Below are positions 1 to 64,000 of a DNA stretch of 64,000 nucleotides, piece by piece. The translations under genes were made by a program, and so were the position numbers. Under the pieces are notes generated by a model, which saw only the letters and a program-made list of their open reading frames with translations, searched no databases and was not told where the DNA came from. This stretch comes from Paraburkholderia sp. FT54. Its GTDB lineage: Bacteria > Pseudomonadota > Gammaproteobacteria > Burkholderiales > Burkholderiaceae. How positions within the stretch are numbered: position 1 is the stretch's first letter; every line of letters starts with the position of its first letter. The stretch is from positions 2,885,898 to 2,949,897 of the forward strand of contig NZ_CP134196.1 of the NCBI RefSeq assembly GCF_031585635.1, in the 5' to 3' direction.

Positions 1-464
1 TCGCGATGCGGCAGGCCCTTCATCGCCGCGAGGAGCGCGTTCTTGCACGCGCGGTAGTTGTTCTCGAAGACGGCGTCGAGGTCGTCGGTGGACGGATTGA
101 TCCAGTTCGCCGACACCACCACCCAATCGTTTTCCGCTTCGGGCGGCAGCGTGCCGTTCTCCAACGACTCGGCCACCGCCTTCGCTATGCCGGCTTGCGA
201 GGCGCCCCACGTTGCGTTGCCGTGGAAGTCGCTGCCAATCGGCGCCTTGTTCACGTAGAGCGTGAGCGGCTTGGTCGGCACGCCCGGACGCGCGATGACG
301 ACGAACGGCGCGTGGCCCGCCGAAGGCGTCGCCAATGCGGTGGCGAAAGCCTGCCCTGCCGGACCGTTGCGCGGGCCGACCAGTACGTTGATGTGCGCGA
401 GATTGACGCCGGGGCCTTCGAATCCTTCGCCGATAAAGAGTTGTTTGTCCGTCGATGCGCTCAT
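1..464 (-). CDS. fae: Formaldehyde-activating enzyme (Fae), 3' end cut by window edge
   Basis: Reading the minus strand from ATG at 464 gives 154 codons that run off the window; perhaps 15-20 C-terminal residues are missing. The protein has the Fae pattern: GEGFEGPGVNLAHINVLVGP near the N-terminus, NGPAGQAFATAL, the PTKPLTLYVNKAPI stretch, GASQAGIAKAVAESL and NNYRACKNALLAAMKG at the end. Fae condenses formaldehyde with tetrahydromethanopterin to methylene-H4MPT in the cytoplasm, the entry step of C1 oxidation and formaldehyde detoxification. The family identity is clear; the adjoining C1 genes, if any, lie outside the window. The 600 bases upstream hold dispersed repeats instead of another gene. 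Confidence 0.9.
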   Translation of the reverse strand, partial: MSASTDKQLFIGEGFEGPGVNLAHINVLVGPRNGPAGQAFATALATPSAGHAPFVVIARPGVPTKPLTLYVNKAPIGSDFHGNATWGASQAGIAKAVAESLENGTLPPEAENDWVVVSANWINPSTDDLDAVFENNYRACKNALLAAMKGLPHR

Positions 465-609
465 GGTCTTTCCGTCGAGGTTGAGTGGATAGCCGATTGT
501 GACGTTCGGTATCCGCGACCATGTATCGATGAGTTTTGATCCGGGGTATGAGTGCAACTCAACTCCGGGTTAGTCCGTAGCGCGTTGGCCTGCGCGTGTC
601 GGGAAACGC

Positions 610-981
610 AAAGGTGAGGGTTTTCGGGACTCTCGCCGGCGCACCCTTGAATCGCAGCAAAAGGTGAGCGTGTCGTCTTTCGGTCGCACACCTGCACAGA
701 GAAAGTCTGCAGCGCGTCGAACGCGACGGCCGCAACTGAAAGAGACTCGAGTGACGGCCGCAGCGATTCTTCGCAGAGCCTGGGAACGCCACGCCAGCAA
801 AGGCTGGCGCGGGTTTCAAAGGAGGGAGGTCTGTGACGGAGGCTTGCGGCGGCAAGCTTGCCGCAAGGTGCGTGATTCAATAAAACCAGGCTTATCGAAG
901 CAACTCAGCCCGACGCGCGTCGCACAGCCGAGCCCACGACTTACGCGCCAGGTTCACGCGAAAGGTGAGCGTTTTCGGGAC
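610..981 (-). repeat. Dispersed 21-nt repeat, cluster A (3 copies)
   Basis: Three copies of a 21-nt element that on the minus strand reads TCCCGAAAAC, one variable base, then CTCACCTTT: 610-630, 660-683 (with a short internal insertion) and 961-981. The same element recurs at 27.6, 53.9-54.8 and 63.2-63.7 kb. The whole gap 465-1077 between fae and the H-NS-like gene otherwise shows no convincing gene; open frames here are all short and arginine-rich as expected of chance frames in GC-rich DNA. Confidence 0.8.
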
Positions 982-1077
982 CTGCTTGACGGTGCGTAAA
1001 AAACCGCAGGCGACATCACTTTAGACATTTAGACAATCCGGCGCACAACGCGCGGACACCTCACGCACTCACGCGGC

Positions 1078-1368
1078 TCAACCTTCGATCAGAAAGCGCT
1101 CGCGATTCTTTCCCGCGAGCCAGGCGGGCGAGCGGCCGCGGCCGCTCCAGGTCTCGCCGGTTTTCGGGTTGCGATATTTGGCGACCGGGACCGTTTTGCG
1201 GCCCACGGTGCGCTTGCTCGTAAATCCCAGTTCTTCAGCAGTCAGGTCGTATTCGGCCACCTTCTGCTTGATCTCGGCGATCGCCTGCGCAATTTCCTTC
1301 TCGCGGGCGGCCGCGACTTCCTTGTGGAGTTTTTCGAGCTGGGCAGTCAACTGCTTGTACGAGGCCAT
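1078..1368 (-). CDS. H-NS family DNA-binding protein
   Basis: 96-residue nucleoid-associated protein. Residues 1-50 form a charged heptad-like helix (LTAQLEKLHKEVAAAREKEI) typical of the H-NS oligomerisation domain. The C-terminal half carries the H-NS core, KYRNPKTGETWSGRGRSPAWL, whose GRGRSP loop binds the minor groove of AT-rich DNA. I start it at 1368 because a good Shine-Dalgarno (GGAGCACC) sits just before that ATG and the length fits the beta-proteobacterial short H-NS/MvaT-like paralogues; a frame extension upstream to 1506 has no homologous look. Such paralogues usually silence horizontally acquired AT-rich DNA. It lies downstream of the esterase gene on the same strand with a 138-base gap. 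Confidence 0.88.
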   Translation of the reverse strand: MASYKQLTAQLEKLHKEVAAAREKEIAQAIAEIKQKVAEYDLTAEELGFTSKRTVGRKTVPVAKYRNPKTGETWSGRGRSPAWLAGKNRERFLIEG

Positions 1369-1506
1369 GACGGGTGCTCCGATCATTTTGACGAGAACTG
1401 AAGTGCGGACACTATCAGACGAATAAATTGCCGGATAGAGAGGCCCGACACCGCGAGCGGGTAACGCGCTTAAAAGACGCCGGCTCGGACGCCGCGACCG
1501 GTTCAC

Positions 1507-2706
1507 TCAATCGTCAATTGCATCGTACACGCGACGTTCGAAGTCCACTGCCATTGAGAACGGTTCGATGGAGCGCCTTTGAATCAGCATCAGACCGATC
1601 AGGTCTTCCACCGGATCGGCGAACCAGCTCGTGCCGTACGCGCCCGGCCAGCCGAACGAGCCCATCGAGCGATAGCCGAGCGACAGTTGCTGCGCCGGAT
1701 CGTCGACGACGGACAAGCCGAGGCCGAACCCCTGGCCTGCCCACAGCACATGACCGAAGGCCGGCACACGACGTTGGTCGCGCGTCAGGAAATTGGAGCG
1801 CATCAGATCGACTGAGCGATGCGACAGCAGACGCGTCGTGCCGACCCGTCCGCGGCCGAGCAGCAGTTGCGCGAATTGCAGATAGTCTTGCGCTGTCGAA
1901 ACCAGGCCGCCGCCGCCGCTCTGGAATCGGTTCGGATTCGCCCACCGGCTCGATGACGGGTGATCCTCGACCACGCGCCGCCGCGTACCCTGTTCGACGC
2001 CATAAGCCGTGGCCAGGCGGGCAAGTTGCGCGTCAGGCACCCAGAAAGCGGTATCGCGCATGCCGAGGGGCTCGAAAATCCGCGTCCGGAAAAACTCGCC
2101 GAGCGGCATGCCGCTGACGCGTTCGATCAGCACGCCGAGCACGTCGGTCGCGATGCCGTAGTGCCAGCGTGAGCCTGGCTGAAACATCAGCGGCAAACCC
2201 GCAATGCGGGCGAGCCAGGCGTCGCCATCCATGCGCGCTTCGAAACCGTTGAAAGCGGCTGCATAAGCCTCGGCCAGCGGCCCGGTCGCGGTGAAGTGAT
2301 ACGCGAAGCCGGCGCGGTGCGTCAGCAGATCCAGTACGGTGAGCGACGCTCTGGCGGGGTCGGTTTCGTCGAGCGGGCCGGTGGGATCGCGCAGCACGCG
2401 CGGCGCGGACAGTTCCGGCAACCAGAGGGAAATTGGCGTGTCGAGGGCGAGCCGATCCTCTTCGATCAGCATCAGGATCGCGGCGCTGGTCACCGGCTTC
2501 GTCATGGAGGCAATGCGGAACAGCGTGTCGCGCTCCATCGGCAACTGCGCCGCTTCATCGCGCAAGCCGAGCGGCTCGAAATAGCCGATCTCGCCGCGCC
2601 GCCATACCATCGACACCACGCCCGCCACATCGCCGCGTTCCACATAGCCTTGCATGCCGTTGGTCAGCGCCGTCAGCCGAGACGCGGAAAATCCTGCTGG
2701 TTGCAT
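1507..2706 (-). CDS. Serine beta-lactamase-like family VIII esterase
   Basis: 399 residues of the penicillin-binding protein/class C beta-lactamase fold. The nucleophile motif SMTK is at 67-70 in LFRIASMTKPVTSA; Tyr183 in HYGIATDVLGVLIERV matches the second catalytic motif, and GWPGAYGTSWFADP near the C-terminus resembles the WGG-type third motif of EstB-like carboxylesterases. No signal peptide is visible, so it is probably a cytoplasmic hydrolase acting on short-chain esters instead of a secreted beta-lactamase. It stands alone on the minus strand, with the H-NS-like gene downstream. The substrate cannot be told from sequence. Confidence 0.85.
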   Translation of the reverse strand: MQPAGFSASRLTALTNGMQGYVERGDVAGVVSMVWRRGEIGYFEPLGLRDEAAQLPMERDTLFRIASMTKPVTSAAILMLIEEDRLALDTPISLWLPELSAPRVLRDPTGPLDETDPARASLTVLDLLTHRAGFAYHFTATGPLAEAYAAAFNGFEARMDGDAWLARIAGLPLMFQPGSRWHYGIATDVLGVLIERVSGMPLGEFFRTRIFEPLGMRDTAFWVPDAQLARLATAYGVEQGTRRRVVEDHPSSSRWANPNRFQSGGGGLVSTAQDYLQFAQLLLGRGRVGTTRLLSHRSVDLMRSNFLTRDQRRVPAFGHVLWAGQGFGLGLSVVDDPAQQLSLGYRSMGSFGWPGAYGTSWFADPVEDLIGLMLIQRRSIEPFSMAVDFERRVYDAIDD

Positions 2707-2950
2707 GTTTGTCCTGAGTCAGTGGATGGGGACGGCGGCCCGCTGGCCCATGCCTCGCGAGCGCGTTCCATCCGCCGTCGGTGGACGAAATGCGCCTGCG
2801 CGCCGCAAGCGTGTTCGCTGCAGATGACGTGGCTTGCGTCAAGACAAGGCGCTACAGCCGGCCGCCGGCGTGGCCGTTACGTTCCCTTATTTTTGCAGAA
2901 AACGTGCGCCGATCGAAGCGTACGTCACAGCCTTCCACCGCGGCGGGCGT

Positions 2951-3154
2951 TCAGGCTTTCTGCCGCTGCTCCAGCGCCGAGAGTGCGGCATTGAGCCGTT
3001 TGACGCGGCTCGCCTGGGCTGGCACCAGGACGGCGCCGGAAACGGAGTCGATGCGATTTCGCCAATAGGACAGCGGGATGCGGTCTTCAGCGGAAATATG
3101 CGAGATTACGTGTTCAAGATGCTCGATATCTTTTTCGAGTTGGTGATGATTCAT
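2951..3154 (-). CDS. Small conserved-looking protein, 67 aa
   Basis: A 67-residue, highly charged and probably helical protein beginning MNHHQLEKDIEHLEHVISH. I place the start at 3154 because GGGGAAAG precedes that ATG at proper spacing; the open frame extends to 3220 but the added residues look random. No domain is recognised. The regular leucine and glutamate spacing in the first 20 residues suggests a short coiled coil. No neighbour gives a functional clue. Confidence 0.6.
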   Translation of the reverse strand: MNHHQLEKDIEHLEHVISHISAEDRIPLSYWRNRIDSVSGAVLVPAQASRVKRLNAALSALEQRQKA

Positions 3155-3670
3155 TGCTTTCCCCGGATTACTCGTTGAACTATTTTCAATGCGTAAATCG
3201 AAGCATGAAGCGTGCCGCAATTACTCCCGGTTTGTCTAAACGGAAAATCCTTCCTGCCACCTTTTAATCTCGACGACTGAACCGGCAAAACCTGCTTGCT
3301 GCCTGAATCTTGAGTCACTGACAAGAGAATACGGCGCCTGAACTTCGCGGTCCGTTAGGTGCCGCACTGACTTGGCAAAACGGCGGAAATCGCGGCGTTT
3401 TAATTATGGCCGGCGACAAGAAAGATAATATGAAGCGCAGCATTAATATCCATTGCGCATGATAGACGTGGACAGAACCGGCATTAGACGCAGGTCTTTA
3501 TGACGGCCATACGCTTGTCGTGACGAGCTTGACGTGCCGCGCGAACCAAATTGACTGACGCGGATGAATTCGATGTGGCGATCGAGACGCCCGCCCTCGT
3601 TATCGAGAGGCGGGCAGAAGGAAGGGTGTTTGACGCGTATGAGTCGCGCCGGCCCTGTGCCGGCGGCCCG
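3155..3670. other. Gene-poor, less GC-rich gap
   Basis: 516 bases between two minus-strand small genes. Parts, especially 3380-3470, are visibly less GC-rich than the surroundings. I see no open frame with codon usage or residue composition like a real gene, no tRNA and no convincing terminator. It presumably holds the promoter of the 67-aa protein. Confidence 0.4.
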
Positions 3671-3931
3671 TTATTTTGCCCGGCAGGCGTAAATCAGGTT
3701 GAGTGTGCCGTTCTCAGTCGACTGCCGCACGACGTCGAATGCGCCGCCGCAACCTGCGCTGGCCTGCTGCGAGCAGGAGTCGGAACCGGCGGGGCACTGA
3801 ACCAGCGTGGTCGCGCGGCCATCCGACAGAAACAGCGGCGCGCTGCTGCTGCAAGCGCTTAGCGCGACCATAGCGCCGGCCGCCAGCGTGGCGCCGGCCC
3901 GGCGCGCAAAAAAGGAGAGATTGCGTTTCAT
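3671..3931 (-). CDS. Small predicted lipoprotein, 86 aa
   Basis: Begins MKRNLSFFARRAGATLAAGA followed by the lipobox LSAC with the lipidation cysteine at 27, so a signal-peptidase II substrate anchored in a membrane. The mature part is short (about 60 residues) with three further cysteines (CPAGSDSC, GCGG, YAC) that could form disulfides in the periplasm. No domain recognised. It is transcribed separately from the sigma54 regulator gene that ends downstream of nothing but this gene's promoter region. Confidence 0.7.
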   Translation of the reverse strand: MKRNLSFFARRAGATLAAGAMVALSACSSSAPLFLSDGRATTLVQCPAGSDSCSQQASAGCGGAFDVVRQSTENGTLNLIYACRAK

Positions 3932-4018
3932 TTGAAACCCCGATCACGTCTTGTTTTTCGATCTCGCGATTGTGCCACGCGGCAATTACGCTGCGTCAAT
4001 CGCTATCGTCGAACGTGG

Positions 4019-5497
<1,479 letters not shown>

Positions 5498-5531
5498 GCT
5501 GTCGCTGTCTCCGGCTATCGTTTTATTATGC

Positions 5532-5650
5532 TTGTCTCATTTCGTAGACAAGCTTATCTCATCGACGAGATCGCCAGCAAGCTTACGGCATAAGGGTTTA
5601 ACCTCGGTTTGGCCTAACTCCAGCCAATTTGCGTCCCATTTTTGAGACGT
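5532..5650. promoter_or_regulatory. Three inverted repeats, probable upstream activator sites
   Basis: Three dyads with the half-site GTCTCA/TGAGAC or close variants: 5532-5551 (TGTCT, 8-base centre, AGACA), 5556-5571 (ATCTC, ATCGAC, GAGAT) and 5631-5650 (CGTCCCA to TGAGACG). They lie 75-190 bases upstream of the -24/-12 promoter at 5724, the usual range for activator sites of sigma54 promoters, and immediately before the divergent activator gene. The first two are nearly contiguous, suggesting cooperative binding. Confidence 0.65.
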
Positions 5651-5723
5651 TTGGGTACAATCGGCCGCGCCGCGTTTCGAACTTCGGCCTGCGAAATCAA
5701 GCAGCGGGCCGTTTCCGCATGCG

Positions 5724-5739
5724 TGGCACGGAACCTGCA
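5724..5739 (+). promoter_or_regulatory. Sigma54 (-24/-12) promoter
   Basis: TGGCACG, four bases, CTGCA: the -24 element is perfect and the -12 element keeps the invariant GC at the right spacing (consensus TGGCACG-N4-TTGCA). Transcription would start near 5750, about 58 bases before the permease ATG at 5809. Confidence 0.8.
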
Positions 5740-5808
5740 ATTGCCGGCGCCGTGCCGTCGCGCCCTCGCGACGGCGACCATGTAGAACAACCAAGCTTTG
5801 GAGACTCA

Positions 5809-7209
5809 ATGTCCTTTGTTATCGTCCTCGCCGCGCTGGCGTTTCTGATGTTTGCGGCCTATCGCGGCTACAGCGTCATTCTATTTGCGCCGATCGCGGC
5901 GCTCGGCGCCGTTCTGTTGACCGACCCGGCCGCCGTCGCACCGGTGTTCACCGGCATCTTCATGGAGAAGATGGTCGGTTTCGTGAAGCTCTACTTCCCG
6001 GTGTTCCTGTTGGGCGCCGTGTTCGGTAAGGTCATCGAACTGTCGGGCTTCTCGGAGTCGATCGTGGCCGCCGCGATCCGCTATATTGGCCGCTCGCGCG
6101 CCAATGCGGTGATCGTTGCGGTGTGCGCGCTGCTCACCTACGGCGGCGTCTCGCTGTTCGTGGTGGTGTTCGCGGTCTATCCGTTCGCCGCCGAGCTGTA
6201 CCGCCAGAGCAATATTCCGAAGCGCCTGATGCCCGGCGCGATCGCGCTCGGCGCGTTTTCGTTCACCATGGATTCGCTGCCCGGCACGCCGCAGATCCAG
6301 AACATCATCCCGACCACCTTCTTCAAGACGACCTCGTGGGCCGCGCCCGCACTCGGCGTGATCGGTTCGCTGTTCATCATCGTGGTCGGCCTGACCTACC
6401 TGGAATGGCGCCGCCGCTCGGCGATGGCGACCGGCGAAGGTTACGGCACGGAACTCGTCAACGAGCCGGAGCGCGTGGAGTCGAAGCAACTGCCGCATCC
6501 GCTGCTGGCGGTTGCGCCGCTGGTTCTGGTCGGCGTCGCGAACTTCCTGCTGACCCGCTGGATTCCGAACTGGTACGGCGCGACGTACACCGTGGCGCCG
6601 GACATCCTGCCGGGCATCCACGCACCGGTCACGACCACGATCAAGGCCGTGGTCGCCATCTGGGCCGTGGAAGGCGCCCTGCTGCTCGGTATCGTCATGG
6701 TCGTCGTGACGGCGTTCAACCGTGTGCGCGAGCGCTTCGCGATCGGCACCAAGGCGGCGGTGGGGGGCGCGCTGCTGGCTTCGCTGAATACGGCGTCGGA
6801 ATACGGTTTTGGCGGTGTGATCGCAGCGCTGCCGGGCTTTCTGGTGGTCAGCGACGCATTGAAGAGCATTCCCAATCCGCTCGTCAATGCAGCCGTGTCG
6901 GTGAGTTCGCTGGCCGGTATCACGGGTTCGGCGTCGGGCGGCATGAGCATTGCGCTCGCGGCCATGTCCGACACGTTCATCAAGGGCGCGGAAGCGGCGC
7001 ATATTCCGATGGAAGTGCTGCACCGGGTTGTCGCCATGGCGAGCGGCGGTATGGACACGCTGCCGCACAACGGCGCGGTGATCACGCTGCTGGCGGTCAC
7101 GGGCTTGACGCATCGCCAGTCGTATCGCGATATTTTCGCGGTGACTGTCATCAAGACGATGGCGGTTTTCTTTGTGATCGCGGTCTATTACGCGACTGGT
7201 TTGGTCTGA
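5809..7209 (+). CDS. GntP-family organic acid:H+ symporter
   Basis: 466 residues, hydrophobic throughout with about 12-14 membrane segments and the GntP features GGVSLFVVVFAVYPFA, FTMDSLPGTPQIQNIIPTTF and MASGGMDTLPHNGAVITLL. Family members import gluconate, 3-hydroxybutyrate or related hydroxyacids with protons across the inner membrane. The start is the ATG at 5809 preceded by TTGGAG; the frame is open further upstream but contains the sigma54 promoter. Control by the adjacent PAS-AAA+ activator resembles hydroxybutyrate permease loci in other proteobacteria, so a beta-hydroxyacid is my best guess for substrate; gluconate is less likely because no gluconate kinase is nearby. Confidence 0.88.
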   Translation: MSFVIVLAALAFLMFAAYRGYSVILFAPIAALGAVLLTDPAAVAPVFTGIFMEKMVGFVKLYFPVFLLGAVFGKVIELSGFSESIVAAAIRYIGRSRANAVIVAVCALLTYGGVSLFVVVFAVYPFAAELYRQSNIPKRLMPGAIALGAFSFTMDSLPGTPQIQNIIPTTFFKTTSWAAPALGVIGSLFIIVVGLTYLEWRRRSAMATGEGYGTELVNEPERVESKQLPHPLLAVAPLVLVGVANFLLTRWIPNWYGATYTVAPDILPGIHAPVTTTIKAVVAIWAVEGALLLGIVMVVVTAFNRVRERFAIGTKAAVGGALLASLNTASEYGFGGVIAALPGFLVVSDALKSIPNPLVNAAVSVSSLAGITGSASGGMSIALAAMSDTFIKGAEAAHIPMEVLHRVVAMASGGMDTLPHNGAVITLLAVTGLTHRQSYRDIFAVTVIKTMAVFFVIAVYYATGLV

Positions 7210-7228
7210 TCGGACGGGAACTGGGCAC

Positions 7229-7260
7229 GATGCCGGCAACGCGCCGGCATCCTGACTTTT
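7229..7260 (+). terminator. Hairpin after the permease gene
   Basis: GATGCCGG (7229-7236) pairs perfectly with CCGGCATC (7244-7251) around a 7-base loop, followed by a weak T-run. It lies between the permease stop and the RidA gene and may end or attenuate the sigma54 transcript. Confidence 0.5.
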
Positions 7261-7311
7261 GATCGGTTACCTTGTCATCCCGACATCCGATCTTGCCCAG
7301 CACACCCTGCC

Positions 7312-7713
7312 ATGAGTTCAGCACCTTCTTTCTGGATGATTCCCTCAGCACCCACGCCGGTCGGCCCGTTCTCGCATGCTGCCGAGGCCGACGGCTGGGT
7401 CTTCCTGACCGGCCAGATGCCGACCTCTCCCACCGACGACAGCGCGCCACTCCCCGAAGGGGTGGTCGCCCAAACCAAACGCGTGATGGACAATCTCGTG
7501 CTGGTTCTCCAGGGGCTGGGCCTCGGCCTGTCAAACGTGGTGGCCGTACGGATCTTCCTGACCGAGTTCAAGCGCGATTACGCGCCGATGAACGAGATCT
7601 ACCGCGCCTATTTCCCCGCCGATGCGCTGCCCGCGCGAACCTGCATCGGCGTCACCGCGTTGGCGCGCGACGCGCTGGTCGAGATCGACTTCATTGTCAA
7701 ACGGCCGGGCTGA
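7312..7713 (+). CDS. RidA/YjgF-family enamine/imine deaminase
   Basis: 133 residues with the RidA fold pattern: APTPVGPFSHAAEADGWVFLTGQMP near the start, TKRVMDNLVLVLQGLGLGLSNVV in the middle and the substrate-binding Arg109 in ALPARTCIGVTALARDALVEID. RidA trimers hydrolyse reactive enamines/imines released by PLP enzymes; divergent members act in catabolic pathways. It follows the permease by 102 bases with a hairpin between, so it may or may not be co-transcribed. It converges with the hybrid sensor kinase gene, whose end lies 25 bases beyond. Confidence 0.88.
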   Translation: MSSAPSFWMIPSAPTPVGPFSHAAEADGWVFLTGQMPTSPTDDSAPLPEGVVAQTKRVMDNLVLVLQGLGLGLSNVVAVRIFLTEFKRDYAPMNEIYRAYFPADALPARTCIGVTALARDALVEIDFIVKRPG

Positions 7714-7738
7714 GGCGGCAAAGCGGCACGGCGGCTAA

Positions 7739-10700
7739 TCAATGCGCCGACGCCTCGTCGAGTCCGTAGTGATCGCATAAGGCTTCGTGCAGCGAAATCG
7801 CGAGTTCGTCCATCTCGGTGGTCCAGCGTTCGCTTTCGTTGCATAGCCGTTGCAATCGCCGGCATTGCTCGACGAACCGCGGCTCCTGCACCACGACGAA
7901 CGCGCCGCTCGCGCTATGCGCCCAGCCGGCCAATGCCTGCACGTCTTCCTCTTCGACGATCGCAAGCAGTCTCGGCAGATCTTTTTGCAAATGCTCCTTG
8001 AGCATCGCCGCGTAGCGTGCCTTGTCGTCCGCGCTGAGCGTGCTGCCCGCATTGGCAACGGGCGCCATGGGTTGGGCTGGCGCGGCTGTCCCGGCAGCCG
8101 CCTGCGCCGATGCCGGCGCCACCTCCAGCAACGCGGCTTGCAATTGGCTCAACGACGCTGGCTTGGCCACATAGCCGCTAAAGCCACGCTCGCGCCAGAT
8201 GTGCGCACTCTCATTCTCGGACACGGCGCTAAAGGCCAACACCCGCACGGCAGCATGCAACTCGCGCAGCGCGGCCAGCAGTGCGTAACCGTCCATCTCG
8301 GGCATATGAATGTCGGTCAGCACCACCTCGAAATCTGTTTGCTCGAACAGTTTCAGCGCGTGCTTGCCGTCGTGGGCGATGGTGGGCACGCACCCCAATT
8401 CGACCAGTTGTTCGGCGATCAAAGTCTGGATCAGGGGATTGTCTTCCGCGACCAGGACCGGGAGTCCACGCAACGTGGGATGAGCTCCCATCGAATCCGT
8501 TGCCGCGCTCGCGGAAACCGGCGCCGCAGCCGCGGACCCGCCCTCGTGCGCCAGTTCGACGGCAGACAGAATCGCAGTCCGGCTGAATTCACTCACTTCG
8601 AGCACACCGTCGCCGCGCGCCTCGGCACGATGCGGGCCGTCATGCGTGATCCACACGGCGCCGACCGGTTGCAGCGCACGCAACGTGGCAATCACCTCGA
8701 AATCGTATTCGCCGGAGACGACCAATACATCCGGGCGGTTCACGCGCAACCACGCCTGCGCGGCGGCAGACGAGAACACCAGGTGGGCCGCCCAGCCCGC
8801 GCGCTGAAGCCAGCGGTCCAGCAACTCGCCGCCTTCCGCTTCCATGAATAAGACGAGCACCGTCCCGCGCTGCTCGGGGACCGCTGCTGACACGCGCGGA
8901 TCGGCGGGGGGCTTCTCAAGAGGGATTGATACGCGAAATGCACTGCCGACGTTGGGTACACTTTCCGCGGAAATCTGGCCGCCCATCAACTCGCATAAGC
9001 GCGCACAGATCGCGAGGCCGAGACCCGTGCCGGCGTTGCCGCGCGAAGCCCCCTGTTCGCCCTGCGCGAACGGCTTGAAAAGCAGCGCCAGCGTTTCCTG
9101 GCTAATGCCTGCGCCCGAATCCGAGACTCGGCAGTTCAGTATCGCCCGGCCCGCTGAATCGTCTGTCACGTCGGCATATAACGTGATCCTGCCGATCGAG
9201 GTGAACTTGAATGCATTGCTCAGCAGGTTGTTGACGATCTGCCCTATGCGCATGCGATCGCCGATCAAGATCTGGTCGAGGGTCGGAGAAAAGAGGGCGT
9301 GGTAACTGATCGAGCGGTCACCGTGCATCGATGCATAGGAAAGGGCGATGTTTTCGAAATCGTCGATCAGGCGAAAGGGTTCCTTGACCAGCAACATCTC
9401 GCCTGCGTCGATCTTCGAAAAATCGAGAATGTCGTTGACCACGCGGCGCAGCGCGCCTGCCGCAAGGTCCAATGTCGCGAGCCGTTGCGAATGCGCCTCG
9501 AGACCTGGCGTACGGGCGAACAGTTCGAGATTGCCGAGCAGCGCGTTCAAAGGCGTGCGAATTTCGTGGCTCATTGCGGCGAAGAAATTCGTACGCGCAC
9601 GCATCAGCGCTTCCGATGTCTGCTGTGCGTGCCGCAGTTGTTGTTCAAGCATGGTCTGCGCGGTGACGTCGAGTATCGCGCAGAACAGCACATTCTCACT
9701 GGCGTAACGAGCGGGCGCATAGATGAATTGCAGAAACAGGGCCGGCGCGTCGCCGTCCCTCTCTGATGGCAACGCGGTTTGCGGGCCTGCTCGGTGCTCG
9801 GTTGCCGAGCGAGACAGAGACTGAGCCGGCGGCGTCTTCAGCGGCTGCGCGGGCGCGACGAACGCAGCCACCCCCGTGAACGCCGCGGCCGACGTCTGAT
9901 CCGGCGCCTGAGCCACGAACTCGCCCACGATATGCGGCGGGAGCCGACTACCATCGGCCTCGATATCGAGCAACTCAGTCGCAAGCGCGTTGGCCGTCAG
10001 GATCGAATAGTCGCTCTGCCGGACAATGCACAACCCGACGGGTGTCGCGCTGACGAGAATGTGGTTGAGGGTTTCGCTTTGCAGCGCGCGTGACGTTTCC
10101 GCAAACGAATTGCGTAAGAGTCGCAAGCCGAAATAGCGCGCCATCAGAGCGATAGCCAGCAGGAAGAGCGCCGTCAGGCAGCCAATCACCGCCAGTTGCC
10201 AGCCGAGTGCGACGGCCAGCGCGCTCCACGGTATGTAGCCGACCAGGAAGCCGACGCCTGGCCCCAATGGCTCGTAAAAAAATGCGCCCTCGCGGCCGTA
10301 ATGAAAGGCGTGGGTTGGCGTAGCTGCTACCGTCTGACGCAGCAGCCGGGCGATCGAGCCGTCGAGCGGCGCCGACAACACGGCAATGCGGCCGTCCGCC
10401 CTCATGAGCAGATTCACGCCCTCGCGGTCGGGTGGCGCGATACGCGACACGAGCGCGTCCACCGGAATGTTCATGCTGATCAGGGAGATCGGCGTGTCGC
10501 CGTCATAGTAGGCACTCACCGCGGAAATCACCGGACGGTTCTGCAGCGGATCACGGTACGGTCCCAGCCAGACGCGCTCGCCTTTGCTCGGCACGCGCTT
10601 GCCGGTTTGCGCCTCGAACTGGCGCTCGAGCGTCTCGCGCAGCACGTTGACGATCGTCGGTTGCGGCACAGGCGTAGCGGCCTGATCGGCCCTGCCGGTC

Positions 10701-11269
10701 TGGCCCGCGAGCGGTTCCGCCAGCGTACGCAGAATCACCGCGTAGTCTTCGTTCAATCCGATCAGCATCGCCTGTTGCCGCAATTCAAAAGCCTGCTGAG
10801 TCACGAGCGTCGATCGCGCCGATTCGTAGAGGCGTCCGAGGTTTTGGCCCAGTTGCGGGCCCCACGCGTTGCGCGTGGCTTCGCCGACCGCCATGTCGAA
10901 ATCTGAATCGTCTATCTGGAAGCGCGCGACACCGTTCTTCACGATCGCTTGCTGTATGGTATCGGGCGCGCTCCGTGCGCCGGCCTGGCCGTCGTTATGA
11001 GCGAGCGTCAACTCGGCGCGCCGCAGGAACGACTCCTCCTGATGCACGAGCAGGGAGATCTGGGCGGCATTCTGCGATACGAGGGTACGGTGATAGTCGA
11101 GTTGCTGGAGTCCCGCGACGGCAACCAGCACGAGCGCAAAGATCACCACGATCAGCATCAGCGAGCCGACGGTCGCGAGATAAAGCCGCTGTTGGCGCTT
11201 CGCGCTCTGGGCGAGCGTGGCAAAGGCCTGCGCCAGCGACTCCTGAGTACGGTCGAGAATCTTCTGCAT
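7739..11269 (-). CDS. Hybrid sensor histidine kinase with two receiver domains and HPt
   Basis: About 1176 residues from the ATG at 11269; an upstream in-frame start at 11401 adds an unlikely basic stretch. Order: TM1 (about 30-55), large periplasmic sensor (to about 385), TM2 (ALAVALGWQLAVIGCLTALF), a PAS-like region, HisKA with FFAAMSHEIRTPLNALLG, HATPase with NNLLSNAFKF and GTGLGLAICARL, a degenerate receiver lacking a clear phospho-Asp, a complete receiver (VLVAEDNP, DIHMPEMDGY, KPASLSQL) and a C-terminal HPt domain with AHSASGA as the likely phospho-His site. This is the EvgS/BvgS/RcsC-style relay layout. No partner response regulator is adjacent, so the phosphate acceptor lies elsewhere. 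The Aer-type receptor gene is divergent. Confidence 0.9.
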   Translation of the reverse strand: MQKILDRTQESLAQAFATLAQSAKRQQRLYLATVGSLMLIVVIFALVLVAVAGLQQLDYHRTLVSQNAAQISLLVHQEESFLRRAELTLAHNDGQAGARSAPDTIQQAIVKNGVARFQIDDSDFDMAVGEATRNAWGPQLGQNLGRLYESARSTLVTQQAFELRQQAMLIGLNEDYAVILRTLAEPLAGQTGRADQAATPVPQPTIVNVLRETLERQFEAQTGKRVPSKGERVWLGPYRDPLQNRPVISAVSAYYDGDTPISLISMNIPVDALVSRIAPPDREGVNLLMRADGRIAVLSAPLDGSIARLLRQTVAATPTHAFHYGREGAFFYEPLGPGVGFLVGYIPWSALAVALGWQLAVIGCLTALFLLAIALMARYFGLRLLRNSFAETSRALQSETLNHILVSATPVGLCIVRQSDYSILTANALATELLDIEADGSRLPPHIVGEFVAQAPDQTSAAAFTGVAAFVAPAQPLKTPPAQSLSRSATEHRAGPQTALPSERDGDAPALFLQFIYAPARYASENVLFCAILDVTAQTMLEQQLRHAQQTSEALMRARTNFFAAMSHEIRTPLNALLGNLELFARTPGLEAHSQRLATLDLAAGALRRVVNDILDFSKIDAGEMLLVKEPFRLIDDFENIALSYASMHGDRSISYHALFSPTLDQILIGDRMRIGQIVNNLLSNAFKFTSIGRITLYADVTDDSAGRAILNCRVSDSGAGISQETLALLFKPFAQGEQGASRGNAGTGLGLAICARLCELMGGQISAESVPNVGSAFRVSIPLEKPPADPRVSAAVPEQRGTVLVLFMEAEGGELLDRWLQRAGWAAHLVFSSAAAQAWLRVNRPDVLVVSGEYDFEVIATLRALQPVGAVWITHDGPHRAEARGDGVLEVSEFSRTAILSAVELAHEGGSAAAAPVSASAATDSMGAHPTLRGLPVLVAEDNPLIQTLIAEQLVELGCVPTIAHDGKHALKLFEQTDFEVVLTDIHMPEMDGYALLAALRELHAAVRVLAFSAVSENESAHIWRERGFSGYVAKPASLSQLQAALLEVAPASAQAAAGTAAPAQPMAPVANAGSTLSADDKARYAAMLKEHLQKDLPRLLAIVEEEDVQALAGWAHSASGAFVVVQEPRFVEQCRRLQRLCNESERWTTEMDELAISLHEALCDHYGLDEASAH

Positions 11270-11566
11270 CAGCGCGCGTGGGTAGCGGATTCGCGCAGGC
11301 AGACCGCGGCGAATCGAGGGGCGAGATGCGTCTGCAGCCCTTATACGGGCGCAGTGTAGTCCTTTTGAAGACATCGCGCGACGCATCCGGCACTGTTTCA
11401 CACGGCCTTTCAGCGCTCGTCAAACAACCCTGTATTAACGGCCTGGTCGAGACTAAACCTGAGTGGTTTACTGGGAAACCCTCAAGACTGCGGGGTTAAT
11501 TGCCGTTATTCCTTGCAACCATGTAAGCACCGCGCCCACGCGTGGGCTGGCACCAGCAAGGAAGCC

Positions 11567-13267
11567 ATGCGCAACAACCAGCCTGTCACCGGGCACGAGT
11601 ACGAAATCCCTTCGTCACACATGCTTGTTTCCGCGACCGACCTGACCGGTCGCATCCAGTACTGCAATCCGGCCTTCATCACCGTCTCGGGCTTTGCGCG
11701 CGACGAACTGATTGGCCAGCCGCACAACCTGATCCGCCATCCGGACATGCCACGCGAAGCGTTCGCCGACATGTGGGCAACGATCCGCGACGGGCGCCCC
11801 TGGACAGCGCTCGTGAAAAATCGCCGCCAGAACGGCGATCACTACTGGGTCCATGCCAACGTCACGCCGGTGGTCGAGAAAGGCGCCGTGGTCGGCTACT
11901 TGAGCGTGCGCGTGAAACCGGAACGCGCCGCGGTGCGCGCCGCCGAAGCGCTGTACGCACGCATGCGCGGCGGCGAGTCGCGTGGCGTGCGGTTGCGCCG
12001 CGGCGTGGTGGTGCGCACCGGTGTGCTGGGGCGCTTGCAGGCGCTGATGCGCCTGCCCGTCGCGACACGCGCGGCGATCGGCTACGCGATCACGCCGCTC
12101 GCGCTGCTGCTGACCGGCCTCGCGGCATGGCAAGGCGCGCCGCCTGTGCCGTTCTGGATGGCGTTCGGCGTCACCACGGCAGTCAGTATCGTGTCGTGGC
12201 AGGTGCTGACGCGCCAACTCGCCGCTCCGATCCGCGACATGTCGGGATTCGCCACGCGTCTCGCCGCGGGCGACCTGACCGCCGATCTGCAGATCGTGCG
12301 CCACGACGACCTCGGCGACGTGCTGCAAGCACTGAATCAGTTGAGGGCGAATCTTGCGGCGATCGTCTACGACGTGCGCGCCCAGATCACCGGCATGCTC
12401 GACAATGCGCGCGAAATTTCCAGCGGCAATGTCGATCTCGCGAGACGCACGGAGTTGCAGGCAGCGTCGCTTGAAGAGACCGCCGCCACGATGGAAGAGC
12501 TGACCACCACGGTGCAAGCCAACGCCGACGCCACCGTGCGCGCACTCGATCTGGCGCGGGACGCTCAGGCGGCGGCCGCGGTCGGCGGCAAGATTGCGGG
12601 CCAGGTCGAGCAGACCATGGCGGGCATCACCGCGGCATCTCGGCGTATCGCCGACATTACCGGCGTGATCGACGGCATCGCGTTCCAGACCAATATCCTT
12701 GCGTTGAATGCCGCCGTCGAAGCGGCGCGCGCGGGCGAAGCGGGCCGCTCGTTCGCGGTCGTCGCGGGCGAAGTGCGCATGCTGGCGCAACGCTGCGCGG
12801 CGTCGTCGAAGGAAATCAAGTCGGTGGTCGAAGCGAGCGCAACCGAAGTCGCGGCGGGCACCGAACTGGTTGCCCGTACAACGTCGCAGATGCGCGTGAT
12901 CGACGAGGCGGTGGGCCGCGTGTCGTCGATCATCGTCGACGTGGCGAATGCGAGCAGCGAACAGGCGGAAGGCATTCGCCAGGTCAATCAGGCGGTCTCG
13001 CATCTGGACGGCGCCACCCAGCAGAATGCGGCGCTCGTCGAGCAGGCGGCGGCAACCGCGCAGCGTCTGGCGGAACAGGCGGACGTGCTGGACGAAGCCG
13101 TGCGTCTGTTCACCGTCGCCGACGCAGCACAGGCGCAACGCGCCGCCGGCAAGAAGCGTCAGGCGTTCAGCGCCGATGCAGCGCAAACGGCGGTGCTTGG
13201 GATCAAACGACACCGTGCGCCAGTCATCGTCCGCGATGTCGAGCAGGAAGACGCTGCATTGATCTGA
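11567..13267 (+). CDS. aer: Aer-type PAS methyl-accepting chemotaxis receptor
   Basis: 566 residues. The N-terminal PAS domain is strongly like Escherichia coli Aer: [39 protein letters not shown] and the RVKP end, features that go with FAD binding. A hydrophobic hairpin (about 165-205) anchors it to the inner membrane, followed by HAMP and a signalling domain with [37 protein letters not shown]. It senses redox or energy state and drives CheA/CheW for aerotaxis. Start chosen at 11567, with AAGGAAG just before ATG and the Aer-like beginning MRNNQPVTG; a frame extension to 11513 is unlikely. A terminator follows. Confidence 0.93.
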
Positions 13268-13379
13268 TAGATCGGCGTTACTCCCACCTCGACAGTCCGG
13301 TATTGACGCAGCACGATGGCACGGTCAGCGCCCAGTTGTTTGAAGGGGCAGGCTGACCCGAGTAACAACGGCGTTGAGC

Positions 13380-13413
13380 GGCCCGCCCCCTCCGTGGACG
13401 GGCCTATTTTTTT
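13380..13413 (+). terminator. Rho-independent terminator after aer
   Basis: GGCCCG (13380-13385) pairs with CGGGCC (13399-13404), followed by TATTTTTTT. It ends the aer transcript. The rest of the gap 13268-13667 shows no gene. Confidence 0.7.
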
Positions 13414-13667
13414 GCGGACGACGCCGGTGCGTGCGCTGTTGAGGATTCTTGAGGTTCGACCTTTGATCATTCGCTGCTGCCGGTGCAGCGGATAAGACGA
13501 ACGGTGAGGGAATACGGGAGCACGCCTTCGTCGATTCGCCACGTGCCGATCGCCTCGCGCGAAGCGATGCTACGCTAGATAGGCAGGGCTTCCATTCTCA
13601 CGCCACGCGCTCGCTTGACGACGCGCATGCGCACCCACGTGCCCAATTCCCGCCATCGGAGGCCGAC

Positions 13668-14276
13668 GTGACCCCTTCCGACTCGCCGCGTGCCAATCCG
13701 CTGTCTTCGCACCTCACCGCCATGGCGCGCAACAACGCATGGTCGAATCTGCGCCTCTACCGCGCCTGCCTCGCCTTGACCGACGAAGCGTTCGCCGAAC
13801 GCAGAGTGAGTTACTTCCCGTCGTTGCAGCTCACGTTGAATCACATCCTTCTGGTGGACCGTTATTACTTCGACGCGCTGATCGGCGGCGGCGCAGGCCT
13901 CACCATTTTCGATAACGAAATGCCCTATCCGCGCGCAGCCGACCTGTGGGATGCACAAGCGCGGAGCGACCAGCAACTGCTCGCCTTCTGCGAATCGCTC
14001 ACCGACGACGATCTGCAACGCGAGGTCCAGATCGACCGCGGTCCGTCGATCGGGGTACAACGCGAGCAGGTCGGCAGCGTATTGCCGCATGTTTTCGTCC
14101 ATCAGATTCACCATCGCGGGCAAGTTCACGCGATGCTGAGCGGCACGGCGGCCGCCCCGCCGCAGCTCGACGAGTTTTTCCTTTCCGCCGACGCACCGCT
14201 GCGCGTTGCCGAACTCAGCGATCTGGACACGATGCGCGACGCGCGAACCACGCCGCGCCCGGTCCATTTTCCCTAA
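13668..14276 (+). CDS. DinB-family protein
   Basis: 202 residues, four-helix-bundle DinB type. Metal ligands are visible: His in LTLNHILLVDRYYFDAL and the pair of His in FVHQIHHRGQVHAML. Members are thiol-dependent transferases or damage-inducible proteins of unclear chemistry; here no thiol cofactor gene is adjacent. Starts at a GTG (13668) with CGGAGG before it. It is a single-gene unit. Confidence 0.82.
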   Translation: MTPSDSPRANPLSSHLTAMARNNAWSNLRLYRACLALTDEAFAERRVSYFPSLQLTLNHILLVDRYYFDALIGGGAGLTIFDNEMPYPRAADLWDAQARSDQQLLAFCESLTDDDLQREVQIDRGPSIGVQREQVGSVLPHVFVHQIHHRGQVHAMLSGTAAAPPQLDEFFLSADAPLRVAELSDLDTMRDARTTPRPVHFP

Positions 14277-14571
14277 CCGGGGCGCGCGTCAACAGCATGA
14301 CAGTCGGGGGGAAGAATCGCACCGTCACGGGGCACGAAAAATGCATCCGTCGTAGCCGAGAGTCGCGTTAAACTGATTGTCACGGCGGGACGTCACGACG
14401 TGCGTTGCCCGGCGGACCGCGCCAGTCAACGCGCTTGGCGGCCTACGGCACGCAGGCGGACGAACGGCCGACCACGCGGGTAACCACGCGAAGCGTGACG
14501 GCGGCGCGACAGACGCCGCGCTATCGTGCCCGTACAATGGTTCGATCAACAACGGAACAAGGACAACTTCG

Positions 14572-14823
14572 ATGCGCACTACCGGGTCTTCCGGGTCAAT
14601 GGCCCTGCTCACCGAATACGACGACGCAACGGCGCGCGAACTCCGTTCGCTGCGCCTCGAATCGACAGAAGACGGCAAAGGCATTCTTTTGATCGAAGTC
14701 GACGAGCGCAAGCCAGGCATACACCGCGAAGTGCGCTACGAAATTACGCCAGCCGAACTGATTGCCGCGATTCGCGCACACGGCGCCGAATTGCCTGGCG
14801 AACAGCACAATCATCGTCAATGA
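14572..14823 (+). CDS. Small protein, 83 aa, unknown function
   Basis: Starts MRTTGSSGSMALLTEYDD after AAGGAC; the body is a regular alternation of strands and helices (GILLIEVDERKPGIHREVRYEITPAEL...) that looks like a genuine small folded domain. No family recognised. A strong hairpin follows directly, supporting a real 3' end. Confidence 0.65.
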   Translation: MRTTGSSGSMALLTEYDDATARELRSLRLESTEDGKGILLIEVDERKPGIHREVRYEITPAELIAAIRAHGAELPGEQHNHRQ

Positions 14824-14827
14824 AATA

Positions 14828-14869
14828 CGTCACGCGGCATTGCACGTCGACTGCAAATGCCGCGTGACG
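14828..14869 (+). terminator. Long perfect hairpin after the 83-aa gene
   Basis: CGTCACGCGGCATT (14828-14841) is perfectly complementary to AATGCCGCGTGACG (14856-14869). There is no T-run, so it could be a terminator working with Rho or an mRNA 3' stabiliser. A second small hairpin (CCCGCT / AGCGGG) lies near 14881-14897. The remaining bases to 15153 are AT-richer and hold no gene; they should contain the DedA promoter. Confidence 0.55.
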
Positions 14870-15153
14870 CGTCGGTATCACCCGCTTGCTGAGCGGGCTT
14901 CCGCGGACGTCAATCGGGCATTATTTCCGCTTCAGCACGCCGCGCGACATTCTCATCTTTTTCGTTTTGTTCGAGTCGCGCTGCTAATGCGTCTTTCAAG
15001 TCATTCAGTGTGCTTGAGATAGCGCTTCCCATACCCAACTAAAGGACATCTTTTCAGGGCGTTTGCACGTCTTGAAAATGCGTCCATAATTCTTGCATTC
15101 TCCTTTGCATTCCCTACCTGCGCCGCGTCCGAAAGGGCTGCGGATTTAAGCCG

Positions 15154-16146
15154 ATGCTACATGATCTCGTCGAGCAATATGGGCCGGCGCTCGTGTTCGT
15201 GAACGTGCTCGCCGCCTCGATCGGGCTGCCGGTCCCGGCAATGCCGTCGCTCGTGCTGTTCGGGGCGATGGCGGCCATGCATCCCGGTTCCGTGGGCACG
15301 CAGTTGGCGCCCGTGCTTATCCTGTCGATTTTCGCCACGTTGATCGGCGACAGCGCGTGGTATTTCGCCGGCCGTATGTACGGCGGCAATACGCTGAAAA
15401 CGATTTGCCGGCTCTCGCTCTCGCGTGACACGTGCGTGAAGAAGACAGAACGCTTTTTCGGCCGCTGGGGCGTGCGCGTGCTGGCCGTGGCCAAGTTCGT
15501 GCCGGGACTGTCGATCGTGTCGATCCCGATGGCGGGCGCCATGGGCACGCGCTACCGCACGTTCCTCACTTACGACAGCATCGGCGCCGCATTGTGGTCC
15601 GGCACCGGCCTGATCATCGGCGCGCTGTTCGCGAGGCAGATCGACATGCTGTTCGCGTTCGCCGGGCGCCTTGGCCGCACGGCCGCGCTGGTCGCCGTCG
15701 GCCTGCTGCTGGCGTATGCCGCGTATCGTTGGATCCGCCGGCGCCAGCTGATTTCGAAGCTCGCGTCGGCGCGCATCGAAGTCGACGAACTGGCCTCGCT
15801 CGTGAAGGCCGGCAACACGCCGGTGCTGTTCGACATCCGTTCGCATGAGAAGCGCAAGCTCGATCCGTTCGTGATTCCGGGCTCGCAATTCGCCGATGAG
15901 CGGCAACTCGACGAGATCGTCGCGACCTATCCGCACGATCAAAAGGTGGTGATTTACTGTTCCTGCCCGAATGAGATTTCCGCGGCATGGATGGCCAAGC
16001 AATTGAACGAAGCCGGCTTCTCCGACGTGCTGCCGTTGCGCGGTGGCATGGAAGCCTGGCGCGACTCGGGCAAGCCGGTGGATTCGCTGCCCAACATGCC
16101 ACCGCCCGAGGTGGCGGTCGACGACATCGCGCCGAAGGCCGTATAG
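15154..16146 (+). CDS. DedA/VTT membrane protein fused to a rhodanese domain
   Basis: 330 residues. The first 190 are a DedA-type (SNARE-associated/VTT) membrane domain with GLPVPAMPSLVLFGAMAA, IGDSAWYFAGRMYG and the re-entrant KFVPGLSIVSIPMAG motif of lipid-scramblase-like proteins. After a basic linker (YRWIRRRQLISK) comes a cytoplasmic rhodanese domain (about 210-310) with the active loop IYCSCPNEISAAWMA; Cys269 aligns with the sulfur-carrying cysteine, and a second cysteine lies two residues on. The fusion suggests a membrane-tethered sulfur or redox role. The cNMP/reductase fusion gene follows after 90 bases on the same strand, so the two may form an operon. Confidence 0.88.
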   Translation: MLHDLVEQYGPALVFVNVLAASIGLPVPAMPSLVLFGAMAAMHPGSVGTQLAPVLILSIFATLIGDSAWYFAGRMYGGNTLKTICRLSLSRDTCVKKTERFFGRWGVRVLAVAKFVPGLSIVSIPMAGAMGTRYRTFLTYDSIGAALWSGTGLIIGALFARQIDMLFAFAGRLGRTAALVAVGLLLAYAAYRWIRRRQLISKLASARIEVDELASLVKAGNTPVLFDIRSHEKRKLDPFVIPGSQFADERQLDEIVATYPHDQKVVIYCSCPNEISAAWMAKQLNEAGFSDVLPLRGGMEAWRDSGKPVDSLPNMPPPEVAVDDIAPKAV

Positions 16147-16236
16147 CGCAAGCAGCGCACCTGGATTCGCGCCTTCGGGCGCCGCGCCGCTTCGCTCCTC
16201 GTTCGATCCATCAATGAACACAGAAGGAGCGGTTTA

Positions 16237-17967
16237 ATGCTTTCGATTCAAGAACCTGAAGTGCAGCAACCGGAAATGCCACAACCAGACGTCGTCGCCG
16301 ACGCACCGTTTTCGTCGCTCTCGACGCGCATGCATCAGATGTTCCCCGCGCTCACCTGCGCGGAAATCGGCCGTTTGCGCAAGTTCGGCGAGATTGGCCA
16401 CTGGAAAGCCGGTGAACTGTTGTTCGAGACCGGCCTCACCGGTCCCGGCATGTTCGTGGTGCTCGAAGGGCGCGTGAAGGTGTATCAACGCGACGGCATC
16501 GGGCGCGAAGTGCTGATCAACGAACATGGCGCCGGGCATTTCCTTGCCGAAGTCGGTCAATTGTCGGGACGGCCGGCGCTCGTCAACGGCATGGCGCTGG
16601 GTTCGGTGGAAGCGTTGTTGATTCCGCCGGATCGGCTGCGCGCGCTGATCGTCGCCGAAGCGGAACTCGGCGAGCGCATCATGCGCGCACTGATCCTGCG
16701 GCGCGTGTCGCTGATCGAAAAGGGCGCGGGCGGGCCGATTCTGATCGGCAACAGCAGCGACGCGCGGCTCGTCATGTTGCAAGGCTTCCTGTCGCGCAAC
16801 GGCCATCCGCATTCCGTGATAGACGAACGCGACGAAGACGCGCTGCGTCTGATCGAGCAATTCGCCGCGCAAAAAGAAGACATGCCGCTGGTGATCTGCC
16901 CGGACGGCTCGGTGCTGCGTCATCCGAGCATGCCGGAACTCGCCACGTGCCTCGGCTTGCTGCCCGATCTCGACGATGCGCACGTGTACGACGTCGCGAT
17001 CGTCGGCGCTGGACCGGCTGGGCTCGCCACTGCGGTGTACGCGGCCTCCGAAGGCCTGTCGGTAATCGTGCTCGACAGCCGTGCGCCGGGCGGCCAGGCC
17101 GGCGCCAGTTCGCGGATCGAGAACTATCTGGGCTTCCCGACCGGCATCTCCGGTCAGGCGCTGGCGGGCCGGGCGTTCGTGCAGGCGCAGAAATTCGGCG
17201 CGCACGTGGCGATTCCGGTCAATGTGAAGGCGCTGCATTGCGCGGAACGGCCGCATCGGCTGGAACTGAAGTGTGGCGGGCATATCACGGCGCGCGCCAT
17301 TGTGATTGCAAGCGGCGCGGTTTATCGGCGCCCGGCGCTCGAAGGACTCGACCGCTTCGAGGGACGCGGCGTCTACTACTGGGCGTCGCCGGTCGAAGCC
17401 AAGCTGTGCAAGCGCCAGGAAGTCGTGCTGGTGGGCGGCGGCAACTCGGCCGGTCAGGCGATCGTCTATCTGGCGACGCATGCGGCCAAGGTTCATGTGC
17501 TGATCCGGCGCAGCGGTTTCGAAGCCACCATGTCGCGCTATCTGATCGACCGGATCCGCTCGCTGCCGAATGTGTTCGTGCATCCGAATTCGGAAATCGG
17601 CCGGCTGGATGCCGACGAAAGCGGTTTGTCGTCCGTCGCCCTGAAAAAGCCGTTGCCGGACGGCACCGATCATTTTGACACGCGCCATCTGTTCCTTTTC
17701 ACCGGTGCGGACCCGAATACCGACTGGCTGCGCACCTGCGGCGTGGAACTCGACGAGAAAGGCTTCGTGTTGACCGGCACCAGCGCCGACGGCGCATCGG
17801 TCTGCGATCTCGCGACGACGGTCGAGGGCGTGTACGCGATCGGCGATGCACGCGCCGGCTCGACCAAACGGGTGGCGGCGGCCGTCGGCGAAGGCGCGGC
17901 CGTGGTCGCGCAGATCCATCAACTGCTGGCGGTGTCGGCGGGAGAAGCGGTCCCGCTGAGCGCCTGA
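16237..17967 (+). CDS. cNMP-binding domain fused to thioredoxin-reductase-like flavoprotein
   Basis: 576 residues in three parts: a CRP-like cyclic-nucleotide-binding domain (about 25-150: FETGLTGPGMFVVLEGRVKVY, HGAGHFLAEVGQLSG), a short thioredoxin-fold-like region (about 165-245) and a thioredoxin-reductase-like FAD/NADPH module with VGAGPAGLATAVYAA (about 256), GGGNSAGQA and GDARAGSTKRVAAAVGEGA. The redox pair CATC of true thioredoxin reductase is replaced by WASP (about 380-383 in GVYYWASPVEAKLCK), so it cannot be an ordinary thioredoxin reductase. It probably transfers electrons from NAD(P)H to another acceptor, with the cNMP domain as a regulatory input. Preceded by AGAAGGAGC; a GC-rich hairpin follows. 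Confidence 0.88.
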   Translation: MLSIQEPEVQQPEMPQPDVVADAPFSSLSTRMHQMFPALTCAEIGRLRKFGEIGHWKAGELLFETGLTGPGMFVVLEGRVKVYQRDGIGREVLINEHGAGHFLAEVGQLSGRPALVNGMALGSVEALLIPPDRLRALIVAEAELGERIMRALILRRVSLIEKGAGGPILIGNSSDARLVMLQGFLSRNGHPHSVIDERDEDALRLIEQFAAQKEDMPLVICPDGSVLRHPSMPELATCLGLLPDLDDAHVYDVAIVGAGPAGLATAVYAASEGLSVIVLDSRAPGGQAGASSRIENYLGFPTGISGQALAGRAFVQAQKFGAHVAIPVNVKALHCAERPHRLELKCGGHITARAIVIASGAVYRRPALEGLDRFEGRGVYYWASPVEAKLCKRQEVVLVGGGNSAGQAIVYLATHAAKVHVLIRRSGFEATMSRYLIDRIRSLPNVFVHPNSEIGRLDADESGLSSVALKKPLPDGTDHFDTRHLFLFTGADPNTDWLRTCGVELDEKGFVLTGTSADGASVCDLATTVEGVYAIGDARAGSTKRVAAAVGEGAAVVAQIHQLLAVSAGEAVPLSA

Positions 17968-17982
17968 ATGCTCCACAAACCG

Positions 17983-18009
17983 CCCGCCGGCCTTGCAACC
18001 GCCGGCGGG
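17983..18009 (+). terminator. GC-rich hairpin after the reductase gene
   Basis: CCCGCCGG (17983-17990) and CCGGCGGG (18002-18009) form a strong stem just after the stop codon. No T-run follows. Confidence 0.5.
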
Positions 18010-18135
18010 TAACCTGCTGTTACACACACGTTCAACTGGTTGCACCTGCTCGCCTTTCTGTCTCGTAAGATTGTCGTCAGCCATTCGACAGTGAATGGCC
18101 GGCTCTTTCGACGCAATCTTGCATGGGAGACACGC

Positions 18136-18408
18136 ATGTTCCAACGCGCGATCATTTTCGCCGCCTTCGGCGTTGCCGCCGCCTGCGCATCGACTGCCGC
18201 CTCGGCGCGGGTGGATGTCGGCGTGTTCGTCAACACGCCGGGACCGGTGTACGCAGCGCCGCCGGTCTATGCGCCGCCGCCGGTCGTGTACGCGCCCCAA
18301 CCGGTCTACGGTTACGGCTACCGGGACGACTACTATCGCGGCCGCCACTGGCACCACGATCACGGCCGTCATCGCGGCTGGGATCGGCATCACGGCCGCG
18401 AGTGGTAA
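18136..18408 (+). CDS. Secreted Pro/Tyr- and His-rich small protein
   Basis: 90 residues. A signal peptide (MFQRAIIFAAFGVAAACAST to ASA) is followed by a VYAPPPVVYAP-type Pro/Tyr repeat and a C-terminus with nine or more His and many Arg/Asp (RHWHHDHGRHRGWDRHHG), likely able to bind metal. Such PXPV-type small exported proteins are common in Burkholderiaceae envelopes. Start at 18136 has GGGAGAC before it; a longer frame upstream lacks sense. Confidence 0.72.
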   Translation: MFQRAIIFAAFGVAAACASTAASARVDVGVFVNTPGPVYAAPPVYAPPPVVYAPQPVYGYGYRDDYYRGRHWHHDHGRHRGWDRHHGREW

Positions 18409-18464
18409 AGGCACGTTTGGGCGCTTCACGCTACAGTAGCGGCTGCTGATCCAAGCCGGGCCTC

Positions 18465-19742
18465 GTGCCCGCCCTTCGCAGTCACTCACTGATCGACGCC
18501 CGCGTGGAGACTCTTCCTCTTTCCGCCGCCCGTACCCTGCATCTGGCCGCGCAAGGATTGCTGACGCCGCCGCGCCGCAAGGCCGTCAAGGCCGACGTGC
18601 TCGACACGATCCGCCGCATGGCGCAATTGCAGATCGACACGATTCACGTGGTCGCGCGCAGTCCCTATCTCGTGTTGTTCAGCCGGCTCGGCGCTTATCC
18701 GCAGCAATGGCTCGACGAGCATCTCGCCGAAGGCAAGCTATTCGAATACTGGTCGCATGAAGCCTGTTTCGTGCCGATCGACGACTATGGCCTGCTGCGC
18801 CATCGCATGCTCGATCCGAGCGGCATGGGCTGGAAATACGCGGCCGAGTGGCACAAGAAGCATCGCAAGGACATTGAGAAGCTGCTCGCGCACATTCGCG
18901 CGACGGGTCCGGTGCGTTCCGCGGATTTTGCCCGCGAGGCGGGCAAGGGCAACGGCTGGTGGGACTGGAAGCCGGAGAAACGCCATCTGGAGGTGCTGTT
19001 CGCGATCGGGCAATTGATGGTGGCCGAGCGGCGCAATTTTCACCGCGTCTACGATCTGACCGAGCGCGTTCTGCCGGATTGGGACGACGCGCGCCATCTG
19101 CCGCCCGCGCACTCGGTAACCGAATCCGTGCTACGCCGCACCTGCCGTGCGCTCGGTATCGCGCGCGCAGATTGGGTGGCCGATTACTACCGGCTGCCGC
19201 GTCGTCCGTATCGCGACGAACTGCATGCGCTCGCCGATCAGGGCGAACTGATCCCGGTGCGCGTGGAAGGCTGGAAGCAGGATACGTACATGCATCAAGA
19301 CTTCGCCGCCATACTCGACGATGCCGCGAGCGGCAAGCTCACGTCGACGGTCACCACCGTGTTGTCGCCGTTCGATCCGGTGGTGTGGGACCGAAAGCGT
19401 GCCGCGGCGCTGTTCGACTTCGACTACGCGATCGAATGCTATACGCCGGCGGCGAAGCGCAAATATGGTTACTTCGTGTTGCCGCTGCTGAGCCGCGGCC
19501 GTCTGGTCGGCCGTGTGGATGCGAAAGCGCACCGGACCCAAGGTGTGTTCGAACTGAAGTCGCTGCACATTGAACCGGGCGTGCGTCTGAGCGCCCGTCT
19601 CGCCGGCGATCTGCGGCGCGCGTTGCAACGCTGCGCGGATTGGCACGGCACGCCGCAACTGCAGATCACCTCCGCGCCGCCTGAATGGCGCGACGCGCTA
19701 AGCGCCGACGACGCCCCCTTGAGAGACAGCGTGGCCGCCTGA
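18465..19742 (+). CDS. ycaQ: YcaQ-type DNA crosslink glycosylase
   Basis: 425 residues closely matching E. coli YcaQ along most of its length: LPLSAARTLHLAAQGLL, LQIDTIHVVARSPYLVLFSRLGAYP, EYWSHEACFVP, the WWDWKPEKRHLEVLF block, ERRNFHRVYDLTERVLPDWDD, LSPFDPVVWDRKRAAALFDF and the YGYFVLPLLSRGRLVGRVDAK region. The family (winged-helix HTH_42) unhooks interstrand crosslinks and other bulky lesions. Two GTG starts are possible, 18465 and 18504; the later one aligns better with the E. coli N-terminus. It stands alone and converges with the LysE-type gene. Confidence 0.9.
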   Translation: MPALRSHSLIDARVETLPLSAARTLHLAAQGLLTPPRRKAVKADVLDTIRRMAQLQIDTIHVVARSPYLVLFSRLGAYPQQWLDEHLAEGKLFEYWSHEACFVPIDDYGLLRHRMLDPSGMGWKYAAEWHKKHRKDIEKLLAHIRATGPVRSADFAREAGKGNGWWDWKPEKRHLEVLFAIGQLMVAERRNFHRVYDLTERVLPDWDDARHLPPAHSVTESVLRRTCRALGIARADWVADYYRLPRRPYRDELHALADQGELIPVRVEGWKQDTYMHQDFAAILDDAASGKLTSTVTTVLSPFDPVVWDRKRAAALFDFDYAIECYTPAAKRKYGYFVLPLLSRGRLVGRVDAKAHRTQGVFELKSLHIEPGVRLSARLAGDLRRALQRCADWHGTPQLQITSAPPEWRDALSADDAPLRDSVAA

Positions 19743-19764
19743 AATCCGGCTCAGCGCTGCACAC

Positions 19765-20364
19765 TCAATGCAGCGCCGCCCATGCGAGCGACAAGGAAAA
19801 TACACCGAGCACGATCGAAGCGCCGCGCTGCATCTTCACCGGATTGAGCCAGGTGAGCCTGCCGCTGCCGAGCGCCGCGCCGAACGCAATCCACGCGAGC
19901 GCGATCGGCACGAGCAGGCACGCGAATATCAGCATCGAGAAGGCGTAGGCGGGCAGGTGCGCGAAAGCGATAGCCGGAAAAATCGTACCAGCGAACAGCA
20001 AGCCCTTCGGATTGAGCAGCGTGGCCACGAACAACGTGCGCATGCCACTCGCGCGTTGTGCCGAGTCGGGCAAGGCGACTGCCGCGCGCCACATGTCGAC
20101 GGCGAGATACGCGATGTACAAGCCGGCCGCCACGCGCAACAGCGAGGGCAACCAGGGCAGCACATGCGCCGCCCGGACGAGGAAATGCCCCCACACCGAG
20201 ATCGAGACGAGATAGCCGCCCAGTTCGGCGGCAATCAGCGGCAGCGAACGCCGCACACCATGGCGCAAACCGGCCGCCGCAAGCAGCGTATTGGTTGGGC
20301 CGGGTGTAATCAGCACGACGATAATGCCGACGGCCAGCAGCGCGATAGCAGACGCAGAGAGCAT
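19765..20364 (-). CDS. LysE/RhtB-family amino acid exporter
   Basis: 199 residues and six membrane segments, with the family signature LITPGPTNTLLAAAGLRHGVRRSLPLIAAELGGY near the N-terminus and LLNPKGLLFAG in the middle. It exports amino acids or derivatives across the inner membrane. The ATG at 20364 has no visible Shine-Dalgarno and follows directly on a terminator-like hairpin; a TTG at 20376 would start inside that hairpin. Confidence 0.85.
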   Translation of the reverse strand: MLSASAIALLAVGIIVVLITPGPTNTLLAAAGLRHGVRRSLPLIAAELGGYLVSISVWGHFLVRAAHVLPWLPSLLRVAAGLYIAYLAVDMWRAAVALPDSAQRASGMRTLFVATLLNPKGLLFAGTIFPAIAFAHLPAYAFSMLIFACLLVPIALAWIAFGAALGSGRLTWLNPVKMQRGASIVLGVFSLSLAWAALH

Positions 20365-20399
20365 AAAAAGGCGCAATGTTAGAGACAGTGCGCCTTTTT
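20365..20399 (-). promoter_or_regulatory. Terminator-like hairpin abutting the lysE-type start codon
   Basis: Eleven-base perfect inverted repeat (AAAAAGGCGCA at 20365-20375, TGCGCCTTTTT at 20389-20399). On the minus strand it ends in T5 immediately before the ATG at 20364, the layout of an intrinsic terminator or of a structure hiding the start. It could attenuate the exporter gene. Confidence 0.55.
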
Positions 20400-20554
20400 A
20401 TCATAGACAGCGGCGGCGCCGAAATGCAGCGGCCAATTGCGATGACGAATCGCAACCGCGTGACGCCGTCACACCACAGAGGAGCAACGGCCGCTCGACA
20501 TCGGTATGCATACCGATGTGAATCGCGCCGCGCACGGGCAACGCGCCATCGCCT

Positions 20555-20812
20555 TCAGTGATCCAACCTCGCGCGTAGCTCGCGAGCCGCTTCCAGCAGT
20601 CCCTCATAACCCGAACGTGCATGCTCCGGCAGATCGGGATCGCCGACGAACGTGCCGAGCGTTTCGATCAGGCTATACAGAATGCCCTTCGCGGCGCCGG
20701 ACGCAATGCTGCCCGACGATACCTGCTGATCCACGTGACTGAGCGCCGCGTCGAGGTTTTCCAGATCGGGCCGGTCGCCCGTGGGTGGCTTAGGCGTTAC
20801 GTCTTGCGTCAT
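20555..20812 (-). CDS. Small acidic protein, 85 aa, unknown
   Basis: MTQDVTPKPPTGDRPDLENL followed by a helical, acidic sequence (SGAAKGILYSLIETLGTFVGDPDL). CAGGAG lies before the ATG, somewhat far. Codon use resembles the surrounding genes. No family recognised. Confidence 0.6.
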   Translation of the reverse strand: MTQDVTPKPPTGDRPDLENLDAALSHVDQQVSSGSIASGAAKGILYSLIETLGTFVGDPDLPEHARSGYEGLLEAARELRARLDH

Positions 20813-20922
20813 GATGAAACGTCACTCCTGTTAATGCAGCGGTGAACAAGCCATCCTTTCATATTGTTATATACCGATCGTGCGTTGCCGTCCATTCGTG
20901 AACGGGGCGAACGCGATCTGCG

Positions 20923-23106
20923 TTAAGGCATCCATCGATACATCAGAATTTTCGCGCGGGCATCGTCTTCGAGCAGGACGACGTACTCGCCATTGTCGCG
21001 TTGCACCGCGCTGATACCAAGATACACGTCGACCCACCCACTCGTGTTGCCGACGCTCGCACCCGGCGTCATATAGCCGACGGCCTGGCCGGTGCGCGCG
21101 TCGTACACATCCACCTTCTGCGTGTACAACTCAGCCACGAAGATGTAGTTGCCTGCCACCGCGACGCCCACGGTCGTCGTTTGCGGATTGCTCTGTGTGT
21201 TCCAGGGCAGCGAAATGGTGTACTGCTGCGTCGGCGTGCCGGAACTCCAGTTGTCATAGCGCGCGAGCACCGGCCCCGCCTCTTTCCAATGCGGCGCATC
21301 CCACGGAATCGCGCTGGTGAAACCGGAGATGTACATGGTGTCGGTCGCCGCGATATACACGATCCGCGCAATCCGCGTGAACGGTTGCGGCATCGCGAAC
21401 ATCGTCGAGCTGGCGTACGTGTAGATCGGATTACCCACGGAGTCGAGACCCTGCAACGGCATTTCGCGGATGCCGCTCAACGGTGTGGCAAGCCACACAT
21501 TGCCCGGCGTGTCGACCCACCAGAAACCGTTGCCGACGGTGCTGCCGGTCGAGGGATTGCTGCTGATCTCGCTGGTGTCGACGCTGCCGTTGCCATTGCT
21601 GTCGCGCCACAGCCATTCGCCATACGTAGGCTGCGCCGCGGGCCACGTGCCTGGCAGCGGATTTTGCGCGAGCAGGCCGGAGGGAATCGCCACTTCACCG
21701 TGCGCGGCGTCGAAGCGATAGACGTTCAGGTAGTGCGCGCCCGGATCGAGCGTGTAGAGAAACGGCTGGCCGTTGATTCTGCGCACCATCGGCTCGCCCC
21801 GCACGCCGCGCGGCTCATGAAACGCGGGATCGTCCGGATAGTCGAAACGATCGAGCGTGAAACCCGCGTACGACCATTCGTGGCCGACGGGTTGGCTGTA
21901 ATCCAGCGTGAAGCGCTTCGAGCCTGTGTAGACGGAATTCGGTGTGGCGGGATCGAAGGCGGCGCTATCGACGAACGTCAGGCCGTACAGGCGCCAATTG
22001 AGGGCGTGTGAACTATACACGTAGCTTTCGAGCACCGCGCCCTGTCCAACCGATGCCGATCCGACCGGCCGCGGTCCTTCGCCATTCTGCGCGACATACA
22101 GATTGCCCGCGGGATCGACGCCGATGCCCGTCATGCCGTTGAAGCGCCAGTTACCCGGCACGCCCTTGACCGCGTGAAAGATGCCGTTGCGCGTGCCGAT
22201 CGCCGGGGCGGCCTGCGGTCGACCGTTGGCGTCCTTGTTGAAGACGAGGATCTGTTGCGACGGTCCATTGTCCGCGACGAGGATTTGCCCTGCCGGCGTA
22301 ACCGCGATGTCAGCCGGCACCGCACCCGCGGGCAGTGGCAATGTGCCGGCGAGCGCGGTGCCATTTGCGGCGTAGTGCTGAATGGTTAGGGTTCCAGAAG
22401 AGACGCCGCTCATCACCCACAGCGTCGAGTCGGTATCCACCGCAATGCGTCCCGGCGACGTCACGTTCCACGAGCGCAAGCGCTGCATCGAATTCGCGTC
22501 GAACACGACGATCCGGTTGGCGTAGGTATCGGCCACGTAGAGTTCGCTGTCGGTGGCGGCCATGCCGCGAATGCCAGCGTCGTTGCCGGTCGCAACCGTC
22601 TCGAGCGGCAGAAAACTGTTCTTCGTCGCATTGGCGCTATTGCCGATGCCGCCGCTGAACGCCGCGCCGGTCGCCAGATTGGCGAGCGAGCGGCGCGTGA
22701 CGCCGTACCAGGTCAGGTTGGCGGCCGGATAATCCGCGCCGACCAGGGCGTTGTTCTCGTTGCCGATCGACATTGCCGCATACAGGTACGTGTGATTCAC
22801 CGCGACGGCGTCCCCACCGGCCGCGCCCCAGCCATGCGTGGAACCGGCGACAGCGATCTTGTCGCCCGCGCGGTAGGCGGCGATTTCACTGCCGCTTTCA
22901 TCCCATGGCGCATTGGTGTAAACGGTGCCGTCAGCGCCGACGCTGATGGCCTGGATATCCTGCTGCATCCATTTGCCGTCGCCGAAACCAAAACTATTGC
23001 CGATCCAGGAGGTAGTGTAATTGAGTTGCGATTGCGCGGACGCATTCAGCGGAATAAGACAATGGAAGGCAACAACTGTCACGCTCAGGCGAGAGAACAA
23101 TGTCAC
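20923..23106 (-). CDS. Large secreted beta-propeller-like protein with an EF-hand-like loop
   Basis: About 727 residues. I favour a GTG start at 23106, eight bases after AAGGAA, giving a Sec signal peptide VTLFSRLSVTVVAFHCLIPL to NASAQ; an ATG at 23136 is possible. The mature part repeats short strand units such as TDSELYVADTYANRIVVFDA, AVDTDSTLWVM and IAVTPAGQILVADNGPSQQI that resemble NHL-type propeller blades. WRDSNGNGSVDTSEI near residue 470 fits a calcium-binding EF-hand or dockerin loop (DxNxNGxxDxxE). Probably a periplasmic or extracellular binding protein or lyase; no catalytic motif is evident. It stands alone. Confidence 0.75.
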   Translation of the reverse strand: MTLFSRLSVTVVAFHCLIPLNASAQSQLNYTTSWIGNSFGFGDGKWMQQDIQAISVGADGTVYTNAPWDESGSEIAAYRAGDKIAVAGSTHGWGAAGGDAVAVNHTYLYAAMSIGNENNALVGADYPAANLTWYGVTRRSLANLATGAAFSGGIGNSANATKNSFLPLETVATGNDAGIRGMAATDSELYVADTYANRIVVFDANSMQRLRSWNVTSPGRIAVDTDSTLWVMSGVSSGTLTIQHYAANGTALAGTLPLPAGAVPADIAVTPAGQILVADNGPSQQILVFNKDANGRPQAAPAIGTRNGIFHAVKGVPGNWRFNGMTGIGVDPAGNLYVAQNGEGPRPVGSASVGQGAVLESYVYSSHALNWRLYGLTFVDSAAFDPATPNSVYTGSKRFTLDYSQPVGHEWSYAGFTLDRFDYPDDPAFHEPRGVRGEPMVRRINGQPFLYTLDPGAHYLNVYRFDAAHGEVAIPSGLLAQNPLPGTWPAAQPTYGEWLWRDSNGNGSVDTSEISSNPSTGSTVGNGFWWVDTPGNVWLATPLSGIREMPLQGLDSVGNPIYTYASSTMFAMPQPFTRIARIVYIAATDTMYISGFTSAIPWDAPHWKEAGPVLARYDNWSSGTPTQQYTISLPWNTQSNPQTTTVGVAVAGNYIFVAELYTQKVDVYDARTGQAVGYMTPGASVGNTSGWVDVYLGISAVQRDNGEYVVLLEDDARAKILMYRWMP

Positions 23107-23229
23107 GACGGTATTTCCTTGCGAGGTGCGAAGCACGCGCGACCGCTATGTCCGGCGCGCATTCGCAGGCATGCGGATCGATGGGCAATCGCGCATACGT
23201 AAACGTTGGCGTTTTATCCTCGCATAGAA

Positions 23230-23262
23230 AAAGCGGAAATATATTGATAAAAAATCCGCTTT
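23230..23262 (-). promoter_or_regulatory. AT-rich hairpin upstream of the propeller gene
   Basis: AAAGCGGA (23230-23237) pairs with TCCGCTTT (23255-23262). On the minus strand it runs into TTTTTC, as a terminator would, some 120 bases before the GTG start. The surrounding gap (23107-23371) is AT-rich and probably carries the promoter. Confidence 0.4.
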
Positions 23263-23371
23263 AAATGTCGAATGGTTCCAACAATTCGAAGCGCATAAGC
23301 GCGCGCACGAATACAGTGCTATTTGCTATTCACGCGATGCGATAAGCGCAGCGACGTGCGCCGGCCAGTAC

Positions 23372-23650
23372 ATGCCCCTCGTGCTCAACCGAATCGCCTT
23401 CGCGCGCTTGTTGCCGAGCGGCTCAAATTCGATTCGCACGCGCATCGGCGGCATTTATGCGGGCATGAGCCTGCTCGCCATTGGCGTGACCAGATTCTCG
23501 CCGCGCGTGCGCGCTTTGGCCGACTGGCTCGTCGAGGTAGTCGAAAGCGCAGCCGGAATGGTGAAATCGGCTGCGGCGCCCCGATCCGATTCGCCGCCGT
23601 GGCCGGTGCTCGATTCGACTCACGGCGCCGTATTGGCGCAGCTTGACTAG
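23372..23650 (+). pseudogene. Possible LysR-type regulator C-terminal remnant
   Basis: An open frame of 92 codons whose middle, RIGGIYAGMSLLAIGVTRFS then PRVRALADWLVEVVES, recalls the end of LysR-type effector domains (the SPRVRALVDWL helix). There is no helix-turn-helix or effector core upstream and no start signal. It may be a decayed regulator tail or chance. The overlapping frame 23323-23646 is arginine-rich and looks spurious. Confidence 0.25.
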
Positions 23651-23660
23651 CCTGCCGATT

Positions 23661-24863
23661 TCACGCGTGTTGAACTGCTGCAGCCTGCACTGCCGCTGCT
23701 TCCGCCGCGGCGACGGCTGGCGACACGATCGCCGGCTGACCCGTCTGCCGGCGCGAGCGGCCCGAGCTCAGATAGTCCGCGATCGAATCCTGCGTGACTT
23801 CGCCGACGTAACGGCCGTCGCTATCCAGCACCGGCATCCATGACGAATTGAACTGGTACATCTTCGACAGCACGATGCGCAGATGCTCGTCCGCACTGAC
23901 CGTCGCCTTGAACGCGGTCAGATGGTCGCCGCACACGCCCTGAGCCGCGCGCGCCGCGCGGCGCGTCACATAGCCGAGCGCCTGCTGCTTGTCGTCGACG
24001 ATGGTCAGATAGCGGTTGTCGCTGTCGTCCATCATCTGGAACGCACGCGCGACCGGCATATCGGCGTGCGCGGTTTCCGGCTGGGTGGCGGCATCGCCGG
24101 CCTTCACCAGCAAGAGGCGCTTCAACGTGCTGTCCTGACCGACAAACGCGCCGACGAACTCGTCGCGCGGATGCGCCAGCAACGTATCCGGATGATCGTA
24201 TTGCACCAGTTGACCACGGCGGAACACGGCGACGCGGTCACCGAGCTTGATCGCCTCGTCGATGTCGTGGCTCACCATGATCACCGTCTTGTTCAACTGA
24301 CGCTGCATCTGGAAGAACTCGTTCTGAATCGACTCTCGGTTGATCGGGTCGACCGCGCCGAACGGCTCGTCCATCAGCAGCACCGGCGGATCGGCGGCCA
24401 ACGCGCGAATCACGCCAATACGCTGCTGCTGACCACCCGACAGTTCACGCGGATAGCGCTTCAGATACTGCTTCGGATCGAGCGCGACCATCGACATCAA
24501 TTCAGTGGCCCGTTCGCGGCAACGCTTCTTGTCCCAGCCGAGCAGGCGCGGCACGACCGTGATGTTCTCCTCGATCGTCATGTTCGGAAACAGGCCGATC
24601 TGCTGGATTACGTAGCCGATGTGACGGCGCAATTCGACTTCGTTCAGACCCGAGGTGTCCTCGCCGTTGATCAGCACGCGGCCCGAAGTCGGCGCGATCA
24701 GACGGTTGATCATCTTCAGCGTGGTGGTCTTGCCGCAGCCCGACGGGCCCAGAAACACGCAGATTTCGCCTTCGCCGACGGTCAGGCTCACCGAGTCGAC
24801 CGCCTTCACCTGCTGGCCGTCCTTCTGCGTAAACGTCTTGGTCAGTTTGTCGAGTTCGATCAT
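23661..24863 (-). CDS. Osmoprotectant ABC transporter ATPase with CBS domains
   Basis: 400 residues. ABC ATPase part: Walker A FLGPSGCGKTTTLK, Q-loop YVIQQIGLFPNMT, signature RELSGGQQQRIGVIRAL, Walker B LLMDEPFGAVDP and switch VSHDIDEA. The C-terminal third holds tandem CBS motifs (ADMPVARAFQMMDDSDNRYL, FNSSWMPVLDSDGRYVGEVT), which in OpuCA/ProV/OsmV proteins sense ionic strength or nucleotides. It powers uptake of quaternary amines such as glycine betaine, choline or carnitine. The true start is ATG 24863, overlapping the stop of the permease gene by 4 bases (translational coupling); it is the last gene of a four-gene operon. An Ala-rich tail ends the protein. Confidence 0.92.
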   Translation of the reverse strand: MIELDKLTKTFTQKDGQQVKAVDSVSLTVGEGEICVFLGPSGCGKTTTLKMINRLIAPTSGRVLINGEDTSGLNEVELRRHIGYVIQQIGLFPNMTIEENITVVPRLLGWDKKRCRERATELMSMVALDPKQYLKRYPRELSGGQQQRIGVIRALAADPPVLLMDEPFGAVDPINRESIQNEFFQMQRQLNKTVIMVSHDIDEAIKLGDRVAVFRRGQLVQYDHPDTLLAHPRDEFVGAFVGQDSTLKRLLLVKAGDAATQPETAHADMPVARAFQMMDDSDNRYLTIVDDKQQALGYVTRRAARAAQGVCGDHLTAFKATVSADEHLRIVLSKMYQFNSSWMPVLDSDGRYVGEVTQDSIADYLSSGRSRRQTGQPAIVSPAVAAAEAAAVQAAAVQHA

Positions 24864-25516
24864 GTCTTTTGTACTCCCTTCGGGGTGAGCAAGCGTTGCA
24901 GCGCTTGCAGCAGCAGGTCGGCGACGATCGCGAGCACGCTCACGAGCACGGCGCCCACCAACAGTTTCATCATGTTGCTCTGGCCGATTGCGCGGATGAT
25001 CAGCGTGCCCAGACCGCCCGCGCCGATCACCGCGGCGATCGTCATCACGCCGATGTTCATCACCACCGCCGTGCGCACGCCGCCGAGAATCACCGGCACG
25101 GAGAGCGGCAAATCGACGAGGCGCAGGCGTTGCCACACCGTCATGCCGATACCGATGCCCGCTTCCTTGATGCCGGCGTCGACGTTGCGCAGCGCGAGGT
25201 AGGTGTTGCGCATGATCGGCAGCAGCGAATAGAGGAACACGGCGGTGATCGCCGGCACCGCGCCGATGCCTTGGCCGAAGCGCGAGAACACCGGAATCAT
25301 CAAGCCGAACAGCGCGATGGACGGCAAGGTCAGCACCACCGTCGCCACGCTCAGCAGCGGCGCCGCGAGCCACTCGTGCCGATTGATCAGGATACCCAAG
25401 GGTACGCCGACGGCAATCGCGCAGCCCACTGCGATTCCCACCAGCCACACGTGTTGTGCGGTGAGTTGCAGCAGTTCAGGCCAGTTGGCCAATAGATAGT
25501 CGAATACATTCATCAA
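24860..25516 (-). CDS. Osmoprotectant ABC transporter permease (OpuCB/OsmW type)
   Basis: 218 residues, about six membrane helices and the coupling-loop motif EAGIGIGMTVWQRLRLVDLP then GGVRTAVVMNIGV, the OpuBB/OpuCB pattern. It forms the inner-membrane channel with the second permease of the operon. It overlaps the ATPase gene by 4 bases and follows the binding-protein gene by 12 bases. Confidence 0.92.
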   Translation of the reverse strand: MMNVFDYLLANWPELLQLTAQHVWLVGIAVGCAIAVGVPLGILINRHEWLAAPLLSVATVVLTLPSIALFGLMIPVFSRFGQGIGAVPAITAVFLYSLLPIMRNTYLALRNVDAGIKEAGIGIGMTVWQRLRLVDLPLSVPVILGGVRTAVVMNIGVMTIAAVIGAGGLGTLIIRAIGQSNMMKLLVGAVLVSVLAIVADLLLQALQRLLTPKGVQKT

Positions 25517-25528
25517 TAGGATCTCCGC

Positions 25529-26425
25529 TCAAGGCAGCTTGTGCGTGCGCAGGAATTCCGCCGCGACTTCGCGCACCGGCTTGCCGTCAATGTCGACCTG
25601 CTTGTTCATCTCCAGCATCGTGTCGTTGTTCAGCGCGTCGGACAATGCGTTCAGTTGCGGCGCGAGTTGCGGATTCTGGTCGAGCGTCGTCTTGCGCACC
25701 ACGGGCGTGGCGTTGTACGCGGGGAAGTAGTGGCGATCGTCTTCGAGCGGCACGATGTTGAAGCCCTTCACGCGGCCGTCGGTCGTGTAGATCAGTCCGA
25801 TTGGCACCTGGTTGTTATGCAACGCCGTGTAGACGAGGCCTGGATCCATCTGACGCGTTTCCGCGCGGCTGAACTGCATGCCGTAGGCGGCTTCGAGCGG
25901 CTTCAGCCCGTCCGGACGATTGGCGAATTCGGCATCCATGGCGAACACGTGCTTCTTTTTCGGCTCCGTCGCCATCTTCGCGGCGAGTTGCGAAATCGTG
26001 CGGATGCCGGTTTGCTGCGCCAACTGCTGCGGAAGACCGAGCGCGTACGTGTTGTTCAGCGGCGAACAATTGAGCCAAACCAAACCACGTTTCGCGTCGA
26101 GCGTTTTCACGCGCTCGTACATCGTCTTCGGATCGAGCTTTTCGGTGATCTTGTTGTAGACGATTGCGGCGGTGCCGGTGTATTCCCACGTGATATCGAC
26201 CTGGCCGTTCTCCTGCGCGCTGCGCAACAGCGTGCTGCCGAGACCGGTGCGGGCGTCGATCGTGTAGCCCTTCGCGCGCAGATATTGCGACGTGATTTCG
26301 GCAAGAACGTATTGCTCGGTGAAATTTTTTCCGCCGAGCACGAGCGTCGCCGCGCCGGCCTGAAGGCTCGTAAGGAGCAATGCGCCGGCGGCAATCCAGC
26401 GGCTGCGTTTGAACAGATTCGTCAT
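25529..26425 (-). CDS. Osmoprotectant ABC transporter substrate-binding protein (OsmX/YehZ/OpuCC type)
   Basis: 298 residues with a Sec signal peptide (WIAAGALLLTSLQAGAA). Mature start LVLGGKNFTEQYVLAEITSQYL is the typical OpuAC/OsmX opening, followed by TGLGSTLLRSAQENGQVDITWEYTGTA. These proteins bind choline, glycine betaine or related compounds in an aromatic cage in the periplasm. It overlaps the upstream permease gene by 4 bases, so the operon order is permease, binding protein, permease, ATPase, the same gene order as Salmonella osmYXWV read from the other end. Confidence 0.92.
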   Translation of the reverse strand: MTNLFKRSRWIAAGALLLTSLQAGAATLVLGGKNFTEQYVLAEITSQYLRAKGYTIDARTGLGSTLLRSAQENGQVDITWEYTGTAAIVYNKITEKLDPKTMYERVKTLDAKRGLVWLNCSPLNNTYALGLPQQLAQQTGIRTISQLAAKMATEPKKKHVFAMDAEFANRPDGLKPLEAAYGMQFSRAETRQMDPGLVYTALHNNQVPIGLIYTTDGRVKGFNIVPLEDDRHYFPAYNATPVVRKTTLDQNPQLAPQLNALSDALNNDTMLEMNKQVDIDGKPVREVAAEFLRTHKLP

Positions 26426-27138
26426 GCCGTCACCCCGCGTCGCGCGAGCAGGTAGCGGCTGCCGGCCGAGACGATGCCGTCCAGCACCAGCGCGAGAATC
26501 GCGGTGGCTGCCGCGCCGAGCAAAAGCTGCTGCTGGTTGTTCAGATAGATGCCGGGAAAGATCAGCGTGCCGAGACTGTCCGCGCCGATAAGATAAGCGA
26601 GCGGCGCGCTGCCCACGTTGATCGCGAGCGCCGTGCGCACGCCACCGATGATGATCGGCATGGCGTTAGGCAACTCCACGCGCAACAACGACTGCCAGCC
26701 CGTCATGCCGAGACCGCGCGCCGCCTCTCGCAGCGCGGGCGAGACGTTCTTCATGCCTTCATAGGCATTGCGGGTGATCGGCAGCAACGACGCGAGAAAC
26801 AGTGCGACGAGCGCCGGAATATCGCCGATGCCGAAGATGCCGAGTGCGATCGCCAGCACGGCCAGCGAGGGAATCGTGTTGCCGATGTTGAAGATCTGCA
26901 TGAAACGTTCGGCGTGACGCGCGAACGATGGACGGCTCAGCAATACGCCAGCGGGAATGCCGACCAGCAGCGCGAGCGCCATGGAATAGCCGACGAGCAC
27001 CAGGTGTCGCTTGGTGTAGTAGACGAGATCAGGCGCGTATTGATGCAATGCGCTGGGATCGATCGCGCGGCACAGCAACGCGACGACAACACCGATAGCG
27101 ACAAGACTGCCGATCAGTCTGGCAGGACGTTGAATCAT
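26422..27138 (-). CDS. Osmoprotectant ABC transporter permease (OsmY type), first gene of operon
   Basis: 238 residues, six or so membrane helices, and the coupling motif REAARGLGMTGWQSLLRVELP with GGVRTALAINVGSAPLAYLIG. It pairs with the second permease at 24860-25516. It is promoter-proximal: upstream are a leader of about 370 nt full of hairpins and a sigma70-type -10 TATAAT. Confidence 0.9.
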   Translation of the reverse strand: MIQRPARLIGSLVAIGVVVALLCRAIDPSALHQYAPDLVYYTKRHLVLVGYSMALALLVGIPAGVLLSRPSFARHAERFMQIFNIGNTIPSLAVLAIALGIFGIGDIPALVALFLASLLPITRNAYEGMKNVSPALREAARGLGMTGWQSLLRVELPNAMPIIIGGVRTALAINVGSAPLAYLIGADSLGTLIFPGIYLNNQQQLLLGAAATAILALVLDGIVSAGSRYLLARRGVTA

Positions 27139-27225
27139 GAAGATGCGCCTCCTTGTTCGAGCGACGCGCAGAAATGGCCGCGCCGCACAGGCGTCGTGAC
27201 GACGCTGCGAATGGGAAGTTCGGGA

Positions 27226-27422
27226 CGCGGCAGATACCGCGAGGTGAACCGAGTGGTGCCGGGGGTTCGTTTTTCCCGGCGCGAAGGCGATGTGGTTTCG
27301 CCTTCGGTGGCGGACCAGTCAGCAAAACTGGTGCCAGATCCATCGATGAAGTTGCACAGCAGCGCTGAGCTGCTTGTCCGACAGGGGTTTGGCGCCCCTC
27401 AGGGATACCGGTTTTTCACCGG
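27226..27422 (-). ncRNA. Structured leader of the osmoprotectant operon (seven hairpins)
   Basis: Within 200 bases of the presumed 5' leader there are seven consecutive inverted repeats: 27226-27241 (CGCGG/CCGCG), 27258-27280 (GCCGGG/CCCGGC), 27282-27306 (CGAAGGCGA/TCGCCTTCG, perfect 9 bp), 27314-27332 (ACCAGT/ACTGGT), 27358-27374 (AGCAGC/GCTGCT), 27383-27399 (AGGGG/CCCCT) and 27408-27422 (CCGGT/ACCGG). That density is far above the flanks. It suggests a cis-regulatory RNA or a processed small RNA. It matches no riboswitch class that I can identify by eye. The sequence 27139-27225 up to the ATG shows nothing else. Confidence 0.5.
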
Positions 27423-27512
27423 CAACAGGGTGCGACACAAGTGCTTCCAATTTGCATCGAACCCCTTCTAACTTTGCTTATTCAGCTGCGATTTCGCGGT
27501 TAGGGTGCGTGG

Positions 27513-27541
27513 ATTATACGGGCGTTCGACGGGTTCGTCTA
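27513..27541 (-). promoter_or_regulatory. Sigma70-type promoter of the osmoprotectant operon
   Basis: On the minus strand TATAAT (27518-27513) with TAGACG at -35 (27541-27536) and a 17-base spacer. The -10 is perfect; the -35 matches TTGACA at four of six. Transcription would start near 27506. Confidence 0.55.
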
Positions 27542-27606
27542 CCCATGTGGTTAATGTGGAGGTGGTGGAGAGGGCGCTGGGCTTTGATTTCTGCTTGATT
27601 TCGCCA

Positions 27607-27670
27607 CTCCCGAAGAAGCTCACCTGTGGTTTCCCCGACCGCTTTTGATCTCCCGAAAACGCTCACCTCA
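27607..27670 (+). repeat. Dispersed 21-nt repeat, cluster B (2 copies)
   Basis: Two plus-strand copies at 27607-27627 (with GAAGAAG in place of GAAAACG) and 27650-27670, separated by 22 bases. They lie just beyond the stop of the ScpB-like gene (27742), between it and the osmoprotectant promoter. Confidence 0.75.
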
Positions 27671-27741
27671 AACGCTTGTTGGTGCGCCGGGGTCCCATCC
27701 GAATCATCGCGTTTGAGGAAGCGGCGCATCGGCAACCGGCG

Positions 27742-28542
27742 TCATTTCCCGCCAAACACCGCCGCCCGCCGCTCCGAAAACGCCGCCAACCCTTCGCTAA
27801 AGTCAGCACTCTCGCACGCCCGCCGACGCAGCTCCGCAATCTGCTCCATCGCCTGCACTGGCATCGGCTGCAGGTCCTCGAGTATTCGCAATTGCTCCTT
27901 CACGGCCTGAATCGCAAGCGGCGCCTTGCCGGCAATGCCGCGCGCCATGTCGAGCGCCGTTGCCTCCAGCCTGTCGCTGTCGACCAGCCGGTTGACCACA
28001 CCGAACCGCTCGGCACGCGCCGCATCGAGCGGCTGTGCGGTGAAGAACATCTCCTTCAACACGTGAATCGGCACGTTGTTGAAGAAGCGCAGCAAACCGC
28101 TCGTCGTATAGGGCAAGCCGATATTCGCAGGCGTCATCGCGAAACGCGCGCTTTCGTCGGCGACGACCAGGTCGCAACTCATCACCAGATCCACCGCGCC
28201 GCCCCACGCCGAACCCGACACCATTGCGATCACCACGCCCGGATACGCGCGCACCCGGCGCAACGCCTGTTCGAGCGGCTTGCCGTAGGCGATCGGATCG
28301 CGGTCGCGCGCCAGTTCGCCGAGATCGTGGCCCGCGCTCCAGACGTCCTGTCCGACTCCGCTGCCCAATATCACGACCGGTATGCGCCGCGCAGCGAGCT
28401 CGATGAGGCGCGCGTCGAGCGCCTCTAACAGCTCAGCGCTGAGCGCATTTCTTCGCGTAGGATGACTGAACGTCAACCGGGCGATCCGTTCATCGATGAT
28501 ATCGACTGTCACCGTAAATGACGGTGTGTGCATCGTGCTCAT
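27742..28542 (-). CDS. scpB: Methylmalonyl-CoA decarboxylase-like crotonase (ScpB/YgfG type)
   Basis: 266 residues. Resembles E. coli ScpB across its length: VWSAGHDLGEL (catalytic His), DPIAYGKPLEQALRRV, IAMVSGSAWGGAVDLVMSCDL, FAMTPANIGLPYTTSG (catalytic Tyr), HVLKEMFFTAQPLDAARAERFG and KAPLAIQAVKEQLRIL. ScpB decarboxylates methylmalonyl-CoA to propionyl-CoA. The Glu pair of true enoyl-CoA hydratases is not apparent, supporting decarboxylase over hydratase. The ATG at 28542 overlaps the stop of the CoA-transferase gene by 4 bases, so the two are coupled; an MFS carrier is upstream in the same operon. The likely job is breakdown of methylmalonate or a related dicarboxylate. Confidence 0.82.
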   Translation of the reverse strand: MSTMHTPSFTVTVDIIDERIARLTFSHPTRRNALSAELLEALDARLIELAARRIPVVILGSGVGQDVWSAGHDLGELARDRDPIAYGKPLEQALRRVRAYPGVVIAMVSGSAWGGAVDLVMSCDLVVADESARFAMTPANIGLPYTTSGLLRFFNNVPIHVLKEMFFTAQPLDAARAERFGVVNRLVDSDRLEATALDMARGIAGKAPLAIQAVKEQLRILEDLQPMPVQAMEQIAELRRRACESADFSEGLAAFSERRAAVFGGK

Positions 28543-29798
28543 TGCGTAACTCCCGCAGCGCGTTCCAAGGCATTCTCCAGCGAATGATAGCCGCCCTGTT
28601 GATGCACGGCCTTGGCCGCAAGCAACGCGTCGATCTGCGCGGCATCGAAACCCGCCTCGCGCAAGACGTCGACGGTATGTTCGCCAAGGCCCGGCGGCGC
28701 ATGACGGCTCGTCTGCCGCGCGGATCCGTCCGCAGCAGCGGAACTCGACACCGGCGTCACAACCTGACGCAGCGCGCCGAGCGTCGGATGCTCGAGCGTC
28801 TCGACGAGTCGACTGTGCTGGACCTGCGGGTCGTCGAACACTTCGTCGAGCGTATTGATCGGACCGGCCGGCAGCCCGGCGCCGATAAACATCTCGGTCC
28901 ACTCCCGCTTGCCTCGTGTCTTCAAACGCGCTTCCAGCACCGCCTTCAATTCATCTCGATGCGCGACGCGTGCTTCATTGGTCGCGAAGCGCGGGTCGTC
29001 AGGCAAGGCGGCCAGACCGAGCAACTGGCACAAGCGCAGCCACATGTCGGACGTGATCGGCGCGAGGTTGAGCGGGCCGTCCGCGGTCTCGAACACGCCG
29101 TACGGCGCGATCACCGAATGCGCGTTGCCGGTGCGGCGCGGCACGTCGCCAAGGCTCAGATAACGCTGACCATGCACGCTCAGCAAGCCCACCAGACTCG
29201 CGAGCAACGACGTGCTCACATGCTGGCCGCGCCCGGTTCGTTCACGTTCCAGCAGCGCGGACAGAATCGCCATGGCAAGCCACATGCCCGAACTCAGATC
29301 GCCGATAGCGGTGCCGGTGCGCGTGGGGTCGCCATCGGCGAAACCGGTCAGGCTCATCAGGCCGGAATAGCCCTGCGCGATCTGATCGAAACCCGGCCAG
29401 CCGCTCATTGGACCATCCGAGCCGAACGCGTTGATGCTGCCCATCACGAGACGCGGATTGCGCGCGCTCAGCACGTCGTAACCGAGCCCCATGCTGTCGA
29501 CGGTGCCCGGCTTGAAGTTCTCGATCACCACATCCGCATCGTCGATCAGACGGTGAATCGCGGCCAGTCCTTCAGGATGGCGAAAGTCGATGCACACGCC
29601 ACGCTTGTTGCGGTTGCAGGACAGATAATAGGTACTCACGCCACGGTCGAACGGCCCCCAGGTTCGGCTCATGTCGCCGCCCGGGCCCGGTTCGACCTTG
29701 ACGACATCCGCACCGAGATCGGCGAGCACCATCGAACAGAATGGCCCCGACAGCGCACGGCTCAGCTCGACGACCTTGATTCCTTGTAACGCTTGCAT
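28539..29798 (-). CDS. CaiB/BaiF (class III) CoA-transferase
   Basis: 419 residues with the family opening GIKVVELSRALSGPFCSMVL, ADLGADVVKVEPGPGGDMSRTWGPF, the NRNKRGVCIDFRHPEGLA block, VVIENFKPGTVDSMGLGYDVL and the catalytic Asp in GTAIGDLSSGMWLAM. Such enzymes move CoA from succinyl-CoA or acetyl-CoA to a carboxylic acid. Coupled to the ScpB-like gene, it probably makes the CoA ester that is then decarboxylated. The MFS gene starts the operon 51 bases upstream. Confidence 0.88.
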   Translation of the reverse strand: MQALQGIKVVELSRALSGPFCSMVLADLGADVVKVEPGPGGDMSRTWGPFDRGVSTYYLSCNRNKRGVCIDFRHPEGLAAIHRLIDDADVVIENFKPGTVDSMGLGYDVLSARNPRLVMGSINAFGSDGPMSGWPGFDQIAQGYSGLMSLTGFADGDPTRTGTAIGDLSSGMWLAMAILSALLERERTGRGQHVSTSLLASLVGLLSVHGQRYLSLGDVPRRTGNAHSVIAPYGVFETADGPLNLAPITSDMWLRLCQLLGLAALPDDPRFATNEARVAHRDELKAVLEARLKTRGKREWTEMFIGAGLPAGPINTLDEVFDDPQVQHSRLVETLEHPTLGALRQVVTPVSSSAAADGSARQTSRHAPPGLGEHTVDVLREAGFDAAQIDALLAAKAVHQQGGYHSLENALERAAGVTQ

Positions 29799-29849
29799 CC
29801 GGTTCTCCAGCGAATTGATAACGACAGGCGACAGATGAGTAGTGGTGCG

Positions 29850-31178
29850 CTATTCCGGCAACGTCTGATGACGCGTCTCGACAGCGAACGGCAGAATCAG
29901 CAGGCCGATCACGAAGGCCGCCGCGGTCCACGCGACCGGCAATCCGAGCGACCCTTGCCAGTGAATCGCGGCGGCCAGCAGAAAGTTCACGCCGGCGCCG
30001 AGCAGGCGGCCCACCGACGCATTGAAGGCGAAGGCGGTGGCGCGAATCCGCGTCGGGTATTGCTCGGGTAGCCACAGCGAGAAAATCGCGAAGTTGCCGC
30101 CGAAAAACCCGAGGAACAGCAGCGACCCCATGAAGAGGTTGAGTCCGTTCGGCAGATAGAAGACCCAGCCGAACGCGAACACGATCGACACCGCCATGCC
30201 GGCGAAGTACGCGGCGAGCGCGAGCCGCCGCCCGAGCCGTTCCGCCAGCCAGGGAGCGGCGAGGCAACCGAGAATCGTCCCCACGGAGAGCACCGCCGCC
30301 CCGATCGATGCGAGATGCACGGCGCCGACGCGGTCAATGCCGGCGCGCGTCGCCAGTGTCACGACCGCGCTGGCTTCGTAGACCGAACCCGCCCACAGGC
30401 CGATGATCGCGACACCCACGAGGCTCGCGCTGGTCAACGTGCGGCGCCGGTAGGCCGGCGCGAAGATCTCCAGCAGCGGCCGGCGAGCCCGCGCGGGCGG
30501 CGCACTCGCTTGCCCGGCACCGTGCGTGGCCTTGCGCCACTGCCCCGGCTCCTTCACCTTGAGCACCGTGAAAATCGCGAGCAATGCCGGCGCGAGGCCG
30601 CACAGAAACATGGCGCGCCAGCCGTATGTCGCGCCGACGGTGTAGTTCAGCAAGGCGGCGAGAAAGAATCCCACGTAGTAACCCGTCTGCAGATAGCCTG
30701 CGCCCATCTTGCGGCGATCCTCCGGCCAGCTCTCGGCCACATAGGTGCCGGCCAGCGCCCATTCGCCGCCCACGCCGATGCCGGCGATCAACCGGAACGC
30801 GGCCAGCTCCCAGACGTTGTGCGCGAACGCCGCGGCGCCCGTGAATACCGAATAGATGAGGATGCTCGCGGCCAGCGTCTTCACCCGCCCGAAGCGGTCG
30901 GCGAGCGGCCCCCAGATGAACGACAGTCCCCAGCCGATCAGAAACAGCGCAAACAGGATCGAACCGTACATGCCGAGGTTGCCGGGCGTGGCGGCAATGC
31001 CCGAGGCGGGCAGCAGTTCGGCGAGCGCCGGCATCAGCACCAGCGCGTAGATCACCGAATCCACGCCGTCCATCACCCACCCCGAGTAAACCGCCCAGAA
31101 GCCGCCGATCTGCTCGCGGGTCAGGGGTGTGCGCCGGGGCTCGAGCGCCGGCGTCGATGCAGCAATCACTTTGGACAT
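29850..31178 (-). CDS. MFS carboxylate transporter (SHS/sugar-acid type)
   Basis: 442 residues, 12 membrane segments, MFS loop motif ADRFGRVKTL between TM2 and TM3, GVGGEWALAGTYVAESWPEDRR characteristic of the metabolite:H+ and SHS lactate-type carriers, and RLGRRLAL in the second half. It begins MSKVIAAS at 31178 after CAGGAGACGGGC; a longer frame to 31244 is unlikely. It is the first gene of a three-gene operon with CaiB and ScpB-like enzymes, so it probably imports their substrate acid with protons. A LysR-type gene is divergent. Confidence 0.88.
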   Translation of the reverse strand: MSKVIAASTPALEPRRTPLTREQIGGFWAVYSGWVMDGVDSVIYALVLMPALAELLPASGIAATPGNLGMYGSILFALFLIGWGLSFIWGPLADRFGRVKTLAASILIYSVFTGAAAFAHNVWELAAFRLIAGIGVGGEWALAGTYVAESWPEDRRKMGAGYLQTGYYVGFFLAALLNYTVGATYGWRAMFLCGLAPALLAIFTVLKVKEPGQWRKATHGAGQASAPPARARRPLLEIFAPAYRRRTLTSASLVGVAIIGLWAGSVYEASAVVTLATRAGIDRVGAVHLASIGAAVLSVGTILGCLAAPWLAERLGRRLALAAYFAGMAVSIVFAFGWVFYLPNGLNLFMGSLLFLGFFGGNFAIFSLWLPEQYPTRIRATAFAFNASVGRLLGAGVNFLLAAAIHWQGSLGLPVAWTAAAFVIGLLILPFAVETRHQTLPE

Positions 31179-31292
31179 GCCCGTCTCCTGGCCGACCTGC
31201 GCCGGCCGTTTTGAAGCGGCGCCGCACCGTTCAGTCCGGGGCACGCTTCGGTTTTTTGTGGCTTGAGTATAAGAACGTGCTCGATAATCGAA

Positions 31293-31305
31293 AAATATGA
31301 TATTT
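31293..31305. promoter_or_regulatory. AT-rich dyad between LysR and the MFS/CaiB/ScpB operon
   Basis: AAATATGATATTT is a 13-base palindrome with one central base, in an AT-rich patch (31260-31325) between the divergent genes. It is a fair candidate for the LysR binding site, which commonly overlaps both promoters. Confidence 0.45.
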
Positions 31306-31354
31306 CTCTAGCTCAATCGGATTTCCTTATGGGATGAAGGAGCGAGCGACGCGC

Positions 31355-32272
31355 ATGGATCTGCGGCAACTACGGTATTTCGTGAAGGTGGTGGAGTGCG
31401 GCAACGTCACGCGGGCGGGCGAGGCGCTGCATATCGCGCAGCCCGCGATCAGCCAGCAGATGCGCAATCTGGAAACCGATCTGGGCATGCAACTGCTCGA
31501 GCGCAGCGTGCATGGCGTCGCGCCCACGGCCGCGGGGCAGACGCTCTACCGGCACGCCGTGGACTTGCTGAGGCAAGCCGACGGCACGCGTGAATTGCTG
31601 CGCCAGGACGCGGAGTTGCCACAGGGGAAAGTGTCGGTCGCCATGCCGTCGAGTACGGCGCGCATGGTCGCCATTCCACTCGCGCGCACGATTCGCGATC
31701 GTTATCCGGGCATTGCGCTGGAATTGATCGAAGCGCCGAGCGCGGACCTCGGCAATCTGATCGGTGGTGGACGGGTAGAGCTGGCCGTCGTGGTCGACGC
31801 AGTCGAAACACGCGGCGTCACTTCGCAGAAGCTGCTGACCGAAGCGCTCTATCTGATTGCGTGGCCGGAATTTCCGATGCCGCACGAGCCCGTGCCGATC
31901 GCCGAGCTGGCGCGCATGCCGCTGATCCTGCCGAGCGCGCCGAACACGATTCGCAGCCGGGTCGAATGGGCGCTGCGCGAGGCCGGGCAGCCGTGCGAGA
32001 TTCTGTTCGAAGCCAGTTCGACCGCGCTATTGTTCGCCGCGGTGATGGCGAAGCTCGGCGTGACGATCTTGCCGTGGACGGCAGCTCACGTGGAACTCGA
32101 TGAACGCAAGCTCAAGCTCGCCAAAGTCGACCACCGACTGTTTTCGCGCGACCTGTCGCTGTGCTGGCACGACACGGCGTTGCTGAGCAACGCCGTGCAG
32201 AAAGTGAAGACGACGATCCTCGAACTGTTCGACCGCCTCGGAAAGCGGCCAGAGTGGACGGCAGCGGATTAG
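31355..32272 (+). CDS. LysR-type regulator (Nac/CynR-like)
   Basis: 305 residues. N-terminal winged helix MDLRQLRYFVKVVECGNVTRAGEALHIAQPAISQQMRNLE is typical of LysR regulators with the RQLRYF opening; the rest is a periplasmic-binding-protein-like effector domain ending GVTILPWTAAHVELDERK. Start at 31355 has AAGGAG upstream; an ATG at 31334 would add seven residues. Divergent from the MFS/CaiB/ScpB operon, which it presumably activates in response to the acid or its CoA ester. Confidence 0.88.
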   Translation: MDLRQLRYFVKVVECGNVTRAGEALHIAQPAISQQMRNLETDLGMQLLERSVHGVAPTAAGQTLYRHAVDLLRQADGTRELLRQDAELPQGKVSVAMPSSTARMVAIPLARTIRDRYPGIALELIEAPSADLGNLIGGGRVELAVVVDAVETRGVTSQKLLTEALYLIAWPEFPMPHEPVPIAELARMPLILPSAPNTIRSRVEWALREAGQPCEILFEASSTALLFAAVMAKLGVTILPWTAAHVELDERKLKLAKVDHRLFSRDLSLCWHDTALLSNAVQKVKTTILELFDRLGKRPEWTAAD

Positions 32273-32300
32273 GGCGCCGCCTCGCGCGGGAGAATGCTCG

Positions 32301-33200
32301 TCAGGAAGTCCGCGCCCGCCGCACGAAGATGCGTCGCGTGAGATCGAACGCCACCAGATTGCCGGCCACCACTAGCAACAGTCCGACCACGGCCAGCGCT
32401 GACCACTGATAGTCTTCGAATACCGTCGACACCGCCAGCGCCACGATCGGAAACAACACCGTGCAATAAGCAGCCCGCTCGGGTCCGATGCGCCCGACCA
32501 GCATCAGGTACGCCGTAAAGCCGATCACCGAGCCGAAGATCGCGAGATAGGCGAGCGCGCCGAGATAACGCGCGGACGGCTCGACGGCGAACGAGAAGCC
32601 CGCCAATGCGCTTCCCACCGTCAAGACGCCGGCGCCGATCAGCATCGCCCAGCTATTCGTGGCGAACGGGTGCAGGCCCATCGACTGCATCCGGCTCGAC
32701 AACAGGTTGCCGGCCGAAAAGCATAGGGTTCCGAGAAACGCGATCCCGAGCCCGAACCACGCGGCGTGGTCGTTGAGATGTCCCGTCATCTGCTGAACGA
32801 ACAAACATACGATACCGACGAGCCCCAACGCCGCCCCGGCAATCGCCGTGGGTTGCAACGGCCGGCCCATGAACAGGCGGCCGTTGATCGAATTCAGCAG
32901 CGGCGCGGTGGAAAACACCACCGCCACGAGTCCACTCGGCACCACCTGTTCGGCGTAGTAGAAACACAGAAAGTTCAGGCAGAAGAGCGCCAACCCTTGT
33001 GCGACCAGGAGTCGCCACGCGGCGCGCGGCGGCAAGATCGGCCGGCGCATGATACGCAGCAGCGCGAACAGCACGAGCGCCGCGATCCAGAAACGCCAGG
33101 CAATGGATACCGGTGGCGGCACCGCCCCCAATTGCCATTTGATTGCGATCCACGTGGTGCCCCAAATCAACACGGTGGCGGCATATAGGAACAAATTCAT
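32301..33200 (-). CDS. EamA/DMT-family permease
   Basis: 299 residues forming ten membrane helices in two EamA repeats (LIWGTTWIAIKWQLGAVPPP early; GSVIGFTAYLMLVGRIGPERAAYCTVLFPIVAL late). These transporters export amino acids, metabolites or drugs. The start MNLF at 33200 is preferred over 33206. The AraC-type gene is divergent with 158 bases between and could control it. Confidence 0.87.
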   Translation of the reverse strand: MNLFLYAATVLIWGTTWIAIKWQLGAVPPPVSIAWRFWIAALVLFALLRIMRRPILPPRAAWRLLVAQGLALFCLNFLCFYYAEQVVPSGLVAVVFSTAPLLNSINGRLFMGRPLQPTAIAGAALGLVGIVCLFVQQMTGHLNDHAAWFGLGIAFLGTLCFSAGNLLSSRMQSMGLHPFATNSWAMLIGAGVLTVGSALAGFSFAVEPSARYLGALAYLAIFGSVIGFTAYLMLVGRIGPERAAYCTVLFPIVALAVSTVFEDYQWSALAVVGLLLVVAGNLVAFDLTRRIFVRRARTS

Positions 33201-33301
33201 GGTCAAGCCTGCAGCAGCAAATACGGAAGCCCACTATGCCGCAGCCCTGCTGGCCGCACTTGTCCAGGATTGCGCACTTTTCCGGAGTAGCGAGCCGCCG
33301 C

Positions 33302-33325
33302 GCGTGAGCGGCCGTATACTCACGC
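33302..33325. promoter_or_regulatory. Inverted repeat between eamA-type and araC-type genes
   Basis: GCGTGAG (33302-33308), ten bases, CTCACGC (33319-33325): perfect 7-bp arms, 33 bases before the AraC-type ATG. A possible operator; the ten-base centre puts the arms on about the same face of the helix. Confidence 0.45.
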
Positions 33326-33358
33326 TCATTCAGCCATGACAAGTATTTCGCCTGCTTC

Positions 33359-34276
33359 ATGAACACCAGACCGTCCGCACCCGCGATCCACTCCACTGAA
33401 ACGCCGTTCGGCCTTCAGTCGGTGTGTCACACGCTGAGCAGCGCCAACGCGAATCTGGACCGCTTCGCGTGGCTCGGCGACCGGCTGGCCATCGCCGTCT
33501 GGACGCGCGACACGGAAGAAGCCGAGACCGTCTACGAGCGGCCGGGCCATCACACTCTGTCGTGCTATCTGGACGGCGGCTATCGCACCGAGCGTCAGAA
33601 GATGCCGGGGCATTACGGCGCGCCGTCGCGGCTCTGCGCGCTGCCAGGCGATCACGAATCACGCTGGTGGGTGCGCGGCCACATGCATTTCATGCACCTG
33701 TACTTCCTGCCGGAGCATTTCACGCAGCGCGCCGTTCAGGAACTCGATCTCGAGCCGCGCGAACTGACGCTCGCCGATCGCACGTATTTCGAAGACGCCC
33801 GCATCGCCGCGTTGTGTCAATCGCTGGCGAATGAAGACTGGCAGGACCCGGACGGCTTGCTGCGTACCAATGAGACTGCGCATCAGGTGCTGAGTCTGCT
33901 GTTGCGCGCGCAAGGCGTGCGCCGCACGGATGCGTCGCTCAAAGGCGGTTTGTCGGTCGCGACTCGCAGGCGGCTGCGCGACTATATCGACAGTCATCTC
34001 TCGCAGACGCTCACGCTCGGCGAGCTTGCCGGCATAGCGGCGTTGTCGGAATTTCATCTTGCGCGCATGTTCCGCACGTCGTTCGGACTGCCGCCCGCCG
34101 CGTGGATCGCGCAGCAGCGGCTCGAACGCGCCCGCACGCTATTGCGCACCACGGCGCTGCCGCTCGCGCAGGTCGCCGAACAGTGCGGCTACGCTAACGC
34201 CAGTCATTTCAGTCACCGTTTCCGCGAGAGCGTGGGCGTGGCGCCGACTGCGTATCGGCAGGCTATCGCCGCCTGA
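33359..34276 (+). CDS. AraC-family transcriptional regulator
   Basis: 305 residues. The C-terminal 100 hold two helix-turn-helix units (TLGELAGIAALSEFHLARMFRT and LAQVAEQCGYANASHFSHRFRESVGVAPTAYR). The N-terminal 200 are an effector or dimer domain without a recognised ligand motif. Divergent from the EamA-type exporter, with an inverted repeat between the two, so likely its regulator. Confidence 0.88.
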   Translation: MNTRPSAPAIHSTETPFGLQSVCHTLSSANANLDRFAWLGDRLAIAVWTRDTEEAETVYERPGHHTLSCYLDGGYRTERQKMPGHYGAPSRLCALPGDHESRWWVRGHMHFMHLYFLPEHFTQRAVQELDLEPRELTLADRTYFEDARIAALCQSLANEDWQDPDGLLRTNETAHQVLSLLLRAQGVRRTDASLKGGLSVATRRRLRDYIDSHLSQTLTLGELAGIAALSEFHLARMFRTSFGLPPAAWIAQQRLERARTLLRTTALPLAQVAEQCGYANASHFSHRFRESVGVAPTAYRQAIAA

Positions 34277-34298
34277 GCGAGGGCCGGCGCGCTCGGCT

Positions 34299-37200
34299 TC
34301 ACTGCAGCGCCATCGCCAGCACGCGTGCCACGTGAATCGCGTCGACGCCCGCGCCGTCGTGGATCTGATGCCGGCAACTCGTGCCGTCCGCGACCATGAG
34401 CGTGTTGCCGTCCATCTTGCGCACCGCCGGCAGCAGCGAGAGTTCCGCCATGGCCTGGGACGTCGCGTAGTGCTCGGCCTCATAGCCGAAACTGCCCGCC
34501 ATCCCGCAGCACGACGACTCCACCGTCGATACCTTTAATTCAGGAATCCACTTCAATACGGTCTGCACGGGTGTGAAGGCGTCGAAGGCCTTTTGATGGC
34601 AATGCCCATGCACCAGCGCCTGCTGTTGGGCCAACGGCTTCAGCGCGAGCTGCAAACGTCCAGCCTTGTCCTCCCGCACCAGAAACTCTTCGAATAGAAA
34701 CGCCTGCTTCGAGAGCCGCTGCGCTTCTTCGCCGAAGCCGTAGTGCAGAAACTCGTCGCGCAACGACAACAAGCACGACGGCTCCAACCCGACAATCGCC
34801 ACGCCGCGCTCCACGAACGGCTTGAACAGATCGAGCATGCGCCGCGCTTCCTGCTTCGCTTCATCGACGAGACCTGCCGCGAGGAACGTGCGGCCGCAAC
34901 ACACGGGCCGCTCGCCCTGACGCGCGTTGAAGTGCACCGTGTAACCCGCCGCCTCCAGCACTTGCTGCGCAGCGCGCGCGTTTTCCGGCTCCATGTTGTT
35001 GTTGAACGTATCGACGAACAGCAGCACTTCTTTGAGCGCGGCACCTTGCGCTGCTTTGCGCGATGACACCGCATCAGCCAAAAATGACTTCCTGAAGCGC
35101 GGCAAGCTCCGTTCGGGCGCGAAGCCCACGGACCGCTTGAACCACGCCGACAGCAGCGGCACGTTGTCGGCCAGCGCCATCAAGCCCGACATGCGGCTCG
35201 CCGTCGACGCATAACGCGGCATGAAGGCCACCAGCTTGTCACGCAGACGCAGCCCGTGACATTTGACGCGCGCCGCCCGCGCCTCGATCTTGAACTTCGC
35301 CATATCGACGCCCGTCGGGCAATCGCGCTTGCAGCCCTTGCACGACACGCACAGATCGAGCGTCTCCTTCACGTCGTCGCTCGCGAGTCCTGCTTCACCG
35401 AGTTGACCGGAAATCGCAAGGCGCAATGTGTTCGCGCGTCCGCGTGTGACGTGCTGTTCATCCTTCGTCACGCGATAGCTCGGGCACATGGTGCCCGCGT
35501 CGAACTTGCGGCAGTGGCCGTTGTTATTGCACATCTCGACGGCCTTCGCGAGACCGCCGGACAGATCGTTGCCACTGCCCGGCGAGGTCTCCTGTCCGGT
35601 CAGCGGATCGCGTTCGACATTCCATGCCGACCAGTCGAGCGCCGTTTCAATGCGATGTTCCTTGTAGCCCGGCGCGAAGCGGAAATTGCGCGTGTCGTCC
35701 ATCTTCGGCGGACGCACGATCTTGTCGGGATTGAAGCGGTTGTCCGGATCGAACAGCGCCTTGATTTCGCTGAACGCCTGATTCAGGCGCGGCCCGTATT
35801 GCCACGCGACCCATTCGCCGCGGCACAATCCGTCGCCGTGTTCGCCCGAGTAGGCACCCTTGTATTCGCGCACGAGCGCCGCCGCTTCATCAGCGATCGC
35901 GCGCATCTTGAGCGCGCCGTCGCGCCGCATGTCGAGAATCGGCCGCACGTGCAGCGTGCCGACGCTCGCATGCGCGTACCACGTGCCCTCCGTGCCGTGC
36001 CGATGGAACACTTCGGTCAGGCGGCTCGTGTATTCGGCCAGATGTTCGAGCGGCACCGCGCAATCTTCAATGAAGGACACCGGCTTGCCGTCGCCCTTCA
36101 TGCTCATCATGATATTGAGTCCCGCCTTGCGCACTTCCCACAATGCTTTCTGTTCGTTCGCGTCCGGCATCTCGACGACCGAATCGGGCAAGCCGAGATC
36201 GGCCATCAATTCGCTGAGTTGCTTGAGCGATGCGAGTTGCGCGTCGCGGTCCTCGCCCGCGAACTCCACCAGCAAAATGGCTTGCGGCTCGCCCACCAGC
36301 GCCTTGCCGATCACCGGACGAAACGCCGGATTGCTCATCGCCAGATCGATCATCGTGCGATCGACCAGTTCCACCGCCACCGGCTTCAGCTTGACGATGT
36401 GCTGCGTGAGATCCATCGACTGCCAGAAGGTCGGGAAGTTGACCACGCCGAGCATTTTATGCGCGGGCAGCGGCGCGAGCCTGAGCGTCAATTGCCGGCT
36501 GAACGCGAGCGTGCCTTCCGAGCCGACCAGCAGATGCGCGAGATTCGCGACGCCGTCGTCGGTATAAGCGCGCGGATTCTGGCAATCGAACACGTCGAGG
36601 TTGTAGCCCGCCACGCGGCGCAAGACCTTTGGCACACGCGCCACGATCTCGTCGCGCTCTCGTTCGGCGATCTGCTTCACGCCCGCGAGTATCTGCTGCA
36701 AGCGTGCGCCTTGCGGCGCCTCGCGCAACGACGCGAAACGCGCCTCGCTGCCGTCAGCGAGAATCGCGTCGATCGCCTCGACGTTGTGCACCATGTTGCC
36801 GTATTCGATCGAGCGCGAGCCGCACGAATTATTGCCCGCCATGCCGCCGATCGTGCACTGCGCGGCCGTCGAAACATCCACCGGAAACCAGAGACCGTGC
36901 GGCTTGAGCCATGCGTTCAAGTGGTCGAGCACGACGCCCGGCTCGACCGTTACCGTGCGCGCGTCGGCATCGAAGGCGACGATGTTGTTCAACCACTTGC
37001 TCGTGTCGATCACCAGCGCTTCGCCGACCGTCTGGCCGCACTGGCTCGTACCCGCGCCGCGCGCGAGCAGCGGCACTTTCTCGCTGCGCGCGATTTCCAG
37101 CGCGATGCGCAGATCGTCCTGATCGCGTGGCACCACCACGCCGATCGGCGTGATCTGGTAAATGGACGCGTCGGTCGCATAACGGCCCCGGCTCGCCGCA

Positions 37201-37322
37201 TCGAACAGCACGTCGCCGCGCAGTGATTTGCGCAGATGCTGCGCGAGCGGACTCGTCAGGCGCGCGGCGGACGGAACGAGGTGGATCGGCTTGACGAGTA
37301 ATGCGGAAGTGGGGTTCGTCAT
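34299..37322 (-). CDS. FAD/[4Fe-4S] D-2-hydroxyacid dehydrogenase (YdiJ type)
   Basis: 1007 residues in one chain: a PCMH-type FAD-binding domain (about 45-260, LLARGAGTSQCGQTVGEALV, MAGNNSCGSRSIEYG), an FAD-oxidase C-terminal domain (about 270-560, HASVGTLHVRPILDM, GEHGDGLCRGEWVAW), a ferredoxin-like part with CNNNGHCRKFDAGTMCP and CVSCKGCKRDCP, and a C-terminal cysteine-rich domain with two CCG motifs (PVCCGRTFLAAG, SSCCGMAGSFGYE) as in GlpC/LutA/HdrD. The layout and size match E. coli YdiJ (D-2-hydroxyglutarate dehydrogenase) and fused D-lactate/glycolate dehydrogenases. It probably feeds electrons from a D-2-hydroxyacid to the respiratory chain. It is the last gene of a four-gene operon. 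Confidence 0.87.
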   Translation of the reverse strand: MTNPTSALLVKPIHLVPSAARLTSPLAQHLRKSLRGDVLFDAASRGRYATDASIYQITPIGVVVPRDQDDLRIALEIARSEKVPLLARGAGTSQCGQTVGEALVIDTSKWLNNIVAFDADARTVTVEPGVVLDHLNAWLKPHGLWFPVDVSTAAQCTIGGMAGNNSCGSRSIEYGNMVHNVEAIDAILADGSEARFASLREAPQGARLQQILAGVKQIAERERDEIVARVPKVLRRVAGYNLDVFDCQNPRAYTDDGVANLAHLLVGSEGTLAFSRQLTLRLAPLPAHKMLGVVNFPTFWQSMDLTQHIVKLKPVAVELVDRTMIDLAMSNPAFRPVIGKALVGEPQAILLVEFAGEDRDAQLASLKQLSELMADLGLPDSVVEMPDANEQKALWEVRKAGLNIMMSMKGDGKPVSFIEDCAVPLEHLAEYTSRLTEVFHRHGTEGTWYAHASVGTLHVRPILDMRRDGALKMRAIADEAAALVREYKGAYSGEHGDGLCRGEWVAWQYGPRLNQAFSEIKALFDPDNRFNPDKIVRPPKMDDTRNFRFAPGYKEHRIETALDWSAWNVERDPLTGQETSPGSGNDLSGGLAKAVEMCNNNGHCRKFDAGTMCPSYRVTKDEQHVTRGRANTLRLAISGQLGEAGLASDDVKETLDLCVSCKGCKRDCPTGVDMAKFKIEARAARVKCHGLRLRDKLVAFMPRYASTASRMSGLMALADNVPLLSAWFKRSVGFAPERSLPRFRKSFLADAVSSRKAAQGAALKEVLLFVDTFNNNMEPENARAAQQVLEAAGYTVHFNARQGERPVCCGRTFLAAGLVDEAKQEARRMLDLFKPFVERGVAIVGLEPSCLLSLRDEFLHYGFGEEAQRLSKQAFLFEEFLVREDKAGRLQLALKPLAQQQALVHGHCHQKAFDAFTPVQTVLKWIPELKVSTVESSCCGMAGSFGYEAEHYATSQAMAELSLLPAVRKMDGNTLMVADGTSCRHQIHDGAGVDAIHVARVLAMALQ

Positions 37323-37355
37323 ATCGTCGGCCTATGGCAAAAACAGGGGAACCGG

Positions 37356-38105
37356 CTAGTACAGCGTGAGGTTGACCGGCGTGAGTCCTTCAATGCGCCC
37401 GCTCGCCGTGCCCGCCGTTTGCGGAAAGAACATGCCGGTGTACGAACCGGCCGTGACGACCATCTCCGGCGTCACGGCGATGCCGCGCGATGTGGCGTGA
37501 TTCACGAGCCACGTCAGCAGGCGCCGCGGATCGCCGGCCGGATTGGCGGGCGTGGTTTGAACCACATCGCGTCCATCGAAACTGAAATGCAGCGACGGCG
37601 CCACGAACGGAAAGTCCTCGCGATACGGCGTGAATTCGCCCACGATCAGCGCGCCGTGGTTCTGCAAGTCCGCGAGTTGCGCGAGCTTGTCGACGGCGGG
37701 CCATCCGGCGTAGCGGCTCGCCACGATTTCAATGGTCGCGCCGAACGAGCCGATGCCCGCCATCACTTCAGCTTCGCTATACGGCGCGGTGGAAGCATCG
37801 AAGCGGCGCCCAAAGCGAAACGCAATTTCCAGTTCGAGCCCCAACGGCGCGAAGACTTCGCGCGACAAACGCGCGCCGTCGGCATGCAAGTCGAGGTCGG
37901 GTAACGGCGCGCCCTGGATCGGGCCGCTTTCGGACTTCGCGCCGATCTTCCAGCCGGCGATCCGCGCGCCGCATGCGTCCAGGATTTCGTGCTGGATCGC
38001 GTACGCCGCGACGGCATCGACGGGTATGTGCTGCGGCGGCAACGTGTCGAGCGTGGCGTGGTTGCGACGGGCGTCGGCGAGAAGCCGGCTAAGTGCTGTC
38101 GTCAT
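37356..38105 (-). CDS. FAH-fold hydratase/decarboxylase (MhpD/2-oxopent-4-enoate hydratase type)
   Basis: 249 residues. GWKIGAKSESGPIQGAPLPDL, LELEIAFRFGRRF (metal-binding Glu pair) and HFSFDGRDVVQTTPANPAGDPRRLLTWLVNHATSRG then VTAGSYTGMFFP match 2-keto-4-pentenoate hydratase/4-oxalocrotonate decarboxylase proteins. No ring-cleavage genes are near, so it probably acts on another 2-oxoacid or hydroxyacid in the pathway of this operon. It sits between the MFS and dehydrogenase genes with gaps of about 35 bases on each side. Confidence 0.83.
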   Translation of the reverse strand: MTTALSRLLADARRNHATLDTLPPQHIPVDAVAAYAIQHEILDACGARIAGWKIGAKSESGPIQGAPLPDLDLHADGARLSREVFAPLGLELEIAFRFGRRFDASTAPYSEAEVMAGIGSFGATIEIVASRYAGWPAVDKLAQLADLQNHGALIVGEFTPYREDFPFVAPSLHFSFDGRDVVQTTPANPAGDPRRLLTWLVNHATSRGIAVTPEMVVTAGSYTGMFFPQTAGTASGRIEGLTPVNLTLY

Positions 38106-38144
38106 GTCATCAAGGGCAAAGAGAGAGGGAACGGTGCAGTGCGC

Positions 38145-39431
38145 TCAAACGCCCATGCCCGTGGGAACGTGCGCTTTGTCGGCCGCGTTGAGCGCGAATT
38201 TGCTTTCCGGCTGCATGCGGAACGCGAGTACCACGCCGATCGCCATCAACAGCATGCTGCCGACGAACGGCAACTCCCAGCTACCGAAGTAGTCGATCAG
38301 GAAACCGCCGACCACCGGCGAGATGATCGCGGCCAGAGCCGAGCCGGTATTCATCATGCCGCTCGCCGTGCCCGAGTATTCCGGCGCGATGTCCATCGGA
38401 ATCGCCCACATCGGACCGATCGTCATTTCGGCAAAGAAGAAGCCGGATGCCAGACACGCCATGGACACATATAAGCTGTGTGTGAACATGAGCGGAATGA
38501 GCGAGAGCAGGCAGAAGAACATGCAGACCGACACCATCCAGCTACGTGCGCGCTTCAGACTGCTGGTACGCGTGAAGATCCAGTCGGTCACGATGCCGCC
38601 GAGCGTGTCGCCAATCACGCCGGCGAAGAACACTACTGAAGCGAAGATCGCCGACTTCTGGAGTTGCAGGTGATAGCTGTGCAGAAAGTATTGCGGAATC
38701 CAGCTCAAGAATAGCCATAGCGTCCAGCCGTAGCAGAAGTACACGATCGTGACCGGCCACATGCGGCGAAACAGTTTGCCCCACGGCACGCCGGCGACTT
38801 TCGTTTTTGGCGCGGGCAACACGGAGAGCTCGTCGTTCGTGATACGCGGATGATCTTTCGGATGTTCGGTGAAGGTGATGGCCCACACGGCGACCCACAC
38901 CAGGCTGAAAACGCCGCAGATATAGAACGATTCGCGCCAGCCCCAGGTCGCCATGACCAGCACGATCAGGCCGGGCGCCACTGCATTGCCGATCCGCGAC
39001 GCCGCATGCGTGATGCCCTGCGCGAAGCCGCGTTTTTCTTTGGCGACCCAGCGCGCCATCGCGGAGGTCGCGGCGGGAAACGTCGCGCCTTCGCCGAAAC
39101 CGAGCAGCACGCGCGCGGCCAGCAGCGAAACCAGGCCGCCTGCAAAACCCGTCAATAAGGTCGCGACGCCCCAGATGGCGCCGCAAAAAATCAGCGTGCG
39201 TTTGGCGCCGAAGCGATCACTGACCCATCCGCCGATGATCTGAAAGATCAGATACGGATATGCGAAGGCCGAGAACACCAGGCCGACTTCCGTATGCGAG
39301 AGATGGAATTCCTTGCCGAAACCCGCAGCCGCGGTGCTGACGTTGACGCGGTCGAGGTAGGTGATGAAGTACATGATGCATAGCATCACTAGAACGATAC
39401 TGGTCGCACTGGTTACACGAAACCGCTTCAT
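38145..39431 (-). CDS. MFS transporter, ACS family
   Basis: 428 residues, 12 helices. MYFITYLDRVNVSTAA in TM1, the loop motif SDRFGAKRTL, GFGEGATFPAATSAMARWV and APEYSGTASGMMNTGSALAAIISPV are the pattern of anion:cation symporters for glucarate, galactonate, phthalate and similar acids. Start MKRF at 39431 follows GGAGAGAGACG. It probably brings in the substrate for the aminotransferase, hydratase and dehydrogenase encoded with it. Confidence 0.88.
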   Translation of the reverse strand: MKRFRVTSATSIVLVMLCIMYFITYLDRVNVSTAAAGFGKEFHLSHTEVGLVFSAFAYPYLIFQIIGGWVSDRFGAKRTLIFCGAIWGVATLLTGFAGGLVSLLAARVLLGFGEGATFPAATSAMARWVAKEKRGFAQGITHAASRIGNAVAPGLIVLVMATWGWRESFYICGVFSLVWVAVWAITFTEHPKDHPRITNDELSVLPAPKTKVAGVPWGKLFRRMWPVTIVYFCYGWTLWLFLSWIPQYFLHSYHLQLQKSAIFASVVFFAGVIGDTLGGIVTDWIFTRTSSLKRARSWMVSVCMFFCLLSLIPLMFTHSLYVSMACLASGFFFAEMTIGPMWAIPMDIAPEYSGTASGMMNTGSALAAIISPVVGGFLIDYFGSWELPFVGSMLLMAIGVVLAFRMQPESKFALNAADKAHVPTGMGV

Positions 39432-39637
39432 CGTCTCTCTCCATTGCATGTGTCGACGGCGCGCCTGAGATGGCGCGCTGCGTCGTTGCCCGGCAGCCGT
39501 TCGCGCCGCGGGACCATCGCATTTGTTCGGGGCCGCGTTCTGCGCGCGGCTTCGTGAGGGAAGTGCTCGCCGCCTTCCCTTCTCTGCGAGTCGTTGCTTG
39601 CGCCCGGTGCCTCAAGGGCACTTTCTTCAGGGCGTAC

Positions 39638-40858
39638 TCAGGCGGCGGCTTTCAGACCCGACGCCTTCGTCGGCTGGCTCAACCACTCCATAGCGGCAGG
39701 CATGCCGCTTTCCTTGAGCGGCACACCCGCGAGCCGCAGGCCCATTTCGCAGCCGGCCAGCGTGGCCAGCAGCATCAGGTCGTTGCAGTCGCCCAGATGG
39801 CCGATGCGGAACATGCGGCCTTTCATCTTGCCGAGGCCCGTGCCGAGCGACATGTCGAAGCGTTCGTAGATCACCTTGCGCACCGCGTCGGCGTCGATGC
39901 CGTCGGGCATCATCACGCCTGTCAGCACTGGGCTATACACCGACGGATCCGCGCACTGAATCTCCAGGCCCCACGCACGCACCGCGCGGCGGGTCGCTTC
40001 GGCAAGACGTTCGTGACGGGCGAACACGTTGTCGAGCCCTTCGCCGAGAATCATCTCGAGTGCTTCGTTAAGTCCGTAAAGCAGGTTCGTGTTCGGCGTG
40101 TACGGCCAGTAGCCGGTCTTGTTCATCTCGACGATGTCAGCCCAGTCCCAGAAGCTGCGTGGCAGTTTTGCCTGCTTGCTGGCGGCCATGGCTTTCGGCG
40201 AGATCGCGTTGAAGCTGATGCCCGGCGGCAGCATCAAGCCTTTTTGCGAGCCCGAGACGGTGACGTCGACGCCCCACTCGTCGTGACGGTAGTCGGCGCA
40301 GGCGAGGCCCGAGATCGTGTCGACCAGCAGCAAGGCCGGGTGACCCGCGGCATCGATCGCGCGGCGCACGGCGGCAATGTCGGACGTCACGCCCGTGGAG
40401 GTTTCGTTGTGCACCACGCACACCGCCTTGATCGCGTGTTGCGTGTCGGCGCGCAGGCGCTCCTCGATCATTTGCGGCTGCACGCCGCGACGCCAGCCTT
40501 CAATACCCGGCAGGCCGAGGAATTCCGGCTTCAGCCCGAGGCTTTCCGCCATCTTTTTCCACAGCGTGGCGAAGTGGCCGGTTTCGAACATCAGCACGTG
40601 GTCGCCGGGGCTCAACGTGTTCGACAGCGCCGCCTCCCAGGCTCCCGTGCCCGAGGCCGGGTAAATCACCACGGGTTGCTGCGTCTTGAAGATTTTCTTG
40701 ATGCCGTCGAGCACTTTCAGACCGAGTTCGCCGAACTCCGGGCCGCGGTGATCGATGGTCGGGTAACTCATCGCCCGGAGGATACGGTCGGGCACCGGGC
40801 TCGGACCCGGGATCTGCAAAAAGTGACGGCCAGCGGGGTGAAAGTCTAACTTGAGCAT
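39638..40858 (-). CDS. Alanine/serine-glyoxylate aminotransferase family enzyme
   Basis: 406 residues, class V PLP aminotransferase. FLQIPGPSPVPDRILRAMS, YPTIDHRGPEFGEL, YPASGTGAWEAALSNTLSPGD, VVHNETSTGVTSD and the PLP lysine in TVSGSQKGLMLPPG match serine-glyoxylate/alanine-glyoxylate aminotransferases (SgaA, AGXT). It would move an amino group between glyoxylate and serine, alanine or a ureido-amino acid. Start at 40858 has GGAGGAG six bases upstream, and an operator-like palindrome lies directly before that. It leads an operon with MFS, FAH-fold and FAD/FeS dehydrogenase genes, and a GntR gene is divergent. Confidence 0.9.
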   Translation of the reverse strand: MLKLDFHPAGRHFLQIPGPSPVPDRILRAMSYPTIDHRGPEFGELGLKVLDGIKKIFKTQQPVVIYPASGTGAWEAALSNTLSPGDHVLMFETGHFATLWKKMAESLGLKPEFLGLPGIEGWRRGVQPQMIEERLRADTQHAIKAVCVVHNETSTGVTSDIAAVRRAIDAAGHPALLLVDTISGLACADYRHDEWGVDVTVSGSQKGLMLPPGISFNAISPKAMAASKQAKLPRSFWDWADIVEMNKTGYWPYTPNTNLLYGLNEALEMILGEGLDNVFARHERLAEATRRAVRAWGLEIQCADPSVYSPVLTGVMMPDGIDADAVRKVIYERFDMSLGTGLGKMKGRMFRIGHLGDCNDLMLLATLAGCEMGLRLAGVPLKESGMPAAMEWLSQPTKASGLKAAA

Positions 40859-40876
40859 TGGGCTCCTCCGATTGAA

Positions 40877-40890
40877 TTTTGCATTCAAAA
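40877..40890. promoter_or_regulatory. GntR operator candidate 1 (before aminotransferase gene)
   Basis: TTTTGCATTCAAAA: arms TTTTG and CAAAA around four bases, between the -10 and the Shine-Dalgarno of the aminotransferase gene, where a bound repressor would block transcription. The same arms occur at 41015-41028. Confidence 0.6.
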
Positions 40891-40891
40891 A

Positions 40892-40921
40892 ACTATATCA
40901 GATGAACCGCGGCGACCCCAA
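40892..40921 (-). promoter_or_regulatory. Promoter of the aminotransferase operon
   Basis: On the minus strand TATAGT (40897-40892) with TTGGGG (40921-40916) 18 bases upstream. Start of transcription would fall within the operator-like palindrome 40877-40890. Confidence 0.45.
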
Positions 40922-41014
40922 GGCGAAAATTGGCCGCTGACGCCGGTGTTTACCCGCACTATTAACTAATCTTTCAGCTTCCTATAAAATCTGAGCTAAT
41001 GAGGTGTTGAGGGC

Positions 41015-41028
41015 TTTTGTATGCAAAA
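41015..41028. promoter_or_regulatory. GntR operator candidate 2 (over gntR start codon)
   Basis: TTTTGTATGCAAAA: same arms as candidate 1, centre TATG; the central ATG is the start codon of the GntR-type gene itself, suggesting autorepression. Confidence 0.6.
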
Positions 41029-41746
41029 TTCGGAATTCGAGGCGGGCATCGCCACATCCCCGCTGATGCCGAAGGTCGAGCGGCAGCGCTTGCACGACAC
41101 GGTGGTGGAGCACATTCGCCGCTTTATCGTCGAGGGCGTGCTCGAGCCGGGCAAGAAACTGAACGAGCGCGAGCTGTGCGAAACGCTCGGCATTTCGCGC
41201 ACGCCGCTGCGCGAGGCGCTGAAGGTGCTGGCCGCTGAAGGGCTGATCGAGATTTCGCCGAATCGTGGCGCGTCGGTGTCGAAGATGTCGGAAGCCGAGT
41301 TGCGCGAGACCTTCGAACTGATGAGCGGTCTCGAGGCTTTTTCCGGCGAGCTGGCGGCAGAGCGGATGACGGCGGCTGAACTCGCTGAGATCAAGGCGTT
41401 GCATTACGCGATGCTCGCGTGTCGTACGCAGAACGATCTGGCCGGGTACTACAGCCGCAATCAGGCGATTCACGACAAGATCAATGAGGCGGCCAGGAAT
41501 TCAGCGCTGCGGCAGACTTATGTCGCGGTGAATCGTCGCTTGCAGGCGCTTAGGTTTCGGTCGAATTTCCAGACTCCCAAATGGGATAGCGCGATTCATG
41601 ACCACGACGAGATGCTGAAGGCGCTTGAAGCGCGGGATGGTAAGAAGCTGAGTGCGATTCTTCGGCAGCATCTGCTTGATAAGCGTGATGCGGTTTTGCA
41701 GGTGCAGTCGCGGGAAGAGGTGGCGGCGTCGCCATTGAAGACTTGA
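41021..41746 (+). CDS. GntR/FadR-family (FCD) transcriptional regulator
   Basis: 241 residues. Winged helix at 20-90 (VVEHIRRFIVEGVLEPGKKL, NERELCETLGISRTPLREALKVLAAEGLIEI, the standard GntR motif) followed by an FCD effector domain with metal/acid-binding His residues (NQAIHDKINEAA, HDHDEMLKALEARDG). Divergent from the aminotransferase operon; two identical-arm palindromes in the intergenic region, one on each gene's start region, mark it as the local repressor, relieved by a small organic acid. Confidence 0.9.
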   Translation: MQNSEFEAGIATSPLMPKVERQRLHDTVVEHIRRFIVEGVLEPGKKLNERELCETLGISRTPLREALKVLAAEGLIEISPNRGASVSKMSEAELRETFELMSGLEAFSGELAAERMTAAELAEIKALHYAMLACRTQNDLAGYYSRNQAIHDKINEAARNSALRQTYVAVNRRLQALRFRSNFQTPKWDSAIHDHDEMLKALEARDGKKLSAILRQHLLDKRDAVLQVQSREEVAASPLKT

Positions 41747-41825
41747 GTTGCGCCGAAGGAAGGCGCCTAAGCAGTGTTTGCCTTCGGTGCCAGTGTGGCC
41801 TGTTCGTCCGCGTCAACGCCGGAGA

Positions 41826-41892
41826 CTTGTCCACCTAAAATGTTGGCAAGCCTGTGGACAACCTTCTTACATCCCAGCCAAGTGATTGATGC
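41826..41892 (+). repeat. Direct repeat, left copy flanking the Rhs island
   Basis: 67 bases that match 45629-45695 at 53 of 67 positions without gaps by my hand alignment, including a perfect 19-base core GCAAGCCTGTGGACAACCT (21-39 of the repeat). Within each copy, GTCCAC or ATCCAC and GTGGAC can form a stem. The gap 41747-42109 otherwise has no gene. Confidence 0.65.
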
Positions 41893-42109
41893 GATGGAAG
41901 TATCGGCCTGCGGTTCATGCGTGAGCATGGGTTGGGGCTTTGTGGGCGGATGCGCTGGAAACGCGCTACGCCGGCATGCGATCTGCCGGTTTCTCGTTGA
42001 TTAGCGCCGCCGTACCGCAGGATCAACCGTGCTGGTCCCGAACATTCTAAGGTGAATTATGTCCGGGCCAGACAGTTGTTATGCAGCGAGATCCAACAAT
42101 AAGGGCTGA

Positions 42110-42556
42110 CTAAGAATTACCCCCCCCATAGATGTGGCGAAGGTCCGCGCCACCAACGCGGCTGTTACCGTCCACAATCATCAACCCATCGCCCGCTTCA
42201 GGATAATTGACCACTGGCTCGCCATCGAGACGATCAACTGAAAAAATGTCAAGAACGAATCCGTCCTCCGCTTCTTCAGTGACCACGTAGATAAGCACCG
42301 GTATGCCCTCGTCAAGGCCAACAAGCTCATATCTTAGGGTGCGGCTGCGCCCTTCAGGCTTGAGAGCAATACCCACATGACTGATCCTCAAGCAATAAGG
42401 TACGTTAACTTCGTGGACCGTACAATGCTCAAGTTGAGCTAACCAGCGACTTGATTGATCCGGATAAAGCGGCTTATTCACATCCAGAATGAACCCAAGC
42501 AGTCTGCGCTCGTGAGGCTCCAGGTTTCGTTCCATATATGTATCCATCACGGTCAT
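42110..42556 (-). CDS. Probable immunity protein to the Rhs toxin
   Basis: 148 residues, acidic, no signal peptide. MERNLEPHERRLLGFILDVN at the start and a strand-rich end (GIPVLIYVVTEEAEDGFVLD, IFSVDRLDGEPVVNYPEAGD) look like small intracellular immunity-type proteins, but I cannot name the family with certainty. The ATG at 42556 overlaps the stop of the Rhs gene (ATGA), so the two are translated together, as expected of toxin and antidote. Base composition is lower in GC than the chromosome around it. Starts at 42547 or 42535 are also possible. Confidence 0.6.
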   Translation of the reverse strand: MTVMDTYMERNLEPHERRLLGFILDVNKPLYPDQSSRWLAQLEHCTVHEVNVPYCLRISHVGIALKPEGRSRTLRYELVGLDEGIPVLIYVVTEEAEDGFVLDIFSVDRLDGEPVVNYPEAGDGLMIVDGNSRVGGADLRHIYGGGNS

Positions 42557-44982
42557 TGGCGCGGAGGTCGAATGGAACCAACTCGAACCGAGTTGTCCCC
42601 CGTTTTATACGCAACATAGTCTATGGCAATGCCATCCACTTCTACGGTTCGGGTGCGACCCTCCTGCATTGGCAGAGCTGCTACAGCCTCTTCCAAGTCC
42701 GCGGTAATAGCATCCTTGACGGGCTGCACAGGGATATTTTTCTCCTGAAGGTAACGAAAGGTGTGATAGAGCTGGTTATCGTTCCTGCCCCAGTCTACTT
42801 CGACTTCCTCCTTAACGACCGGTTTGCACATCTCCTTGATGCGCTCGATCTTTTCACGAGCCTTTGCAGCACCCTGGCCGATGGCATAGCGGACAGCCGG
42901 TTTCTGCACCAGTCGCCAAACAAATACGATCCCGCGAAGTATGCCGTCGGGCAGGCCAGCCGAAAAATGGCAACCACTGCATACGGTCGATGTGCCCAGG
43001 AAATTGTCACCAAGCAACCGGGGCGTGCTCTGGAGATTGGCAGGTGGCCCTACTGGGGACTCACCAAAATTATAGTTATCGATCCACGTGTCAACCTCGT
43101 CGCTGGTAATCGGGACATCGGTACCGTCACCCATATCAAGGATGCTGCCATTCTTTGCGACGGTGCCCGTTCGTGAAACGACATGGCCATTTGGCGAATA
43201 GCCAAACTTGACCTTGAAAACTCGCCTCACTCCACCGTTTGCCGGGCTCGCGTATTCATTAAATTTAAAGTTATCAATACGACCACGTCGATCGTAGTGC
43301 AGATTGAAATCGCCCGTCGGGTTGAACCCAAATTCAACTCGGTGAGCGGCATCGCGAGAGGCCATTTCCGTGGCTTGCGGAATATTCTGCTGGACGACGA
43401 TCGCATAGACATTCCCGGTCGCATCGCGATTGACTTTGTACTGCCCAACCAACTGCTCTCCCTCGTACATCTGCACGAATGAGAGCCGGTTATACGCGTC
43501 ATACACCATGCCGTATGCGCGCGTTGTGCCGCCAGATTTTGCCGCATCGAACCCGTTCGCCCCCGTGCCGTCTGAGGTGGGCGTTTCGCTCATACCTGTC
43601 GTGTTGCCTTGCGCATCGTAGACGAACGACTGGATTACGCCGGGAGATGCTATGGTCAGCGGATGCAGGCTCGTCGCGTCGGCGTACCGGATCGTGGTGA
43701 TCGACGTGCCCGACTTGCTATAGGCTGTTATTCGAACAGGTCTCCCCGCGCCGTCGTAGCCGTACTCAGTATCGCCGTTTGCACCGGTATCCTTTAGCAA
43801 ATTGCCGGATGCGTCCCACGTCAGACCGATGACGCCATCAGCAGAACTGCTCGACGTTGGCCGCAGCATGCCGCCGACAGAAGAGAAATTCAGCGCCGTT
43901 GTCCGCTTGCTAGCGATGACTGAAGTTGTCCCCGCACCGTAACTGAACTGTACGTTGCGAGCTGAATCGGGATGGCTGACAGCCGTCGCACGACCTTCTG
44001 CATCGTAATTCCAGGTCGCAATGCGATTGCCCGACTCGTCAACCTCGCCCGTCAGTGCGTTCTTGAAACGCGTGTCGTCGTAGACATAGCGGTGCACATA
44101 CCCATCTGGCCAAGTGACCGAAAGAAGGTTTCCGTTAACGTCGTATCCGTACTGAGTCAGACCACCCAGCGGATTATTGAGACGCGACAAACGGCGCTTA
44201 TCGTCGTAGTCAAGCCGAAGCGTGACGTCCTTGTTCGCGTCCGTTCCCGCTGCGTGCTGCGTGATTGCGGTCAGCAGCCCTGAACCGTCATAGCTCAGCG
44301 TGCGAATAAATCCCGTCCTCGTGCTTTCTGAAAGCAATACGCCTTGGGCCGAGTACGATTCGACGGTATCAGTCTTAAGGTCTGTCAGTGCCCAGGTGGA
44401 CCCATTCTGTACCAGCGCAAGACCCGTAAAGCCCGCCGTACGCCAAGTGCCGGCTGACCAGTTAAACGTAACTGGCTCACCGTTCTCGCGATACGCCAGC
44501 ACGGTGGACGTACTGCCATTATTTGCATTTGCCAGACCTAGGCTACGTTGCCAACTATGGAACCAGACCGGCCCCATCGCAGCGGCGGACACCGTTAGCG
44601 ACTTCGAACGGTAAGTCCGTGTGAACAGCATTGGAATGTCATCACCGCTGACAAAATCGGCCTCGGTCAACGTGACGGCTCCACTGCCGGGAAGAACCGG
44701 GTCAGCAACCGGACAACTCGCTTCCGGCTGATCAGCCGGCGGTGTCGCACACCACGCGTCGATAAGCGGCAAGCTAACGCAGTTGTAGTACTGCATGCCA
44801 CCAGGTACGCCGGCATAAGCATCCCAGCGGCAGGTGGGCGAGCCTTGTTTCGCCCCGGTAGCCGCCCACACCGCGTTGCAATCAGCCGCGTTTGCGCCAA
44901 ACGCGACCATGAGCAGCATGAATGCGGCTAGCTGGCGGCCCACCATTCCCGCTAGACTCTCTGTAGTTCTGTTTCTTTTCAT
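42553..44982 (-). CDS. Secreted Rhs/YD-repeat protein with variable C-terminal domain
   Basis: 809 residues from ATG 44982 (AGGGAC upstream). A Sec-type signal (RQLAAFMLLMVAFGANA) is followed by a Cys-rich segment, a DUF6531-like entry (GAVTLTEADFVSGDDIPMLF, TRTYRSK) and YD repeats (LRLDYDDKRRLSRLNNPLGG, LTQYGYDVNGNLLSVTWPDG, WNYDAEGRATAV, TEYGYDGAGRPVRI) to about 560. The usual PxxxxDPxGL release motif is not seen. The last 150 residues differ: a CSGCHF motif, a lysine-rich helix, and from 736 NQLYHTFRYLQEKNI to VRVGSIRPP, a probable toxin domain with an HTFR motif. No PAAR or T6SS gene adjoins. Exported core plus downstream coupled gene fits a contact-dependent toxin pair. Lower GC than its surroundings. 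Confidence 0.8.
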   Translation of the reverse strand: MKRNRTTESLAGMVGRQLAAFMLLMVAFGANAADCNAVWAATGAKQGSPTCRWDAYAGVPGGMQYYNCVSLPLIDAWCATPPADQPEASCPVADPVLPGSGAVTLTEADFVSGDDIPMLFTRTYRSKSLTVSAAAMGPVWFHSWQRSLGLANANNGSTSTVLAYRENGEPVTFNWSAGTWRTAGFTGLALVQNGSTWALTDLKTDTVESYSAQGVLLSESTRTGFIRTLSYDGSGLLTAITQHAAGTDANKDVTLRLDYDDKRRLSRLNNPLGGLTQYGYDVNGNLLSVTWPDGYVHRYVYDDTRFKNALTGEVDESGNRIATWNYDAEGRATAVSHPDSARNVQFSYGAGTTSVIASKRTTALNFSSVGGMLRPTSSSSADGVIGLTWDASGNLLKDTGANGDTEYGYDGAGRPVRITAYSKSGTSITTIRYADATSLHPLTIASPGVIQSFVYDAQGNTTGMSETPTSDGTGANGFDAAKSGGTTRAYGMVYDAYNRLSFVQMYEGEQLVGQYKVNRDATGNVYAIVVQQNIPQATEMASRDAAHRVEFGFNPTGDFNLHYDRRGRIDNFKFNEYASPANGGVRRVFKVKFGYSPNGHVVSRTGTVAKNGSILDMGDGTDVPITSDEVDTWIDNYNFGESPVGPPANLQSTPRLLGDNFLGTSTVCSGCHFSAGLPDGILRGIVFVWRLVQKPAVRYAIGQGAAKAREKIERIKEMCKPVVKEEVEVDWGRNDNQLYHTFRYLQEKNIPVQPVKDAITADLEEAVAALPMQEGRTRTVEVDGIAIDYVAYKTGDNSVRVGSIRPPRQ

Positions 44983-45288
44983 AGTTGTCCCTATTGGTTG
45001 TACTTGGTTCAAGCCCAAGCACCCTATCGGGGTCACAATGATCAGAAAATCCGAAAACTCCTAAAATTACACTTGCCTTGCGCAAGGCATCCTGAGATCC
45101 ATCTGCACCTATACATGGCATAGGAAAACAACTCGACGCTTGTCATCCGCCTGTCAGACGCAACGTTCGAACAGGGTGCTTTCCGTCACTATGAAAATCT
45201 CGATGGTGCGTTTAACAAGTGCCATTTATTTCTTCTCCTGTTTGTTGGCGGGAGTGATCTGAGAAATCACATCCCCGTGATTTCTGAT

Positions 45289-45540
45289 TCACACGTTGCG
45301 ATACATGTAATGCGTCGCGGTGAAGCACCTGCCGTGGGTGCGGCGAATGTCGCGTGCCGTGCCCTGCATATGGCCACAGCAGTCGTGCTCGAAGCGACAG
45401 CCGAAGGTCAAATGCTCATGGATGACTTCACGCGCTACCCGCCCGCTGACGCCTCGCGGTACAACAAACGTGATCTGACGCGTTTGCGAACGATTTCTCC
45501 CACGATATTCCCCACAAAACACCTGCGGTGTGCCAATCAT
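45289..45540 (-). CDS. Small hypothetical protein or gene remnant
   Basis: An 83-codon frame MIGTPQVFCGEYRGRNRSQT to HYMYRNV with a distinctive HLTFGCRFEHDCCGHMQGTA stretch that looks like real protein, possibly the tail of a larger gene. No Shine-Dalgarno is evident. A 9-bp perfect hairpin (45262-45270 with 45277-45285) follows its stop by three bases. On the plus strand 45191-45262 encodes a 23-residue signal-peptide-like fragment (MKISMVRLTSAIYFFSCLLA) that stops at once. The region 44983-45784 therefore seems to hold eroded gene pieces beside the Rhs island. Confidence 0.35.
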   Translation of the reverse strand: MIGTPQVFCGEYRGRNRSQTRQITFVVPRGVSGRVAREVIHEHLTFGCRFEHDCCGHMQGTARDIRRTHGRCFTATHYMYRNV

Positions 45541-45628
45541 ACGGGCAACCGGAGGCCGTGTGCCAACAACCAAGTTGTTGAATTCAAACAGAACAGATGT
45601 TTGTAGACCTTGTGCATCGCGGGATGAA

Positions 45629-45695
45629 TTTATCCACAGATTTTGTTCGCAAGCCTGTGGACAACCTGCGCACAGCCCACCCAAGTGCTTGATGC
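45629..45695 (+). repeat. Direct repeat, right copy flanking the Rhs island
   Basis: Partner of 41826-41892, same orientation, 3.8 kb away; it ends about 90 bases before the antiporter gene. Confidence 0.65.
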
Positions 45696-45784
45696 CACAC
45701 ACCTATCCCGTCCCGTCACAACCACAGGCACCCCACCCGCCGTGTGATAAAAAGTAGTTCCCCAGCCATTTGCCGAGGCCGAAT

Positions 45785-47371
45785 ATGTCGTCCGTCATGG
45801 GCTTCAAAGTCGTCCTGCTGTCGCTCGTCGCGATCATCGGTCTCGAACTGCTCGCCAAGCGGCTGCGTCTGCCGCCGGCTGCCGCGCTGCTGGTCGGCGG
45901 CGCCGCAATGGCCTTCGTGCCCGGACTGCCACGCTTCAATCTTGATCCTGAACTGGTCCTGATCGTGTTCCTGCCGCCGCTCCTCATGGACGGCGCGTAC
46001 TTCTCCGTGTGGGACGAATTCAAGGGCAATCTCGGCGGCATCCTGCTGCTCGCGATCGGCGCCGTCGCGTTCACCACGCTGACGGTCGGTCTCGTCGTGC
46101 ATTGGGTCGTGCCCGCTCTGCCGTGGGGCGCGTGCTTCGCGTTGGGTGCGATCGTCTCGCCGCCCGATGCCGTCGCCGCGAAGGCGGTGCTCGAACGTGT
46201 CGCGCTACCGCGCCGCCTGATGGTGCTTCTCGAAGGCGAAAGCCTCCTTAACGATGCGGCCGGCCTCGTGCTGTTCCGCTTCGCCGTCGCAGCCGCGCTG
46301 ACCGGCACCTTCAGCGCGCAGCATGCGATGGGACGTTTTGCCGTGCTCGCGTTAGGCGGGGTAGCGGTGGGCGTGGCGATCGGCTTCGTGGTCGTCAAAC
46401 TGCTGCGCTATCTCGACGACACATACCTCATCATCACCGCATCGACACTTTCGGCCTGGATCAGCTACATCGTCGGCGACACGCTGGACGTGTCGGGCGT
46501 AATCGCGACCGTGAGTTGCGGGATGATGCTCGGCTGGCATCAGCACGAAGTATTCTCGGCGGCGGTACGCATGCGCGGCACGGCCTTCTGGCAGGTCGTG
46601 ATCTTCCTGATGGAAGCGCTGGTGTTCATTCTGATCGGACTGTCGCTGCGCGGCGTGATCGTGCGGCTAGGCGGTGTCGGCGACGCGTTGATCGCGTTCG
46701 CGCCGGCCGTCGGCGCGGTGCTCGCGGCGGTGGTGCTATCGCGATTCGTGTGGGTCTTCACGGTGGAATGGTTGAAAGCGCTGGTGTGCAAATTGATGGG
46801 CCGCGCGGGCGGCACGCCCGACTGGCGCTCGGCCACCGTCACGAGTTGGGCCGGCATGCGTGGTGTGGTCACGCTGGCTATCGCACTCTCCTTGCCTGAG
46901 ACGATGCCCGGCCGCGATCTGATCCTCGTCGCCTCATTCGCCGTGATTCTGGTGACGGTGCTCGGTCAAGGCACGACGATCGGATCGCTGATTCAATGGG
47001 TCAATCCCGACCAGGAGTCCGAACGAAACGCGCGGCATCTGACCGAGCCACAGGCGTGGGCACGGCTCGAAGCCGCGCAGCTCGCCGCCATCCAGCCGCT
47101 CGTGCACGGGCCGGATGGCAGCGTGATTCATCCTCGTTTGCTGGAACAGTACAGCTATCGCGCGCGCATTACCGAAGCCTATCAAGACGAAGCCGCCTTT
47201 CCCGAGAAAGAACGCATCGCGCACTTCGATGTCGTGCTGGCCGCGGTTTCCGCGGCGCGCGTCGAGCTATTGCATCTGCATCGAACAGGCTTGCTTCACG
47301 ATGACCTGCTGAGCGCTCTCGAACACGATCTGGACCTGCAGGAAACCGCCGCGTTGCATAGCAGAGGCTGA
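45785..47371 (+). CDS. CPA1-family Na+/H+ antiporter
   Basis: 528 residues; about 12 membrane helices and a 110-residue cytoplasmic tail. Family marks: LIVFLPPLLMDGAYFSVWDEFK, GAIVSPPDAVAAKAVLERV and the ion-binding LLEGESLLNDAAGLVLFRFA (Asn-Asp pair), TSWAGMRGVVTLAIALSLPE. It exchanges cytoplasmic Na+ or K+ for protons. ATG at 45785 follows GAGGCC; a TTG at 45770 is possible. It converges with the MFS gene at 47393. Confidence 0.9.
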   Translation: MSSVMGFKVVLLSLVAIIGLELLAKRLRLPPAAALLVGGAAMAFVPGLPRFNLDPELVLIVFLPPLLMDGAYFSVWDEFKGNLGGILLLAIGAVAFTTLTVGLVVHWVVPALPWGACFALGAIVSPPDAVAAKAVLERVALPRRLMVLLEGESLLNDAAGLVLFRFAVAAALTGTFSAQHAMGRFAVLALGGVAVGVAIGFVVVKLLRYLDDTYLIITASTLSAWISYIVGDTLDVSGVIATVSCGMMLGWHQHEVFSAAVRMRGTAFWQVVIFLMEALVFILIGLSLRGVIVRLGGVGDALIAFAPAVGAVLAAVVLSRFVWVFTVEWLKALVCKLMGRAGGTPDWRSATVTSWAGMRGVVTLAIALSLPETMPGRDLILVASFAVILVTVLGQGTTIGSLIQWVNPDQESERNARHLTEPQAWARLEAAQLAAIQPLVHGPDGSVIHPRLLEQYSYRARITEAYQDEAAFPEKERIAHFDVVLAAVSAARVELLHLHRTGLLHDDLLSALEHDLDLQETAALHSRG

Positions 47372-47392
47372 CCGATCGCGCCTGATCGCCCT

Positions 47393-48724
47393 TTACCGCG
47401 CGGCTTCCTTGCGCCGCAACGAGTCAGGCAATCCGTACAACACGATCAGCGCGCAAACCAGGCTCATCGCGCCGATCACATACAAGGCCGGCGTCGTACT
47501 GCCGGTCAGGTCTCTCACACGCCCCACCATGATCGGGCTCACAATGCCGCCGAGCTGCCCGAGCGTGTTGATCAAGGCAATCCCACCGGCGGCACCGGCA
47601 CCGGTGACGAGCTTCGGCGGCAGCGCCCAGAACGCCGGGATCGACGCGACCACGCCCGCGCCCATCACAGCCAGCGCGACGACCAGCAACGCCGTCTGCT
47701 TGTCGAAGAAGCCCGCGGCAAAGAAGCCGATCGCCGACATCACGAGCAAGCCGAACACGAATTTGCGCCGTTCGCCGCTCGCGTCGGACAAGCGCCCCAC
47801 CACCACCATGCAGATTGCGCCCGCAATATAAGGCACCGCCGTCAGCAAACCGATCATCGTCGGGTTGTTCGTGCCCGCCACGTGAATCAGATGCGGCGCC
47901 CAGAAATTCAAGCCATACGACGCCACTTGAATCAGAAAGTACACCAGTCCCAGCGTGAGAAAGCCCGGTGTCCTGATTGCCCCCATCAACGAATGCCCGG
48001 TGTCCGGATGACGGCTTTGCTGCGCAATTTGCCCCGACAGAAAGGACTTTTCTGCCGGCGACAGCCAGCCCGCGTCCTCGATACGATCCTTCAGCAGTTT
48101 CAGCACCAGATAGCCAAGCACGATGCACGGCAGCCCGCCGAGCAGAAACAACCAGTGCCAGCCCGGCATGCCGAGCACGCCGTTCATGTGTCCGATCACG
48201 AGCCCTGCAAGCGGCGCGCCGACCAAACCGGAAAACGCGGAAGCCAGAAACAGCATCGACGTGATACGCCCGCGATAACTCGGCGGAAACCACAGCGTCA
48301 GGTAATACAGCACGCCCGGCGCGAAGCCCGCTTCCATTGCGCCGATAATAAAACGCAGCCCGTAGAACTGCCATTCATTACTGACGAACACCATCGCGGC
48401 CGTCGCCAGTCCCCACGAGATCATGATCCGCGCAATCCAGCGCCGCGCGCCGACCTTGTACAGAAACAGATTGCTCGGAACTTCGAACAGCACGTAGCCG
48501 ATTACGAACAGGCTCGCACCAAGACCGTATGCGGTGTCGGACAAGCCTAGGTCGCTTTGTAACTGGAACTTCGCGAAGCTGATGTTGATACGGTCAAAAA
48601 ACGCAAACAGATAGCAGATCATGATCAGCGGCATCAACCGCCACGCCACTTTGCGGATGATGGCCGAAGCATCATTCGCGCTGTGCTCGCGGTTGCCGGT
48701 TGCGACTGCGCCCAGGTCACTCAT
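47393..48724 (-). CDS. MFS transporter, ACS family
   Basis: 443 residues, 12 helices. ICYLFAFFDRINISFAKFQL in TM1, VPSNLFLYKVGARRWIARIM, GFAPGVLYYLTLWFPPSYRGR and ASAFSGLVGAPLAGLV are typical of tartrate/phthalate/itaconate-type anion:cation symporters. Starts MSDLGAV after TTGGAGACGAAC. Last gene of an operon with CaiB-type and HMG-CoA-lyase-type enzymes, for which it probably imports the acid. Confidence 0.88.
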   Translation of the reverse strand: MSDLGAVATGNREHSANDASAIIRKVAWRLMPLIMICYLFAFFDRINISFAKFQLQSDLGLSDTAYGLGASLFVIGYVLFEVPSNLFLYKVGARRWIARIMISWGLATAAMVFVSNEWQFYGLRFIIGAMEAGFAPGVLYYLTLWFPPSYRGRITSMLFLASAFSGLVGAPLAGLVIGHMNGVLGMPGWHWLFLLGGLPCIVLGYLVLKLLKDRIEDAGWLSPAEKSFLSGQIAQQSRHPDTGHSLMGAIRTPGFLTLGLVYFLIQVASYGLNFWAPHLIHVAGTNNPTMIGLLTAVPYIAGAICMVVVGRLSDASGERRKFVFGLLVMSAIGFFAAGFFDKQTALLVVALAVMGAGVVASIPAFWALPPKLVTGAGAAGGIALINTLGQLGGIVSPIMVGRVRDLTGSTTPALYVIGAMSLVCALIVLYGLPDSLRRKEAAR

Positions 48725-48784
48725 GTTCGTCTCCAATGCCGGATTCGGCGAAGCCGTCCGGTCGTTTAATCGATTAGGGAAGTG

Positions 48785-49738
48785 TCAGATTTGCAGAACG
48801 TATTCGGGTACGGGATGCAGGTCGCAGTTACGGCCCGCCTTCGCCAGTTGCCCCGGCACGTCGTGGCCAAGCAACGCCGGCAAGCCGCGCGACAGCGCGA
48901 TCAGCTTTTGCAGATCGATCCCGGTGGGAATGCCCATTTCGTCGCACATGTTCACGAGATCTTCCGTGCAGATGTTGCCGGATGCGCCCGGCGCGAACGG
49001 ACAGCCGCCGAGGCCGCCCAGCGCGGCGTCGAAGCGGCGCGCGCCGACTTCGTATGCCGCCAGCACATTGGCAAGACCCAAACCGCGCGTGTTGTGAAAG
49101 TGAAGCGTGAGCGCGGTCGCCGGCAGCCGTTCGAGCACGCGCGTGACCAGCCGCGCCACCTGTCGCGGGTTCGCCATGCCAGTCGTGTCGGCGAGCGTGA
49201 CGCCCTCGATACCCATCTCACGATATGTATCGACAATGCTGATCACGCGGTCTTCGTCGATCTTTCCTTCGAACGGACAGCCGAACGCGGTCGCCACCGA
49301 CGCGTTCAACAGCACGCCCGAGCCCTTCACGTGCCGCACGATATCGCCGAACGCCGCCAGCGACGACTCGCAACTCATCCGCATGTTGGCGCGGTTGTGG
49401 GTCCGACTCGCGGACATCACCAGGTTCAGTTCGTCGGCTCGCGAAGCCAGCGCGCGTTCGGCGCCCTTCAGATTCGGGATCAAGGCGACGTAGATCACGC
49501 CGGGTTGCCGCTCGATCTGCTGAAACACGGCCTCGCCGTCACGCAGCGCCGGAATGGCTTTCGGCGAAACGAACGAGCCGGCCTCGATCCGCGTGAAGCC
49601 CGCGGTGGATAGCGCATTGATCAGCGCAATCTTGTCGGGCGTGTCGACCCAGGTGGATTCGATCTGCAAGCCGTCGCGCGGTGCGACTTCCTGCACGATC
49701 AGTTTGTCGTAGTGCGGGATGTTCAAAATGCGCGTCAT
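48785..49738 (-). CDS. Hydroxymethylglutaryl-CoA lyase family enzyme
   Basis: 317 residues, DRE-TIM barrel: VQEVAPRDGLQIES (metal Asp and catalytic Arg), TRIEAGSFVSPKAIPALRD, GVTLADTTGMANP, LHFHNTRGLGLANVLAAYE (His ligands) and the HMG-CoA lyase signature GGLGGCPFAPGASGN containing the catalytic Cys. It splits 3-hydroxy-3-methylglutaryl-CoA to acetyl-CoA and acetoacetate, or a similar 3-hydroxyacyl-CoA such as citramalyl-CoA. ATG 49738 overlaps the CaiB gene stop by 4 bases. With CaiB making the CoA ester and an MFS carrier, the operon reads as a route for an external branched hydroxy-diacid. Confidence 0.88.
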   Translation of the reverse strand: MTRILNIPHYDKLIVQEVAPRDGLQIESTWVDTPDKIALINALSTAGFTRIEAGSFVSPKAIPALRDGEAVFQQIERQPGVIYVALIPNLKGAERALASRADELNLVMSASRTHNRANMRMSCESSLAAFGDIVRHVKGSGVLLNASVATAFGCPFEGKIDEDRVISIVDTYREMGIEGVTLADTTGMANPRQVARLVTRVLERLPATALTLHFHNTRGLGLANVLAAYEVGARRFDAALGGLGGCPFAPGASGNICTEDLVNMCDEMGIPTGIDLQKLIALSRGLPALLGHDVPGQLAKAGRNCDLHPVPEYVLQI

Positions 49739-50928
49739 TGCACCGCTCCTTCGCGGCGCAGCCGCTCGATATCTTCGTTGGCGAATCCGAGTTCGCTGAG
49801 CACGCTGCCGGTATGCTCGCCGAGCGCCGGCCCTTGCCAGCGCACTTCGCCCGGTGTGTCCGAGAGCTTCGGCACGATCCCCGGCATCCTCACCGACGCG
49901 CCGCCCGGCAGTTGCGCCTGCAACAACATGTCGCGCGCCTGGTAGTGCGGATCGGCGACGATGTCGGCCACCGAATAGATGCGCCCCGACGGCACTTCAG
50001 CGCGTTCGAGCGCTGCCAGCACGTCGTCGGTGGAGTGGTGCGAGGTCCACTCGGTGATGGCCTGATCGAGCATCGCGCAGTGTTGAACGCGACCGTCGTT
50101 ACGCGCCAAGGCGGGATCGTCGGCGAGATCGGGGCGGCCGATCACCTGCATGAGGCGCTTGAAAATCGGATCGCTGTTGCCGGCGATCACGACGAAGCCT
50201 TCGTCTTCGGTGCGATACGTGTTCGACGGTGCGATGCCCGGCAAGGCGCCGCCGCTGCGCTCGCGCACGTGGCCGAGCAGATCGTATTCAGGCACGAGGC
50301 TTTCCATCAGATTGAACACGCTCTCGACCAGCGAGACATCGACCACCTGGCCTTCGCCCTGCCCCGTCTTCACGCGCAGCAGCGACATCAGCGCGCCGAT
50401 CACGCCATGCAGCGAAGCGAGCGAGTCGCCGAGACTCACGCCGACGCGCGCCGGCGCGCCGTCCACGTCGCCAGTCGTGTAGCGGATGCCGCCCATCGCT
50501 TCGCCGATCGCGCCGAAGCCCGGCCGATCGCGATACGGACCGCTCTGGCCGTAGCCGGAAATGCGGACCATCGTCAGTTTCGGATTGATGGCGTGCAGCA
50601 CGTCCCAGCCGAGGCCGAGCTTTTCGAGCGCGCCGGGACGGAGGTTCTCGATCACGACGTCGGCGTCGGCCGCGAGCCGTTTGACGATCTCGACACCGTC
50701 CGCCGACTTCAGATTCACGCAGATGGATTTCTTGTTGCGCGACTGCAGATACCACCAGAGCGAGGTGCCCTCATGCAGCTTGCGCCATTTGCGGAGGGGA
50801 TCGCCGGTCTCGGGCGCTTCGATCTTGATGACGTCGGCGCCGAACTCGGCCATGAGGCGCGCGGCAAACGGCGCGGCAATGAGGGTTCCGATCTCGATGA
50901 CGCGGATACCCTGAAGAGGTCCACCCAT
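49735..50928 (-). CDS. CaiB/BaiF (class III) CoA-transferase
   Basis: 397 residues: LQGIRVIEIGTLIAAPFAAR, AEFGADVIKIEAPETGDPLR, the SRNKKSICVNLKSADGVEIV block, VVIENLRPGALEKLGLGWDVL and the catalytic Asp in VGVSLGDSLASLHGVIGAL. It would charge a carboxylic acid with CoA. First gene of the operon CaiB-lyase-MFS; the LysR-type gene lies 111 bases upstream on the same strand. Confidence 0.88.
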   Translation of the reverse strand: MGGPLQGIRVIEIGTLIAAPFAARLMAEFGADVIKIEAPETGDPLRKWRKLHEGTSLWWYLQSRNKKSICVNLKSADGVEIVKRLAADADVVIENLRPGALEKLGLGWDVLHAINPKLTMVRISGYGQSGPYRDRPGFGAIGEAMGGIRYTTGDVDGAPARVGVSLGDSLASLHGVIGALMSLLRVKTGQGEGQVVDVSLVESVFNLMESLVPEYDLLGHVRERSGGALPGIAPSNTYRTEDEGFVVIAGNSDPIFKRLMQVIGRPDLADDPALARNDGRVQHCAMLDQAITEWTSHHSTDDVLAALERAEVPSGRIYSVADIVADPHYQARDMLLQAQLPGGASVRMPGIVPKLSDTPGEVRWQGPALGEHTGSVLSELGFANEDIERLRREGAVQ

Positions 50929-51039
50929 TGTGCTGTCTCCGAAGCTGGTTTCGTGTTGAGAGACAGCTTAGGAGGAGCGCGGTCGCGGCGTCCAACCGCA
51001 ATTCGCCAATGACCGTTCGTGAACGGCGAACGCTGCGCG

Positions 51040-51975
51040 TCAAGCGGTGGTGGGCGGGGCTTCCGTGGCTTCGATTGTGCGCAGATGGTCGAACAGGAGG
51101 CGGCTCACCGGCGACAATGCATCGACGTCGCGCACCACCAGCACGAGGCTGCGCGCCGACCAGTCGTCTTCGAGCGGCGCGCCGACGAGACCCAGCGGAC
51201 GACCCATCAGTTGATACACCTTGAGCGGCAGCACGCCGACGCCCATGCCGGCCTGCACCATCCGGCAGACCGCGTCGAAGCCGGGCACATGGATGCGCAG
51301 CCGCAGCGGCTTGCCCGCCTGACGCGCGGCGAGATGCGTGCGGGCATTGATCGAACTCGCGGCGTGCAGGCCGACGTGATCGCCGTCCAGCGTTTCGACG
51401 AAGGCGACGCTTTTACGCGCTGCCAACGGATGATCGTCGCGCATCACGAGCACCAGCGAATCGTGCCGGTAGTGTTCGACATGCAGATCGCGCGTATCGG
51501 CGTCGCCGGAACAGATGCCGAGATCGACGAGGCTGTCGTCGACGGCTTCCACCACGCCGCCGCTCGGCCGCTCTTCCAGATCGAGCTTGACGCGCTCGTG
51601 CTGCAACTGGAACGCGCGCAAATCCTCCGGCAGGAATTCGACGATCGCCGACAGGTTGGCCATCATGCGCACATAGCCGCGCACGCCGCTTGCATGACCG
51701 GCCAGTTCGATGCCGATGTTTTCGATGTCGCGCATCACGCGGCGCGCATGATGCAGCAGCGTTTCCCCCGCCGGGGTGAGCGTCATGCCGCGCGCGTTGC
51801 GTTGGAATAGCGTGGCGCCGACCGCCTGTTCGAGTTCGAGCAGACGCTTGCTCGCGGCGGAGACCGCAATCGCCTCCCGCTCGGCGGCTCGCGTGAGCGT
51901 ACCTTCCTCGTAGACAGCGAGGAAGAGTTGCAGCGTGGTGAGGTCGAGCCTTCGGAGAAGGTTTTTGATTACCAT
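51040..51975 (-). CDS. LysR-type transcriptional regulator
   Basis: 311 residues. Winged helix LTTLQLFLAVYEEGTLTRAA, EREAIAVSAASKRLLELEQA and GATLFQRNARGMTLTPAGET, then an effector domain with VDLGICSGDADTRDLHVEHY and GMGVGVLPLKVYQLMG. Unlike most LysR genes it reads in the same direction as the operon downstream, not away from it. It is divergent from the GlxA-type regulator gene. It is the probable regulator of the CaiB/lyase/MFS genes. Confidence 0.87.
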   Translation of the reverse strand: MVIKNLLRRLDLTTLQLFLAVYEEGTLTRAAEREAIAVSAASKRLLELEQAVGATLFQRNARGMTLTPAGETLLHHARRVMRDIENIGIELAGHASGVRGYVRMMANLSAIVEFLPEDLRAFQLQHERVKLDLEERPSGGVVEAVDDSLVDLGICSGDADTRDLHVEHYRHDSLVLVMRDDHPLAARKSVAFVETLDGDHVGLHAASSINARTHLAARQAGKPLRLRIHVPGFDAVCRMVQAGMGVGVLPLKVYQLMGRPLGLVGAPLEDDWSARSLVLVVRDVDALSPVSRLLFDHLRTIEATEAPPTTA

Positions 51976-52080
51976 GGCGGAGTGCCGCGTTGTTGTGCGA
52001 TGCGCCTATTCTGACGCCAGATGCAAAAAATAGGTGCCGTGCCCCTGCGGATTCCGTCCCTCGTCAAAGGAAGTCTTCCG

Positions 52081-53040
52081 ATGCCCACCGTCGCGATCGC
52101 GATCTTTCCCGGCGTGCAGGCGCTCGACGTTGCCGGTCCGGTCGATGTATTTTCCGAAGCCAACCGCTTCATCGCGCCCGCGGATCGTTACGATGTGACG
52201 CTGCTCAGCGCCGCATCGGCACCGCTGCGCGCGTCCAACGGCATGATGCTGGTCGCCGACGCCACCTTCGACACGGCGCGTAGTCCGTTCAATCTTGCGT
52301 TGGTCGCGGGCGGCCCTGCGCTACCCGATACCGCACCTGATGCGCCCGTGCTGGACTGGTTGACGAACGTCGCCACCCAGTGCGGCCGTTACGGTTCGAT
52401 TTGCACCGGCGCGTTCGCACTCGGTCATGCGGGCCTGCTCGATGACCGCCATGTCACGACGCATTGGCAGCATGCAGCACAACTGGCGGCGCAATTTCCA
52501 AAGGCGCGCGTCGACTTCGACCGCATCTATCTGCGCGACGGACAGCTCGTCACGTCGGCCGGCGTGACTGCGGGCATCGATCTGTCGCTTGCTTTGGTCG
52601 CTGAGGATCACGGTCCGCACACGGCGCTCGCCGTCGCTAAACGTCTGGTGGTGTTCGCGCAGCGGCAAGGCGGCCAATCGCAATTCAGCCCTTACCTGAC
52701 AGCGCCCGCTGACGACACCTCCCCAGTCGCCAAAGTCCAGACGCACGTCATGGAACGGATTCAGGAGAGCTTCACGGTCAAGCAACTGGCAGACGTCGCG
52801 GGCATGAGCGCACGCAATTTCGCGCGCGTGTTCGTGCAGGAGACCGGCGTAACGCCGCATGAATTCGTCGAGCGCGCCCGCGTGGATGCGGCGCGCAAGC
52901 TGCTCGAAAGCAGCGGTGCGGCGCTCAAGGCGATTGCGTACGACTGCGGCTTCGGCACGGCGGACCGCATGCGCATTGTCTTCACCAAACGAATCGGGGC
53001 AACGCCGATGCAGTATCGCGAGCGGTTCCGGTCGGCGTGA
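52081..53040 (+). CDS. GlxA-type AraC regulator with DJ-1/PfpI domain
   Basis: 319 residues. N-terminal DJ-1/PfpI-like domain (VAIAIFPGVQALDVAGPVDV, FSEANRF; nucleophile-position Cys in YGSICTGAFALGHAG; VTTHWQHAAQLA) and C-terminal AraC helix-turn-helix pair (VKQLADVAGMSARNFARVFV, LKAIAYDCGFGTADRMRIVF). Regulators of this type sense amines or amino acid derivatives (GlxA, ArgR, CdhR, GbdR). Start at 52081 after AAAGGAAG; a frame extension to 52021 is not needed. The SDR gene follows after 78 bases and may be co-transcribed or controlled by it. Confidence 0.9.
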   Translation: MPTVAIAIFPGVQALDVAGPVDVFSEANRFIAPADRYDVTLLSAASAPLRASNGMMLVADATFDTARSPFNLALVAGGPALPDTAPDAPVLDWLTNVATQCGRYGSICTGAFALGHAGLLDDRHVTTHWQHAAQLAAQFPKARVDFDRIYLRDGQLVTSAGVTAGIDLSLALVAEDHGPHTALAVAKRLVVFAQRQGGQSQFSPYLTAPADDTSPVAKVQTHVMERIQESFTVKQLADVAGMSARNFARVFVQETGVTPHEFVERARVDAARKLLESSGAALKAIAYDCGFGTADRMRIVFTKRIGATPMQYRERFRSA

Positions 53041-53118
53041 AGCGAAGCGGCGTCGCACGCGGAAAAATATCGCGTGAGAAAATAGCGGCCTTTCCAAGCC
53101 AACGATTCAAGGACCGAC

Positions 53119-53877
53119 ATGACCACCTCTTCTCCGATCCGTGCGATCGTCACCGGCCACACGCGCGGTGTGGGCGCGGCGCTCGCCGAACAACTTCTGG
53201 CTCGCGGGACCTCCGTGCTGGGTTTGTCCCGCTCGCGTCACGCCGCATTGAAAGCACGCTTCCCGGCGCTGCTCGAAGAAATCGAACTGGAACTGGCCGA
53301 CACCGCGCGCGTCGCGCAATGGATCGCGACCGATGCACTGCGTGAATTCGTCAGTGGCGCGCAAACCGTTCTGCTGATCAACAACGCGGGCACGGTCCAG
53401 CCCATCGGTCCGATTGAAGGACAAGACGTCGCGGTCATCGCGAATGCGGTTAGCCTGAATGTCGCCACGCCGCTGATGTTGGCCAGCGCGCTCGCCGCAG
53501 CCGCCGTCGACGCAACCGATCGCCGCATCGTGCACATTTCCAGCGGCGCGGCGCGCAACGCGTATCCCGGCTGGAGCATCTACTGCGCGACGAAGGCCGC
53601 GCTCGATCATCACGCGCGCGCTGTCGCGCTCGACGCAAATCGCGCGTTGCGTATTTGCAGTCTGGCACCGGGCGTGATCGATACGAATATGCAGGCGGAG
53701 ATTCGCAGCAGCGGCGTCGAACAGTTCCCCATGCGTGAGAGATTCGAAGACCTCAAGCGCAACGGCCAACTGTCGAGCCCTGAACAATGCGCGACGCAGT
53801 TGCTCGATTACGCATTGAGCGATGCATTCGGCCAAACGCCGGTCGCCGACATTCGCGAGATCGCGAAGCCGGCGTGA
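53119..53877 (+). CDS. Short-chain dehydrogenase/reductase (benzil reductase-like)
   Basis: 252 residues. Cofactor motif TGHTRGVGAALAEQLLARG, INNAGTVQPIGPIEG, Ser in HISSGAARNAYPGW and the YxxxK pair in YCATKAAL. The NNAGT and GAARNAYPGWS details resemble benzil/sepiapterin reductase-type SDRs using NADPH. AAGGACCGAC precedes the ATG. No pathway partner except the adjacent GlxA-type regulator. Confidence 0.87.
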   Translation: MTTSSPIRAIVTGHTRGVGAALAEQLLARGTSVLGLSRSRHAALKARFPALLEEIELELADTARVAQWIATDALREFVSGAQTVLLINNAGTVQPIGPIEGQDVAVIANAVSLNVATPLMLASALAAAAVDATDRRIVHISSGAARNAYPGWSIYCATKAALDHHARAVALDANRALRICSLAPGVIDTNMQAEIRSSGVEQFPMRERFEDLKRNGQLSSPEQCATQLLDYALSDAFGQTPVADIREIAKPA

Positions 53878-53902
53878 CGGCAACAACGGAGCGCGTCGAG
53901 CG

Positions 53903-54788
53903 CTCCCGAAAACCCTCACCTTTAGCCTGACTTGCCGCTGATTTACACGCCGGGCGCGACCATCATGCCGCGCTCGGCCGCACCGAGTTCGCCGTGCGGC
54001 ACGAACACATAGCCGCGTCCCCATACGGTTTGCACGTAGCGCGGCTCGGAAAGATCGATTTCGATCAACCGGCGCAACCGCCAGATCCACACATCCAGGC
54101 TGCGCCCTTGATGCAGCACGGTGTTGCCGCGCAGTTTCTCGTTGAGTTGCACGCGCGTGCGCACGGTCATCGCGTGATTGACCGCTCCTGAAAAACCTCA
54201 CCTTTGGCACGGAGCGCTTGGGGTTCAGCGCAAGTAACGCGTCGGAACGCTCCCGAAAACGCTCACCTTTCGCGCTTGGGGGCAGGCCGCAAAGCCATGC
54301 TGGGCGTGGTATGGGTGCACCGGAACACGCCACTCCCGCAAACCCTCACCTTTAAAAGCGGCGGAGTAATTTGCATACCCAGGTAAGCGGCCGTGCGCGT
54401 GCGGGCCTTTGCACGTGACGCAGATGCGCGATTCGCGCGAGCGATGGATGTTGTGATCGATGTATGCGGGTCATTGCGACCCCATCGGTCGATACAGAGC
54501 GGCCTGGTGAGTGCGGATCGAGTTTGCCACTCACCGTTTCCAATCCGCGGCTCGTGAGCAGGGAAAGCGCGCCCGCCGCGACAAACCAGGCTTTGTGGTG
54601 ACCGTCTCGTGAATTCCCGCAGGGTCCCGAATATTCTCACCTTTGAACAGCGAGCGCGTTCGGAACCCCGGCCTCGATCAACGCTCCGGCCGGTTTTTAC
54701 GCGTATACCGCGTGTTTCGACAGCCGCGGTGACCGCGGAACCGACTCAAAAACCCGCCCGCGCGCAGCTCCCGAAAACTCTCACCTTT
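53903..54788 (+). repeat. Dispersed 21-nt repeat, cluster C (6 copies)
   Basis: Six plus-strand copies of TCCCGAAAAC-n-CTCACCTTT or close variants: 53903-53923, 54185-54205, 54250-54270, 54333-54353, 54624-54644 and 54768-54788. Copies start right after the SDR stop and end 26 bases before the cheY stop. Apart from the response-regulator fragment at 53943-54170 the interval has no gene. Confidence 0.8.
53943..54170 (-). pseudogene. Truncated OmpR-family response regulator (C-terminal DNA-binding part only)
   Basis: 75 codons ending in the winged-helix tail of OmpR/PhoB regulators: LNEKLRGNTVLHQGRSLDVW then IWRLRRLIEIDLSEPRYVQT and VWGRGYVFVPHGE. The receiver domain and first helices of the effector domain are missing; 14 bases upstream of its start a dispersed repeat (54185-54205) begins. 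It has no Shine-Dalgarno. It is the decayed 3' end of a response regulator. Confidence 0.7.
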
Positions 54789-54813
54789 GCGTGCGCTTGC
54801 CGCGCACAGGCGC

Positions 54814-55179
54814 CTAGCCCGCCAGTTTGCGGAACGTTTCCAGCACCGCGTCGCCCTTGAACGGCTTGACGATCCACCCCTTCACGCCCGCCGCCTTACC
54901 GCGCTCCTTCATTGCCGGGCTGCTCTCGGTTGTCAGCATGATGACGTTGACGGTCTTGTTCGCGAGTTCGCCGCGAATCTTCTCGACCATCGTCAGGCCA
55001 TCCATATTCGGCATGTTGACGTCGCTGATCACCAGCTTGATGCCGGGGCTGGCCTTCAGCTTGGCGAGGCCGTCCTTGCCGTCCACCGCCGTGTCGACGT
55101 CCAGACCGTTCTTCTTCAGAAAGCCCGCCACTTCGTCGCGCACCGTGCTCGAATCATCCACCACCAGAATTTTCGACAT
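54814..55179 (-). CDS. CheY-like single-domain response regulator
   Basis: 121 residues, a stand-alone receiver: acidic pair DD at 8-9, phospho-acceptor Asp53 in VISDVNMPNMDGL, Thr83 in MLTTESS and Lys105 in IVKPFKG. It is closest in look to CheY paralogues of accessory chemosensory systems (SKILVVDDSSTVRDEV). Start at 55179 after AGGAAAA. It is the last gene of a five-gene operon with two CheX-like proteins, an MCP-type fragment and a CheA-like kinase, and is the likely phosphate acceptor of that kinase. Confidence 0.92.
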   Translation of the reverse strand: MSKILVVDDSSTVRDEVAGFLKKNGLDVDTAVDGKDGLAKLKASPGIKLVISDVNMPNMDGLTMVEKIRGELANKTVNVIMLTTESSPAMKERGKAAGVKGWIVKPFKGDAVLETFRKLAG

Positions 55180-55199
55180 GTTTTTTCCTATGACAACAT

Positions 55200-56171
55200 T
55201 CAGAACAGATCCAGTTCGCCCGCCTCGACCATTGCGCCGACGTCGTCCGCGACTTCCTTGAAGTCTTCCGGCGACCAGCTCAGGCTGAACACAAAACGTT
55301 GATGCAATTTGACCGCACGGTTCGACTGCGGGTCCTTCAACCAATACGTGAAGCACAGTTGCGGATTGCCGCTGCCGAACGAGATGTACTTGTGCTTGTG
55401 ATTCACGAGCAGCGGCACCTGCACCTGGCTGCGCGCCCAGGCGTCCGCATCGCCGACATAGCGGTTCTTGAAGGAACCCCAGATCAGGTTCGTCACTTCG
55501 CCGAGCACGCTGTTCAGGTCGCGGAAATCCGCTTCGCCGTGTCGCGCGTTGTCGATCATCTTGTAACGATCGAGCAGTTCGAGAATCGGCGTCTCTTCGG
55601 CCTGCATCATCATGTAGCCGCGGCACCATGCGCTTTCCAGCGGAATCAGGCTGAACACCTCGCCGAAGATGATGCGGTCACGCACGATATATGGCGTGTC
55701 GCACGTGATGGTGAGTTCCTTGAACACGTCGCCGAGAATCGCTTGCGTCATGTCGGCGATGCCGCGCACCAGTGCGTTCGGATAGTCCAGGCTGAAGATG
55801 TAGTCGTCGATCACCTGGCGCAGCGGCGCCATATCGTGCGCGACGTACGCCGCGCAGATCACACGTCGCAAGCTCTCCGGCAAACCGTCCATGCCTGGGT
55901 CGTCGTCCCGACGCATGATGATCGGCAACTCGGGACGCACCGCGTTGATCCTGATCGCGATCTCGGCACTCGCCTCCGGCGAGCCACCGTAACGCTCGGC
56001 AAACAGCACCGCGCCCAGATCGATGTTCGAGCGCAGCACCGATTGCAGGCGGTTCTTGCCGACCTTCACGCCGACCAGATTGTTCTCGTCGCAAAAGCGC
56101 TTCAGCGCTTCCTTGTGCGCCGGGCAGTCGTCCAGCACCAGCACCTTGCTGACCGGCTTGTTCATGTTCAT
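55200..56171 (-). CDS. CheX-like protein with N-terminal receiver-like domain
   Basis: 323 residues. The first 120 resemble a receiver (VSKVLVLDDCPAHKEALKRF; LGAVLFAERYGG; RPELPIIMRRDDDPG) in which the phospho-Asp position is not preserved, so it is probably inactive. The rest is a CheX/CheC-type domain with the phosphatase motif ExxN in VLGEVTNLIWGSFKNRY. CheX removes phosphate from CheY-P. The ATG at 56171 follows CAGGAACGCGAC. It sits between the other CheX-like gene and cheY; gaps are 20-40 bases. Its ending GELDLF resembles that of the next protein (GELELF). Confidence 0.82.
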   Translation of the reverse strand: MNMNKPVSKVLVLDDCPAHKEALKRFCDENNLVGVKVGKNRLQSVLRSNIDLGAVLFAERYGGSPEASAEIAIRINAVRPELPIIMRRDDDPGMDGLPESLRRVICAAYVAHDMAPLRQVIDDYIFSLDYPNALVRGIADMTQAILGDVFKELTITCDTPYIVRDRIIFGEVFSLIPLESAWCRGYMMMQAEETPILELLDRYKMIDNARHGEADFRDLNSVLGEVTNLIWGSFKNRYVGDADAWARSQVQVPLLVNHKHKYISFGSGNPQLCFTYWLKDPQSNRAVKLHQRFVFSLSWSPEDFKEVADDVGAMVEAGELDLF

Positions 56172-56208
56172 GTCGCGTTCCTGCTCACAGCGGCTATACA
56201 TTTCACGG

Positions 56209-56751
56209 TCAGAACAACTCCAGTTCGCCGCTGGTTTCTTCGACCACACTCGTATCGGCGACGAAGTCGAGCGGCGCATGCGCGCACACGCACACCGTCG
56301 CGGCAAGCCGCACGCTGCCGTCGAGCGTGACCGAATACGACGACAGCAGAGCCGGCTTCAATTCATGCAGATGCGGCAGGCAACGCGCGTTCAGCACGTA
56401 AGGCGTCGACATGCCGAGGTCGGGAAAATAGCGCAGCAACTCCTGATTCATCGCCCCGCAACACAGGTTGCAAATTTCCAGAAAGGCTTCCTGGAAGGGC
56501 CGCTCGTCGGCGGCGTCTTTCAGGTAATAGCCGCGTGTGCTGTCGTCTTCGTTGAAGTGAAGAATCAGCAGCAGTCTGAACACAATCGACGAAATGGTCA
56601 GCACGACCACTTGCGTGTCTTTGGATACGCCGACACTGGCGTCGGCTATCGGCGCGATCTCGCACAGATCGCCTGAATCCAGCGGTAAGCGCGCCTGCGC
56701 GGCCTTGCGGAAAATGCGCTCGAAGCTGTCCTTGGCGTGGGCCGAAATCAC
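56209..56751 (-). CDS. CheX-like phosphatase domain protein
   Basis: 180 residues, a stand-alone CheX/CheC-like domain with ExxN in FLEICNLCCGAMNQELLRYF. The C-terminus SGELELF echoes GELDLF in the neighbouring larger CheX-like protein, hinting at duplication. Its start overlaps the MCP-type gene end by 4 bases. It probably dephosphorylates the operon's CheY or pairs with the larger CheX-like protein. Confidence 0.78.
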   Translation of the reverse strand: MISAHAKDSFERIFRKAAQARLPLDSGDLCEIAPIADASVGVSKDTQVVVLTISSIVFRLLLILHFNEDDSTRGYYLKDAADERPFQEAFLEICNLCCGAMNQELLRYFPDLGMSTPYVLNARCLPHLHELKPALLSSYSVTLDGSVRLAATVCVCAHAPLDFVADTSVVEETSGELELF

Positions 56752-57482
56752 ACCGCCACCTCGTGCAGCTTCGAATGAAGCTGATTGGCTAGCGACTCGA
56801 CGCTGGCGAGCGACGCTGCGATCATCTTGCCGCCCGCCTGAATGTCCTGAAACGTGGAAGTCGTGGTCAGATCGTTGCGATGCAGGCTGTCGCGATAGCT
56901 CTTCGATAACTCTTCCGAACGCGCGGCGAGCGCGCGCACTTCGCTCGCCACCACCGCGAAGCCGCGGCCGGCCGGCCCCGCACGCGCGGCTTCGATCGAC
57001 GCGTTCAGCGATACGATCACCACATGCCGCACAATCGACGACAGCTCCTGATTCTTCGCGTGCATGTCGTGATTTTGCGTCATCAGCGAAATCATCTGTT
57101 CGTGCCAGCGCTCGAATGTCGCGCCGAGACTCTTCAGACGCTCAGCCTCGCCGGCGATCCGCCCGGCCTGATGCGCCAAATGGTCTTTGTCCTCGGCGGC
57201 CGCTTCCAGTGCCGCGCGCAGCTCGTCGGCGCTGGCTGACTGCTGCGCGAGTTCCTCACGCAACTGCGCGGTCAAGGCATGGAGTTCATGCGCTGCCTGC
57301 TCTCGCTCGCGAATGGCCGCGCCGTGATCGGCGCGCTGCGCCTCGAGCCTGGAGATGTGGGCTTGCGCTTCAGCGCGCAGCCGTGCCGTCAGCTTCGCGC
57401 TATGCACCCTGTGCGCGGCAAATGCCAGCAGCGCGGTCACCGCGCTGCCTGCTGCCACCGCCAATACATACTGTTGAATCAC
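56748..57482 (-). CDS. Membrane-anchored MCP-type signalling protein, short
   Basis: About 244 residues from GTG 57482, which follows AAGGGAAC; an ATG at 57509 adds nine. One N-terminal membrane helix (VLAVAAGSAVTALLAFAAHR), no periplasmic sensor, a long Ala/Glu-rich coiled coil, then the chemoreceptor hairpin tip IVSLNASIEAARAGPAGRGF, AVVASEVRALAARSEEL. It ends about 50 residues after the tip, so the descending half of the cytoplasmic bundle is short and methylation sites are doubtful. Likely a structural or input partner for the membrane kinase encoded upstream. Confidence 0.82.
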   Translation of the reverse strand: MIQQYVLAVAAGSAVTALLAFAAHRVHSAKLTARLRAEAQAHISRLEAQRADHGAAIREREQAAHELHALTAQLREELAQQSASADELRAALEAAAEDKDHLAHQAGRIAGEAERLKSLGATFERWHEQMISLMTQNHDMHAKNQELSSIVRHVVIVSLNASIEAARAGPAGRGFAVVASEVRALAARSEELSKSYRDSLHRNDLTTTSTFQDIQAGGKMIAASLASVESLANQLHSKLHEVAV

Positions 57483-57527
57483 AGCCGTTCCCTTCGAATT
57501 TCGTCGCAACTTACGCCGATGCGGCGC

Positions 57528-59918
57528 TCAGCCCTGCATCGCGTCGAGTTGCAGTGCACCGGCTTCGCCACGCGCTTGCATGCCGAGCGTATCGACGGCG
57601 ACGCTATCCGGCAGGCAGACGATCGTCTGGAACTGACGGAACGCCGCGCCCTTCTGATCGTCGGTAAAGCGCAGTTCGATGCTGCCGTTCGCGCGCTTGA
57701 GGAAATCGCGCACCGCGTCCATGCCGACGCCGCGGCCCGACAGCTCCGTGACCGTTTCCGCGGTCGAGAAGCCCGGCCGGAAAATGAAATCGGCGATGGC
57801 TTCGTCGCTCAGCGCCTTGTCGTGGCTGATCCAGCCGCGTTCCATGGCGATGCCGCGAATGCGTTCGAGCGCGAGGCCGCGGCCATCGTCGCTCAGCGTG
57901 ATCTGCAGCGCGCCGTTGTCCACACCGACCTCGATGCTGATCGTGCCGGTCGGCGCTTTGCCGTGGGCGCTGCGCGCCTCGGCGGTTTCGATACCGTGGT
58001 CCATCGAATTGCGCAGCAGATGCATGAACACATCGTTCAGCGTGCCGCCCACCTGAGCGCGCAGACGGTAGCCGTTGTCGTCGATATGCACGTTCGGCGC
58101 GGGCTTGCCCAATTCATTCGCGAGCGACGGCAACGAGTCCAGCACGCCGGAGAGCGCGTCGCGCACGCTTTCGCTGCCCAGGGCGCGAAGCGTGCGGCGC
58201 AGCGCATCGTGCATCGACTGAAGTTCGTGCAGTTCGCCAGCGTTGGTTTGCTCCAGCATGCTCAGCGTATGCTGGATATGTTCCCTGGCGACCATTACAT
58301 AGTGGCCCGAGTTGGCGGCGTCGTTCGTCTGGCCTTTGCCCTTGCGGCCAAGACTCTGTTCGTTGATCTTCGCGTAGCTTTCGATGGCTTCGCGCACGCG
58401 CGTCAGTTCGCGCATCAGATGCTCCTGATCCCACGAGCGATCCGCGTCCGGTTGGCGCAGTTCATGATAGCTCTGCTCGGTTTCGTGCACGACGTTGGTC
58501 AGATGCTGCAGGTTATAGGTCCGCGCATTGCCCTTGATGGTATGCATGTTGCGGAACAGCTCGGCGATCGCCGCGTGATCCGCCTCCGAATGCTTACGGA
58601 TGATCCGCTCGTTCTCGCTGACAAAGCCGGTCGAGCTCTCGATGAAGTGGTGGAACTTCTCCTCGCTGACCGCGAGAATCTCGCCGATCATGTCGAGGCG
58701 GCGGCGCTGTTCGCTGGCTTGCGCCGCGAGCTTGCGCAATTCGGTGACGTCGCGCACGCAAAGCATCAGGCGCACGATCACGTCGCTTTCATCGGTAATC
58801 GCCGACCAGCTCAGGTCGAGAATCTTCACGCGGCCGTCGGGCATGCGCCTGGAAATCTCGCCGACCAGCAGATGCTGATTGAACGCGAAGTTGATGCAGT
58901 CTTCGCCCAGACACGCATTCGCGGCTGCGTCGACTTGCGAGAGCGCGTCCGAGCCGAGATCCGTATCCGCGAACACCAGATCCATCAGACCGCGCCCGGC
59001 AATATCCTTCGTTTCGAAGATGTCTTCCAGATACGCCGAGTACTCCGCGTGGATCACGGCGCCGTCGATCACGGTGAGAATGCCTTGCGGCATGTTCTGC
59101 AACATCGCCTGAATGTCGGCGGTTTTCTGCTTGAGTTGCGCCGAGCTCTCCTGAATCTTCTCGATCATGCCGTTGAAGGCGACGATCGAATGGCCGATCT
59201 CGTCCAGCCGGCCGACCGGCACGCGCCGCGTGAAATCCTGGCTCGAAGCGATCTCGCTCATCATCGCCTGCATGCGGCTGAGCGGGCGCGTGATCTGGCG
59301 GTAGAGCAGCGAGCCGATGGAGGTCAGCAGAACGATCGCGATGCCCGTAACGACGGCGATTGCCGTGGTCGTGGTCGAGAGCGTGGTGTTCAGCGCGCTG
59401 ATCGCCTCGTCTTTCTCGCGATTCTTCTCGACGCGCAAAGTTTCGACGATCCCTTCGAGTTCATCGCGATACTGCGCGACGTTGGCGAACAGATACGCCT
59501 GCGCGAGTTCGTTCTTGCCATCGGCCTTCATTTTGGCCGTCTCGGCGATCGCGGAGAAATAATTCTCGAGACTGTCGTTGGCTTGCGAGACGAGACCCTT
59601 CTGGGCGTGGCTCGCGGCATCTTGAGCTTGCAGAGCGAGCGCCTGTTGCAGCGAGACCCGCTTCTTCTTCAGTTCGTCCTGTGCCTGGGCGACCATGTTG
59701 GCGTCGGGCGCGTAGACCAGCGTCATCGCGGCGAGCTGCACATCCTTGACTTGCGACACGAGGTCGGCGGAAGCGAGCGCGCTCGGCACAACGCCTTCCG
59801 TCACCTTGCGCACCTCGGCTGCGCTGCCGCGCGTCTGGTAGACAGCGTAGCCGCCGATCGCCGATAAGGCGACGAACATCAGAACAACCAATAGCGTGAT
59901 GCGATGACGAATAGTCAT
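57528..59918 (-). CDS. Membrane-bound CheA-like sensor kinase (4HB-HAMP-PAS-HPt-HATPase)
   Basis: 796 residues. TM1 (7-27), periplasmic four-helix-bundle-like sensor (30-183), TM2 (184-205), HAMP (206-260), PAS (about 270-395), HPt with the phospho-His459 in HTIKGNAR, and a CheA-type ATPase domain with LLRNSMDHGIE (634-644), DDGRGL (677-682) and GRGVGMDAVRDFL (728-740). It stops about 50 residues after the last ATPase motif, so the CheW-like regulatory domain of CheA is missing. It thus joins receptor and kinase in one chain. First gene of the operon with MCP-type, two CheX-like and CheY genes; 275 AT-rich bases upstream hold its promoter. Confidence 0.9.
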   Translation of the reverse strand: MTIRHRITLLVVLMFVALSAIGGYAVYQTRGSAAEVRKVTEGVVPSALASADLVSQVKDVQLAAMTLVYAPDANMVAQAQDELKKKRVSLQQALALQAQDAASHAQKGLVSQANDSLENYFSAIAETAKMKADGKNELAQAYLFANVAQYRDELEGIVETLRVEKNREKDEAISALNTTLSTTTTAIAVVTGIAIVLLTSIGSLLYRQITRPLSRMQAMMSEIASSQDFTRRVPVGRLDEIGHSIVAFNGMIEKIQESSAQLKQKTADIQAMLQNMPQGILTVIDGAVIHAEYSAYLEDIFETKDIAGRGLMDLVFADTDLGSDALSQVDAAANACLGEDCINFAFNQHLLVGEISRRMPDGRVKILDLSWSAITDESDVIVRLMLCVRDVTELRKLAAQASEQRRRLDMIGEILAVSEEKFHHFIESSTGFVSENERIIRKHSEADHAAIAELFRNMHTIKGNARTYNLQHLTNVVHETEQSYHELRQPDADRSWDQEHLMRELTRVREAIESYAKINEQSLGRKGKGQTNDAANSGHYVMVAREHIQHTLSMLEQTNAGELHELQSMHDALRRTLRALGSESVRDALSGVLDSLPSLANELGKPAPNVHIDDNGYRLRAQVGGTLNDVFMHLLRNSMDHGIETAEARSAHGKAPTGTISIEVGVDNGALQITLSDDGRGLALERIRGIAMERGWISHDKALSDEAIADFIFRPGFSTAETVTELSGRGVGMDAVRDFLKRANGSIELRFTDDQKGAAFRQFQTIVCLPDSVAVDTLGMQARGEAGALQLDAMQG

Positions 59919-60193
59919 TTGAACCCCCGAGGCCTGGCCTTCGCGTCAGCCCTCGATAGGAGCCGCGCGTTTTATGCGAACTGTGGTCTGACTTGCAGCG
60001 CTGCGCAGTATTGCGCACGCATATTACTAAGCGATGACTGCAGGCTTTTAGAATGCATTCAACGCGTTAAATTAGTTTCTAAAGTTCCTGGAGAAATCGT
60101 CGTTAGTCAGTACCTTTTTAGATTTTTCGTCTTGTCACCAATTCAACAAACTGCGCGACCAGACTAAAGCTCCATTCGACATGGTGGAGCCTA

Positions 60194-61969
60194 ATGATGA
60201 ATGTCAGCGTCCGCAGCTATCTGTCCCCAACACTCGTGCTACTCGCTTTCGATTGGGCCGAAGGTGGCACGCGCGAAGACTTCCTCGGTTTCGCCATCAA
60301 ACGGACGCCGGGGTTTCTCGCCGCGGATGGACACGAACGCGAAGCCAGCAGCTGGCTGCCCAACCGGTTGACCTTCAAAGGCGCGGTGCCGGACACGCAG
60401 AGGGACGCGCCGTCGAATGAGGCGCCCATTCAGAAATTCATGTGGTGGGATGCGCGGATCGACGAAGCGGATCGTGAGAAGTCGTTCACCTATCTCATCT
60501 ATCCGGTGGTCGGCACGCCGGAGGCGCCACAATTGCTCGACGCGCAAAGGGGCGAATGCAAGCTGACGTTGCCCGCGCATGTGGAAGCGAACGTCGGCTC
60601 GTGGTTCAACCGCGCCGTGGTCAGCTCGCAGGCGTTCGCGCGCAAAGTCGCCGCGCTGCATCTCGCGCCGAATGCGGCGCCGTCGCCGGAGCAGGCATTG
60701 CGCCTGCGCACATGGCTTGCGAACGATCTGCAGGAAGTTTTCGCGCTCACGCTCGATCATGCGCATCGTGCTGCGTCGGCGGTGTACCACCTGACCGATC
60801 CGCTCTGGGCGATTCCCGCCTTCGAGGCTTTCGGCAAGAAGCAGGGCAAAGCATCGCTCGCCATTGTCTACGACTCGCACGAAGTCTTGCAGAAGGGCAA
60901 GCCGCCGGCACCGTCGCCGAATCAACCCGCCGTCGACCAGCTCGCCGACGTCGCCACGTTCGCGCCGCGCGACAAGACGCACATCATGCATGACAAGTTC
61001 ATCGTGGTGGACAGCGGCAATGGCGATGCGTCACCGGCGCGCGTACTGACCGGCTCGGCCAACTTCACCACCGAAGGCATCACGGAGCAGGCGAACGTGC
61101 TCCATCTGTTCGACTCGCCGGAACTGGCCACCTTGTACAGCGAGCGCGCCAAGGCGCTGGCAGGCAATCCAGCCATCGCTGCGACGGCGAAGCTCACGCC
61201 GGGCTGGTCGGAGTCGATTCAGATCGGGAGCGCGAAAGTACGGGTCTGTTTTTCGCCTGAAGCGAAAGACTCGCGTATGCAGATCGACACGATCGTCGAC
61301 GCCATCAACGAAGCGAAACACTCCGTGGTGTTCTGCCTCTTCATGCCGACCGACGCGCCGCTGCGCGATGCATGTTTCGCGGCCGGCGACAAAGGCCGGA
61401 TGATGTTCGGCCTCGTCAACCACATCAGCCCCAAGTCAGCGGAAACGGCGGAAGAGGCGGAGAAAAACGGACAAATCGTCTCGACGACCGCGCTCGCCAA
61501 CATGGAGCTGTATCACCGCGGCCGCGACAAGCACGACGTAATCGACGCGGAGTATTTTTCACCGGCGACCGTGCCGGCAGGCTTCGAACCCGAGTTGCGG
61601 CTTTTCCCGGGCGAACACGCGCCGAGCTACGCGCCCGTCATCATTCACCACAAGTTCCTCGTCATCGATGCGGAGGGCGCCAATCCGGTCGTCTACACGG
61701 GCTCGGCGAATATGAGCAACAACTCGGAACACTTCAACGACGAGAACCTGCTGGAGATTCGCGACCGGCGCATCGCCGGCACCTATCTCGCGGAATTTCT
61801 GCGGCTCTATGAGCACTATCGGGCACGTGCGTTGGCAATACGGCAAAAGAACGACGGCACGCATGAGCGCTTGATGCTCGCGCCAGATGGATCGTGGGCG
61901 AAGAAGTATTTTGTTGCGGACAGCCCGGAAGACAAAGCGCGTGTTGCGCTGGCGCACGGTGGTGATTAA
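60194..61969 (+). CDS. Phospholipase D superfamily protein, two HKD motifs
   Basis: 591 residues, no signal peptide or membrane helix. Two PLD active-site motifs: IMHDKFIVVDSGNG with the following TGSANFT (about 263-300) and IIHHKFLVIDAEGANPVVYT then GSANMSNNSEHFNDEN (about 482-520). The two HKDs would form one active site, acting on a phosphodiester (lipid or nucleic acid) by a covalent His intermediate. The first 200 residues show no known domain. ATG 60194 follows TGGAGCC. Divergent from the chemosensory operon and convergent with the alkylation-repair gene; no immunity or secretion gene is adjacent. Confidence 0.85.
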   Translation: MMNVSVRSYLSPTLVLLAFDWAEGGTREDFLGFAIKRTPGFLAADGHEREASSWLPNRLTFKGAVPDTQRDAPSNEAPIQKFMWWDARIDEADREKSFTYLIYPVVGTPEAPQLLDAQRGECKLTLPAHVEANVGSWFNRAVVSSQAFARKVAALHLAPNAAPSPEQALRLRTWLANDLQEVFALTLDHAHRAASAVYHLTDPLWAIPAFEAFGKKQGKASLAIVYDSHEVLQKGKPPAPSPNQPAVDQLADVATFAPRDKTHIMHDKFIVVDSGNGDASPARVLTGSANFTTEGITEQANVLHLFDSPELATLYSERAKALAGNPAIAATAKLTPGWSESIQIGSAKVRVCFSPEAKDSRMQIDTIVDAINEAKHSVVFCLFMPTDAPLRDACFAAGDKGRMMFGLVNHISPKSAETAEEAEKNGQIVSTTALANMELYHRGRDKHDVIDAEYFSPATVPAGFEPELRLFPGEHAPSYAPVIIHHKFLVIDAEGANPVVYTGSANMSNNSEHFNDENLLEIRDRRIAGTYLAEFLRLYEHYRARALAIRQKNDGTHERLMLAPDGSWAKKYFVADSPEDKARVALAHGGD

Positions 61970-61989
61970 GACGCGTGCGTTCGAAGGCG

Positions 61990-62685
61990 TCACCGAATCG
62001 CCGGAAGATGCTTCGACGCCTCGCGCAAGGTGAGCGGCGAGATAAGGTTCCGCGACGCCGACAGAAAACCGCTCACCGCTTCGGGCGCGTGCCGCGCGTA
62101 GTCTCGCAACGCCCAGCCGATCGCCTTGCGGATGAAGAAGTCGCTTTCGCCGGCCAGCGAACGTGCGTAGGCGAAGAGGCGATCTTCGTCCGTATGTTCG
62201 CGCCAGCCGAGTTGATGAATCATCGCGATGCGCCGCACCCACAGCGATTCGTGCTGAAGCGCGGCGTCCATCGTGGCCTGCGCCTGCGGCGTCCCGACTC
62301 GCGCCGCTTTCAACACGTCGCCGACCACGGCCGCTAGCGGATCGACCGAATCCCACCACGAAGCATGCTGCGCGATGGTCAGCAGATGCGCGATGTCGGC
62401 CAATGCCAGCGTCTTCCAGTTGCGCGCCAGTAGATCCGTCGCGACGTACTGGTATTCGCGGGCCGGCATCGTCCATAAGAGATTGGCGCACGCCAGCAGG
62501 TGATCGGCGTTTTCCACCGGCAGCCGCCTGAAAACCGGCGTTGCCGCTTGCCGCCGCAACGGCGTCGGCACGCCAATAAAGTCGAACTGGTGGCGCATAT
62601 AGGCGCGCATGGCGAGCGCTCGCTCCGCGTCGGCGTGCGGAGCGAGCGCGGCCTTGATTTCCTTGGTGAAAGCGTGGGGCGTCAT
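61990..62685 (-). CDS. AlkD-type DNA alkylation repair protein
   Basis: 231 residues, a HEAT-like helical repeat protein. HQFDFIGVPTPLRRQAA, REYQYVATDLLARNWKTL, ASWWDSVDPLAAVVG (active-site Trp-Asp region), WVRRIAMIHQL and FIRKAIGWALRDYAR match the AlkD DNA glycosylase family, which excises cationic alkylated purines without base flipping. Start at 62685 overlaps the DUF1398 gene stop (ATGA), so the two are coupled. Confidence 0.88.
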   Translation of the reverse strand: MTPHAFTKEIKAALAPHADAERALAMRAYMRHQFDFIGVPTPLRRQAATPVFRRLPVENADHLLACANLLWTMPAREYQYVATDLLARNWKTLALADIAHLLTIAQHASWWDSVDPLAAVVGDVLKAARVGTPQAQATMDAALQHESLWVRRIAMIHQLGWREHTDEDRLFAYARSLAGESDFFIRKAIGWALRDYARHAPEAVSGFLSASRNLISPLTLREASKHLPAIR

Positions 62686-63089
62686 TGAGGAAAGCGCTCG
62701 ACGTGAACTTCGCCGCGTCGGCCGAAATACTGCACCTGACGTCCCGCGATCCAGACGAAATAGCCGACGCATCCGGCGGCCAGGGTTCGGCGCACGAACT
62801 CGGCGTAGTTGACGGCGCCGCTCTGCGCGCCGCGCACGGCCAGGTTCACGGCGTCGGCATCGAACGCGTCCGCGATGGCAACGTCCGGCAGCGGCAAGGT
62901 GATCACATGCGTCTCCCCGCCCGGCGCATAGTACGTATGCTCACCGCGACGGTAATCGGTGAAATACGATTCCACGCCAGCTTCACCGAGCGCGCGCACG
63001 ACGGAGCCGAAGTCGATCGTGCCGTTGTGGGAACGCTGCGCGCAGTCGTCGGCAACGCGACGGCTTGCTTCATCGAGCTTGGCGCGCGT
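62682..63089 (-). CDS. DUF1398/YbcV-type protein, non-standard start
   Basis: The body GTIDFGSVVRALGEAGVESY, FTDYRRGEHTYYAPGGETHV, VNLAVRGAQSG and FVRRTLAAGCVGYFVWIAGR is clearly DUF1398 (YbcV). The frame is open upstream to a stop codon at about 63101 but contains no ATG before the DUF core. A strong Shine-Dalgarno TAGGAG is followed six bases later by ACG at 63087-63089, giving MTR-AKLDEASRR and about 135 residues, the usual family length. Either a rare ACG start is used or the start codon has been lost; a GTG at 62999 would give only 105 residues. Function unknown. Coupled to the alkD-type gene. Confidence 0.7.
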   Translation of the reverse strand, partial: TRAKLDEASRRVADDCAQRSHNGTIDFGSVVRALGEAGVESYFTDYRRGEHTYYAPGGETHVITLPLPDVAIADAFDADAVNLAVRGAQSGAVNYAEFVRRTLAAGCVGYFVWIAGRQVQYFGRRGEVHVERFPQ

Positions 63090-63219
63090 GGTGATCTCCT
63101 ACAGAGTTGAGCGTTTGTTCGACGGAAGCACCGAAAATACCGTGAACGAATACTAGTTTCCCAGGAAATCAAAGTCAAGCTCGCAGGACGAATGAGGGGT
63201 TGTGAACCCGTTACCGTGG

Positions 63220-63702
63220 CTCCCGAATTCCCTCACCTTTGTATTTAAAGTGCGCGCACAGGTAGCCATATTCTCACCTGGCCGACTCCCGAATCTTCTC
63301 ACCTGTCCGCTTTCAGCCTTGCTCCCAATCTCCACCCAACACCTTGTGCGGTCTGTTGCTAGCGACATGTTGTCCGCTTCTGCGAGCCCGCGACGATCAC
63401 GCGATCGCAGGAAGAAGAGGATGTATGCAGATGGGCGGCACGGCGTTGCACCGATAGGCTTCAAGGTGAGGCGCTTGAGCGCCAGCTGCTTCATCGTTGA
63501 CGCTATGAATGGAACTCCCTGGAATTTCTCACCTTATCTCAAGTGCGGACTCAGCGCGCCGTTGACTCACCTCCTGGAATCGCTCACCTTTGCCGGGTGA
63601 TCTCCTGGAACGGCTCACCTCTCGGCGAGTTTGAGCCATCTATCTCCTGGAAAGCTTCACCGTTGAGCACGCTGATGTCATCTCCTGGAATTCCTCACCA
63701 TC
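63220..63702 (+). repeat. Dispersed 21-nt repeat, cluster D (7 copies plus a partial, two subtypes)
   Basis: Copies on the plus strand: 63220-63240 and 63286-63306 (subtype TCCCGAA), a partial at 63264-63280, and five of a second subtype with TCCTGGAA or TCCCTGGAA: 63515-63536, 63571-63591, 63602-63622, 63644-63664 and 63682-63702. All keep CTCACC or TTCACC. The last four are spaced about 31-42 bases start to start, the closest packing in the window. The gap 63100-63708 has no other feature. Confidence 0.8.
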
Positions 63703-63708
63703 CCGGAG

Positions 63709-63969
63709 TCACTCATCCCTATGAGTCACACTATCGGCAAGCCAGACGACTGCCTTGACTGCGGCGTCGAGCGCTTCGTCCTTCGAAGCAAACACAGCGC
63801 CCGAATAGTATTGGACCGGCGTCCAGGCTCCGCCGTCTTCGACATCGCGACGAAACTCTTCGAATCCGTACGTACTGTCTGAACGCTGGAACAGGTCCAC
63901 GCATCGGTTGTGCTCGTCGTTTTCAATGCTGTCGAACACCAGCGAAGACTTGTCGATACGTGATGACAT
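63709..63969 (-). CDS. Small acidic protein, 86 aa, unknown
   Basis: MSSRIDKSSLVFDSIENDEH, then a region ending AVFASKDEALDAAVKAVVWL. GGAGATTC precedes the ATG at 63969. Charged and balanced in composition, with a convincing C-terminal helix, so probably real. No family recognised. Its stop lies 7 bases from the last dispersed repeat. Confidence 0.65.
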   Translation of the reverse strand: MSSRIDKSSLVFDSIENDEHNRCVDLFQRSDSTYGFEEFRRDVEDGGAWTPVQYYSGAVFASKDEALDAAVKAVVWLADSVTHRDE

Positions 63970-64000
63970 TTCGAATCTCCCCTCCCCAGACCGGCCTGCA

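Follow-up and report, generated by a model that had tools for sequence, protein, structure and literature searches.

A five-gene set combining a sensor-fused, P5-less CheA-type kinase with CheY and two CheX-type proteins in Paraburkholderia sp. FT54

Gene organization

Five tightly packed genes, in the order HK, MCPf, CheX1, RX, and CheY, occupy positions 54814-59918 on the minus strand of the window, the 64,000-nt stretch of DNA analysed as a whole. From HK to CheY, the intergenic distances are 45, -4 (an overlap), 37, and 20 bp. As placed here, MCPf (57482) and CheX1 (56751) begin with GTG. A promoter and terminator scan returned a number of sites not above that in shuffled sequence. The features are listed below, with the evidence for each in brackets.

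57528..59918, minus strand: HK, a CheA-type kinase without P5 joined to a membrane sensor, 796 aa (Pfam, PDB matches, alignment)
59148..59309, minus strand: HAMP domain of HK, residues 204-257 (Pfam)
58719..59135, minus strand: cytosolic PAS-like domain of HK, about residues 262-400, rich in invariant positions (alignment, PAS fold matches)
58389..58601, minus strand: HPt (P1-like) domain of HK, residues 440-510, with the predicted phospho-accepting His459 at 58542-58544 (Pfam)
57609..58043, minus strand: CheA-type ATPase (P4) of HK, about residues 626-770 (Pfam, PDB matches, residue conservation)
56748..57482, minus strand: MCPf, a membrane-anchored, cut-down chemoreceptor with a hairpin tip, GTG start (Pfam, alignment)
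56778..57038, minus strand: hairpin tip of MCPf, residues 149-235 (MCPsignal match)
56209..56751, minus strand: CheX1, a CheX-like phosphatase candidate, 180 aa, GTG start, with E92 and N95 as putative catalytic pair (Pfam, PDB match, alignment)
56209..56229, minus strand: tail GELELF and stop codon of CheX1 (alignment, pattern search)
55200..56171, minus strand: RX, a degenerate receiver-like domain followed by a CheX domain, 323 aa, with E225 and N228 as putative catalytic pair (Pfam, alignment)
55200..55220, minus strand: tail GELDLF and stop codon of RX (alignment, pattern search)
54814..55179, minus strand: CheY, a single-domain response regulator, 121 aa, with the predicted phospho-acceptor Asp53 at 55021-55023 (Pfam, PDB, alignment)

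The sequence-only reading had described a minus-strand operon of five genes with short gaps or overlap, and this is what the coordinates give. Its statement that CheW, CheR, CheB, and flagellar genes are lacking also holds: none lies in the set, all CheW matches of the genome fall outside the window, and no CheR, CheB, or flagellar domain occurs among the 19 other window proteins scanned. A full-length PAS-HAMP-MCP is encoded at 11513-13267 on the plus strand, ~42 kb from the five genes. No description of the set was found in the open literature, and current annotation often names its members 'hypothetical protein', CheA, or CheX.

The kinase and the chemoreceptor fragment

HK has the domain order 4HB-HAMP-PAS-like-HPt-CheA-ATPase. 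Pfam matches to 4HB_MCP_1, HAMP, Hpt, and HATPase_c bear out most of the architecture proposed earlier; the PAS domain is matched only below the cut-off (E 0.017), and a PAS fold match at E<=0.01 is found in 11/28 HK members. All 10 PDB matches of HK are CheA, some of their alignments beginning at residue 544-547 and thus covering part of the P3 region, which has no Pfam match. Identity to the genome's own CheA reaches 41% over 147 residues, and the similarity stops about where P5 begins. The Hpt domain, with an invariant His, is present in all 28 kinases scanned, and neither HK nor any of these 28 matches HisKA. In a larger alignment the His is kept in 95/96 kinases; the exception, at locus L092, is a wrongly picked canonical CheA on the other strand (the cassette kinase there lies at 2790-5222). 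A CheW domain, as in P5, was found in 0/28 kinases (E<=0.01), and with L054 and L092 excluded, only 6-59 residues follow P4 in each of 94 kinases. Judged by domain profiles and chain length, P5 is absent from the HK family. P5 is counted among the core parts of CheA, since it links the kinase with receptors and CheW. In a small tree, the 28 cassette kinases are split from 8 CheA by one branch with support 100/99. Among relatives of HK the sensor half is variable and the core constant.

MCPf is the MCP-type membrane fragment that had been recognized from the sequence. Its match covers profile positions 44-137 of 172 in MCPsignal, so that the full cytoplasmic signalling domain is not present. 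MCPsignal is found in 28/28 MCPf members, and the tip is 62% identical over 42 residues to that of the window's full MCP. A CheZ-like enzymatic role was considered, as the motif F-Q-[DE]-[IL]-Q-A-x-G recalls FQDLTGQ, which we take to be the CheZ motif, but was rejected: the Gln is out of register. No CheZ match for MCPf occurred among the 25 of 87 families listed.

CheX-type proteins and CheY

Two CheX-like proteins had been anticipated. RX scores 41.1 bits against PF13690, over the 27-bit cut-off, whereas CheX1 scores 13.7 bits and falls under it. Among family members, the CheX match is found in 32/32 RX and in 14/27 CheX1 (best E 0.001), both at E<=0.1. The E-x-x-N pair of CheX1 aligns with the active-site helix of the PDB CheX 6vpw, in a weak match (E 0.25). 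The sub-cut-off score and the weak PDB match count against CheX1 as a CheX phosphatase, and it is treated here as a candidate. Its E and N are nonetheless kept in 96/96 sequences, and those of RX in 100/100. A modest profile match between the two (E 5e-4, probability 32%) spans the catalytic helix to the tail.

RX also carries an N-terminal half that resembles a receiver domain, so the earlier description of it as simply CheX-like was incomplete. No Response_reg match in RX occurred among the families listed, and the phospho-acceptor position, assigned by hand, is Glu in 87/96 sequences and Asp in 5. An intact receiver-like half is missing in 26/26 positive genomes of a genus close to Pandoraea. 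This half would probably regulate RX rather than take up phosphate. It was not part of the sequence-only reading, and neither were the loss of P5 and the common tail described below.

The operon's CheY matches Response_reg with 87.1 bits, as expected of the stand-alone CheY named earlier. The phosphorylation quintet D8, D9, D53, T83, and K105 is kept in 97/97 CheY, and mean pairwise identity among 31 diverse loci is 81%.

Conservation of the set

The sample comprised 80 of 167 confirmed loci and 20 hand-picked for diversity, the latter from 19 of 86 distinct RX-positive genomes; within it, L048/L119 and L053/L120 share contigs and L063/L070 have identical RX ends. A failure of the genes to stay together had been named as one observation that could overturn the earlier proposal. 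The loci show the opposite: all five genes stand together in the window's order at 92/100 loci, and such conservation across families excludes chance grouping. The laboratory strain Paraburkholderia xenovorans LB400 is among the carriers of the cassette (L017). Both L122 and L124 have all five in a changed order; at L054 all are present, with the kinase frame broken and MCPf reading on from the broken frame. In G571, RX lies apart from the other four genes, which share a different contig, and L126 lacks the kinase beside the remaining genes. Only HK, RX, and CheY occur at L092, which implies that MCPf and CheX1 are dispensable in some places. In G239, two unlinked HK-class kinases seem to feed a single MCPf-CheX1-RX-CheY set. 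At 29 loci, the five families diverge in step (Spearman 0.59-0.86 between pairwise distances, 0/999 permutations each), although such correlated divergence also follows from common ancestry.

Within 2 kb of the cassette, every other gene family is confined to 3 or fewer of 31 diverse loci; the one that reaches 3/31 consists of generic HisKA kinases. Pfam assigned at most 5 members to any family among 104 neighbour ORFs from 33 loci, HATPase_c being the commonest (5/104). When all flanks were compared, an ABC-ATPase-like family appeared at 22 loci, 6 of them diverse (among the first 25 clusters listed). PLSDB gave no annotation for the neighbours in the stretches retrieved. Reading the output from adjoining genes was rejected, since no neighbour family recurs enough.

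Proposed signalling and output

The set is probably a self-contained phospho-signalling module made from chemotaxis parts, in which HK signals to CheY and two tail-docked CheX-type proteins act as phosphatases. We infer this from the conserved gene grouping and predicted catalytic residues, which also agree with the self-contained kinase-CheY-phosphatase set proposed in the sequence-only reading. HK would sense by its own N-terminal domain, with neither CheW nor a P5 contact to an array. Its CheA-type ATPase would phosphorylate His459 of the HPt domain, and the phosphate would then pass to Asp53 of CheY. CheX1 and the CheX half of RX would remove it through their E-x-x-N active sites.

For the output, a non-motor effector under CheY control is a serious candidate with somewhat less than an even chance; a diguanylate cyclase would be one example, by analogy with the PdcABC switch of Burkholderia thailandensis. 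As far as the excerpted account of that switch goes, a response regulator inhibits the cyclase and a CheC/CheX phosphatase relieves the inhibition (PMC9899790). A c-di-GMP protein adjoins the cassette at 3/33 diverse loci (EAL-CBS-GGDEF at L050 and, on the same strand at the cassette end, at L089; PilZ at L048), but these are few, a bare count lacking a background rate, and HATPase_c is commoner. At L127, the genes after CheY encode a STAS protein and an MCP. Against this reading, Pfam finds neither GGDEF nor any other output domain in the five proteins; direct c-di-GMP output from the cassette was rejected on the absence of GGDEF. A stretch of 49.7 kb from one Burkholderia cenocepacia record yielded no PdcB, which carries no weight either way because the place was a guess.

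CheY could also feed into the flagellar motor as an additional input, so that the module tunes swimming alongside the canonical Che system; we regard this as possible but rather doubtful. The window's genome carries canonical parts elsewhere (CheA, CheW, an E. coli-like CheY, and CheZ). FliM was found in 36/38 RX-positive genomes, hand-picked from the positives and with one counted twice (the match places of G803 and G912 are identical); its match is missing in 2/38. Both FliM and CheW occur in 23/23 genomes of good quality, which keeps a motility output in play. In one order-wide sample FliM was present in 11/11 RX-positive against 188/289 RX-negative genomes (Fisher P 0.0099, a value that ignores relatedness). 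The protein itself speaks less for the motor: the operon's CheY shares only 42% identity with the E. coli-like CheY of the genome, and surface residues differ. Where E. coli CheY has Ile95 and Tyr106, which we take to be FliM contacts, it has Lys and Trp, and its best solved matches are 4hnr/4h60, presumably Vibrio CheY4 rather than the motor CheY. The window proteins scanned also include no flagellar one next to the cassette.

CheX1 and RX end in a common peptide, usually G-E-L-[ED]-L-F, in 96/96 CheX1 and 99/100 RX sequences, the last RX having one extra residue; all tails counted read G-[EAVMD]-[LIM]-[ED]-[LMF]-F. In 29 genomes picked by hand from the RX-positive ones, 48/48 stop-ended exact matches are CheX1 or RX ends, and a control with the pattern written backwards gave 0 matches. 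Such a tail would bring both proteins to the same partner, most likely CheY. It might instead be some other short motif (sliding-clamp-like, a degradation tag, or a fold-closing peptide), which we consider unlikely, if not strongly so. The sliding-clamp motif is Q-L-[SD]-L-F, which the tail resembles, but the leading Gln is never present in the tails counted, and the clamp assignment was rejected on this ground. RX and CheX1 align from catalytic helix to tail, so that the tail could be common simply through descent, which favours the alternative; however, it stays fixed although the stretch ahead of it changes in length and sequence.

MCPf, a cut-down hairpin on the membrane and a near-constant partner, may serve as an assembly scaffold. 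That it instead plugs the module into the canonical array via CheW, making the cassette an add-on to the main chemotaxis system, appears improbable. The hairpin tip is kept in all 28 MCPf and CheW occurs in 38/38 RX-positive genomes (only RX-positive ones being counted), but the position matching Tsr Phe373, which we take to be a trimer contact, is mostly polar and variable, and the cassette has neither CheW nor P5. Decay of a chemotaxis cluster, suggested by the truncated MCP, the missing CheW, CheR, and CheB, the non-intact RX half near Pandoraea, and the broken kinase frame at L054, is very improbable and was rejected as a general explanation, because many families retain the predicted catalytic residues together with the gene order, and CheY is so uniform.

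More broadly, the self-contained module may represent a separate, array-free chemosensory class, an idea we put forward tentatively and at rather less than even confidence. In it, a receptor-fused, P5-less CheA would act on its own CheY, two phosphatases sharing one docking tag would set phosphate lifetime, and the MCPf hairpin would assemble the module or link it to the main array. A conserved P5-less kinase family with its own sensor offers a natural test of the need for P5 and arrays, and twin CheX-type proteins with a family-specific tail suggest a compact rule, directly open to testing, for how docking serves CheY dephosphorylation. The five-gene set is easily recognized in genomes.

Comparison with known systems

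The canonical CheA-CheW-MCP-CheY systems (F, Tfp, and ACF) have in common with the cassette the HPt donor, CheA-type ATPase, CheY, hairpin, and CheX-type phosphatase. The cassette differs in a kinase with its own sensor and without P5, in lacking CheW, CheR, and CheB, and in having only a short MCP fragment. In the excerpted text of PMC10542144, a CheW domain is reported in 100% of 13,673 CheA, a set that may omit P5-less kinases by definition. CheX1 and RX have the E-x-x-N residues of CheX/CheC/FliY proteins (PF13690, PF04509) aligned and invariant, whereas in the cassette a single CheY is accompanied by a pair of CheX-type proteins, which end in the common tail and of which RX has in addition a receiver-like half. 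CheZ binds CheY by a C-terminal peptide, and the genome's own CheZ ends in DDLLASLGF. The cassette tail is alike in being a C-terminal, acidic-hydrophobic, Phe-ending peptide on a putative CheY phosphatase, but its sequence is different and the CheZ fold is unrelated to CheX1 and RX; the likeness is loose, and binding by the cassette tail is putative. PdcABC of Burkholderia thailandensis likewise comes from Burkholderiaceae and pairs a CheC/CheX-domain phosphatase with a phosphate-accepting response regulator; it differs in that PdcA is a diguanylate cyclase, and the excerpted account names no CheA-type kinase or MCP fragment (PMC9899790). Ordinary HisKA membrane kinases with HAMP and PAS have the same sensor-TM-HAMP-PAS front end as HK, whereas HK lacks HisKA and carries an HPt domain with a CheA-type ATPase.

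Organization of the cassette

Between positions 54814 and 59918 of the window, the minus strand carries five genes arranged head to tail, with gaps of 45, -4, 37 and 20 bp. The operon described in the sequence-only reading is real, and richer than it first appeared.

Genes of the cassette in order, all within 54814-59918 (-)
HK, 796 aa, minus strand: kinase with four-helix sensor, HAMP, PAS-like domain, HPt and CheA-type ATPase
MCPf, 244 aa, minus strand: membrane-anchored chemoreceptor fragment
CheX1, 180 aa, minus strand: CheX-like phosphatase candidate
RX, 323 aa, minus strand: receiver-like half and CheX domain
CheY, 121 aa, minus strand: single-domain response regulator

Together they form a conserved, self-contained, predicted chemosensory module, in which the kinase lacks the CheW-like P5 domain of CheA and twin CheX-type proteins share a C-terminal tail. 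The open-access full-text literature yielded no description of the five-gene set or of the tail; subscription papers lie mostly outside this scope, and either may be in print elsewhere. The closest named relatives of the cassette proteins are from Paraburkholderia. RX has no second match in the 8.6 Mb host genome, and HK has four further ones, two to CheA ATPases and two to partial sensor or HAMP regions.

Other genes of the window touch on signalling or border the cassette. A full-length PAS-HAMP-MCP chemoreceptor, Aer-like by layout (11513-13267, +), lies ~42 kb away, adjoined by a large HisKA hybrid kinase with a receiver domain (7739-11401, -). Upstream of HK is a divergent phospholipase-D-like gene (60194-61969, +); 8 of 97 loci have a similar family next to the cassette, which is thus not a general neighbour.

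Conservation and distribution

An alignment of RX relatives retrieved 167 loci from a one-genome-per-species collection; the best 80 of these and 20 more gave the 100 examined, which include two duplicate contig pairs. The set is kept together: the order HK-MCPf-CheX1-RX-CheY is found in 92 of the 100. All five genes are also present in L122 and L124, where the order is rearranged, and in L054, where the kinase frame is broken. The Gallionellales locus L092 holds HK-RX-CheY only (2790-6831), a natural minimal set. L126 has MCPf-CheX1-RX-CheY with no kinase alongside, and its genome (G239) encodes two unlinked HK-type kinases elsewhere (L169, L170; GAF, HAMP, Hpt and HATPase_c, no CheW match), which suggests two inputs into one CheY. 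In one genome RX stands alone (L053, L120) and the other four genes are on another contig (L162); L123 is a second, lone RX copy. The lone second copies L099 and L123 are diverged and still end in GELEFF, and both genomes also hold the cassette.

Within 2 kb, any one flanking family is shared by at most 3 of 31 diverse loci, and the block is therefore not merely an inherited neighbourhood. Related HisKA kinases occur near the cassette in L058 (6052-7326), L072 (11859-13139) and L130 (5901-7226), with CBS domains in both of those scanned (L058, L130). For the five families, pairwise distances correlate at 0.59-0.86, a level reached in 0 of 999 permutations, though relatedness contributes. The correlation is weakest for the kinase (core only compared), consistent with sensor exchange.

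Samples at four taxonomic levels, each including the host genome, contained RX in 75 of 249 genomes (family), 11 of 300 (order), 4 of 369 (class) and 5 of 398 (phylum). Inside the host's own genus its distribution is patchy. In one genus (sequence closest to Pandoraea terrae), all 26 positive genomes match the RX model only from position 83 or later, five of them with a stop inside the match, and of four loci read, three (L111-L113) have the CheX half within 90 bp downstream of CheX1; the receiver-like half thus seems dispensable there. RX of L111-L114 lacks an intact receiver-like half and keeps the tail or nearly so, GALELF and GALEMF being among the endings.

A CheA relative without P5

HK is related to CheA and lacks P5. 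The PDB chains that it matches are CheA, aligned as far as the end of P4, the ATPase domain. Its alignment with the host's own CheA runs through P4, and HK has nearly ended where CheA continues into P5. Among 28 diverse family members, Hpt and HATPase_c were present in all and a CheW domain in none. Only 6-59 residues follow P4 in 94 kinases (omitting L054, with its broken frame, and L092, a wrong automatic pick). In a midpoint-rooted P4 tree, a branch with support 100/99 separates the 28 kinases from CheA, of which few (8) were included. The PAS-like-HPt-ATPase core is constant across the 28, and the sensor half varies by lineage (4HB in 22, HAMP in 25; single members have GAF or an additional PAS). 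A survey of 13,673 CheA proteins gives a CheW domain for every one (PMC10542144), which places the HK family outside that survey, perhaps by definition.

Catalytic residues and the common tail

The predicted catalytic residues are almost invariant: HPt His459 in 95 of 96 aligned kinases (all but the wrongly picked L092), E92 and N95 of CheX1 in 96/96, E225 and N228 of RX in 100/100, and D8, D9, D53, T83 and K105 of CheY in 97/97. Pfam assigns RX clearly to CheX, and its PDB matches include chains of CheC/CheX type (best E 2e-7). CheX1 falls below the Pfam CheX cut-off, but the same E-x-x-N helix can be aligned with a PDB CheX (E 0.25), and the profile alignment of CheX1 with RX extends from this helix to the C-terminus (E 5e-4, probability 32%). 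The receiver-like half of RX has Glu at the hand-assigned phospho-Asp position in 87 of 96 sequences and is therefore unlikely to accept a phosphate.

One C-terminal peptide is common to CheX1 and RX. CheX1 terminates in GELELF in 81 of 96 cases and otherwise in close variants; the 100 RX endings comprise GELELF (51), GELDLF (40), eight close variants and one with a single extra residue. RX of L092 has one extra Lys at its end. An exact DNA pattern for tail plus stop gave 49 matches in 29 RX-positive genomes, and the pattern read backwards gave none in the same genomes. Of the 49, one continues with no stop and all 48 others are CheX1 or RX gene ends (36 assigned by sequence match to the locus of that genome, two the window's own, ten by profile search of loci). 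The stretch preceding the tail is variable in both proteins, and a fixed tail after a variable stretch looks as a docking peptide would. We infer that CheY would be its natural partner, because CheY is the sole protein that both phosphatases must meet, and because CheZ meets CheY in this way, through its own C-terminal peptide. The host's CheZ ends in DDLLASLGF.

Output of the CheY

CheW was found in all 38 RX-positive genomes tested and FliM in 36 (two entries, G803 and G912, have identical match places and are thus a single genome; the two without FliM came via loci, without a quality figure). In the order sample, FliM accompanied RX in 11 of 11 genomes vs 188 of 289 without RX (P 0.0099, uncorrected for relatedness). 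The cassette therefore lives in flagellated bacteria, and these counts make the flagellar motor a possible output. However, the cassette CheY, whose best PDB matches are 4hnr/4h60, is 42% identical to the host's E. coli-like CheY and differs from it at two positions that we take to be FliM contacts.

An output separate from the motor, such as c-di-GMP, is also possible. A faint hint comes from 3 of 33 neighbour-scanned loci, a count without a background rate, in which a c-di-GMP protein adjoins the cassette.

c-di-GMP proteins adjoining the cassette
L050, 4179-6089: EAL-CBS-GGDEF protein
L089, 7885-9846: EAL-CBS-GGDEF protein
L048, 11429-12391: PilZ protein

The PdcABC switch of Burkholderia thailandensis shows that a response regulator under CheX-type control can act in c-di-GMP signalling (PMC9899790).
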